A DNA stretch of 46,116 nucleotides from Gemmatimonadota bacterium (GTDB lineage: Bacteria; Gemmatimonadota; Gemmatimonadetes; Longimicrobiales; Gaopeijiaceae): assembly GCA_009841475.1 (NCBI GenBank), contig VXLT01000199.1:1-46116 (forward strand), read 5' to 3'. Below are positions 1-46,116 of this stretch, one piece after another. Positions within the stretch are counted from its first letter, which is position 1. Every line of letters starts with the position of its first letter. A program made the translations under genes and the position numbers. The notes under the pieces are model-generated. The model saw nothing but the letters and a program-made list of their open reading frames with translations. It did not search any database and had not been told where the DNA came from.

Positions 1-342
<342 letters not shown>

Positions 343-356
<14 letters not shown>

Positions 357-1185
357 GCGTGCGGGAGGGAGCGGTCGGTCCAGGAGGCGTGGGCGTGCCG
401 TGTCCGGTGGCCCCGCCCCGAAGCCGGTCCGGCTGCAGAAGTATATCTCGCAGGCGGGAGTTGCGTCGCGCCGCCAGGCCGAGGGCTTGATGCTCGAGGG
501 CAGGGTCGTGGTCAACGGGAAACCCGCCACGGAGATGGGGGTCAAGGTCGTCCCGGGCCGTGACACGGTGTTGCTCGACGGCAGAATCGTCGAGCCCGCC
601 CGGAGGCGCTGGATCGTCTTCCACAAGCCGTCCGGAGTCCTGTGCACCCGGAACGATCCGCACGGCGGCCAAACGGTCTACGATCTCCTTCCCCGGTGGG
701 CGATGGGGCTGCGCTACGTCGGACGTCTGGACCGGGAGACCTCGGGGCTGCTGCTCCTGACCAACGAGGGAGACACGGCGGCGGCCCTTGCGCACCCGAG
801 CGGGCAGGTGGAGAGGGAGTACGTCGCCACGGTCGCCGGCCCGGTCACCGCCCGGGATCTGCGAGCCCTCAGGCGCGGCGTCGAACTCGAGGACGGTTTC
901 GCGCGCCCCAGGCGTGTGCGCAAGGTCCCACCGGACGACGACCACTGGAGCATCGTTGTTGTCCTGACGGAGGGAAGAAAGCGCGAGGTGCGCCGGCTCC
1001 TGAAGGCGGTGGGGCACCCGGTGCTGGCGTTGGAGCGCACCCGGTTCGGGCCCTTCCGACTGGGCGGACTCTCGCCAGGGGGCTGGCGGCCCGCACATTC
1101 CCGAGAACTCGAGGAAGCTCGATCCATCATTGCCGGTGGCAGACGAATCCGGCGCGGAAGCGTGAAACGGAGGGCGCATGCCTGA
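343..1185 (+). CDS. rluB: 23S rRNA pseudouridine synthase, RluB/RsuA family with S4 domain
   Basis: S4 domain [31 protein letters not shown]; catalytic [18 protein letters not shown]; start chosen at ATG 343 overlapping scpB end. Confidence 0.9.
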
Positions 1186-1813
1186 CTCGACCCTGAGAGT
1201 TGTGGAGCATCCGCTGATCGAACACAAACTCTCCCTGCTGCGTGACGTCGGCACGGAGAGCCGGTACTTCCGCGAGCTGGTCAACGAGATCACGATGCTC
1301 ATGGCCTTCCGCGCGACGGAGTGCCTGGAAGGGGAGGAAGTGGCTTTCGAGACGCCGCTCGCGGCCATGCGGGCACGACGCATTCGGGAAGACAGAGTGG
1401 TGGTCGTGCCCGTACTGCGGGCCGGGCTCGGGATGGTCGAGGGGATGCTCCGAATGATTCCGGGCGCCCGCGTGGGCCACCTCGGTTTCGAACGGAACGA
1501 GGAAACGCTGGAGCCGCGCCGCTACTACGGGAAGCTGCCGCCGGAGTCGCACCAGTACAGTTTCCTGCTGGTGGATCCAATGCTCGGGACCGGCGGGACC
1601 GCGTCGGCTTCCATCGCCGATCTGAAGGAACGCGGTGTGACGCGGATCGTCTTCGTATGCCTCGTTGCGGCACCGGAGGGCGCGGGACGTCTCGCCGCGG
1701 AACACCCCGATGTTCCCGTCTATGCCGCTGCACTGGACCGTCAGCTCAACGAAATCGGCTACATCGTTCCCGGGCTGGGGGACGCGGGAGACCGCCTGTA
1801 CGGAACACTGTGA
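1178..1813 (+). CDS. upp: Uracil phosphoribosyltransferase
   Basis: 211 aa; VVEHPLIEHKLSLLRD, PRPP-binding LLVDPMLGTGGTASASI. Confidence 0.95.
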   Translation: MPDSTLRVVEHPLIEHKLSLLRDVGTESRYFRELVNEITMLMAFRATECLEGEEVAFETPLAAMRARRIREDRVVVVPVLRAGLGMVEGMLRMIPGARVGHLGFERNEETLEPRRYYGKLPPESHQYSFLLVDPMLGTGGTASASIADLKERGVTRIVFVCLVAAPEGAGRLAAEHPDVPVYAAALDRQLNEIGYIVPGLGDAGDRLYGTL

Positions 1814-1947
1814 CGGCCATGGGATGGGTGTGACCGCCAGCGCCAGGCCGCCCGGATCGAGCAGGGACGCGCTCCACAGGCTGTTTGGGCTGCCCTCACC
1901 CGATCCGCGCGGTTGATCGGCCGCTCCCGCTTTCGTTACCGTTAGTC

Positions 1948-2021
1948 GGGCCCATAGCTCAGGCGGTCAGAGCAGCGGACTCATAATCCGACGGTCGGGG
2001 GTTCAAGTCCCTCTGGGCCCA
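1948..2021 (+). tRNA. tRNA with CAT anticodon (Met or Ile2/lysidine type), CCA not encoded
   Basis: 7-bp acceptor GGGCCCA/TGGGCCC, TAGCTCAG D-arm, loop CTCATAA, GGTTCAAGTCC T-arm. Confidence 0.93.
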
Positions 2022-2110
2022 TGGCGCGGCAGTCTTGACGATCCCGGATCCCTGCCTTCATTTGACGTCGTAAACACACACGATCTTCATCCCCCGGTTG
2101 GTGGCGGCAC

Positions 2111-2476
2111 TTGTTCATTCGGCGATCGGACACACGGAACCTGCGCCGCGTCGGCGCCGCATGCATCTGCCTGCTCCACATCGGGGTAGCGGCCGTGCTC
2201 GGACCCGCCGACGCGGTTCTGGACGCCGAGCGTGCTCTTGCCCCGATCCATATCGAGTCGCCGGGTTATGAGGATTGCGCATCCCACCACGGGCATCTCT
2301 TCTGCCAGTTGGTGCGGGCGCTTTCTCTTGCGGACATTTCCCAGAGCATCAGTGTCGCGAACCCGCATGCGCCGCCGGTTCGTCATCCCGACCGGAGCCG
2401 TGAGGCGAACCACTCGTGGAGCACGCCCATAATGTCCGGCTCCGTCATCCCCCGGGGGCCGCCGGTCCTCTTCTAA
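2111..2476 (+). CDS. Small secreted His/Cys-containing protein upstream of ZnuD-like receptor
   Basis: TTG start, hydrophobic signal-like N-terminus (VGAACICLLHIGVAAVLG), then CASHHGHLFCQLVRAL; tandem with a metal receptor. Confidence 0.55.
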   Translation: MFIRRSDTRNLRRVGAACICLLHIGVAAVLGPADAVLDAERALAPIHIESPGYEDCASHHGHLFCQLVRALSLADISQSISVANPHAPPVRHPDRSREANHSWSTPIMSGSVIPRGPPVLF

Positions 2477-2645
2477 CAGCCCGCGGCAGCGACCCGCCGG
2501 CGGCAAGTGCGGCGAGGTCCCGACACGTGGGCTGCTACCCCTCCCGGGGCTCCCGGGCGACCGTTTTCCCGGGGTTCCTCCATGTCCGTGCGTCCTGCGT
2601 CGCGAAGGTCGATCAGGAGCGCGTGACCAACCTGCGGCTGTACGC

Positions 2646-4904
2646 ATGTCCAGACACCCGATTCGACGATCGCACCCGGCCATCGGAATCGCACTGATTC
2701 TGATGGCTGCGGCAGCCACGCCCGAGAGCGCCGCGTTCGCTCAGGTTGTGGAGCACAGGGGCGAGATCGAGGGTGTGGTGCGTGCGGCCGAAACGGAAGG
2801 GCCCCTCGCGGGAGCGTCCGTGTCCGTGGTTGGTGTCGGGACGTCAGCGGTTACGCACGGCGACGGCTCCTTTCACCTGACCGGCATCGCGCCGGGGAGC
2901 TACACGATTCGCGTCCAGCGGCTGGGGTATCGCAGCCGGACCATCGAGGTCACGGTCGGAGTGGACGGGGAATATGTGGAGATCGAACTCGACACTTCAC
3001 CCATTCCGCTGGAAGATTTCGTGGTCACCGCGATGCTCACGGAGCGCGGGGCCGCCGAGGCCCTTCGGCCGGTCAGCGTGATGGCCGGCGAGGAGCTGCA
3101 GCGCCGCATGACGGGGACCATTGCCGAGACGCTGGCCTCGATACCGGGGCTGGCGGAGACAAGCATGGGTCCGGCTACCTCGCGCCCCGTGATCCGGGGA
3201 TTGAGCGGCGACCGCGTCCTCATGCTGGAGGACGGGAGCCGCGTGGGCGACGTCTCCAGCGCCGGGCCCGACCATGCCACTGCGGTCGATCCGTTGGCCG
3301 CGCGGCGAATCGAAGTGGTTCGCGGTCCCGCGTCCCTGCTCTACGGAAGCAACGCCCTGGGAGGGGTCATCAACGTCATCCGCGACGAGATTCCGTCCGC
3401 GGTTCCGCATCACCCGACCGGTGCCGCATCGCTGCAGGTCCAGAGCGTGAGTGGCTCGGTGTCGGGAGGGGGTTCAGCCACGTTCGCCGTGTCGGAACGC
3501 ATTCCCCTGCGGCTGGAAGTTACGGGGCGTACGGCGGGCGACCTGCACACGCCGGCTGGCCAACTGGCCAACACCAACGGTGAAACATTGAGCGCGGGCG
3601 CAGGGGGCTCGTGGGTCGCGGGCTGGGGACACGCGGGGGCTTCCGCGCGGGGCTACCGCAACCACTATGGGATCCCCGGCGGCTTCGTGGGTGGCCATGC
3701 GGAAGGGGTGCGGATCGAGATGGAACGCGCCGCATCCAAGGTCCAGGCAGTGATCGAGCGACCCAACGCGCGGTTCCGGTCGGTCAGGTTCGACGGTGCC
3801 TACACCTGGTACCGGCACAGGGAACTGGAGTCTGCGAACATCATCGGCACGCTGTTCAGGCTGCAGACGCTGAACGCGGACATGCTGGCCCGGCACCAAG
3901 CCTGGGGCCCGTTCTCGGCTGGCGCCGTCGGAGCCCGGGTAGCCTGGGAGGACTTCGGGTACGGGGGCTCGGGCGTTGCTCGAACCGATACGCCGGACAC
4001 GCGCCGCAGCACCGTTGCGGCATACGTTTTCGAAGAGGTCGATCTGGGTGCCACGCGCGTCGAGGCGGGGCTTCGCTACGACTGGGTCTTCATCAGTCCC
4101 GCCCACGAGGATCCGGACTCCGACATCGGCAACGTCCGGGACCGCAGCTTCCATGCGGCGTCAGCCTCCCTCGGGCTCCTCTACGACATCGGCGCGGGCA
4201 TGACCGTCGGCGCAAGCCTGGCTCGTGCCTTCCGGACCCCGGATGTCACCGAACTGTTTTCAGAGGGGCCGCACCTGGCGGCCTACACCTTCGAGATCGG
4301 GAATCCTTCGCTCGAGACCGAGCAGGGTACCGGGGTCGACGTATTCGCGCGCTTTGAGTCTCCGCGACTCAGGGCGGAGATCGCCGGATTCTACAACCGG
4401 ATTCGCGGTTACATCTACGGCGAGGAGACGGGGCGGCTCAGCCGTGTCCTCCTTCCCATCTACCAGTTCCAGAGCAACGACGCGCTGCTGGCGGGATTCG
4501 AAGGCAGCCTGAACTGGGATCTCGGCCGGGGGCTGGCGCTGCAGGCGGTGGCTTCGTCCGTGAGGGGGACGCTGACCGAGACGGACCGGCCCATCCCGTT
4601 GATCCCGCCGCTGCAGGGCCATGTGGGCATCGAGTATGAACGCCCGGCGTGGTTCGTTGGGTGGGACACCGAGATGGCCACAAAGCAGGATCGCGTCGGC
4701 GCTTTCGAGTCGCCGACAAAAGGGTACACGGTGTTCAATGCGTCGGCCGGGGCACGCCTGACGGTGGGAGGACGGCTGAACGTGATCACGGTGAGCCTGA
4801 ACAACGTTACGAACAGGGAGTATCGGAACCACCTCTCACGGGTGAAGGAAATCATGCCGGAGGCCGGGAGGGGTGTCAGCCTGAGCTATCGGGTCGTCTT
4901 CTAG
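2646..4904 (+). CDS. TonB-dependent receptor, ZnuD-like (probable metal/zinc uptake), with N-terminal carboxypeptidase-like regulatory domain
   Basis: Signal peptide; CPD EIEGVVRAAETEGPLAGASVSVVGVGT; plug TSRPVIRGLSGDRVLMLEDGSRVGDVSSAGPDHATAVDPLAARRIEVVRGPASLLYGSNALGGVINV; C-terminal VSLSYRVVF. Confidence 0.88.
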   Translation: MSRHPIRRSHPAIGIALILMAAAATPESAAFAQVVEHRGEIEGVVRAAETEGPLAGASVSVVGVGTSAVTHGDGSFHLTGIAPGSYTIRVQRLGYRSRTIEVTVGVDGEYVEIELDTSPIPLEDFVVTAMLTERGAAEALRPVSVMAGEELQRRMTGTIAETLASIPGLAETSMGPATSRPVIRGLSGDRVLMLEDGSRVGDVSSAGPDHATAVDPLAARRIEVVRGPASLLYGSNALGGVINVIRDEIPSAVPHHPTGAASLQVQSVSGSVSGGGSATFAVSERIPLRLEVTGRTAGDLHTPAGQLANTNGETLSAGAGGSWVAGWGHAGASARGYRNHYGIPGGFVGGHAEGVRIEMERAASKVQAVIERPNARFRSVRFDGAYTWYRHRELESANIIGTLFRLQTLNADMLARHQAWGPFSAGAVGARVAWEDFGYGGSGVARTDTPDTRRSTVAAYVFEEVDLGATRVEAGLRYDWVFISPAHEDPDSDIGNVRDRSFHAASASLGLLYDIGAGMTVGASLARAFRTPDVTELFSEGPHLAAYTFEIGNPSLETEQGTGVDVFARFESPRLRAEIAGFYNRIRGYIYGEETGRLSRVLLPIYQFQSNDALLAGFEGSLNWDLGRGLALQAVASSVRGTLTETDRPIPLIPPLQGHVGIEYERPAWFVGWDTEMATKQDRVGAFESPTKGYTVFNASAGARLTVGGRLNVITVSLNNVTNREYRNHLSRVKEIMPEAGRGVSLSYRVVF

Positions 4905-4968
4905 AACGGCGGGTGGTCCGGGCTGCATAATCGACACACAATCAACAACGAGGTTGGGAGAACGGAAG

Positions 4969-5445
4969 ATGAAAACAAGGACTATCGGAAGAGGGCTGGT
5001 CGGGTTGACGGTGGTTTCGGCGCTGGCCCTCGCGGGGTGCAGCAGCGATACGACCGAACCCGAGGAGGAGCATGCCGAGCCAGAGGGCGTCGAGCTCGTG
5101 ATGAGCGGTCAGGTGATTGCCTCCTATGACGGAGACACCCAGCGCTGGACCGGCGAGATGGAGGTCGACGTGGGCGAGGAAACGCCCCACATCAGCGTGC
5201 GGTTCATCGACCACGACGGGGACGCGATTCCACTGGACGACGACCTCTATCTGGAAGTGGATGTCGAGGACGAATCCATTGCCGAATTCGAGCAGGACAC
5301 TCCGGGCGAGTTCGGGGGGCACCTGCACGGGCACATGGAGGGCGAGACCGATGTCACCTTCAAGCTGATGCACGGGGAGGTCGGGAGCGGTCACGCGGAC
5401 TTCGTGACGATGCCCGTGCACGCACACGTGCACGAGCACATGTAA
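4969..5445 (+). CDS. His-rich lipoprotein, probable metal-associated partner of the ZnuD-like receptor
   Basis: Lipobox LALAGC; HLHGHMEGE and C-terminal HAHVHEHM; immediately downstream of receptor. Confidence 0.8.
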   Translation: MKTRTIGRGLVGLTVVSALALAGCSSDTTEPEEEHAEPEGVELVMSGQVIASYDGDTQRWTGEMEVDVGEETPHISVRFIDHDGDAIPLDDDLYLEVDVEDESIAEFEQDTPGEFGGHLHGHMEGETDVTFKLMHGEVGSGHADFVTMPVHAHVHEHM

Positions 5446-5497
5446 CAGACAGGTCGAGGCCGGTTTTCGGCCGGCCGGGCCTGGTATTCCACGCTCG

Positions 5498-5535
5498 GCA
5501 GGCCCCGGGGGCCACCATCGGCCCCGGGGGCCTGC
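5498..5535. terminator. Hairpin between convergent genes (candidate bidirectional terminator)
   Basis: GCAGGCCCCGGGGGCC-ACCATC-GGCCCCGGGGGCCTGC, 16-bp arms with one mismatch; no clear U-tract. Confidence 0.6.
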
Positions 5536-5588
5536 TGAAAGCGGTGGCGCGCGCGCTCCCCGACCGGTCGCTTGCAGCCAGCGAAAAC

Positions 5589-8102
5589 TCAGCTCCCGGC
5601 CAGCTCCATGCGCACGTAGAGCACGCGCCCCGCGATCCCGTATGGCGACTCGGCGGGGTAGTCCATCGACCATAGCTGCGCCACGGCCCCGTCCGGCAGG
5701 CGGTTGGGAAGCCGGTCCAGGATGTTGTTGGCGCCCAGCCCAAGCCGCATGCGGTCGGCGACCCGGAGGTTGACCTCCGCATCCACGATCGAAGCGGCGT
5801 CGATCGTCACGGGCTCCTCGAAGATGAAGGGCGTAGTCACCTCGCCGATGTGCTTCAGGCTCAGCCGGGCTCCCACGCCGCCGGCCAGCCGGACGTCGGC
5901 GCCGACGCCTATCCGCTGTTTCGGCTGGGACTGTTCGATCAGGGTGGCCTGCGTCTCGCCGATGAAGTACTCGTTGCGGTTGGCCGTGATCTCGGTGCGG
6001 TTCCGGTGGTAGCTCGCCGACAGGTCGGCCACCCCCCAGGACATGTCTCGGAAGCGCCAGTTGGCGACGAGGTCGAAGCCCGACGTGCGCGTGTCGATCG
6101 CGTTGGTCCAGAACGCGACCGCGTCCACCGGGCGCCCCTGGAAGCGGGCGTCGGCACGCAGGCCGTGCGCCTGGGTCAGCGACCGGGTCAGAGCGATCGC
6201 GTTGGTCACCAGGACCCTGTAGTAGTCTGCGGACAGTTGCAGACCTGCCTGGCCGGAATAGACGAACCCGCCGGTGAGGCTTACCGACGTCTCATGGCTC
6301 AGGGAACAGGCGTCGAAGTCCGCGCAGGCGACGGGATCTTCCTCCGGGAGGAATCCGGCGCTGACCAGTCCGTCGCTGCCGCCGACGAAGCCGACGGTGT
6401 TGAAGCCGCGCTGAGCGAGCCGGGGCGCGCGGAAGCCGGTCGACACTGCCCCCCGCAGGGCCGCGCCGGGGACCCCCGTCTCGACCCGTCCGGCCACCTT
6501 CCCGGTGATCGAGGCACCGGCGTCACTGTACTGCTCGAAGCGAAGAGCCGCGCCCAGCAGTGAAGCCTCCGTCGGGCGCAGCTCGACATCGGCATAGGCG
6601 CCGAGACTGTTGCGGTCCCTCTCGCTCCCGTCGGCCGAAAGCGGGCTATAGCCGGGATACCCCTGAACCCCGCAGCTCGCGTAGGCCGAGCCACCGACAT
6701 TCAGGTGATGAGCGGCGGGGAAGCTGCCCGGGCTGTCGCTTTGTCCACACGCCCACGAAGCCCGTTCGCCCGCCTCCATCCAGTAGGAGTCACGCCGAAA
6801 GGCGCCGCCGACCGCCAGTAGTCCGGGAGCCAGGCCGAAGAAGAAGTCGCGCTTGGCGTCCGCGTTGAACGTCAGTTGGCGGACGTTCAGGGACCCGCTG
6901 CGGACATTGAGGGGTCCCGCGTTCGCGGCAATCGCCGCGCCTTCCGCACCCGGATTGTTGGCCAGGTATTCGGCTGCGTAGGAAGGGTTGATCGAGTTGG
7001 CGGCGCTGAAGGCGAACTGGCCGCTGCCATAGCCGACGCTCAGGTCGGTCGTCCACTCGCCCATGCTTCCACGGAGTCCGCCGACTGCCGAGGCGTCGGT
7101 CATCTCGGACTCCTCCACGGGGAAGAACCCGTCGGGGTACACGTAGGACACGTTGCGCGGGACCCAGTCCGCCTTGCGGTAGAGACCGTCGGAGACCGCG
7201 GTCCGGTCGGAATACCCGCCGAAGGCGTAGAACTCGAACGATTCGCCGGCGGGCAGCAAGGCATTGAGCATGAGCGCCGCGGATTCATAGTCGGGCTCAC
7301 CGTTGCGCTGGAGCCGGATCACCTTCCCGCCGTTCGCGCAGGGGGCATAGTCCGGATTCGGGCCGAAGCATGTCGGAGCCTCGCTGGCCCGGTTCGCAAC
7401 CTCCTGCTGCGCGACCTCCACGGTGAGGTTGAGGAAGCCGCGCCCGAGGGGGACCCCCGCGTTGGCCGAGGTGAGCAATCGTGCGCCGTCACCCCGGGAG
7501 GTGCGGCCCAGATACGACCGCGCGCTCACGCCACCCGCGTCGTCCTTGAGCACGATGTTGATCACGCCGGCGATCGCGTCGGAGCCGTACTGCGAAGCCG
7601 CGCCCTCGCGCAGGACCTCGATGCGCTTGATCGCATGAAGGGGTATCGCACGCAGGTCGGTCCCGGTGGTGCCCTGTCCGGCGGCGGCGAGCACCTTCGC
7701 AAAGGCGACGGGGTGGCGGCGCTTGCCGTTCACCAAGACCAGCACCTGGTCGCCGTTCATTCCCCGCAGCGTGGCGACGTGTAGCGCGGCGCCGTCCCCG
7801 GCCGAGAGCCGCGTGGAGTTGAACGAGGGTGCGATGCGTCCGAGGACCTCGCCCAGGTCGACCTCGCCGAGCCGGGCGATCTCTTCCGCGCCGTAGACGT
7901 CGACGGGGACGGGCAGGGAAGCGGGATCGACGATTCCGGCGCGTGAGCCGACGACGACAACGATTCCCTCAACGGTGGTCACCGTGTCCGGCGGGATTTG
8001 CGCAGACGCGGGGGTCGCCGGGATCAGTGCCATGAGCAGGGAAGCGGTGAAGGCGCAGCGGAGCCGGACTCCGGGTTGCGCCGGGAGTGACGATCCGTCC
8101 AT
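5589..8102 (-). CDS. TonB-dependent receptor
   Basis: Signal peptide, plug TLRGMNGDQVLVLVNGKRRHPVAF and IKRIEVLREGAASQYGSDAIAGVINIVLK; 837 aa barrel-length protein. Confidence 0.9.
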   Translation of the reverse strand: MDGSSLPAQPGVRLRCAFTASLLMALIPATPASAQIPPDTVTTVEGIVVVVGSRAGIVDPASLPVPVDVYGAEEIARLGEVDLGEVLGRIAPSFNSTRLSAGDGAALHVATLRGMNGDQVLVLVNGKRRHPVAFAKVLAAAGQGTTGTDLRAIPLHAIKRIEVLREGAASQYGSDAIAGVINIVLKDDAGGVSARSYLGRTSRGDGARLLTSANAGVPLGRGFLNLTVEVAQQEVANRASEAPTCFGPNPDYAPCANGGKVIRLQRNGEPDYESAALMLNALLPAGESFEFYAFGGYSDRTAVSDGLYRKADWVPRNVSYVYPDGFFPVEESEMTDASAVGGLRGSMGEWTTDLSVGYGSGQFAFSAANSINPSYAAEYLANNPGAEGAAIAANAGPLNVRSGSLNVRQLTFNADAKRDFFFGLAPGLLAVGGAFRRDSYWMEAGERASWACGQSDSPGSFPAAHHLNVGGSAYASCGVQGYPGYSPLSADGSERDRNSLGAYADVELRPTEASLLGAALRFEQYSDAGASITGKVAGRVETGVPGAALRGAVSTGFRAPRLAQRGFNTVGFVGGSDGLVSAGFLPEEDPVACADFDACSLSHETSVSLTGGFVYSGQAGLQLSADYYRVLVTNAIALTRSLTQAHGLRADARFQGRPVDAVAFWTNAIDTRTSGFDLVANWRFRDMSWGVADLSASYHRNRTEITANRNEYFIGETQATLIEQSQPKQRIGVGADVRLAGGVGARLSLKHIGEVTTPFIFEEPVTIDAASIVDAEVNLRVADRMRLGLGANNILDRLPNRLPDGAVAQLWSMDYPAESPYGIAGRVLYVRMELAGS

Positions 8103-8246
8103 GATTAGCCCCCGTTCCTGGGTGATTCGAGAAGCAGCCTACCGTGTCACATTTGGGTATCACGGAGCGTCCGGGCAAGTAGCGGGGAGCGAATTGGCTA
8201 TGCCCCTGCACGGCTTTCCGAGAAAGAGACCAAGAGGATCCAAGGT

Positions 8247-11165
8247 ATGAGAAAAGAAGCGCCAACACTTCCGAACGCACAGCATGCAAAGGTGCTGGGC
8301 GGCATCCCGCAGGCCCCGGCCTTCCCCTGGGCCCCGGCCTTCGCCCGGGCTCTGGCCTTCCCCCTGGCCCTGGCGGTTGCTCTAACGGGCGCGTGCGCTC
8401 CCGATTCAACGGCCACCGGAGACACCTTCGACGTCCCGTTCGAACGCTTCGAACTCGACAACGGATTGGAAGTCATCCTCCATGTGGACGACTCGGATCC
8501 GCTCGCCGCGGTCGCGATGACCTTCCACGTGGGCTCGGCCCGCGAGGTGGAGGGGCGGACGGGCTTCGCGCACCTTTTCGAACACCTCTTCTTCCTGGAC
8601 TCCGAGAACCTGGGCCCGGGCGGGCTGGACAGGCTCATGACCCGCGTCGGCAGCTCGACCAACGGCTCGACCAGCCGCGACCGCACCAACTACTTCGAGG
8701 TCGTCCCCATCGACGGGCTGGAGAAGACGCTGTGGGCCGAGGCCGACAAGCTCGGTTTCTTCATCAACACCGTGACCGAATCGGTGGTGGCCAAGGAGAA
8801 GCAGGTCGTCAAGAACGAGAAGCGGCAGGGCGTCGACAATCGCCCGTACGGCCACAACGAGTATGTGATCGACCGGGCCATGTACCCGGAGGGCCACCCC
8901 TACCGCTGGCAGGTGATCGGCTCGCTCGCCGACCTGGACGCGGCCACCGTGGCCGACGCAAAGGAATTCCACGCGCGCTGGTACGGGTCCAACAACGCCA
9001 CGCTGGTCGTCGCCGGCGACATCGACGTCGATCAGACGATGGCGTGGATCGAGAAGTACTTCGGCGAGATCCCTTCCCGGCCGACGCCAGAAGTCGCCGA
9101 ACCCCCCGAGGTCCGGCTCGCCGAGACGCGGCGCCTCTACCACGAGGACAACTTCGGCAATCTGCCGCTCCTCACGCTGTCGTGGCCGTCCGTGCCGCGC
9201 TACCACGCGGACGCGTACGCGCTCGACGTGCTCTCCGACCTCCTGACCGACGGCAGGTCGACACCGCTATACAAGGTGCTCGTCGAAGAGGAGGAACTCA
9301 CGTCGCAGGTGACCACCTACCACAGCGCGCAGGAGCTTGCGGGCCAGTTCAACTTCCAGGCGCTCGCGTTTCCCGGCACCGATCTCGACGACCTGCTCGC
9401 GGCCGTCCATGCGGGATTCGCACGCCTCGAAGAGCAGGGGATCCCCGACGCGGAGCTGCAGCGCGTCAAGGCCGGCACCGAGACCGGATTCTACCGGGGG
9501 CTGTCGAGCGCGATCGGCAAGGCCTTCCAGCTGGCCGACTACGCCATCTTCGCCGGTGATCCGGGGTACGCCGGCGAGGACCTGCGGCGCATCCTGGCGG
9601 TGTCGGCGGAAGATGTGATGCGCGTCTACGAGACCTACCTCAAGGACCGGCCGCACGTCGCCACCAGCTTCGTGCCGCGCGGGCAGGCGGAGCTGGCCCT
9701 GGAAGGCTCCGAACCAGCCGAAGTGGTGATCGAGCCGATCGTGCAGGGAGCCGAGGCGGAATTCACCGTCGTGCGCGGTGAGGAGCGGACCCCGGCGGGG
9801 GCCTTCGACCGTTCGGTGGAGCCTCCCTACGGCGCGTCCCCGCGCGTGCGGGCCCCCGAAGTATGGCGAGAAACGCTTGCGAACGGTCTCTCCGTCCTGG
9901 GCGTCGAGGACCGGGAAACTCCGATGGTCCAGTTCGAGCTCAGCCTGCGCGGGGGGATGCTCCTGGAGGAACCCGGCCGCACCGGCGTCGCCAACCTGCT
10001 CGCCGAGACGATGCTGGAGGGCACCGCGAACCGCACGCCGGAGGAGCTGGAGCAGGCGATCGACCTGCTGGGCGCCTCCCTGAGCGTGTCCGGGGGCAGC
10101 ACCGGCTTCACCGTCTCGGGCAGCGTTCTGGCTCGCAACTACAACGAGACCATGGCGCTGGTCGAGGAGATCCTGCTGGAACCGCGCTTCGACCCCGAGC
10201 GCTTCGAACTCGCCCGTCAGCGGGTCATGAACGTCATCCGCAGGTTGGACGCGAACCCGTCGGCCATCGCCTCGCAGGCATTTGACCGCCTCCTGTACGG
10301 CGACCACATCCTCGCCCGGAACCGCTTCGGCACGCTCGAGAGCGTCGCCGCCTTCACCCTGGACGATCTCCGCGCCTACCACGCCACCGCGCTGGTACCC
10401 GGCGCAGCGGCGTTCCTCGTCGCGGGGGCGGTGTCCCCCGACGAGGCGACCGCCCCACTCGCCACCCTTGCCGCGCGGTGGGAGGACCGCCCCGCGCCCG
10501 CCCTCCCCGATCCCCCCGTCTGGTCGGACGACCGCGCGGGCCTGTACTTCATCGACGTCCCCGGCGCGGCCCAGTCGGTCATCAACGTCGGGCGCCTGGC
10601 GCTGGCCCGGACCGACGACGAGTACCACCCGGCCACCGTCATGAACTACCGCCTCGGCGGCGGTGGCTTCGCCTCCGACCTGACCCAGGTGCTACGCGAA
10701 GGCAAGGGGTACACCTACGGGGTCGGATCGAGGTTCCAGGGAGGCCACTACCCGGGCCCGTTCAGCATCAGCACCTCGGTGCGCTCCAACGTCACCCTGG
10801 AGTCGATGGAGATCATACGCGACATGCTGGAGACCTACGGCCCCACCTTCGACGAGGAGGACCTCGCGGCCACGCAGGGATTCCTGCTCCGCTCCAATGC
10901 ACGCGCCTTCGAGACGCTGGGCGCCAAGCTCGGGGTGGTCCGCGCGGTGAGCGACTACGGCTTCGCGCCCGACTACGTGCTGCAGCAGGAGCGGACCGTG
11001 CGCGAAATGACGATCGAGCGGGTGCGCGAGCTTGCGGCGCGGCATCTGAGCGGCGACATGGTGTGGCTGGTCGTTGGCGACGCGGCCACGCAGCTGGGGC
11101 GGCTGGAGGCGCTGGGGTTGGGGAGGCCCGTGGTGCTGGACCGGTCGGGGAGGCCCGTTGGATGA
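8247..11165 (+). CDS. M16 family zinc metallopeptidase, two-domain, lipoprotein
   Basis: HxxEH motif FAHLFEHLFF; second M16-like half with GGGGFASDLTQVLREGKGYTYG; lipobox ALTGAC. Confidence 0.93.
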   Translation: MRKEAPTLPNAQHAKVLGGIPQAPAFPWAPAFARALAFPLALAVALTGACAPDSTATGDTFDVPFERFELDNGLEVILHVDDSDPLAAVAMTFHVGSAREVEGRTGFAHLFEHLFFLDSENLGPGGLDRLMTRVGSSTNGSTSRDRTNYFEVVPIDGLEKTLWAEADKLGFFINTVTESVVAKEKQVVKNEKRQGVDNRPYGHNEYVIDRAMYPEGHPYRWQVIGSLADLDAATVADAKEFHARWYGSNNATLVVAGDIDVDQTMAWIEKYFGEIPSRPTPEVAEPPEVRLAETRRLYHEDNFGNLPLLTLSWPSVPRYHADAYALDVLSDLLTDGRSTPLYKVLVEEEELTSQVTTYHSAQELAGQFNFQALAFPGTDLDDLLAAVHAGFARLEEQGIPDAELQRVKAGTETGFYRGLSSAIGKAFQLADYAIFAGDPGYAGEDLRRILAVSAEDVMRVYETYLKDRPHVATSFVPRGQAELALEGSEPAEVVIEPIVQGAEAEFTVVRGEERTPAGAFDRSVEPPYGASPRVRAPEVWRETLANGLSVLGVEDRETPMVQFELSLRGGMLLEEPGRTGVANLLAETMLEGTANRTPEELEQAIDLLGASLSVSGGSTGFTVSGSVLARNYNETMALVEEILLEPRFDPERFELARQRVMNVIRRLDANPSAIASQAFDRLLYGDHILARNRFGTLESVAAFTLDDLRAYHATALVPGAAAFLVAGAVSPDEATAPLATLAARWEDRPAPALPDPPVWSDDRAGLYFIDVPGAAQSVINVGRLALARTDDEYHPATVMNYRLGGGGFASDLTQVLREGKGYTYGVGSRFQGGHYPGPFSISTSVRSNVTLESMEIIRDMLETYGPTFDEEDLAATQGFLLRSNARAFETLGAKLGVVRAVSDYGFAPDYVLQQERTVREMTIERVRELAARHLSGDMVWLVVGDAATQLGRLEALGLGRPVVLDRSGRPVG
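8313..8384 (+). repeat. 18-bp in-frame tandem repeat (about 4 units) encoding the lipoprotein signal peptide
   Basis: Units GCCCCGGCCTTCCCCTGG / GCCCCGGCCTTCGCCCGG / GCTCTGGCCTTCCCCCTG / GCCCTGGCGGTTGCTCTA = APAFPW/APAFAR/ALAFPL/ALAVAL. Confidence 0.8.
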
Positions 11166-11378
11166 AGAGAAGCCCGGGGTATGCCAAGTCTTCGGCCGCC
11201 TCTCGGCGGGGATCATCCACTGATTGCCAGGCAACGGCGCGACGCGGTCCTGCGCCCTAAAGGACTCACGAGGCAAGTCAACCGACCGGGCGGAGACGAT
11301 GATTGAACGCGAGCGCACGAACACGGTATCTGGCATTCCTGCGGCTGGCCGACGCGGACGTTGTCGGCGCGTGTAGCG

Positions 11379-12593
11379 ATGCGGTTGCCGTGTGCAACGG
11401 TGATAGCGGCATTGATCACGATGCCCGCCAGTAGAGTTGGCGGAACTGCCGCGTCGGCCCAGCAGATCAAGATCGACACCACCGGGGTCCGAATCGTCTC
11501 CTCCGACCCGCTCGGTTCCGATGCCATGTGTTCCCTCGGTGAAGAACCGACGTTCCATGTAGGCGACGACCAGAGCAGCGAGGAGCTGTGGTTCTCGCGC
11601 GTCCTGGGCCTCGCCAGGCTGTCCGATGGCTCCGTTGCGGTCGCCGATGACGCGTCCAGCGAGGTACGCATCTTCGACGCGGCCGGCAGGCACCTCCGCT
11701 CCATGGGGCGGGAAGGCGAGGGTCCGGGAGAGTTTGACCACCTCTGGTTCATGTGGCGCCTGCCGGGAGACACCCTGTGGGTTGGCGACTACAGACCCTG
11801 GCGTTACCACCTGTACGCCGTGACCGGGGAGCACATCAGGACGGTGACCATGGATCCGTTCTACGAGAACCGGAGCCGTGGCGGCGGAGTGCTCGCGAAC
11901 GGCGTTTCGATCAACGTAAGGCTCGAGCAAGCCAGGCGACGGGATTTCAGGACACCCGATACCTGGCACGTCGAAGCCCACGGAACGGACGGTAGGCTGC
12001 TGGGGACACTCATGACCCTGCCGGGGCGTACCTTTGGCCGGGGGAGTAGCGGGATCCTGGAAAGCCCCTGGTTCGAAGCCAACTCATCGATCGACGTGAG
12101 GGGCCGCACAGTCGCGGTTGCCAACGGCCTCGACCCCGAGGTCAGGGTCCTGGACGACGAATTGCGCTTGCGCCTGATCATCCGTTGGGACGCCCCTGGA
12201 CGTGAAGTGACGGCCGCGCACATTCGGTCGGCCAGGGAAGCCGCGAGGCGGCGGGCCAGGGAAGCCGGGGATGTCTCGCCGCTGGAGCGGACCCTGCTGA
12301 ACTCGGACCGGCCTGCGGCAAACATCTTTCCCGCCGTCAGCTCGGTCATGGCAGGCGTGGATGGAACCGTGTGGGTGTGGCGCTACCCGCGGCCGGGAGG
12401 GGTGCCCGGACAGTCGCGGGTGATGGCCTTCGGCGCCGACGGGGACTTCGTGTGCTACCTGTCCCACAACAAGAACAACTACACGATCTACGAGTACGGT
12501 GCGGACTACGTGCTCGGGGTGCAGGCAGACGAACTCGGTGTGCCGCATGTGGCGATGTACGACCTGCTGCGACCGGCCATGCCACTACGGTAG
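11379..12593 (+). CDS. Secreted 6-bladed beta-propeller (NHL-like) protein
   Basis: Signal peptide then [44 protein letters not shown], typical of this family. Confidence 0.75.
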
Positions 12594-12652
12594 TTCCGGC
12601 GATGCACCCAGCCCTCGGTGGCACACCCGCCGCCGAACCGCATCCCCGGTCT

Positions 12653-12694
12653 ATGACCCACGACATCCACGAGCGGTTGCTCCACAAGCCATGA
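12653..12694 (+). CDS. Possible 13-codon leader peptide [13 protein letters not shown] overlapping recQ start (ATGA)
   Basis: ATG..TGA mini-ORF whose stop overlaps the recQ ATG; first 20 nt identical to recQ start. Confidence 0.3.
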
Positions 12695-14520
12695 CCCACG
12701 ACATCCACGAAGTCCTCCACCGCGTCTTCGGGTACCCCGGCTTCCTCGGCCACCAACAGGCCGTGATCGAGCACACCGTTGCTGGCGGCGACAGCCTGGT
12801 ACTGATGCCCACCGGTGGCGGCAAGTCACTCTGCTACCAGATCCCGGCGATCGTGCGCGAAGGGATGGGGGTCGTCGTCTCGCCCTTGATCGCGCTCATG
12901 CGGGACCAGGTGGAGGGGCTCCGCCAGGCGGGGGTGCGTGCGGCCTGCCTCAATTCCACGCTGACCTGGCGGGAGGTGCAAGAGGTGGAAGCCGCCGCGC
13001 TCTCCGGCGCCCTGGACCTCCTCTACGTCGCCCCGGAGCGGCTCCTGGGGGAGCGCACGCTGGAGTTGTTGTCCCGCATCCGCCTGGCCCTCTTCGCGAT
13101 CGACGAGGCGCACTGCGTCTCCCAGTGGGGCCACGACTTCCGCCCCGAGTACCTGCAGCTCTCGGCCCTGCACGATCGCTTTCCGGCCGTCCCGCGCATC
13201 GCGCTGACCGCGACCGCCGACGAGCCCACCCGGCGCGAGATCGTGCGCCGCCTCGGGCTGGGCCGCGCAGCCCGGTTCGTGAGCGGCTTCGACCGCCCCA
13301 ACATCCGGTACGCGGTCGTGCCGAAGAACCGTGCCCGGCAGCAGCTCCTGCGCTTCCTGGAGGAGCGCCACCGCGGCCACGCCGGGATCGTCTACTGCCT
13401 TTCGCGCCGGCGCGTGGACGATACCGCCGCGTGGCTCCGTGGTGAGGGGATCGACGCGCTGCCGTACCACGCGGGTCTCTCCGGGGAGACCAGACAGCGT
13501 CATCAGGACCGCTTCCAGCGCGAGGAGGGGGTGGTCATGGTCGCGACCGTCGCCTTCGGGATGGGGATCGACAAGCCCGATGTACGCTTCGTCGCCCACC
13601 TTGACCTGCCGAAGAGCATCGAGGCCTACTACCAGGAGACCGGCCGCGCGGGGCGTGACGGAGAGCCGGCCGACGCCTGGATGGTCTATGGGCTGCAGGA
13701 GGTAGTGACGCTCCGCCACATGGTGGAAAACTCGGAGGCCGGCGAGGCCCGCAAGCGGGTTGAACTGCGCAAGCTCGACGCGATGCTCGGGTACTGCGAA
13801 CTGGCTACCTGCCGGCGCCGGACCCTTCTCTCGTACTTCGGCGAGGACCTGCCGGAGGACTGCGGCAACTGCGACAACTGTCTCACTCCTGTCACGACCT
13901 GGGACGCCACGGAGGCGGCCCGCAAGGCGATGTCGTGCGTGTCGCGTACCGGCCAGCGCTTCGGCGCTGCCTACCTGATCGACGTGCTCCGGGGTCGGGA
14001 TACCGAGCGTATCCGCCGCTTCGGACACGACCGGCTGCCGACCTACGGCGTAGGCGCGGACCTGGGGCCCTTCGAGTGGCGGTCGGTCTTCCGCCAGCTG
14101 GTCGCCCGCGGGCTGCTGAGCGTCGACGTGGAAGGCTACGGCTCCATCCGCCTCACCGGCGACAGCCGGCCCGTGCTTCGAGGTGACGTGGAGGTGCTGA
14201 TGCGCCGCGACGTCCGTCCGACGCCGCGGAAGTCCCGCCGACAGCGCGGAGAGACCGGGTCGCCGCCTGATCCGGCCACCTGGGACGAAGCTCTCTGGGA
14301 GGCGCTGCGAAAGCGGCGCACCGAACTCGCTTCCGCCCAGGGAGTCCCGCCCTACGTGATCTTCCACGACTCCACGCTGCGGGAGATGATTGCGCACCGC
14401 CCTCGCACGCCCGATGATTTCTCCAGGCTCAGCGGTGTGGGGGACACGAAGCTGCACCGCTACGGGGCGGACTTCCTTGGCGTGATCGCCGCGCACGAGG
14501 GGGATTCGGCCCCGGGCTAG
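12691..14520 (+). CDS. recQ: ATP-dependent DNA helicase RecQ
   Basis: Walker [35 protein letters not shown], Zn-binding [25 protein letters not shown]-terminal HRDC-like domain. Confidence 0.95.
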
Positions 14521-14656
14521 CCGCCTTGGCCGACGCCGGGACCACCTGGACGGGTACGATCATGGAATGGGGTGCTTGATGGTCACAGCAATCCGCAACC
14601 GCCACGCCGTCAACCGCCGGGCAGTCGGGTGGGTCCACGGTGGGAATCATCGCGTG

Positions 14657-15838
14657 ATGTCCTTCATCCGTGCCGCCGGCAGCCGCGCAATCGCCGTTCT
14701 CCCGCTGCTGCTGGCCGCGGCCGGGTGCGGGTCCGGCAACCCGGGCGGCGGCACGGCCTGGCCGGACGCCGACTGGCCCGTCTCAACCCCGGAGGCGGAG
14801 GGCGTCGACCCCGCCGCGATCGACTCGCTCGTCGCCGACATCGACGCCGGCAGGTACGGCCTCATCGACCACTTCCTCCTCATCCGCAACGGGCGCGTGA
14901 TCGCCGACCATCGCTGGGACCACTCCGAGCGCTACGCGGAACTCCTGGCCGATCAGGACGACACCGCCGAGCACCAGTACAACTACGACCACCCCGCGTG
15001 GCATCCCTACTTCCGGGACACCGACCTCCACACACTCCAGTCGGTGACCAAGAGCGTCATGTCGGTGGCCTTCGGCATTGCGGTCGACGCAGGGCACATT
15101 CCCGGTGTGGACGTCGCCGCCTGGCCCTTCCTGGAAGCCTACGGACCGGATCTGACGGACCCCGGACGCGCCGCGGCAACGATCGAGGACTTCCTCACCA
15201 TGCGGAGCGGCATCGACTGGGCAGTCCCGGGTCAGACCTATGAAGACGAGACGCACCCCACGGTGGTCCTCGAAGCCAGCGACGCCTGGATCGAGTACGT
15301 GGTCGGACGTCCCGTCGGCACGGCCCCGGGGACGCGCTTCGACTACAACGACGGGGTCAGCGTCCTGCTGGGCCGGATCGTGCGGGAAGCCACCGGGCAG
15401 CGCATCGATGCCTGGGCCGAAGAGCACCTCTTCGCTCCCGTAGGAATCGACGACTACTACTGGAAGATCACGCCCCGTGGAGAAGTCGATTCGGAGGGTG
15501 GCCTCTACCTCGCCACCCACGACCTCGCCCGGATCGGCTACCTGATGCTGCATGGAGGCGAGTGGGATGGCCGCCGGGTCGTCTCGGAGGAGTGGGTACA
15601 GGCGTCGACTTCCCCCGTGGTCACCGAGCCCGGCTACGGATACCAGTGGTGGATCCCCGCCCATGAGAACGGCGAGACGACAATCTTCGCGGCAAACGGC
15701 TACGGGGGACAGTTCCTCCACGTCGTCCCCGAGTACGACCTCGTTTCGGTCTTCAACGGCTGGACGCTCCACCAGCGTGCCGAGATGTCCAGCTGGATGG
15801 CGCTGCAGCGACGAATCCTTCCGGCGATCAGGCCCTGA
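14657..15838 (+). CDS. Serine hydrolase, class C beta-lactamase-like fold, lipoprotein
   Basis: Lipobox AAAGC; SxxK motif LQSVTKSVMS; RFDYNDGVSVLLGRIV (YxN-like). Confidence 0.87.
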   Translation: MSFIRAAGSRAIAVLPLLLAAAGCGSGNPGGGTAWPDADWPVSTPEAEGVDPAAIDSLVADIDAGRYGLIDHFLLIRNGRVIADHRWDHSERYAELLADQDDTAEHQYNYDHPAWHPYFRDTDLHTLQSVTKSVMSVAFGIAVDAGHIPGVDVAAWPFLEAYGPDLTDPGRAAATIEDFLTMRSGIDWAVPGQTYEDETHPTVVLEASDAWIEYVVGRPVGTAPGTRFDYNDGVSVLLGRIVREATGQRIDAWAEEHLFAPVGIDDYYWKITPRGEVDSEGGLYLATHDLARIGYLMLHGGEWDGRRVVSEEWVQASTSPVVTEPGYGYQWWIPAHENGETTIFAANGYGGQFLHVVPEYDLVSVFNGWTLHQRAEMSSWMALQRRILPAIRP

Positions 15839-15850
15839 CGGGGACTGTTC

Positions 15851-17506
15851 GTGCACCTCCCGGAGCGCTACGATCTTCACGCCTTCCGCGGCGATCTCTT
15901 CGGCGGCCTGACCTCCGCGGTCGTGGCACTGCCGGTGGCGCTCGCCTTCGGCGTGGCCTCGGGGCTGGGCGCGGCGGCCGGGATGTACGGCGTGATCGCC
16001 GTGGGATTCTTCGCCTCCGTCTTCGGCGGCACGCGTTCCCAGATCTCGGGTCCGACCGCGCCGATGACCGTGGCCATGGCCGTCATCGTGACGACCCACG
16101 CGTCCACACTCGGCGAGGCCTTCGCGATCGTCGTCCTCGCCGGGCTGCTGCAGGTCGCGCTCGGCACGCTGAGAATCGGCCGCTTCGTCGTCTACACGCC
16201 GCATGTGGTGGTGTCGGGGTTCATGTCGGGCATCGGGATCATCATCATGCTGATCCAGTCGCTGCCGTTCCTGGGAGCCCCTTCGCCGAGCGGCGGCGCG
16301 CCCGGCGCGATGCGGGCGCTTGCGGCGGCCGTTCAATCCATCAACCTCGAAGCGCTGGTGCTCGGGGCGGTCACGTTGGCGGTTGTCGTCCTCTGGCCGC
16401 GGCGCCTGTCCAGGTTCGTACCCCCGGTGCTGGTGGCGCTGGTGGCCGGGACGCTGATGGGCGTCCTGTGGCTGACCGATGTCCCGGTGATCGGCGAGAT
16501 CCCCAGAGGGCTGCCGGGGGTTCAGGTGACCCTTCCTTCAGCGGGTTTCCTGCTGGGAGCCCTGCAGCCCGCCCTCATTCTGGCGCTTCTGGGGTCGGTG
16601 GACAGTCTGCTGACCTCGCTGGTGGCGGACTCGCTTACGGGCCAGCGTCACAGACCGGACCGGGAGCTGATAGGGCAAGGGATCGGCAACATCGCCGCAG
16701 GCGTCTTCGGCGGTTTGCCCGGGGCGGGCGCCACGATGGGCACCGTCACCAACATCCGCGCCGGGGGGACCACGCAGATGTCGGGTGCGTTGCGGGCGAT
16801 TCTCGTCCTCGGACTCCTCCTCGGCCTCGGCCAGTTCGTTCAGCCGATCCCGCACGCCGTCCTGGCGGGAATCCTGATGAAGGTGGGATGGGACATCATC
16901 GACTGGCGGCTCCTCAGGCGCATCCACCGCATCCGCCGCGCCCACCTGGTGGTAATGCTGGTCACGCTTGGGCTAACGGTCTTCGTCGACCTTGTGACTG
17001 CGGTCGCGATCGGCCTGATCGTCGCAGGCATGGCCCATGCACAGGCGATGGAAGTGCTGGAGCTCGACAGCGTGGTCTCGGTGCCGTTGCTCGATTCGGA
17101 GTTCTTCGCCGAGCACCCGGAGATGTTGGCCGCGGCCGACGAGTATTCCGCACGTGCCGGGCTGGTGGCACTGAGGGGGAGCTTGACGGTGGCGTCCGCG
17201 CACAGGCTGGTCGGCGTTATCGGAGGGGACATCGCCGAACACGAACTCGTCATATTCGACTTTTCCGGCGCCACCTTCGTGGACGACAGCGCGGCGATGC
17301 TCGTCGAGCAGCTCATCGAAGTGGCCGAAAGGTCGAATACGGGGGTGATCGTGATGGGCCTGAAGGGAAAGGTCGCGGATACGCTTCACGGGCTCGACAT
17401 CTTCCGCCGCGTTCCGCCGGGTCACATTGTCGGCACGCTCGACGAAGCGCGCGAGGTCGCGATCAGGCTCCTCGGGATAGGCGCTCCCGGGGCGGCCGAC
17501 CGCTAA
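15851..17506 (+). CDS. SulP family anion transporter with C-terminal STAS domain
   Basis: GTG start; LTSAVVALPVALAFGVASG; SISGPTAPMTV-like QISGPTAPMTVAMAVI; STAS VIFDFSGATFVDDSAAMLVEQLI. Confidence 0.92.
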   Translation: MHLPERYDLHAFRGDLFGGLTSAVVALPVALAFGVASGLGAAAGMYGVIAVGFFASVFGGTRSQISGPTAPMTVAMAVIVTTHASTLGEAFAIVVLAGLLQVALGTLRIGRFVVYTPHVVVSGFMSGIGIIIMLIQSLPFLGAPSPSGGAPGAMRALAAAVQSINLEALVLGAVTLAVVVLWPRRLSRFVPPVLVALVAGTLMGVLWLTDVPVIGEIPRGLPGVQVTLPSAGFLLGALQPALILALLGSVDSLLTSLVADSLTGQRHRPDRELIGQGIGNIAAGVFGGLPGAGATMGTVTNIRAGGTTQMSGALRAILVLGLLLGLGQFVQPIPHAVLAGILMKVGWDIIDWRLLRRIHRIRRAHLVVMLVTLGLTVFVDLVTAVAIGLIVAGMAHAQAMEVLELDSVVSVPLLDSEFFAEHPEMLAAADEYSARAGLVALRGSLTVASAHRLVGVIGGDIAEHELVIFDFSGATFVDDSAAMLVEQLIEVAERSNTGVIVMGLKGKVADTLHGLDIFRRVPPGHIVGTLDEAREVAIRLLGIGAPGAADR

Positions 17507-17518
17507 GACGAGACGCGG

Positions 17519-18052
17519 CTACCCCTCGCCGCCGCTCCCCTCGTCGTCCGCGTTGGCCGCCTTGAAGGCCTCCGCGAACTCCGCCAGCTTGGCCCGCAGG
17601 GCCTCGCCCAGGACATCCGCCGTCGTGCCCGCCTCGGCCACGCCCACCGTGGTCGCATACCAGGTCACCGCCTCCGGCAGGGTGATCTGCGTGTCCCGGA
17701 TCATCTGGGTCGCCTGTTGCACCCGCACGGACACCGAGTAGCCGACCACACCCGCGACCCCGCCCCCGCACTCGAAGGTCACGCGCAGCTCGGGCAGGCC
17801 CGGTGATTCGAGCATCTCGCGCTCGGTCAGCAGCGGCACCTCGGCTTCCGTGAGCACGGTTTCCGCGTCGGCGCGGATCGATTCCGCCGAAACGCCCGCC
17901 CCTTCACATCCCTGGTTGGTCTCGGCCCGAATGTACAGTCCGTTCAGCCCCTCCAGGGTGTAGCGGTTCCAGACGGTGTCCTGGGCGGCGGCTCCAGGGC
18001 TGGTCAGGGGGGCCAGCAACAGGGCCGCCAGCAGCCCTCGTACCTTGCCCAT
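17519..18052 (-). CDS. Small secreted protein of unknown function
   Basis: Signal peptide MGKVRGLLAALLLAPLTSPGAAAQ; TGATG overlap with upstream ankyrin gene stop. Confidence 0.7.
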   Translation of the reverse strand: MGKVRGLLAALLLAPLTSPGAAAQDTVWNRYTLEGLNGLYIRAETNQGCEGAGVSAESIRADAETVLTEAEVPLLTEREMLESPGLPELRVTFECGGGVAGVVGYSVSVRVQQATQMIRDTQITLPEAVTWYATTVGVAEAGTTADVLGEALRAKLAEFAEAFKAANADDEGSGGEG

Positions 18053-19956
18053 CAGCGGCTGCCTCCGCAGGAGCGGCATCGGTGGTTGTTCTGCGAACCC
18101 AGCTTCTCCAGCAGCGCAACCGTCGCCGGGTGAGGCTGGGCCCGCTGCTCGGGGCTGTTGGCCAGGTCGGCCGTCGTCTGTCCCCGGCGGCTGATCGCGC
18201 CGACGTCAGCACCCCGGCTGACCAGGAAGAGGATGGTGGTGTTGTCGCCCCGCGCAGCCGCGTGGTGGATCGCGTTGAATCCGTCGTGGTCACGGAGATT
18301 GGCATCCACGCCGAGTTCGTCGACCAGATAGCGCACCGCGGGCAGCCACCCGTCGGGCACGCTGCGGTGCTGCTGCGCAACCCTCGACGTGCCGAATCCC
18401 ACCCCCGAAGCGGCGTGCAGGGGATGAACGGCGGGGCCACCCGTCGGAACCGGAGGCAGGCCGGACGGGTCCAGGCGTTCCTCCTGCTCGGGCTGCGCGC
18501 CCGGGAAGGCGAAGCGGTTTCGGCCGGGAAGCTTCAACGTCGACATGTTGGGATCCGCCCCGTACTCGACGAGCAGCCGCATCGCCTCGACGTCGGCGGC
18601 ATAGGCGGCTCTCCAGAACGGCGTGGCTCCGGTGAAGTCGACGCCCATGCGCCCGGCGTTGTAGGCGGCGTACCAGATGTGCGTGCCGGTGCGCTGATTC
18701 GGGTCGGCGCCCGCATCCAGCAAAAGGCGCATCAGTTCGAGGTAGCTGGTCTCCTGCTGCCGGAAGGCGGCGGGCTGCGGATACCAGGTACGCAGCGACC
18801 ACTCGATGTTGAGGGTCGCGAAGAGCGGGGCCGCGCCGTCGTCGCTCGTGAGGTTGGGGTCGGCGCCCCGCTCCAGGAGATCGCGGGCAAGGTCGTAGTG
18901 GCCGTTGATCACGGCAACCAGCATCGGGGTCGACTCATCGCCCCCGGTGGGATGGTCGAGATCGGTGCCGGCTTCCAGGAGGATGCTTGCCGTCGAGCGG
19001 TGGCCCTCCCGCGCGGCGTAGTGCAGCGCGGTGAAGCCACCCTGCTTGCCGATCTGCTGCGTGGAACTGAGGGCCCGCACGGGCGGCTCCGCAGGGGGCT
19101 GGGGCGGTTGGGGCTGCGCTCCACTCGGGTTGGCCTGGGCAGCCTGCGCGCCCTGCGTCTGCTGGTTTTGTCGCGAAGCCGCCTGCGCGGCCTGCCGCTG
19201 GGCTTGCGCGGCGGCGGCGGGAGGCGGCGGCCCTTGCGGCGGCGGCGTCTGCCCCCGGGCTGCCGCGCTCCGCTCTTCCTCTTCGGGCTCCTCGGCGGCG
19301 GCCTTCAGCCGGGCCCGGCGCCGCTGGTCCGACCGAAGGTTCTGGGAGACTGCTTCGTAGTCCTTAATGGCGGTCTGCAGCGACGGATCGGCGCCGGCGT
19401 CCAACAGGGCCTGCGCAGCGGCGTCGGCCCCGCGCACGGCGGCGAACATGAGCGGCGTGCGCTCCGAAAACCCGTCCCGGGCGTCAACCTCGGCCCCGCT
19501 CTCCACCAGCGCCGCCACAACGCCGGCCGCGTCCGCGTCGGCCGCGAAGTGCAGCGGTGTCACGCCGGTCGAGGTAAACGCATTCGGGTCGGCACCGGCC
19601 TCGAGGAGAATCCCGGCGGTTCCCGCGTCGCCGGACCGCGCCGCGAGGTGGAGCGGCGTGTACCCGCCCAGCCGGGTCGTAGACCGTACCGTGGCACCCG
19701 CGTAGAGCAGCGTCCGGGCGATTTCGGCATCACCATTGGCGGCGGCCCAGTGAAGTGCCGTCATCCCGTCGGTCTGCGCGGCGTTCACGTCGGCCCCGCT
19801 ACGGAGCAGCGAGCGCACCTCCGCCAGGTCCCCCCGCTCGGCCGCGTCGGCCACGGGAGAGTCGGCAGGCGCGCCCGCAAGGGTCGCCGCCGCCATGACG
19901 AAGGTGACTGCGATACCTGCGGCCAATCCGCGTCGTTGACCAGTCATCATTCTCAT
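18052..19956 (-). CDS. Exported ankyrin-repeat protein with internal Q/P/A-rich linker
   Basis: Signal peptide; repeated G-TPLHLAA/GADVNA/GADPN motifs; stop overlaps next gene start. Confidence 0.92.
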   Translation of the reverse strand: MRMMTGQRRGLAAGIAVTFVMAAATLAGAPADSPVADAAERGDLAEVRSLLRSGADVNAAQTDGMTALHWAAANGDAEIARTLLYAGATVRSTTRLGGYTPLHLAARSGDAGTAGILLEAGADPNAFTSTGVTPLHFAADADAAGVVAALVESGAEVDARDGFSERTPLMFAAVRGADAAAQALLDAGADPSLQTAIKDYEAVSQNLRSDQRRRARLKAAAEEPEEEERSAAARGQTPPPQGPPPPAAAAQAQRQAAQAASRQNQQTQGAQAAQANPSGAQPQPPQPPAEPPVRALSSTQQIGKQGGFTALHYAAREGHRSTASILLEAGTDLDHPTGGDESTPMLVAVINGHYDLARDLLERGADPNLTSDDGAAPLFATLNIEWSLRTWYPQPAAFRQQETSYLELMRLLLDAGADPNQRTGTHIWYAAYNAGRMGVDFTGATPFWRAAYAADVEAMRLLVEYGADPNMSTLKLPGRNRFAFPGAQPEQEERLDPSGLPPVPTGGPAVHPLHAASGVGFGTSRVAQQHRSVPDGWLPAVRYLVDELGVDANLRDHDGFNAIHHAAARGDNTTILFLVSRGADVGAISRRGQTTADLANSPEQRAQPHPATVALLEKLGSQNNHRCRSCGGSR

Positions 19957-19983
19957 CCCCCTGGCAGCTGTCGGCACTCCCGC

Positions 19984-21372
19984 TCAGAACGCGAAGTGGC
20001 CCGTGCTGTCCCCGAACTTCTCGATGTCGTTGGCGCCGAGCTTGTGCAGCAGGCTCAGCATGACGTTCGCCATCGGCGTGCCGGCCCGGGCGCGGATGTG
20101 TTGCTCGCCCTCCAGAGCGCCGTTGGCCCCGCCAACCAGGAAGAGCGGACAGCGCGCGTGGTTGTGCAGGTTGCCGTCGGCCATCGCCGACCCGTACACG
20201 ACCATCGTCTTGTCGAGCAGGTTGCCGTCGCCCTCTGTCGCCGCCTGCAGCCGCTCGAGGAAGTACGGCACCATCGACACGTGGTACTCGTTGATCTTGG
20301 CGAATGCCCTGACCCGGTCCTCGCGGCCCCCGTGGTGGGACGACGCGTGGAAGGGCGCGTCCACACCCGATTCCGGGTACGTCCTCGGGGACGCGTCCCG
20401 GCCGATCTTGAAGGAGAAGACCCTGGTGGTGTCGGACAGGAAGGCCAGCACCTGGAGATCGAACATCAGCTTCACGTGCTCCTCGAAGGAGTCGGGCACG
20501 CCGGCCGGCGCTTCGGGAATCTGGCGCTGCTCGCCGCTGGTGTTCTGGGCCTCGATTCGGCTGATTCGCTGCTCGAGTTCACGGATGTTCTGCGCGTACT
20601 GGTCCAGCCGGAATACATCCGAGGGGTCGAGTTCGCGCCTGAGCGACGACATCTCGCCCATCACCCAGTCCAGGATGCTGCGGTCCGTCGTGAGCCGCTC
20701 GGCCCGCTGCTCCGGCGTACCGCCGGCCCCGAAGAGCTGTTCGAAGACGGCGCGCGGATCCCGGATCATCGGCAGCGGCTGGGTGGGCGAGGCCCAGCTG
20801 ATCGTATCGGTGTAGACGCAGGCGTAGCCGTACGCGCAACCCCCGGCCTGGTCCACGTTCTCAATCGATAGCTGCAGCGACGGGATCGGCGTGTCCTGTC
20901 CGAACCGCTGCACGTAGAGCTGGTCCATCGACGTGCCCACGCGCACGTCCGACCCCTGTGTCTGCTTCGGACGGGCCTGCGTGAGGAAGACCGCGCTGGT
21001 CCGGAAGTGGTCGCCGCCGATTTCGGCGGGGGCGTGCGCATCCGCGTTGCGCGAGTCGGTGTCGCTGACGATCGTCAGGTACTTCCGGAATGGCTCCAGC
21101 GGACGCAGGCTGCCGGGCGACAGGTCGAAGTTGCGCCCCGTCTCCGCGGGAGACCACAGGTTCTGCGAAGCCCCCCAGGAGTTGCACCCGGCGGCCCCGT
21201 GCACCTGCTCGATACACACGAGCCTGGTCTTGTTGGCAGCCTTGCCCGTAGCGGTCGATGCATATGCCCGGCCCGCCGGGATCATCGCATCCAGAAGCGG
21301 CAGGCCGATCGCCGCACCGGCTCCCTTGAGCATGGCCCGCCTGGAGATGTGTGTGCCGCTGAGGTATCGCAT
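19984..21372 (-). CDS. DUF1552 domain-containing exported protein (probable Tat substrate)
   Basis: ISRRAMLKGAGAAIGLPLLDAMIPAGRAYA twin-Arg N-terminus typical of DUF1552; SMADGNLHNHARCPLFLVGG; paired with DUF1592 gene. Confidence 0.85.
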   Translation of the reverse strand: MRYLSGTHISRRAMLKGAGAAIGLPLLDAMIPAGRAYASTATGKAANKTRLVCIEQVHGAAGCNSWGASQNLWSPAETGRNFDLSPGSLRPLEPFRKYLTIVSDTDSRNADAHAPAEIGGDHFRTSAVFLTQARPKQTQGSDVRVGTSMDQLYVQRFGQDTPIPSLQLSIENVDQAGGCAYGYACVYTDTISWASPTQPLPMIRDPRAVFEQLFGAGGTPEQRAERLTTDRSILDWVMGEMSSLRRELDPSDVFRLDQYAQNIRELEQRISRIEAQNTSGEQRQIPEAPAGVPDSFEEHVKLMFDLQVLAFLSDTTRVFSFKIGRDASPRTYPESGVDAPFHASSHHGGREDRVRAFAKINEYHVSMVPYFLERLQAATEGDGNLLDKTMVVYGSAMADGNLHNHARCPLFLVGGANGALEGEQHIRARAGTPMANVMLSLLHKLGANDIEKFGDSTGHFAF

Positions 21373-21400
21373 CGCTGTTCCCCTGTCGGTTCGAAATGTC

Positions 21401-23881
21401 CTAGTGGTTCGGCACTCCCGTGGGCGGGCCGTTTTCACTTACGGGCTGTTGCGCGGCGATCGTGCCCGCCCTGGCCATGCGGAAGGCCGGGCTGCGCACG
21501 ACTCCCATTATGAAGGAAGACACCCGGTAGTCGTTTTCCGCTGCTTCGCGCGTGATCGTCCGGATGGTCGGCATGTCGTAGAACTCCACCCTCCGCCCCA
21601 GCGCGTACGCCATCAGATTTTCGGTGAATGTGCTGAGCAGGACGTCCGGAATGTCCAGCAGTGCTGCACGCAGATCCTCGGGGCCGGTCAGCTCGGTGCC
21701 GTCGTACATCGTCCCGACCGGGTCGACCGGGTTGCCACCGTCGCGGATCCGCCAGGTGCCGGTCACGTCGAAGTTCTCGAGCGCCAGCCCGAGCGGGTCG
21801 ATTACGTTGTGGCACGAGTTGCAGTTGGGGTTGGAGCTGTGCTGGGCCATTCGCTCCCGCACGGTGAGGAAACGCCCTTCCTCGGCGGCCTGCGTCTCCT
21901 CGAAGGCCGGAATGTCGGGCGGTGGGGGCGGGGGCGGCGCGCCGAGCAGCACCTCCAGCACCCACTTGCCGCGCAGCACCGGCGAGGTGCGGTCGGGGTG
22001 GGAGGTGAGCGTGAGGATGCTGCCGTGTCCGAGCAGCCCGCGGCGCCTGGCCGTGGGGTAGTCGACCCTGCGGAAGCCGGGCCCGAGGACCCCGGTGATC
22101 CCGTAGTGCCGCGCCAGACGCTCGTTGACGAAGGTGTAGTCCGCGGTGAGGAGCTCGAGGACCGGCCGGTCCTCCTGAACCAGGTAGTCGAAGAAGAGCT
22201 CGGTCTCCCGCAGCATCGCGTCGGCCAGGGTCTGGTCGAAGTACGGGAAGGTGAGGGCATCGGGGTGGATCAGGTCGAGATCCTGAAGCCTCAGCCACTG
22301 TGACGCGAAGCGGGTCGCCAGCGCCTCCGCGCGGGGATCCGCCAGCATGCGGCGGGCCTGCCGGTCCAGCTCTTCCAGAGAGGAAAGAGCCCCGGATCGG
22401 GCGGCCTCGAGGAGCGGATCGTCCGGTGGAGAACCCCACACGAAGAACGACAGCCGCGACGCCAGATCCATGTTGTCGATCGGGTAGATGCCCTCGGCGG
22501 TTACGTCGGCGGGCCTGCCCTCCAGGCGGAAGATGAAGTGGGGGCTTGCCAGGATCGCCTGCAGCGCCGTGCGGATCCCCTTCTCGAAGCCGCCGCTGGC
22601 CGCGCCCTGTTCGTAGAACGCAAGCAGGCCGTCCACATCGCTGTCCAGCGCGGGACGCCGGTAGGCCCGGGTCGCGAGGCGTGTGATGATGCCGCGCGCG
22701 CAGGGCAGTTCCTCTTCCGGCATCGTGGGCCGGCAGGTGAAGACCGTGCGCCGCGCGGGGGTCTCCGAGACGCCCGTAATGTCGTAGGGCCCGAGGATCG
22801 TGACGCGCTGCAGGTGCTGCTGGGTGGTCACCCCGAGGCCGATGCCGATCTGCCCGTCCGCGAGTGTGTGGTCGATCGGACGGATGAGGTCGTCCACGAC
22901 GCCCTCGAACTGGCGGATGAAGGCGACCGACACGCGCTTCTGGCCGGCGGTCACATAGATCGAGTCCGTACGGATATTCAGCCCGCTCGGCTCCGATTCG
23001 GACATCCAGCGATCGATCTCCAGAAGGGCGACCCGGGTTCCGTCGATCGACACCTCCATCTGCTCGGTGCCGAAGGTCCTCCCGAACACCTCGCCCTCGA
23101 CGGCGGCGTACGGCATGATGTGGAACACGTACTTCCCGTCGGCGGGGAAGTTGTGCATCACCGAAAGCCCGCCGCGCGTCCCGATCGGCGCCCCCTCGAC
23201 GCGCTCCTTCTGCGACTGCACGCGGGGGATCCGGTAGATGGTGGAAGCGACCTCGGCATCGGGGTCCCCGAGCGCCATCCGGCTGATCTGCCCCGCAGCG
23301 CGCAGGTAGCCCTCCATGACCGTCGTGGAGGGCATCTGCACATCGGCGATGTTGTCGAAGTTGGCGCTCTTGGTGTCCAGCGGCAGGAATGCATTTACAT
23401 CCACATCGATTCCGAGCAGGTCCTTCACCGCCCTCGCGTACTCGGCCCGGTTGAGGCGCTGGAAGGTCCTCCGTCCGGGGTCCGGGCTGTGGGCCGCGAT
23501 CTCGTCCATCGCGTCCTCGAGCTCGGTTGCCATCGCGCCGATCACCTCCGGCTCGGGGCGCGGCTGCCCGTTGGGCGGCATCATACCGGCCCGGAGCTTG
23601 CGGATCATCTTCTCGATCGTTGGCCGGCGCTGCTCGGCTTCGGCAATGTCGAAGCCCTCCAGCACCAGGCCGCCCACCTGGCGCCGCTCGCTGTGGCAGC
23701 GAACGCAGTATTCGGCGACGACCTCGTTCGATACGGCGTCCGCACCGCTGGCGGCGGGGAGGGGATGTGCCGAAGACGCAATCACCCCGCCTCGCAGGTC
23801 CTGGGGCGGTGGTCCGGTGATTCCGGACGTGGCGATGCCAGCTGCCCCTGCGACGAGCAGAATTATGGCGTATTTACTCAT
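21401..23881 (-). CDS. DUF1592/DUF1588/DUF1585-type protein with cytochrome c-like heme site
   Basis: CVRCHS heme motif, FQRLNRAEYARAVKDLLGIDVD (DUF1587-like), ATRFASQWLRLQDLD, NSCHNVIDPLGLALENFDVTGTWR (DUF1588-like). Confidence 0.88.
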   Translation of the reverse strand: MSKYAIILLVAGAAGIATSGITGPPPQDLRGGVIASSAHPLPAASGADAVSNEVVAEYCVRCHSERRQVGGLVLEGFDIAEAEQRRPTIEKMIRKLRAGMMPPNGQPRPEPEVIGAMATELEDAMDEIAAHSPDPGRRTFQRLNRAEYARAVKDLLGIDVDVNAFLPLDTKSANFDNIADVQMPSTTVMEGYLRAAGQISRMALGDPDAEVASTIYRIPRVQSQKERVEGAPIGTRGGLSVMHNFPADGKYVFHIMPYAAVEGEVFGRTFGTEQMEVSIDGTRVALLEIDRWMSESEPSGLNIRTDSIYVTAGQKRVSVAFIRQFEGVVDDLIRPIDHTLADGQIGIGLGVTTQQHLQRVTILGPYDITGVSETPARRTVFTCRPTMPEEELPCARGIITRLATRAYRRPALDSDVDGLLAFYEQGAASGGFEKGIRTALQAILASPHFIFRLEGRPADVTAEGIYPIDNMDLASRLSFFVWGSPPDDPLLEAARSGALSSLEELDRQARRMLADPRAEALATRFASQWLRLQDLDLIHPDALTFPYFDQTLADAMLRETELFFDYLVQEDRPVLELLTADYTFVNERLARHYGITGVLGPGFRRVDYPTARRRGLLGHGSILTLTSHPDRTSPVLRGKWVLEVLLGAPPPPPPPDIPAFEETQAAEEGRFLTVRERMAQHSSNPNCNSCHNVIDPLGLALENFDVTGTWRIRDGGNPVDPVGTMYDGTELTGPEDLRAALLDIPDVLLSTFTENLMAYALGRRVEFYDMPTIRTITREAAENDYRVSSFIMGVVRSPAFRMARAGTIAAQQPVSENGPPTGVPNH

Positions 23882-24056
23882 AGTCCTTAAGATACAGTCG
23901 CAGGTGCCGGTTCCGCCACCCGCGCATCCGCCGACCCGGCCGCTTGCGGGCGCCGCGGGCCGCAGGGAATGTTATCTTCAGTCGTCTTGATCGCCGCCGC
24001 ATGACGGCGGCACGGCGTAACGCGCAGAGCAATTCCCGAACCGGAGTGACACCACC

Positions 24057-24527
24057 GTGAATGGACTTTCAGTCGGCAGCGAGGCCCCGGATTTCTCTTT
24101 GCTGCGAGGCCTCCAGGACCCGGTCACGCTGTCGGAGCATCGCGGCGATCCCGTGGTGTTGATGTTCGTCCCGCTCGCCTTCAGCGGGGTCTGTACCGAG
24201 GAGTTCTGCCATGTCGGCGAGAATTGGGATGTGTGGGGTTCGCTCGGCGCGACCGTCTACGGAATCAGCATCGATTCTCCGTTCGTGAACCAGCAGTGGG
24301 CGAAGGACATGGATGTGCCCTTCACGATCCTGTCCGACTTCAACAAGACCGCCGCGGCCGCATACGGAGTCCTCGCTGAAGACCTGGCCGGGCTGCGCGG
24401 CCTGGCCAAGCGTTCGGTCTTCGTCGTGGACCGCGAAGGGCGCATCAGCTACGCCTGGGTGAGCGACGATCCGGGCGTGCTGCCCCCCTTCAAAGACGTA
24501 CTGGCCGCGGTGCGGGCACTGGACTGA
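24057..24527 (+). CDS. Peroxiredoxin (AhpC/TSA family, AhpE-like)
   Basis: GTG start; PLAFSGVCTEEFC peroxidatic motif; SDFNKTAAAAYGVL; FVVDREGRISYAWVSDDPG. Confidence 0.92.
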   Translation: MNGLSVGSEAPDFSLLRGLQDPVTLSEHRGDPVVLMFVPLAFSGVCTEEFCHVGENWDVWGSLGATVYGISIDSPFVNQQWAKDMDVPFTILSDFNKTAAAAYGVLAEDLAGLRGLAKRSVFVVDREGRISYAWVSDDPGVLPPFKDVLAAVRALD

Positions 24528-24532
24528 GCAGG

Positions 24533-25384
24533 GTGATGGCAGGGGGAATACCTTCCACACGCTCCAGCAGGCCGTGCATCATCCCCGCGTCGTACCGGGG
24601 GTGGCGGGGCGCCGGGCGCGCGCTGGTCCTCCAGCTCGTGGCGGTGTTGGCCGGGGGGGTGGGGCTCGCCGGGTATGCGGAAGCGCAGGTGGGGCGGTCC
24701 GTCACCTTCACGGGCCAGGTCACGGATACGTACTGGGGCGCACCGGTTCCGGGCGCGATCGTGCGAATCACCGGGACGCTGCGTGCTGACGGTTCGGCGA
24801 TTGCCGGATTCACCGATGAAGAAGGGCGGTTCAGTATCAGCGAGGTCCCGGCGGGGCCGAGCCGGGTTCTGGTGTCGAGAATCGGTTACGCGGATCTGAT
24901 CCAGGTTCTGGACATCCAGGAAGGGCAGTTCGTGGAGGTAGTCGTGATTCCGAAGCCGGTGGTGCTCGAAGGCATCGAGGTCTATGTGGACAGGCTGCAG
25001 ACGCGCCTGCGGGCGCTGCCTTTCTCGGCCAGCGTCTTCGAGGAGACCGCGCTCAAGCTGTCGCCTTCGCTCAACGTCGCCGACTACCTGGACAGCCAGC
25101 CGGGATTCGAATTCGTCCCGTGCTTCGTCGGCGGCTCCCCCACCGGGCTCTACACCCGGCGGCGCGACTGCATGCGCACCCGCGGGACGACGCCGCAACG
25201 CCCCAGAATCTTCATCGACGACGCCCCGGCGATGGGCGGCGTGCGGGAGTTGGCGACCCTGCCCACCTTCGAGATGTACCGCGTGGAGGTGATTCGCGGC
25301 TGTGGCCAGATCCGCGTCTACACGACCAGCTACGTCGAAGGAACCGCTTCGCGCGGCTATCCGCTGCTGCCGATCATCTGCTGA
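24533..25384 (+). CDS. Carboxypeptidase-like regulatory domain plus TonB-plug-like protein lacking a beta barrel
   Basis: VTFTGQVTDTYWGAPVPGAIVRITGT CPD; PRIFIDDAPAMGGVRELATLPTFEMYRVEVIRGCGQIRVYTTSY plug-like; ends at 283 aa. Confidence 0.75.
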   Translation: MMAGGIPSTRSSRPCIIPASYRGWRGAGRALVLQLVAVLAGGVGLAGYAEAQVGRSVTFTGQVTDTYWGAPVPGAIVRITGTLRADGSAIAGFTDEEGRFSISEVPAGPSRVLVSRIGYADLIQVLDIQEGQFVEVVVIPKPVVLEGIEVYVDRLQTRLRALPFSASVFEETALKLSPSLNVADYLDSQPGFEFVPCFVGGSPTGLYTRRRDCMRTRGTTPQRPRIFIDDAPAMGGVRELATLPTFEMYRVEVIRGCGQIRVYTTSYVEGTASRGYPLLPIIC

Positions 25385-25396
25385 CCGGAGCGGCCG

Positions 25397-25828
25397 TCAC
25401 TCCTCTCCGGCATCCGGCTTTCCCCGCAGCCGCTTCAGCCGGGACCGCCGCTTCTTCGCATTGATCCGCTTGCGCTTTTCGCGCTTCGGCACCGCGGTGG
25501 GAATCCGGGGCTTCCGCTTCCTGCTCCGCGCATTCAGCTCGGCTTCGAGCCTGGCGAGGGCGGCCTCCCGGTTGCGGTGTTGGGAGCGGTGCTTTCGGGA
25601 AACGGCCACGATACCGGTGGGACGGTGCGTCAGCCGCACCCCCGATTCCACCTTGTTCTGGTGCTGACCCCCCGCGCCCCCGGAACGAAAGGTGTCCACG
25701 CGGCACTCGGCGAGGAGATCGACACGCGCCCGGCGCCGGGCCGTGCCGGGCGGCGCGGCGGAGGCGGCAACCTTTTCAGCCGCTTCGTTCTTGGTGGCGG
25801 GGTCTTTCCGCGATGCCTGCTCGTCCAT
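25397..25828 (-). CDS. Standalone release-factor-like GGQ domain protein (peptidyl-tRNA hydrolase/ribosome-rescue-like)
   Basis: [54 protein letters not shown] plus Lys/Arg-rich C-terminal tail. Confidence 0.85.
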
Positions 25829-25839
25829 AGAATCCTGTA

Positions 25840-26949
25840 ATGATCTACGACCAGTTCGATCGCAATCCGGGTTTGCGGATACTCTTCACTCTGGCGATCG
25901 CGTTCATCCTTATCCAGGGGCTGCGGTTCACCCAGCCCGTCCTCCTTCCGATCGCTACCGCGGGCTTTCTGGCCGCCATCAGCCTTCCTGCAGTGCTGTG
26001 GCTTTCGCGCAAGCGCGTTCCGCTGGCGATCGCGGTTCTGGTCACCATACTCGCGGTCGCGGGCAGCTTCGGCCTTCTGATTGTAGTGGGGAGCCAGCAA
26101 TTCACCGAACTGCAGATCCGCCTGTTCAATCTCTTCACTGCGACCCTTCCGCAGCTGGAGGTGTGGTTCGCCCAGCTGGAGGAATGGGCGCCCGTCCTCG
26201 AGGAGGGCCAACTCATGGCCGTCGCCCGCGAGGCGGTCGGAGCGGCGTTTCTGACCAACCTGGTCACCGGCGCGACCACCTGGGCGCTGGCGCTGCTGGG
26301 CAGCACCTTTCTCGTACTGCTGATTCTCGCCTTCGCCCTCGGGGAGGCCCTGGTCCTTCCCCGCAAGCTGCGGGCGATCGCGGGGGACGGCGAGCCGCTC
26401 GACGAGCGCTTCCGCAAGATCATCGAAGAGGTGCAGGGATACCTGGTGATCAAGACGCTCGTGAGCCTCGCGACCGGGGTGCTGCTGGGGCTGTGGACCT
26501 GGTTCATGGGACTCGACCTGCCGATCCTGCTGGGCCTCATCGCCTTCGTCCTCAACTACGTCCCGACCATCGGTTCTATCCTGGCCTCGGTGCCCGCGCT
26601 GATCCTCGCGCTCATCAACGTCGACCCGGTCACGGCCGAATTCGTCGGCATCGACATCCAGCACGCCGCCGTCGTCGGGCTCGGGTACCTGACCGTCAAT
26701 GTTTTCTTCGGGAACTGGCTGGAGCCCACTCTCATGGGCCGGCGTCTCGGGCTTTCGACGCTGATCGTGGTCGTCTCGCTGTTTTTCTGGGGATGGCTCT
26801 GGGGGCCGGTCGGTGCGCTTCTATCCGTTCCACTGACCATGGTGGTGAAGATCATGCTTGAGAACACCAGAGACCTCCAGTGGATTGCCGTGCTGCTGGG
26901 CAAGGGCCCGGCGCCGGAGCCCGCGGGCGGGCAGGGGACCCGCGCGTGA
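25840..26949 (+). CDS. AI-2E family transporter (PerM-like permease)
   Basis: Multiple TM segments; [49 protein letters not shown]. Confidence 0.92.
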
Positions 26950-27464
26950 AGCCGGTGGACTTCAACGGATTCCCGGACGAGTCCAGGATATGGATCTTCG
27001 GGGCGCAGCGGGGGCTGGACGAGCACGAGGCCGCGGGGCTCATGGAGGCGGTGGATGGATTCCTGGCGTCCTGGAAGGCTCACGGGGTGCCTCTGCGGGC
27101 CGCCCGGACGTGGCGCTACGACCGCTTTCTGATCGTCTGTGCCGACACCGGGGTTGCGCTGCCCTCCGGCTGCTCCATCGACGCGCTGACCGGCGTGCTG
27201 AGGGAGATGGAGGCGCGGACAGGCGTCCGCCTCCTCGGGAACGAGGCGGTATGGTACCGCGGCCCGGAAGGGCGCATCCGCCGGGCCACCCGCCCGGAGT
27301 TCCGGTCGCTGGCCACGACGGGCGAGGTCACACCCGCGTCGGTGGTCTTCGACAACTCCATCACCAGCCTGGCGCAGCTCAGGGGCGGCAGGTGGGAGGG
27401 TCCGGCCGGCGATCGCTGGCATGCGGTCTTCTTCGCGCGGACGCCGTCCCGCGCAGGCGGCTGA
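26946..27464 (+). CDS. Conserved protein resembling the family often labelled 'ABC transporter ATPase' in Bacteroidota; no Walker motifs
   Basis: GTGA overlap with upstream stop; DESRIWIFGAQRGL...SGCSIDALTGVLREME...ASVVFDNSITSLAQLRGGRWEGPAGDRWH. Confidence 0.7.
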   Translation: MKPVDFNGFPDESRIWIFGAQRGLDEHEAAGLMEAVDGFLASWKAHGVPLRAARTWRYDRFLIVCADTGVALPSGCSIDALTGVLREMEARTGVRLLGNEAVWYRGPEGRIRRATRPEFRSLATTGEVTPASVVFDNSITSLAQLRGGRWEGPAGDRWHAVFFARTPSRAGG

Positions 27465-27530
27465 ATCGGGACGAGGGGGTGGAGGGTGCCGGGCAGACCG
27501 CTGCGGTTCAGGTGTGGGCCCGGAACGCGA

Positions 27531-27560
27531 CGAGGCCGGCGGGTCGCCCCGCCGGCCTCG
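27531..27560. terminator. Perfect 13-bp-arm hairpin downstream of cold-shock gene (candidate terminator)
   Basis: CGAGGCCGGCGGG-TCGC-CCCGCCGGCCTCG; lies between convergent genes. Confidence 0.65.
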
Positions 27561-27593
27561 CATCCGTGATGTTGTGAACTCGCGGGCCCGGAG

Positions 27594-27812
27594 TCAGCCC
27601 ATTGCTTCGACGCGCGTCACGTTTTCCGCTGCCGGCCCCTTCGGACCGTTGACCATGTCGAATTCGACCTCGTCGCCCTCCGAGAGGCTCCGGAAGCCCT
27701 CGCCCTCAATGGCGGAGTAGTGGACAAAGCAGTCCCTCTCGCCGGCGACCGGGCTGATGAATCCGAATCCCTTCGCGTCGTTGAACCACTTCACGGTTCC
27801 CGTGGTCCGCAT
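27594..27812 (-). CDS. Cold-shock protein
   Basis: [35 protein letters not shown] motifs; RBS GGAG upstream. Confidence 0.97.
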
Positions 27813-27948
27813 CCTGATGCTCCTTCAAGTCGTCTGTAGGATCCTCACCGGCACGACTGTGTGCCGATCTCACGCCCAACAGGCTACCCCCTCGGCCACA
27901 TTCCGTCAATACCGGAGGTCATCTTCCAACGGCCGCGGCCGGCTGCGT

Positions 27949-27972
27949 GTCTTGACTTTTGGTGCTCAAGAC
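27949..27972. promoter_or_regulatory. Inverted repeat GTCTTGA-N10-TCAAGAC overlapping a TTGACT -35-like element upstream of efflux operon
   Basis: 7-bp perfect arms in the divergent csp/tolC intergenic region. Confidence 0.35.
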
Positions 27973-28071
27973 TCGTCCCTAGAGTGCGGGTTTCACGACG
28001 GTTCGCGCGAAACCCCGCGGACGTAGGAGATCAGTGGAGGTTGAATGTATAGATGGTGCAGGGGTGGGAGG

Positions 28072-29592
28072 ATGAGGGGTATTGCGCCGCGTTCAGGCCG
28101 CGCGGGCGGCTCGGCAGTGGCGGTGCTTGCAGCATTCGCGTGGTCCGGCGCAGTGGCGTCGGCGCAGCGCCCAACCCCCGCCCCCGATCTGGGGAACGGG
28201 CCGGTGCTGCTGAGCGCGATCGCCGAGGCGGCGGTCGAACGCAACCGGGAGATCGTCGACGCCGAGTACGAACTGGCGCTCGCCAACGGGCAGGTCTCGG
28301 AGGCATGGAGCGACTTCTACCCCAGCGTGAGCCTTTCCTCCTCCTACACGCGCAACGTCGCGCCGCAGGTGAGCTTCCTGCCGGCGCAGATCTTCGATCC
28401 CTCGGCCGCCCAGGGCGACTTCATCCCGATTCAATTCGGGGCCGACAACATCTGGAACCTCTCGGTGAACCTGGAGCAGACGCTCATGGACCCGCAGGTC
28501 TTCGTCGGCGTCGGGGCGGCCGCCCGCTTCCGCGGCCTGCAGCGGGAAGTCCTGCGCGGTCGGACACAGCAGATCGTCACGCGAGTCCGGGTCGCTTTCT
28601 ACGATCTGCTGCTCGCGCAGGAGGAGGTGCGCCTGACCGAGAACTCGCTGAAGCGCGTGCGGCGGTCTCTCGAAGAGACCCGGGCCATGGAAGAGGCCGG
28701 AGTGGCCGAGGCCTACGACGTTCTTCGCCTGGAGGTGGAGCTCGCCAACCTCGAGCCGAACCTGAGACGCGCGGAAAACCGCCTCCGCGCGGCCCGGCGC
28801 ACGTTGGCGTCCGAACTGGATCTGGATCCGGAGTCGGAGATCGAGGTGGCGGGGGAACTGGCACTGATGGACCTCGACGACTTCGCAGCCAACTCCCCGG
28901 GAAACCGGGACATCCTGGCGTTCAGCGGCGAGGTGCTGGCGGAAGAGCCGGATTTGGAGCTGCTCCTCCGGCGGGGCAGGGCCAATCGATCCGACATCCG
29001 CCAGCTCGAGCTCACGGAAACGCTCAGGAGGACCGAATTGCGCATCGAACAGGCCGACTACCTGCCGAGCCTCAGCGCATTCGGCAGCTACGGACTGGCC
29101 GCTCAACAGAATGGCCTGCCGGTCTTCTTCGGTACGAGTGACCAGCGCGGCACGACGAAACAGGTCGGGTTCAGGGTGAGCATGCCCATCTTCTCGGGCT
29201 TTCGCGAAAACGCCCGCATCTCGCAGCGGCAGGCGGCGTTGCGCCAGGCCGAGACCCAGACGCGCCTGGCGGCCGACCAGGCCGAGATCCAGCTGCGCAA
29301 CCTGGTCGACGAGGTGCGCGAAGCGCGGTCGCGGACACGGGGCCAGCGCCTGGCGGTGTCGCAGGCGCGCCGCGGGTACGAAATGGCGAGCGCCCAGTAC
29401 CGGGAAGGGCTGGCAAGCCAGCTCGAACTCACGGACGCAGAGGTCGCCCTGAGGCAGAGCGAGTTCAACTATGCGCAGGCGGTGTACGACTATCTTGCGA
29501 CGCGGGCACGACTTGACGAGGCTGCGGGGACCGTGCCGCTGGTAGACGTCGCCATTGACCATGGCGCCGGCACCGGAGGGGACAGAGGATGA
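28072..29592 (+). CDS. TolC family outer membrane efflux protein
   Basis: Signal peptide; two OEP-like repeats with coiled coil; first gene of TolC-MFP-RND operon. Confidence 0.92.
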   Translation: MRGIAPRSGRAGGSAVAVLAAFAWSGAVASAQRPTPAPDLGNGPVLLSAIAEAAVERNREIVDAEYELALANGQVSEAWSDFYPSVSLSSSYTRNVAPQVSFLPAQIFDPSAAQGDFIPIQFGADNIWNLSVNLEQTLMDPQVFVGVGAAARFRGLQREVLRGRTQQIVTRVRVAFYDLLLAQEEVRLTENSLKRVRRSLEETRAMEEAGVAEAYDVLRLEVELANLEPNLRRAENRLRAARRTLASELDLDPESEIEVAGELALMDLDDFAANSPGNRDILAFSGEVLAEEPDLELLLRRGRANRSDIRQLELTETLRRTELRIEQADYLPSLSAFGSYGLAAQQNGLPVFFGTSDQRGTTKQVGFRVSMPIFSGFRENARISQRQAALRQAETQTRLAADQAEIQLRNLVDEVREARSRTRGQRLAVSQARRGYEMASAQYREGLASQLELTDAEVALRQSEFNYAQAVYDYLATRARLDEAAGTVPLVDVAIDHGAGTGGDRG

Positions 29593-30734
29593 ACGGAAGA
29601 CGGATGGGAGTGGTGTCCGTCGGGCCGGGACGGCTCGGGGGGCCGGCGGGCTGGACGCTCGTTGCGCTGGCCCTGGCGGTTGCCTGCCTAAGCGGCTGCG
29701 GTGGCGAGGGGCAGGGCCAGACGGAGGAGCCCCTGGAGGCGTTCGCGCGGATCGTGAATGTGGAGGTCGACACCGTAAGGCCTCGCGGCTTCACCCAGGT
29801 CGTCCGGCTCACCGGGGTGGCGCGCGCGATGCACGATGTAGTGGTGTCCGCGGAGGAGGGGGGCGTGGTCCGGCGGATCGTGCGGGACAAGGGCCGTCCG
29901 ATCTCCGCCGGCCAGGCGATCCTGCAGCTCGACGACGCCGTCCTCAAGGCGCAGGTGGCGACCGCGACCGCCCAGGCTCAATTGGCCGACGAGGTCTGGG
30001 AGCGCCGCCGGAAGCTCTACGAGGAGGACGGGATCGGCTCCGAGCTGAGCTACCTGGAGGCGAAGTACGCCGCCGAGCAGGCGCGCGGGAGCCTCGACGC
30101 ACTCGAAGAGCGGCTCGCACGCACGACCGTCCGTGCCCCGATCAGCGGAATCCTGGAAGACCGTCTCGTCGAGGTGGGCGCGATGGTTTCCCCGGGAACG
30201 CCGGTGGCAAGGATCGTCCATACCGACTCCATCAAGATCCTCGCCGGGGTGCCGGAGCGGTACGCGCTGGATGTGACCGAAGGAGCCGCGGCGACCGTTC
30301 GTTTCAGCGTTCTGCCCGACGAGCGCTTCGAGACCTCGGTCAGCTATGCGGGGGCGACCGTCGACCCTCAGAGCCGCACCTTCGCCGTGGAACTGATGCT
30401 CCCCAATCCGGGAGCGCGCATCAAGCCGGAGATGATCGCGGACATGGAGATCGTGCGCGAAGAGGTGGACGAGGCAATCGTAGTGTCTCAGCAGGCTCTG
30501 GTGTCGATGGAGGAGGGGTACGTCGTGTTCGTGGTGGAGGGGACGGGCGACACCGCGGTGGCGGTTATTCGACACGTGGAGGTTTCCGTCACCCAGGGAA
30601 ACGATGTCGTGGTCGGATCCGGGCTCGAAGCCGGTGACCGTCTCGTGATTGTCGGGCAGCAGGGGCTGACCGCGGGCGACCGGGTACGGGTCGTGGGCAG
30701 CCGCGCGGAGCCGGGGGGCGGGGAGGAGCGATGA
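29589..30734 (+). CDS. RND efflux periplasmic adaptor (MFP), lipoprotein
   Basis: Lipobox LSGC; GVVRRIVRDKGRPISAGQAILQLDD; RTTVRAPISGILEDRLVEVGAMVSPGTPV; ATGA overlap with preceding gene. Confidence 0.93.
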   Translation: MNGRRMGVVSVGPGRLGGPAGWTLVALALAVACLSGCGGEGQGQTEEPLEAFARIVNVEVDTVRPRGFTQVVRLTGVARAMHDVVVSAEEGGVVRRIVRDKGRPISAGQAILQLDDAVLKAQVATATAQAQLADEVWERRRKLYEEDGIGSELSYLEAKYAAEQARGSLDALEERLARTTVRAPISGILEDRLVEVGAMVSPGTPVARIVHTDSIKILAGVPERYALDVTEGAAATVRFSVLPDERFETSVSYAGATVDPQSRTFAVELMLPNPGARIKPEMIADMEIVREEVDEAIVVSQQALVSMEEGYVVFVVEGTGDTAVAVIRHVEVSVTQGNDVVVGSGLEAGDRLVIVGQQGLTAGDRVRVVGSRAEPGGGEER

Positions 30735-33700
30735 GCAAGGGCACCGACGGCCGGCGCGCCCCGGCAGGCCGGACCTTCAAGGAGTTCCGGCTGACCTCGC
30801 TCGCAGTCGAGCATTCTACCTCGGTGCTGGTCCTCTTCGTCTTCGTCACGATCTCGGGACTGCTCGCCTACCGGTCGATTCCGAAGGAGTCCTTCCCCGA
30901 ATTCCAGATGGCCATGATCGCGGTGAACACGGTGTATCCCGGGGTTTCGCCATCCGACATCGAGAGCCTCGTCACGCGCAAGATCGAGGAGGAGCTGAAT
31001 ACGATCTCGGACGTGAAGGAGCTCACCTCGACTTCCGTGGAGGGCTACTCCTCGGTGGTGGTCGAGTTCGAGACCGGGACCGACCTGAACGAGGCGCTCC
31101 AGCAGGTCCGCGAGAAGGTGGACCTGGCCCGCCCGGAGCTCCCCTCCGACTCGGAGGACCCGTTCATAATGGAGTTCGACATGAGCGACATCCCCTTCAT
31201 GCAGGTGAACCTGTCGGGAGGGTACGGGCTCGTGCGCCTGAAGGAGCTGGGCGAGGAACTGCAGGAACGGATCGAGTCGCTTCCGTCGATCCTGCGCGTC
31301 GGTCTGCGGGGCGGACTGGAACGCCAGGTCAAGGTCGAGATCGACCTGTCGCGGCTGCAGTACTACAACGTCTCCTTCGACGACGTGATCAGCGCGATCC
31401 GCCAGGAGAACGTGAACATCCCCGGCGGTTCGATCGACGTGAGCGGAGTCAAGTACCTGGTACGCGTGGACGGCGAATTCGACGACCCCACGCTGATCCG
31501 GAATCTCGTAGTCACGACGGTGGGCGGCCGGCCGATCTACGTGCGCGACATCGCGACGGTGGAGTTCGGCTTTGCCGAGCGGGAGACCTATGCGCGCCTC
31601 GGGGACGAGCCGGTGGTAACCCTGGACGTCGTCAAGCGGTCCGGAGAGAACATCATCGCTACCTCGGCCGCGGTCAGGGCCGAGATCGAAGCGATGCGCC
31701 CGCTCTTCCCCCCGTCCACGGTGGTCGTCATCACCTCCGACATGTCCGACGACATCGGCATGATGGTGAACAGCCTGCAGAACAACATCATCTCGGGCCT
31801 GATCCTGATCGTGGGAGTTCTGCTCTTCGTTCTCGGTCTGAGGACCTCGATCTTCGTCGCGATCTCGATCCCCACCTCGATGTTCCTCTCCTTCATCGTG
31901 ATCCAGCTGCTCGGGGTCTCGATGAACATGGTGGTGCTCTTCTCGCTCATCCTCGCGCTGGGGATGCTCGTCGACAACGCAATCGTGATCGTCGAGAACA
32001 TCTACCGCTTCATCGAAGAGGGCTGGTCCCGCCGGGAAGCGTGCAAGAAGGCCACCGGTGAGGTGGCCGTCCCCGTGATTGCGGCCACCGCCACCACTCT
32101 GGCAGCCTTCACGCCGCTGCTCTTCTGGCCGGGCATGGCGGGCGAGTTCATGAAATACCTGCCGCTGACCCTCATCATCACGCTGTCGAGCTCGCTGTTC
32201 GTGGCGCTGGTCATCGTCCCCACCCTCTGCTCGATCTTCCTCGATCCCGAGGGCGGGAGACCCCGCAAGCTCAACCGAAACGGCCTGATCCTGCTGTCCC
32301 TCGCCGGAGCTGTCGCGCTGGCGATCGTCGCCGCGGCGAATCCCCTGACCGCCGGCCTGCTCATCGTCGCCGCGGCCCTGGCCTGGCTTCTCCACAGATT
32401 CCTGCTGGACCGGATCAGCCGCGTATTCATGGGGCATGGACTGCCCCGCCTGGTGGCATGGTACGAGAAGCGGCTCAAGTGGGCGCTCAACAACCGGGCC
32501 ATCGTGCTGGCCGGTTCAATCGTGGCACTGCTCGGCACGATCGGCATGTACGCCAACTTCGCCGCCCCGGTGGAGTACTTTCCCGAAGACATCCCGCCGG
32601 CTGTTCTGTTCGTGTCGGTCGACGCGCCGGTGGGTACTTCGGCGGAGGTCACCAACGAGTACGCGCATCGCCTGCAGGCCGAAGTCGGCCGGATCAGCGG
32701 CATTTCCGACGCGGAGACGATCGTCACGACGGTGGGCGCCACGGGAGGCGGCGGTCCGATGGAGGGCTCGGGTCCGTCCGGTCCCGAGGCGGCCCGCATC
32801 ACGATGAGCATGGTCGACTTCCAGGAACGGCAGTTCGATGTCTTCCAGACGCTCGCCACGATGCAGGAGCGGATCGGCACCGGTGTGGCGGGCGCGGAGG
32901 TGCGGGTGGACCAGGTCAGCGAGGGGATGCCCTCGGGGCCGCCGGTCAACATCGAGATCGCGGGCGAGGATCCCATCCTTCTGCAGGAGCTCGCCGGCGA
33001 GGCGATCGATCTGATCGAGGCGGCCCCGGTGTACCCGCGCCTGGTCGGGCTGAAGAGCGACATGGACGACGCCCGCCCCGAACTGCGCGTCGAGGTGGAC
33101 AGGGAAAAGGCGAGCCTCTACGGGCTTTCCACCAACGATGTCGGCTTCCTGGTCAGGAGCGCGATCAACGGTCTCGAAGCAGCCAAATACAGAACAGGCA
33201 ACGAGGAGTACGACATTGTCGTGCGGCTGCGCGAGGAAGACAGGGAGGAACTCACGCAGCTCGCCGACCTCACGGTGTTTACCGAGGGGCGGCAGATCCC
33301 GCTTCTGTCGGTCGCCGGGTGGACCGTTGAAGAGGGGTACAGCGCGATCCGGCGCAAGGACATGGACCGGATGGCCACGGTGAGCGCCGAGGTGGCCGCC
33401 GGCTACAACAGCAACGCCGTCCGCGCCGAGGTCGAGGCCGTGCTCGGGGACTTCACCGCTGCGCTCCCGCCCGGCTACTCGCTCGAGTTCACGGGCGAGC
33501 AGGAGGAGCAGGAGGAGGCGTCCGCCTTTCTCGCCGGCGCCTTCCTCGCCGCGCTGATGCTGATCGCCCTGATCCTGGTGACGCAGTTCAACTCCGTCAT
33601 CAAGCCCGTGATCATTCTTTCGTCGGTGATCATGTCCACGATCGGTGTTCTGATCGGATTGATGGTTTTCCGCATGCCGTTCGTGATCATAATGACCGGG

Positions 33701-34204
33701 GTCGGTGTGATTTCGCTGGCCGGGATCGTGGTGAACAACGCCATCGTCCTGATCGACTACATCGACGTTCTGCGCAAACGCGACGGGCTTAGCACCTACG
33801 AAGCACTGGTGCAGGGGGGCAAGACCAGGCTGCGGCCCGTGCTGCTGACCGCGACCACCACCGCGCTCGGCCTGGTGCCGCTCGCGATCGGGCTCAACTT
33901 CGACTTCTTCGGCCTGTTCTCCAGTCTCTCGCCGGAGTTCTTCTGGGGTGGCGAGCAGGCCGCCTGGTGGGGACCGATGGCCGTGGCGGTGATCGTCGGG
34001 ATTCTCTTCGCCACCTTTCTGACCCTTGTCCTGGTGCCGGTCATGTACAGCCTCGTGGATGACCTTGTGGGCCTGTTCAGGCGCCCGCGGCCGGGCGAGG
34101 AGGACGAGGACTCGCGCGAGGACCCCGGGTTCTCCATTGTTGTGTCGCCGCTTCCCGCGAGCCCCGAAGCCGAGCCGGAAGTGGCCGCAATCGTCTCTCG
34201 CTGA
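30731..34204 (+). CDS. RND efflux transporter permease (AcrB/HAE-like)
   Basis: 1157 aa; YPGVSPSDIESLVTRKIEEEL; LALGMLVDNAIVIVENIYRF; GVGVISLAGIVVNNAIVLIDYID; ATGA overlap. Confidence 0.95.
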   Translation: MSKGTDGRRAPAGRTFKEFRLTSLAVEHSTSVLVLFVFVTISGLLAYRSIPKESFPEFQMAMIAVNTVYPGVSPSDIESLVTRKIEEELNTISDVKELTSTSVEGYSSVVVEFETGTDLNEALQQVREKVDLARPELPSDSEDPFIMEFDMSDIPFMQVNLSGGYGLVRLKELGEELQERIESLPSILRVGLRGGLERQVKVEIDLSRLQYYNVSFDDVISAIRQENVNIPGGSIDVSGVKYLVRVDGEFDDPTLIRNLVVTTVGGRPIYVRDIATVEFGFAERETYARLGDEPVVTLDVVKRSGENIIATSAAVRAEIEAMRPLFPPSTVVVITSDMSDDIGMMVNSLQNNIISGLILIVGVLLFVLGLRTSIFVAISIPTSMFLSFIVIQLLGVSMNMVVLFSLILALGMLVDNAIVIVENIYRFIEEGWSRREACKKATGEVAVPVIAATATTLAAFTPLLFWPGMAGEFMKYLPLTLIITLSSSLFVALVIVPTLCSIFLDPEGGRPRKLNRNGLILLSLAGAVALAIVAAANPLTAGLLIVAAALAWLLHRFLLDRISRVFMGHGLPRLVAWYEKRLKWALNNRAIVLAGSIVALLGTIGMYANFAAPVEYFPEDIPPAVLFVSVDAPVGTSAEVTNEYAHRLQAEVGRISGISDAETIVTTVGATGGGGPMEGSGPSGPEAARITMSMVDFQERQFDVFQTLATMQERIGTGVAGAEVRVDQVSEGMPSGPPVNIEIAGEDPILLQELAGEAIDLIEAAPVYPRLVGLKSDMDDARPELRVEVDREKASLYGLSTNDVGFLVRSAINGLEAAKYRTGNEEYDIVVRLREEDREELTQLADLTVFTEGRQIPLLSVAGWTVEEGYSAIRRKDMDRMATVSAEVAAGYNSNAVRAEVEAVLGDFTAALPPGYSLEFTGEQEEQEEASAFLAGAFLAALMLIALILVTQFNSVIKPVIILSSVIMSTIGVLIGLMVFRMPFVIIMTGVGVISLAGIVVNNAIVLIDYIDVLRKRDGLSTYEALVQGGKTRLRPVLLTATTTALGLVPLAIGLNFDFFGLFSSLSPEFFWGGEQAAWWGPMAVAVIVGILFATFLTLVLVPVMYSLVDDLVGLFRRPRPGEEDEDSREDPGFSIVVSPLPASPEAEPEVAAIVSR

Positions 34205-34223
34205 CAGCCGGAGGTTATCGCCG

Positions 34224-35957
34224 ATGATCCGCCGCCACTTCTTCCTGCACGTCACGGCCCTTGCGGCCCTTGGGCTGGGTGCCTGCAGACCGCCTGAGTC
34301 GGATGTCCCCGCGCCGGAGGTTGCAGTCGTCCGCGATGTGCTCGCTTCGGACGGGGGGATGGTGGTGTCGGCCTACCCGGAGGCGAGCGTGGCAGGGGCC
34401 GAAGTGCTGGCGGCCGGAGGCAATGCTGTCGACGCGGCGATCGCGACCGGCCTGGCGCTGGCCGTGACGCATCCGGCCGCGGGCAACATCGGCGGGGGCG
34501 GATTCATGGTGATCCGCTTCCCGGACGGGAGCTCCACCGCGATCGACTTCCGCGAGAAGGCGCCCCTGAGGGCGCACCCCGAGATGTTCGTCGGGGAGGA
34601 TGGCGAGTACTCCTACCAGATCCATCACCGCAGCCATCTGGCGGTCGGCGTGCCCGGGACGGTGGCCGGCTTCGCGCTGGCCCACGAGAAGTACGGGAAC
34701 GCCGAGTGGGCCGGGCTGGTGGAGCCCTCGGTGGCGCTGGCGCGCGACGGATTCGTCGTCAGCGAGCGGCTGGCCGGATCGCTGGGGCGGATGGTGGACC
34801 GGTTCCGGGACTACCCGGCGAGCTACGCCCAGTTCTCGAGAGATGGCGAGCCCTATGAGGTGGGGGATACGCTGTTGCAGGCCGACCTGGCGGCGACCAT
34901 GGAGCGCATTCGCGACGAGGGCAGGGACGGCTTCTACCTCGGCATGACTGCCCGACTCCTCGCCGAGGAGATGGAGCGGGGCGGCGGCTGGATCACGGAG
35001 GAGGATCTGGCGCGCTATGAAGCGAAGGAGCGCGAGCCCGTGCGGGGGACCTACCGGGGTTACGACGTAATCAGCATGCCGCCGCCCTCCTCGGGGGGGA
35101 CCGCGCTGGTGCAGATGCTGAACGTGCTGGAGGGCTTCGACGTGGCCGGGATGGGCGCCGGCAACCCCGAGGTCGCCCACCACCTGATCGAGGCGATGCG
35201 GCGTGCCTTCCGGGACCGCGCGATGTTCCTGGCGGACTCCGACTTCGCGGACGTCCCCGTCGAGCGCCTGACCAGCAAGGCCTACGCCGACGAGATCCGC
35301 CCGACGATCCAGCCGGCGGCGGCCAGTGTTTCCGCCCCGGCCGACGTCGACGCCGCGGCCGACTGGGAGAGTTCAGAGACCACGCACTACTCGGTCGTCG
35401 ACGCGGACGGGATGGCCGTGTCGGTCACCTACACGCTGGAAGGCGGATACGGCTCGTACATCACCGTCCCGGGAGCGGGATTCCTGCTCAACAACGAGAT
35501 GGGCGACTTCAACGGCCGCCCGGGCCTCACGAACGAGAGCGGGCTGATCGGAACCGACGCGAACCTGGCAAGGCCCGAGCAGCGGATGCTCTCCTCGATG
35601 ACCCCCACGATTCTCGCCCGCGACGGAGAGCTGGTCGCGGTGATCGGCAGCCCCGGGGGACGCACGATCATCAACACCGTGCTGCACCTCGTGGTGAACA
35701 CGGTGGACTTTGCCCTGGCGCCCGCCGACGTGGTGGCGGCGAAGCGGCTGCATCACCAATGGCTGCCCGACCGGGCAAGGCTCGAGAACGGGTACATGAG
35801 CGAGGCTGACGGGGATGTTCTGGCGGCGATGGGGCACGAAGTCGGGTGGACCGGGAGCCAGGGGATCGCGCACTGCATCTTCGTGGATGGCGCGACGGGC
35901 GAGCTGGTGGGAGTGCCCGACCCGCGCGACTCGGACGGAGCCGCGGCGGGGTACTGA
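34224..35957 (+). CDS. ggt: Gamma-glutamyltransferase
   Basis: GGNAVDAAIATGLALAVTHPAAGNIGGGGFMV; catalytic TTHYSVVDADGMAVSVTYTLE; LNNEMGDF. Confidence 0.95.
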   Translation: MIRRHFFLHVTALAALGLGACRPPESDVPAPEVAVVRDVLASDGGMVVSAYPEASVAGAEVLAAGGNAVDAAIATGLALAVTHPAAGNIGGGGFMVIRFPDGSSTAIDFREKAPLRAHPEMFVGEDGEYSYQIHHRSHLAVGVPGTVAGFALAHEKYGNAEWAGLVEPSVALARDGFVVSERLAGSLGRMVDRFRDYPASYAQFSRDGEPYEVGDTLLQADLAATMERIRDEGRDGFYLGMTARLLAEEMERGGGWITEEDLARYEAKEREPVRGTYRGYDVISMPPPSSGGTALVQMLNVLEGFDVAGMGAGNPEVAHHLIEAMRRAFRDRAMFLADSDFADVPVERLTSKAYADEIRPTIQPAAASVSAPADVDAAADWESSETTHYSVVDADGMAVSVTYTLEGGYGSYITVPGAGFLLNNEMGDFNGRPGLTNESGLIGTDANLARPEQRMLSSMTPTILARDGELVAVIGSPGGRTIINTVLHLVVNTVDFALAPADVVAAKRLHHQWLPDRARLENGYMSEADGDVLAAMGHEVGWTGSQGIAHCIFVDGATGELVGVPDPRDSDGAAAGY

Positions 35958-36056
35958 CGGAGGCCGGCTGCCGCCCCGGAGGCGGCCCAGGAGACGCCAG
36001 CGACATCGGCGCGGCGTCCCGGCATCGGGCGCCCGCACCGGCGTCCGGACGGACGC

Positions 36057-38348
36057 TCAGCCCTTCAGCAGCGCAGCGGCGAGCCGGCTGGTCTTGCGGG
36101 GGTCCGCCTTTCCACGGCTCCGCTTCATCACCTCGCCGACAAAGAAACCGAGAAGTCCCGCCTGCCCCCCGCGGTAGGCCGCGGCCTTCTCCGGGTATTC
36201 GGCGAGGATCTCATCGAGCAAACCGCGCAGCGTGGACTCGTCTCCGATTTCGGAGAGGTCCAGCCCGGCCTTCGCCTCCTCCAGCGAACCGCCCCGCCGC
36301 AGGAGCGTGGCGGCGACGGTGCGGGCCTGGCGGTGGGATAGATCGCCCTCGTCGACATCGCGGGCCAGCGCGGCCAGCGCGGAAGCGTTCAGCCGCTCCA
36401 GCCGCGCCTCCGGGTCGCTGCCCAGCAGCCTTGTGAATTCGTTCACAAGCCAGGCGGCGATGGAAGCCGTGCCCTCCGGGTATTCCCGACGCGCCCGCCC
36501 GAAGACCTCGAGCAGCGGCGGCGACCTCACCAGGCCGGCCGCCGCGGCCTCGGAGGCACCGAGCGCAACCAGTTCCCGGAACCGCCGGCGTTCTTCATCG
36601 GAGCGCATCGATTCCTCGGGCGACTGCCGTCTGCCGCCCCGCGCCGCCTCCGCCTTCGCCTCGGGGGCGGCAACCGGGCGCCTCTGGGAATCCGCGCCGG
36701 AACGCGCGGCCCAGCTGTCCCTCAGCGTCACCGTCCGGTTGAATACCAGGCGCCCGTCCCCGCAGTCGGCGGGATCGGAGAAGAAGTAGCCCAGCCGCTC
36801 GAACTGGTAGTGCGTGCCCGGCTTCGTCCCGGCGACTCCGGGTTCGGCCAGCGCGCGCGGCACGATCCGCTCCGACTTCGGGTTGAAGGCGCTCATGAAG
36901 TCGTCAGGCGGTGGTTCCGGCTCGCGGAAGAGCCTGTCGATGAGCCGCACTTCGACTGGCACGGCCCGGGCGGCGGCGACCCAGTGCACCGCGCCCCGGA
37001 CACGCCGATCGGCCGGCGCGACACCCCCTCGCGTCGCGTGGTCGACGGAGCAGCGCAGTTCGCTCACGCGCCCGCCCGCGTCCCTGACTACCTCCTCGCA
37101 GCGGATCACGTACGCGTACTTCAGCCGCGCCTCGCCCCCGGGCACGAGGCGCCGGAACCCGGGCGGCGGATTCTCCGCGAAGTCGCCGCGCTCGATCAGG
37201 ATCTCGCGGCCGAAGGGGAGTTCGCGGAGGGGGTGGCGTTGCGGGTCGCCGGGCAGGGAAGGGGCCGTGAACGTTTCTTCGCGCTCCTCGGGATAGTTCG
37301 TGAGGACCACGCGCAGGGGGTCAAGCACGCAGAAGGCGCGGGGCGCGCGGTGGTTCAGATCGTTCCTGACGGCGTAGTCGAACTTGCCCGAATCCACCCG
37401 CGACTGCGCGCGGGCGACGCCGACCATGTCGCAGAGAGCCCGAATCGCCTCCGGGGTCACTCCGCGCCGCCTGAGTCCGGCCAGCGTCGGCATGCGCGGG
37501 TCGTCCCAACCGCGGACGTGTCCGGCGTGCACCAGTTGCTTCAGCCGGCGCTTGCTGGTGACGACGTAGTCCAGAACCAGCGGGGCGAACTCGGTCTGCT
37601 CGGGCCGGGGTGGAGGCGCGCCGACGTGTTCCAGCAGCCAGTCGTAGATCTCCCGGTTATTCTCGAACTCCAGGGTGCAGAGCGAGTGCGTCACCCGCTC
37701 CAGCGAGTCCGAGAGGCAGTGCGCGAAGTCGTACATGGGGTAGATCGGCCACTCGTCGCCCTGCCGGTAGTGGGTCGAATGCCGGATCCGGTAGAGCAGG
37801 GGGTCGCGCATCACCATGTTCGGGTGGGCCATGTCGATCCTGGCGCGCAGTACGTGGGCGCCGCCGGCGAATTCGCCGGCCCGCATGCGCCTGAACAGGT
37901 CGCGATTCTCTTCCACCGGGCGGTCCCGGAAGGGGCTGTCCGTGCCCGGGGTGTTCACGCTGCCGCGCCGCTCCCGGATCTCGGCCTCGGTCGAGGAATC
38001 CACGTAGGCGAGACCCTTGTCGAGCAGCACCATCGCATACCGGTACAGCGCCTCGAAGTAGTCCGACGCGTGGTAGAGGTGCTCGCCCCAGTCGAACCCG
38101 AGCCAGCGGATGTCCTCCTTCATGGCCTCGACGAACTCGGACTTCTCGGTGTCCGGGTTGGTGTCGTCGAGCCTCAGGTGGCAACGCCCCCCCGGGTGCT
38201 CGCCGGCGATCCCGAAGTTCAGGCAGATGGACTTGGCGTGGCCGATGTGCAGGAAGCCGTTGGGCTCGGGCGGAAAGCGGGTGACGACGCGTCCCCCGTA
38301 CTTCCCGGTCTTCAGGTCCCGGGAGACCATCTGCCTGATGAAGTCCAT
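36057..38348 (-). CDS. glnS: Glutaminyl-tRNA synthetase with C-terminal GatB/YqeY-like domain
   Basis: FPPEPNGFLHIGHAKSICLNFG (HIGH), MSKR-equivalent VTSKRRL, C-terminal GLVRSPPLLEVFGRARR...ANQ-like GLLGFFVGEVMKRSRGKADP. Confidence 0.95.
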   Translation of the reverse strand: MDFIRQMVSRDLKTGKYGGRVVTRFPPEPNGFLHIGHAKSICLNFGIAGEHPGGRCHLRLDDTNPDTEKSEFVEAMKEDIRWLGFDWGEHLYHASDYFEALYRYAMVLLDKGLAYVDSSTEAEIRERRGSVNTPGTDSPFRDRPVEENRDLFRRMRAGEFAGGAHVLRARIDMAHPNMVMRDPLLYRIRHSTHYRQGDEWPIYPMYDFAHCLSDSLERVTHSLCTLEFENNREIYDWLLEHVGAPPPRPEQTEFAPLVLDYVVTSKRRLKQLVHAGHVRGWDDPRMPTLAGLRRRGVTPEAIRALCDMVGVARAQSRVDSGKFDYAVRNDLNHRAPRAFCVLDPLRVVLTNYPEEREETFTAPSLPGDPQRHPLRELPFGREILIERGDFAENPPPGFRRLVPGGEARLKYAYVIRCEEVVRDAGGRVSELRCSVDHATRGGVAPADRRVRGAVHWVAAARAVPVEVRLIDRLFREPEPPPDDFMSAFNPKSERIVPRALAEPGVAGTKPGTHYQFERLGYFFSDPADCGDGRLVFNRTVTLRDSWAARSGADSQRRPVAAPEAKAEAARGGRRQSPEESMRSDEERRRFRELVALGASEAAAAGLVRSPPLLEVFGRARREYPEGTASIAAWLVNEFTRLLGSDPEARLERLNASALAALARDVDEGDLSHRQARTVAATLLRRGGSLEEAKAGLDLSEIGDESTLRGLLDEILAEYPEKAAAYRGGQAGLLGFFVGEVMKRSRGKADPRKTSRLAAALLKG

Positions 38349-38483
38349 CGCCGTGCCCCGTCAGATAGCAACGCTCAAGGCCGGGGAAAGATAATGGAAC
38401 CGCGTTGCGCGACGCAGGCCGGTCCGGATCGAGGCGACCGTGCGAAGCCCGCGTTGGCCGCCCCGTGCGACCCGGCGGAGCCT

Positions 38484-38505
38484 ATCGGCAGCCCATCGGC
38501 AGCCC
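38484..38505 (+). repeat. 11-bp tandem direct repeat (2 perfect units)
   Basis: ATCGGCAGCCC ATCGGCAGCCC followed by degenerate CAAGGCCAGCTCAAGAGCAGCCCAAGG. Confidence 0.6.
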
Positions 38506-38545
38506 GAGGGCAACTCAAGGCCAGCTCAAGAGCAGCCCAAGGATG

Positions 38546-38579
38546 TTGAATTTTCACCGATCAATGCGTATCTTCGGTG
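38546..38579 (+). promoter_or_regulatory. Candidate sigma70-like promoter with overlapping inverted repeat (possible BlaI-type operator)
   Basis: TTGAAT-17 nt-TATCTT; CACCGA-N13-TCGGTG spans the -10 element. Confidence 0.4.
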
Positions 38580-38640
38580 CAATCGGGGGCCGAGCCCGCC
38601 TCGACCGTATCCCGTCCACGGCTGAAAAGGGGGAAGAGCA

Positions 38641-39024
38641 ATGGCCGAGATGCCGCCGCTCAGCCGGCGAGAGCGACAGGTGATGGACATCATCCACGAG
38701 CTGGGGGGAGCGACAGCCGTCCAGATACGCGAGCGCATGTCCGATCCGCCCACGGATTCCGCCGTCCGTTCCGTGCTGCGCATTCTGCTCCGGAAGGGGC
38801 ACCTGGTGAAGGAGTATGACGGCCCGCGATTCGTCTACTCGTCCCGCATTCCCGCGCGCGCCGCCCGCCGCAGCGCGATGAGTCACGTCCTCAAGACCTT
38901 CTTCGGAGGTTCGGTGGAGGGAGCCGTGGCCACGCTCATCGCACTGGAAGACGGCGCGCTTGAGCCCGACGAACGCGAGCGCATCATGGCAATGATCGAA
39001 AGGGCCTCGGAGGAAGGACGATGA
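38641..39024 (+). CDS. BlaI/MecI/CopY family transcriptional repressor
   Basis: LSRRERQVMDIIHELGGATAVQIRERMSDPPTDSAVRSVLRILLRKGHLVKE; followed by M56 gene with ATGA overlap. Confidence 0.93.
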   Translation: MAEMPPLSRRERQVMDIIHELGGATAVQIRERMSDPPTDSAVRSVLRILLRKGHLVKEYDGPRFVYSSRIPARAARRSAMSHVLKTFFGGSVEGAVATLIALEDGALEPDERERIMAMIERASEEGR

Positions 39025-41729
39025 ACTCCTTCACATGGGTGGCCGACGCGGCGCCGCTTCCCGGTTTCCTGATCCGCGTGACGGTCGTGCTGGCTACGGG
39101 TCTGGTCTTCGCCTGGCTCATTCGGAAGAGGTCGGCCCAGGTCCGCCACCGTCTCTGGACCGCAACCATGCTGCTCCTCCTGCTCCTGCCGGCGTTGTCG
39201 TTCTGGGCTCCACAGTGGGACGTGCCCCTGCTGCCCGCGCCGTCAGGCACGGGTGTGGAGGTGGAGACCACCGACTTGCCGGCGCCCTTTGCGGCATGGA
39301 CTCCGGTCTCGTCGGCGAACGTGCCCGAAGCGGAGCCGGCACGCGGACACGAAGCCGGGCTGGCCGCCGAGCGCGTTCTCCGGCCGGCAAGTGGACACGG
39401 CCGGGAGCCCGCAAGCGCGGACAACGGGGAATCGGCGGTTGGCTCCGGAGCCGGATCCGCGACCGGGCGGAGTGCGAGACCCGCCAGACCCCTGGTACTC
39501 TGGGCCATCGGCTGCCTGGTCGGCCTGATCTCCCTGGCTGCCGGACATCTTCGCTTCCGCACGCTCGTTCGTGGGGCACGCCCCCTTGCGGACCCCCGCT
39601 GGATCCGTGACCTGCGCGCCGCCGGATCCCGCCTGGGCCTCCGGGGCGACGTACGGCTGCTGGTCAGCGATACCGCCGGCACCCCGATGACCGGCGGGTT
39701 CTGGAGGCCGGTGATTCTTCTTCCGGCGTCTTCGGTGACCTGGGATTCGGCGCGGCGGACGGTCGTGCTGATGCACGAGCTGGTCCATGTCCGCCGGCGC
39801 GACGCGCTCCGCCAGCTGATGGGCGGGGTCGTGCTCGCCCTTTACTGGTTCCACCCGCTCAGCTGGCTGGCTTTCAGGCTCGCGGCAACGAGCCGGGAGG
39901 AGGCGTGCGACGAACGGGTGCTGGAACTTGGGTCGCGGCCTTCGGAGTACGCGCGGCACCTCGTGTCGCTGGCCACCGGGACCCGTACCGATCGTTTGCC
40001 GGTTGCCGCACTGTCGATGGCGCGGCAGTCCCCTTCAAGGCTGGAGAAGAGAATCATGGCCATACTCAGGCCTCGTCGTCCCCGCCCGAGCGCGCTGGCG
40101 ACAACGGCGCTGGTTGCGGCGATCGCCGCCCTGGCCGTTTCCGTGGCGGTTACCCATCCGGTTCAAAGGGAAAGCGCCGACGCCCTCGCCATCCTGGCGG
40201 ATCCACCCGTGGGATTGCCGGACGCCAAGGTGGGGTTGGAGGACACCCCGGTGGGGGAAGCGGTCGACGAACAAGCACGCGGTGCGGCGGTTACGCCGGC
40301 CGAAGGCCCCTCGGAAGCACCCGGGTCCGGCCCGCCGATGAGCAACCCTGGCGACCCGGCCGACGACCCGGCCGATGGCTCCGGCGAAAGAGGTGTCGAG
40401 GCGGGTGCGGCAGGATCGCACGGGGAACCGGCGATGGAAAATGGGACTCCGCCAGTCACCGAGCCCGGCGGCGGTACCGAGTCTCTCGCGGGTACTCCCG
40501 CTACAGTCTCCCCGGATGCCCCATTCCAGGATGCCCCGCCACTTCGTGACCTGCCGGACATCGACTGCGACACCCTGCCCCAAGGAGTTGGGAATGCGTC
40601 CGGAGTGGGCACGACAAGGTCCAGCCCGGATTCCCCTCCGCGCGATGTGGTCCGGGTGGTCATGGAAACCGTTGACGGCGTGCGCCTCTGCATGCGCATC
40701 CGGACGGATGCGGTCCTGGAGGGAGGCGAACTCCGCAGCCTGGCCCCGGACGACTGGATCCTCCTCGAGTCCGAGGGAGACAGGGTGCATCGGCTGATCA
40801 TTCGGAACGTAAACGGCGGCTTCGAGCACTGGTGGAGCGTGGGAGGCGAGAACCGGCCCTTTGACGACCAGGCGAGGGAGTGGCGGGACGGGATGCTGGC
40901 CGTTCTTGGAGGGCACCTGGAGATCGGCCGGATCCGGCGCGAGGTTTCGGACCTCCAGGAACAGATCTCCCATCACCGGGCCGTGGTAGCCGGCCTGCAG
41001 GGGCAGGCTGCCCATGAGCGGGATGTCGTCGCAAGCCTCCAAGGCCAGGTTTCGTACTACCAGGGGGTCGTTGCGGGTCTGCTGGACCAGATCACCTATC
41101 ACCAGGGTGTCGTCGCCGGGATGCGGGACGATATCGCCTATCATCGGAGCATCGTCTCCGGCCTGAGGGACGGGATCACCTATCACCGGGCCCGGGTCGC
41201 GGCCCTTCAGGAGGTGAAGTCTTCCTACGAGGCTCAGATTACGGCGATAGTCCCGCGGCTGAAGACTGCGGACGCCCGCACAAGGCATTCCATCGAGGCG
41301 AGCATCCGCGGCTTGGAGGAGCGCATAAAGGAAACCGAGGAGCAGATCGAGGCATACGGCCTGGGCGGCAAGGTTGCGAACATCAATGCCGAGATCAGGG
41401 AGTACAGTCTGGATGCGAAGGTGCGTAACCTCGAACAGCGGATCCAGGCGTATGAGTTGCAGGCCGGGCTGCAGAAGATCGAAGCGGAGATCGAAGAGCA
41501 GTCCAAACGCCTCGACGACGTGACCCGGCGCGCCGAAGAAGCGCTCCGGGCACGGGAGGCGCGAAGCGGAGAAGTTGAACGGGAGGTCGATGCCTACTAC
41601 CTGGACCACAAGGTCGCGAGACTGGAACAACGGATTCGGGAACTGGGTGCCGACGAAGCCGTGGCGAGGATCGAGCAATCGATCGAGGAGGCGAGAAGGC
41701 AGCTGCTTGAGTTGATTGGACGACTTTGA
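39021..41729 (+). CDS. M56 (BlaR1-like) membrane metallopeptidase with long repeat-built coiled-coil C-terminus
   Basis: HExxH in VVLMHELVHVRRRDALRQ, EEACDERVLELGSRPSEYARHLV; TM segment after protease domain; Pro/Gly-rich linker; coiled coil. Confidence 0.92.
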   Translation: MNSFTWVADAAPLPGFLIRVTVVLATGLVFAWLIRKRSAQVRHRLWTATMLLLLLLPALSFWAPQWDVPLLPAPSGTGVEVETTDLPAPFAAWTPVSSANVPEAEPARGHEAGLAAERVLRPASGHGREPASADNGESAVGSGAGSATGRSARPARPLVLWAIGCLVGLISLAAGHLRFRTLVRGARPLADPRWIRDLRAAGSRLGLRGDVRLLVSDTAGTPMTGGFWRPVILLPASSVTWDSARRTVVLMHELVHVRRRDALRQLMGGVVLALYWFHPLSWLAFRLAATSREEACDERVLELGSRPSEYARHLVSLATGTRTDRLPVAALSMARQSPSRLEKRIMAILRPRRPRPSALATTALVAAIAALAVSVAVTHPVQRESADALAILADPPVGLPDAKVGLEDTPVGEAVDEQARGAAVTPAEGPSEAPGSGPPMSNPGDPADDPADGSGERGVEAGAAGSHGEPAMENGTPPVTEPGGGTESLAGTPATVSPDAPFQDAPPLRDLPDIDCDTLPQGVGNASGVGTTRSSPDSPPRDVVRVVMETVDGVRLCMRIRTDAVLEGGELRSLAPDDWILLESEGDRVHRLIIRNVNGGFEHWWSVGGENRPFDDQAREWRDGMLAVLGGHLEIGRIRREVSDLQEQISHHRAVVAGLQGQAAHERDVVASLQGQVSYYQGVVAGLLDQITYHQGVVAGMRDDIAYHRSIVSGLRDGITYHRARVAALQEVKSSYEAQITAIVPRLKTADARTRHSIEASIRGLEERIKETEEQIEAYGLGGKVANINAEIREYSLDAKVRNLEQRIQAYELQAGLQKIEAEIEEQSKRLDDVTRRAEEALRAREARSGEVEREVDAYYLDHKVARLEQRIRELGADEAVARIEQSIEEARRQLLELIGRL
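40965..41216 (+). repeat. Six in-frame 42-bp (14-aa) tandem repeats inside the M56 gene
   Basis: ISHHRAVVAGLQGQ/AAHERDVVASLQGQ/VSYYQGVVAGLLDQ/ITYHQGVVAGMRDD/IAYHRSIVSGLRDG/ITYHRARVAALQEV. Confidence 0.92.
41355..41690 (+). repeat. 48-bp (16-aa) periodic coiled-coil repeats inside the M56 gene (three adjacent units plus two further units)
   Basis: YGLGGKVANINAEIRE/YSLDAKVRNLEQRIQA/YELQAGLQKIEAEIEE at 41355-41498 and YYLDHKVARLEQRIRE/LGADEAVARIEQSIEE at 41595-41690. Confidence 0.75.
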
Positions 41730-41850
41730 ATCTCCATGGGAGGCTGGCGCCGAAAAGGGACCCCTTGTTAGGCTACGGGCCGTTCCCGAGGTGGGTCCGG
41801 AGGTAGGCTGCCGGGTCCCGCGAAGCACACCCGCACGGAGTCGGAGAGCC

Positions 41851-43701
41851 ATGTCCCGCAGATTGATCCTGACGTGCGTCCTGATGGTGGCCGCGCATGC
41901 CGCCGCCCCCCACGCCGCCACCGCCCAGACCACCCAGAAGCCCGTCCTCCACGGCAAGGACTGGATGGCGATCACCGGCAAGCCGCTGGGAGCGACCGCC
42001 GGCGCGATGATGTTCCTGCGCGGGGGCAACGCGGTCGACGCGGCCTGTGCCATGCTCGGCGCCACAGCCACGATGTGGGACGTGCTGGGCTGGGGCGGCG
42101 AGACCCAGGCGCTCATCTACAACCCCGAAACCGGGAGGGTCATCGGGATCAACGCGCTGGGGGCCGCTCCGTCGGGGGCCACGCCCGAGTTCTTCCGCGA
42201 GCAGGGGATGGAGATTCCGCCCGCGTACGGACCCCTCGCCGCGGTGACGCCCGGCACCCCCGGCGGCCTGATGGTGATGCTCGCGGAGTACGGGAGCCTG
42301 AGCCTCGCCGAGGTGCTGGAGCCCGCGATCGACATGGCGCGCGGCTACCCGATCGAGGCCCAGGCCGCCAACGCGATCGAGCGCGAGAAGGAGCGGATCG
42401 CGGGGTGGCCGTACTCGAAGGAGGTCTTCCTGCCCCACTACGGGGAGGAGCGCGCCGCCCCCTCGCCCGGCGAGATCTTCGTGCAGGAGGACCTCGCCCG
42501 CACCCTGGAGAAGCTCGTCGAGACCGAGGCGGCGGCGCTGGCGGCGGGGGCCTCGCGCCGGGACGCGATCATGGCCGCCTACAACCGCTTCTATCGCGGC
42601 GACATCGCCGAGGAGTTTGTTCGCTCGTCGAACGAAGTCGGCGGCCTTCACACCATGGAGGACCTCGCCAACTGGCAGGTGTATCTCGAAGAACCCGTCA
42701 TGACCTCCTACAAGGGGATCGACGTCTACAAGCTGACGACGTGGGTGCAGGGGCCCGTTCTGCTGCAGGCGCTGAATATTCTGGAGGGGCTGGACGTTGC
42801 GTCGATGGGGTACAACTCGACCCGGTATGTCCACGCGCTCTACCAGGCCATGAACCTGGCGTTCGCCGACCGCGATTTCTACTACGGCGATCCCTACTAC
42901 CCGCCGGTAGAGCCGGTCGCCGGGCTGCTGTCGAAAGAGTACGCGGCCTCGCGCGCCGCCGGGATCGACTGGGAGAGGAACGACCCGGATGTGCTGCCGG
43001 GCGACCCGTACCCGTTCCAGGGGGGCACGAACCCGTTCCTGCACCTCATCGAGTCGTGGAACGAGCAGCCGGTTGCCACCCCCGAGTCGGCGGGGATGGA
43101 CTACGAAGACGCCTTCTACGCCGGTACGACGTCGATCCAGGCTGCGGACGCCGACGGCTGGGTGGTGTCGGTCACGCCGTCCGGCGCATGGATTCCGGCG
43201 GTGATCGCGGGCAGGACGGGGATCGGGATGAGCCAGCGCATGCAGAGCTTCGTGCTGGACGAGCGCGCGGGGCCGTACAACGTGGTGGAACCCGGGAAGC
43301 GGCCGCGCGCGACGCTCACCCCCTCGCTCGCGCTGAAGGATGGGCGGCCCTTCCTCTCCTTCGCTGTGCAGGGCGGCGACGGGCAGGACCAGAACCTCCT
43401 CCAGTTCTTCCTCAACGTGGTCGAGTTCGGGATGAACGTGCAGCAGGCGGCCGAGGCGGCCAACTTCAACAGCTACCAGATGCGGAGCTCCTTCGGCGCG
43501 CACGAGTCGCAGCCGGGGAGGCTGCTCCTGAACGAGGGGGTGCCCGCGTGGGTGCGCACCGAGCTGGAGGCGATGGGGTACGAGCTGACCTTCGCCGCGC
43601 GGACCTCCGGCCCGATCAACGCGATCTTCTTCGATGCCGCGACCGGGACGATGTGGGGCGGTTCCAGCAATCACGGGGAGGACTACGGGATCGCATGGTG
43701 A
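41851..43701 (+). CDS. Gamma-glutamyltransferase-like Ntn hydrolase (divergent paralogue)
   Basis: Signal peptide; FLRGGNAVDAACAMLGATATMWDVLGWGG; processing-site-like YAGTTSIQAADADGWVVSVTPS. Confidence 0.87.
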   Translation: MSRRLILTCVLMVAAHAAAPHAATAQTTQKPVLHGKDWMAITGKPLGATAGAMMFLRGGNAVDAACAMLGATATMWDVLGWGGETQALIYNPETGRVIGINALGAAPSGATPEFFREQGMEIPPAYGPLAAVTPGTPGGLMVMLAEYGSLSLAEVLEPAIDMARGYPIEAQAANAIEREKERIAGWPYSKEVFLPHYGEERAAPSPGEIFVQEDLARTLEKLVETEAAALAAGASRRDAIMAAYNRFYRGDIAEEFVRSSNEVGGLHTMEDLANWQVYLEEPVMTSYKGIDVYKLTTWVQGPVLLQALNILEGLDVASMGYNSTRYVHALYQAMNLAFADRDFYYGDPYYPPVEPVAGLLSKEYAASRAAGIDWERNDPDVLPGDPYPFQGGTNPFLHLIESWNEQPVATPESAGMDYEDAFYAGTTSIQAADADGWVVSVTPSGAWIPAVIAGRTGIGMSQRMQSFVLDERAGPYNVVEPGKRPRATLTPSLALKDGRPFLSFAVQGGDGQDQNLLQFFLNVVEFGMNVQQAAEAANFNSYQMRSSFGAHESQPGRLLLNEGVPAWVRTELEAMGYELTFAARTSGPINAIFFDAATGTMWGGSSNHGEDYGIAW

Positions 43702-43711
43702 CGGGGGCCAC

Positions 43712-44530
43712 ATGACTGCGACCGGGCGCCATATCACGATCGAAGGGAAGGGGCATCCGCCGGTTTCGGGGATCGTGGTGGAGGCGGCGGATGCGGTGGC
43801 CCTGCTCGTGCTCGGGCACGGCGCGGGCGCGCCGATGACCCACCCGTTCATGGAGCTCCTCGCCGGGGCGTTGGCGGGGGAGGGGATCTCCACGCTGCGC
43901 TACAACTTCGCGTACATGGAGGCGGGGAGGAAAAGGCCCGACTACATCCGGCGGCTGCTTGCGGTGGTCCGCTCGGCGTTGCTTGCGGGCAAGGAGTGCG
44001 CCGATGGGCTGCCGCTCCTTGCAGGGGGCAAGTCGATGGGGGGACGGATGACGTCGACGCTGGTTGCAGAACGGGCGCAGGCGGTTGGGACCGGCACCGG
44101 AAACCCTGCGAACCGGCCCGGCGAGAACGATGCCGCTTACGCTCCTGGCAAACAGGCCAGGGCCCAGGGCGCCTCCGTGGCACTGGCAGAGCCTGCCACG
44201 CAGGACCTCCGCGGCCTCGTCTTCTTCGGCTTCCCTCTCCACGCGCCGGGACGCCACGAGAGCGTGCGCGGCGACCACCTCGCGCACGTCCCCTGTCCCA
44301 TGCTCTTCCACCAGGGCACGCGCGACCGGCTCGCCGACCTGGGGCTGCTCCGCCCCCTGCTGGAACGCATCGGCATGCGGGCCACCCTGCACGTCGTCGA
44401 GGGGGGCGATCATTCTCTCGGCATGCTCAAGCGCTCGGGCCGCACCCAGGACGACGTTCTCGCCGAGGTGGCGGCCGTGACGCGCCGCTGGACCGAGGGT
44501 GTGCTGGCGGGCACAGGGCGGTCGACGTGA
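43712..44530 (+). CDS. Alpha/beta hydrolase (Tex30/KANL3-like)
   Basis: LLVLGHGAGAPMTHPFM; nucleophile elbow GGKSMGGRM; LVFFGFPLH; PMLFHQGTRDRLADL; GGDHSL. Confidence 0.87.
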   Translation: MTATGRHITIEGKGHPPVSGIVVEAADAVALLVLGHGAGAPMTHPFMELLAGALAGEGISTLRYNFAYMEAGRKRPDYIRRLLAVVRSALLAGKECADGLPLLAGGKSMGGRMTSTLVAERAQAVGTGTGNPANRPGENDAAYAPGKQARAQGASVALAEPATQDLRGLVFFGFPLHAPGRHESVRGDHLAHVPCPMLFHQGTRDRLADLGLLRPLLERIGMRATLHVVEGGDHSLGMLKRSGRTQDDVLAEVAAVTRRWTEGVLAGTGRST

Positions 44531-44606
44531 GCGGCACACCGAACGGCTCCGGCACCACGCGAACACAGCACGCCGCCCGAGGCCGTCCCACGCCGGGGCC
44601 GTCGCC

Positions 44607-46116
44607 TTGAACGAGACCGCCAACCCGCTCCTCGAACGCACCTTCCCGGTGCCCTTCGACCGCATCCGGCCCGGCGACGTGGGCCCCGCGGTCGCCGAGG
44701 TCCTCGCGCGGGCCACCGAGCGCATCGACGAACTCGGCGCGGGCTCGGGCGGCTCGTACGACGACGTCCTCGGCGCGCTGGACGCCCTCACCGAGGAGGT
44801 GGAACGCACCTGGTCCCCCGTCTCGCACCTGCACAACGTGGACGCCACCCCGGATCTGCGCGAAGCCTACGCGGCGGCGCTCCCCGACGTCACGCGCTTC
44901 TCGAGTCGGCTCCATCACCACGAAGGGCTCTTCGCACGGCTACGCGATTTCGCGGACTCGCCCGCAGGCATGTCGCTCACCGGCCTGCGCCGCCGTCACC
45001 TGGAGCGCACGCTCCGCGACTTCCGCCGCGCGGGCGCCGGACTGGGCCCGGCCCGGAAGCAGACCCTGGAAGACCTGCGCCTCGAGCTCTCCGAACTGAG
45101 CCGCAGCTTCGAGGAGCACCTCCTGGAAGAGACCGCGGCCTTCGGCAAGGTGGTCGCCGACGCGGACGCCCTCGCGGGACTCCCCGAAACCGCCCTCGAG
45201 CGCGCGGCGCAACTCGCGGCCGACCGGGGTGAAAAGGGCTGGCTGATCACCCTCGACATGCCCAGCGTGCAGGCTGTCCTGCAGCACGCCGACGACCGCA
45301 CCCTTCGGCACGAGATCCACACCGCCTACCTGGACCGCTGCACGGCGGGAGAACGCGACAACCGGCCGCTCATCTCGCGCATCCTCGAGGTGCGCCGCGA
45401 GATCGCCGGCCTGCTCGGCTACCCCGACTTCCCGGACTACCGCCTCGAAACGCTGATGGCCCGCTCGGGAGCGAGCGTCCGCTCCTTCCTGGACGAGCTC
45501 ATCGACCGCACGCGCCCCTTCCACGAGCGCGACACCGGGGAACTGGAAGCGCATGCGCGACGATCCGGCCTCGGCGACCTCCGGCCCTGGGACGTCGGCT
45601 GGCAGATGGAGAAGCTCCGCAGGGAGCGCTTCGATGTGGACGACGAGATGCTTCGCCCCTGGTTCCCTCTGGACGAGGTCCAGGCCGGTCTATTCGAGAT
45701 CGCGGAGCGCCTCTTCGGCCTGTCCGTGCGGCGGGTGGACAACCCCGCCGTGTGGCACCCCGACGTCGGCTACTTCGAGGTCCGCGACGAGGCAGGGCTC
45801 CACCTCGGATCCTTCTACACCGACTGGTTCCCCCGCGAGACGAAGCGTCAGGGTGCCTGGATGGATAGCCTGGTCTCCGGCGGTCCAGCCCCCGGCGGTG
45901 GCTTCCGCCCCCATCTCGCCTTCATCGGCGGCAACTTCACCCCTCCCACCCCCACCCGTCCCGCGCTGCTCACCCACCGCGAGGTCTGCACGCTCTTCCA
46001 CGAGTTCGGCCACCTCCTCCACCACACCGCCTCAAGCGTCGAGATCCCGGCCCGCGGCGGCGTCAACGTCGCCTGGGACTGGGTCGAGGTCCCCTCGCAG
46101 ATCATGGAGAACTGGT
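44607..46116 (+). CDS. M3 family oligopeptidase (OpdA/PrlC-like), truncated at window end
   Basis: Open frame to window edge; HExxH in VCTLFHEFGHLLHHTAS; FIGGNFTPPTPTRPALLTH; start (TTG 44607) uncertain. Confidence 0.9.
   Translation, partial: MNETANPLLERTFPVPFDRIRPGDVGPAVAEVLARATERIDELGAGSGGSYDDVLGALDALTEEVERTWSPVSHLHNVDATPDLREAYAAALPDVTRFSSRLHHHEGLFARLRDFADSPAGMSLTGLRRRHLERTLRDFRRAGAGLGPARKQTLEDLRLELSELSRSFEEHLLEETAAFGKVVADADALAGLPETALERAAQLAADRGEKGWLITLDMPSVQAVLQHADDRTLRHEIHTAYLDRCTAGERDNRPLISRILEVRREIAGLLGYPDFPDYRLETLMARSGASVRSFLDELIDRTRPFHERDTGELEAHARRSGLGDLRPWDVGWQMEKLRRERFDVDDEMLRPWFPLDEVQAGLFEIAERLFGLSVRRVDNPAVWHPDVGYFEVRDEAGLHLGSFYTDWFPRETKRQGAWMDSLVSGGPAPGGGFRPHLAFIGGNFTPPTPTRPALLTHREVCTLFHEFGHLLHHTASSVEIPARGGVNVAWDWVEVPSQIMENW

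Follow-up and report, generated by a model that had tools for sequence, protein, structure and literature searches.

What does a BlaR1-type repressor and protease pair sense when its protease carries no penicillin-binding domain? This question is raised by two genes of a Gemmatimonadota bacterium, located in a window of 46,116 nucleotides (the whole stretch of DNA analyzed here; all features described lie on its forward strand), which corresponds to contig 340 in a draft genome of 4.18 Mb. The first gene, blaI (positions 38641–39024), encodes a 127-residue winged-helix repressor of the BlaI/MecI/CopY type, which over its whole length corresponds to Penicillinase_R (PF03965; 79.6 bits, Pfam cut-off 22.6). 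The second gene (39021–41729) encodes a 902-residue M56 metalloprotease with a C-terminal ectodomain, and matched Peptidase_M56 (PF05569; 129.9 bits, Pfam cut-off 31) as well as the NCBIfam model blaR1_generic (E = 3e-23). These scores, together with the ATGA overlap read from the sequence at 39021–39024, bear out the preliminary description of the locus as a BlaI-type repressor overlapping an M56 protease. The repressor scored weakly, far under the cut-offs, against the NCBIfam CopY, BlaI, and MecI models, and its matches to PDB sequences were too weak for residue-level transfer of a cleavage site. Adjacency or overlap of blaI and the M56 gene was kept in nearly all ectodomain-sharing homologs for which upstream DNA was available. 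The closest named relatives of the M56 protein are Gemmatimonadota metagenome-assembled genomes (MAGs), and a plasmid search returned no related DNA or protein.

Hydropathy analysis located four transmembrane-like segments in the M56 protein, namely TM1 (residues 16–34), TM2 (45–63), and TM3 (157–175), which span 39066–39545, and TM4 (residues 359–377; 40095–40151), with the protease domain lying between TM3 and TM4. The zinc motif HELVH (residues 252–256; 39774–39788) and the motif E293xxxD297 (39897–39911), which matches the EXXXD of BlaR1, were both invariant in the aligned M56 proteins. The spacing from H256 to E293 is 37 residues, and the same distance from second His to EXXXD glutamate was reported for BlaR1 of Bacillus licheniformis (PMC3356374). 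Since the zinc motifs and their spacing are as in BlaR1, and the family scores and the four membrane segments agree with this, the signalling half of the protein looks intact. By analogy with BlaR1, its zinc site would face the cytoplasm and its ectodomain the periplasm.

The 525 residues that follow TM4 do not resemble the sensor of BlaR1. A motif scan of this part detected neither SxxK nor [SY]xN, and the one [KRH][TS]G tripeptide found is a stray occurrence within the coiled coil. Sequence searches of the M56 protein against Pfam, NCBIfam, and PDB gave no transpeptidase match, and Foldseek of the predicted ectodomain gave no transpeptidase fold, only coiled-coil matches. The absence of an SxxK/SxN/KTG domain, noted in the preliminary description, was thus supported by motif scan, family searches, and Foldseek alike, and the comparison with Pfam and PDB plus structure prediction that it had proposed recovered no penicillin-binding/transpeptidase fold. 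The PDB coiled-coil matches (SMC, Rad50, tail needle, and chemoreceptors) and the weak Pfam and NCBIfam matches of the tail (SMC_prok_B and scaffold proteins) were set aside as generic coiled-coil similarity. The layout proposed earlier for this region, a linker followed by a beta-rich segment and a repeat-built coiled coil, was recovered from composition, from repeats exceeding shuffled controls, and from approximately 264 helical residues; the linker, rich in Pro, Ala, Gly, Asp, and Glu, occupies residues 380–515 (40158–40565). A BlaI/M56 pair lacking a beta-lactam-binding domain very probably responds to a signal other than a beta-lactam, as had been supposed, and replacement of the penicillin-binding part by a beta domain and helix suggests that an envelope state, rather than an antibiotic, is probably sensed. 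The kinds of signal named in the preliminary description, mechanical, envelope, or protein–protein, are all possible.

The beta-rich segment proved to be a domain of approximately 90 amino acids (residues 540–636; 40638–40928), delimited by homolog alignments (A1 and A3) and by AlphaFold2, which predicted a beta meander (strands within 544–612) followed by a helix (616–636) with a pLDDT of 85.9 and a pTM of 0.78. Its members share the pattern LCM ... D/G-S-W-x-V-L-E-S ... H-R-L ... W-S-V/I-x-G ... PFD ... A ... WRD-x-M in both alignments. No significant match was obtained for it in Pfam (best E = 0.027, in 2 of 30 members) or among PDB profiles (best E = 0.42), and Foldseek found no counterpart among PDB folds (best E = 0.22). 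A comparison of the part of the protein after TM4 with 121 genomes from the family, as well as with contigs of named genomes, showed that it was the beta domain that was kept everywhere. M56 proteins containing it occur in Gemmatimonadota, Acidobacteriota, and one Rhodothermaceae MAG; of 395 genomes sampled across the phylum, 70 had it, and in the source genome it exists as a single copy, in the window protein. The ectodomain contains exactly two cysteines, C516 and C557 (40566–40691), which homolog alignments identify as a conserved pair and which are predicted to form a periplasmic disulfide. Nearly all homologs likewise have two and only two cysteines after TM4, separated by 19 to 52 residues, and in distant relatives the pair remains with its second cysteine shifted by about three positions. 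Among 60 distinct copies of the domain, 51 have both cysteines and 7 have neither, while in the other 2, which are free-standing, the sole upstream cysteine lies within an apparent signal peptide. Presence or absence as a unit is the pattern expected of a disulfide, and the C516/C557 pair may be purely structural. Judged by these alignments and searches, the predicted beta domain with its Cys pair is an undescribed M56 ectodomain that has no Pfam or PDB counterpart.

The tail behind the beta domain is composed of two kinds of helical repeat, seven of 14 residues at 637–734 (40929–41222), detected by autocorrelation at lag 14, and others of 16 residues at about 773–900 (41337–41720), detected at lag 16 and by predicted helices. 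Both periods were well above shuffled controls, and a 42-bp tandem repeat is visible at the DNA level at 41059–41187. Repeat-built helical tails recur among the relatives, in which between about 58 and 322 residues follow the core, and distant M56 relatives carry an alpha-solenoid of SDxE type, as judged from their sequence, either after or before the beta domain. Free-standing secreted copies of the beta domain, which have no protease, also exist, and several adjoin an M56 gene. The preliminary description had placed the coiled coil at the center of the ectodomain, but this view is not supported, as the tail is variable or replaced by an alpha-solenoid while the beta domain of approximately 90 residues and its Cys pair are kept. 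The variation in length and type indicates that the tail is an exchangeable helical-repeat arm.

The two halves of the locus appear to have different histories within the genus. The window BlaI is nearest to those of relatives L135, L137, and L064 (88–91%, versus 77% for L065), whereas TM4 is nearest to L065 (83%, versus 45–52% for L064, L135, and L137), and so is the beta domain (93%, versus 47–60% for the same three). The segment closer to L065 than to the other three relatives starts with TM4. Topology tests rejected a grouping with L065 for BlaI plus protease core (p-AU = 0.0015) and a grouping with L064, L135, and L137 for the ectodomain (p-AU = 1.6e-21). The ectodomain and BlaI thus group with different relatives, which suggests that the ectodomain was exchanged as a module between lineages of the genus, with a breakpoint between blaI and TM4; since the protease core alone did not distinguish the two groupings (AU p = 0.37), this interval is the finest location that the data give for the breakpoint.

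Upstream of the blaI genes of the clade, a shared element TGTTGAWTTTTCA was found in a promoter-like setting, often as the palindrome TGTTGAWTTTTCARCA. In the window, this element (38544–38556) forms the core of the predicted BlaI operator TGTTGAATTTTCACCG (38544–38559), whose right half-site is degenerate relative to the clade palindrome. It overlaps the first of two promoter-like hexamers, TTGAAT (38547–38552) and TATCTT (38569–38574), which are separated by a 16-nt spacer; their spacing recurs in orthologs, and the hexamers themselves score below the level of a strict consensus scan. The inverted repeat previously pointed out in this region does exist (arms 38552–38560 and 38574–38582), but it is not kept in orthologs and was therefore rejected as the operator, its left arm being overlapped by the conserved TGTTGAWTTTTCA. 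In the 4.18-Mb genome, the exact core TGTTGANTTTTCA occurs at two sites only, in the window and on contig 210 (C210:4185), where it stands upstream of a propeller lipoprotein gene adjoining another BlaI/M56 pair; on the same contig, a second propeller gene has another palindrome upstream. A scan of the window for the operator, allowing 2 mismatches, gave one match against 0.41 expected, and a relaxed search of the genome gave 13 matches against 11 for the reversed control, so that a regulon extending past blaI/M56 loci cannot be claimed. As the only other exact core adjoins a further BlaI/M56 pair, a regulon past autoregulation is unsupported for the window pair.

The gene following the pair (41851–43701) encodes a gamma-glutamyltranspeptidase-family protein (PF01019, 336 bits) and is possibly co-transcribed with it. 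This family includes glutathione hydrolases. The order glnRS, blaI, M56, gamma-glutamyltranspeptidase was kept in those relatives that share the ectodomain and have sufficient flanking sequence (L064, L065, L135, L137, and L138), and the locus of this genus often continues with a hydrolase and an M3-type peptidase. A separate conserved element, and no operator, stands upstream of the gamma-glutamyltranspeptidase gene, and in one relative this gene lies approximately 3.5 kb away from the pair; it was consequently not accepted as a proven target and was kept as a possible one. In the sister genus the next gene encodes a Peripla_BP_6 lipoprotein. Four Acidobacteriota homologs have directly downstream a lipoprotein of the TlpA/ResA-like thiol-disulfide oxidoreductase type that also contains a DUF3738/TIGR03435 domain, and in other lineages a periplasmic binding protein or a propeller protein takes the place of TlpA. 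Thiol-related contexts accordingly amount to two of three, but the Acidobacteriota TlpA neighbours are 78–84% identical and, coming from close relatives, count as one association, so the thiol link is suggestive only. No bla or mec gene was found among the neighbours examined.

These observations are combined best in the reading that the locus is a BlaR1-type regulated-proteolysis switch equipped with a different sensor, which we consider reasonably probable. In such a switch, BlaI dimers would repress their own operon by occupying TGTTGAWTTTTCA in the blaI promoter. The M56 protein would reside in the inner membrane with four helices, a cytoplasmic zinc site, and a periplasmic C-terminus, as expected from its homology with BlaR1, and the disulfide-linked beta domain on its flexible linker would serve as the sensor, with the repeat-built helical tail acting as an adjustable stalk or a partner-binding arm. 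A change in an envelope partner or in the thiol state would then cause the ectodomain to move TM4, activating the protease, which would inactivate BlaI and derepress the operon. The signal is most probably a protein or a redox state of the envelope and not a beta-lactam. A more specific version would have the beta domain and its Cys pair act as a periplasmic sensor module, exchanged between lineages and fitted with interchangeable helical-repeat tails, through which BlaR1-type proteases would monitor either thiol/disulfide status or protein folding in the envelope. We regard this as quite unlikely, and to our knowledge a redox-gated BlaR1-type pathway has no precedent.

Several other readings of the ectodomain were weighed against the same evidence. 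The beta domain could be a receptor in the direct chemical sense, binding a small molecule, a peptide, or a wall fragment; its invariant W, its conserved SWLVLES and PFD patch, the Peripla_BP_6 lipoprotein of the sister genus, and the precedent of BlaR1 all speak for it, but no known binding domain was matched by sequence or fold, and we judge it somewhat unlikely. The C516–C557 disulfide could itself be the switch, its reduction or formation gating the protease directly. Such a redox sensor proper would explain why the only two cysteines after TM4 are kept or lost together, and it agrees with the oxidoreductase directly downstream in Acidobacteriota and the gamma-glutamyltranspeptidase in the genus. 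Structural disulfides are, however, common in the periplasm and leave the same pattern, some relatives have neither cysteine, and thiol-related neighbours are not universal, which makes this reading unlikely. A similarly low probability is assigned to a mechanical or tethering sensor, in which the coiled coil would span the periplasm and report distance, load, or contact with the peptidoglycan or outer membrane: the approximately 264 residues of helical repeats and the recurrence of such tails in relatives favor it, but the tail length of about 58 to 322 residues and the solenoid or reversed order of distant relatives fit a fixed ruler poorly.

Two further alternatives question the pair itself. 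The M56 protease might act on another substrate, uncoupled from BlaI and with the ectodomain as an adaptor. The source genome has 21 M56 matches and only 13 BlaI matches, which indicates that some M56 proteins may work without BlaI; yet the overlap here and the conserved pairing of the two genes in homologs leave this very unlikely for the present pair. That a diverged penicillin-binding fold for a beta-lactam or peptidoglycan precursor has escaped detection would suit the BlaR1-like N-terminal half, but SxxK and [SY]xN are absent and structure prediction gives a small beta meander and a helix, not a transpeptidase fold, so this appears extremely improbable.

BlaR1 and MecR1 have been studied as antibiotic sensors, and all readable M56 proteins of the source genome have other ectodomains. 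A transpeptidase domain was present in none of these 20 proteins (the 21st, on C191, is short), and the C-termini of the paralogs consist of a 6-bladed propeller, a TonB_C, a TonB-plug-like, or an unassigned part. An M56 protein without a beta-lactam domain is therefore nothing unusual in this genome. Searches of the open literature returned no study of BlaI/M56 pairs with other ectodomains or of what they sense. The present locus offers a defined, testable module, composed of a Cys-paired domain of approximately 90 amino acids, a predicted operator, and a thioredoxin-like neighbour in one clade, and it would show how a proteolytic switch is rewired to new signals through exchange of its C-terminus.

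Compared with the BlaR1–BlaI and MecR1–MecI systems of Staphylococcus aureus and Bacillus licheniformis, the window pair is alike in that a BlaI-family repressor adjoins an M56 gluzincin that has four TM segments, the HEXXH and EXXXD motifs, and a C-terminal domain after TM4. It differs in having a beta domain and helical repeats instead of the penicillin-binding sensor (SxxK, YxN, and fold), and because BlaR1 and MecR1 are defined by a penicillin-binding C-terminus, the window protein is not classed with them. Its repressor belongs to the winged-helix Penicillinase_R family, as do CopY/TcrY and BlaI/MecI, but far below the family-specific NCBIfam cut-offs. The propeller, TonB_C, and TonB-plug-like M56 paralogs share the same protease with an exchangeable C-terminus, and a similar operator is present in the blaI promoters of two propeller paralogs, whereas the ectodomains are unrelated, the beta domain being confined to the window protein. 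A further group consists of the Gemmatimonadota M56 proteins with beta domain and solenoid and the adjacent free-standing secreted copies (L144, L146, L147, and L150 are examples of this group), which have a distantly related beta domain, mostly with a Cys pair; these solenoid relatives differ in carrying a solenoid for the coiled coil, sometimes in reversed order, and other operator-like sequences. The general architecture is common, and the novelty here lies in a predicted beta domain that is accompanied by a Cys pair and a tail of helical repeats, in the predicted operator, and in the evidence for exchange.

The beta domain of the window M56 protein (residues 540–636) also occurred in secreted proteins that combine it with an alpha-solenoid and lack the protease, encoded in relatives at L144 (4229–5338), L145 (1779–2948), L150 (2780–3907), and L151 (2617–3801). 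An M56 gene adjoins this protease-free gene in L144 and L151, and such proteins are possibly soluble partners or targets. Downstream of the window M56 gene, an element CTGGCGCCGAAA...TAGGCTAC (41730–41850) that is conserved among genus relatives precedes the gamma-glutamyltranspeptidase gene, and is probably a promoter of unassigned type. In Acidobacteriota (L072, L074, L075, and L089), the M56 gene is immediately followed by a gene for a TlpA/ResA-like thioredoxin lipoprotein fused with a DUF3738/TIGR03435 domain. A BlaI/M56-propeller locus was also located on contig 210 of the window's own genome (G000:C210, L011; 147–6843), where a TGTTGA-type operator precedes each of the two propeller genes; its M56 frame appears broken into overlapping ORFs (1471–3009 and 2816–3649). 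Elsewhere in the window, a tripartite efflux operon (28045–34204) encodes an OEP outer-membrane protein, HlyD-type fusion protein, and AcrB-type pump.

The L067 record is titled Gammaproteobacteria. Its taxon label or binning looks wrong, because its ectodomain and neighbour gene match L050 and L051 of the window's family with equal scores or 100% identity. One relative's blaI is divided between two frames (L138, 5998–6376) and one M56 tail continues into a seemingly out-of-frame stretch (L079/L084, 5932–8598), which are probably frameshifts or assembly errors.

Within window residues 651–734 (40971–41222), His or Tyr occupies equivalent positions in most 14-residue repeats, which could conceivably form a metal- or pH-responsive ladder. 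The window triplets are HHR, HER, YYQ, YHQ, and YHR; SHERHV is frequent in relatives.
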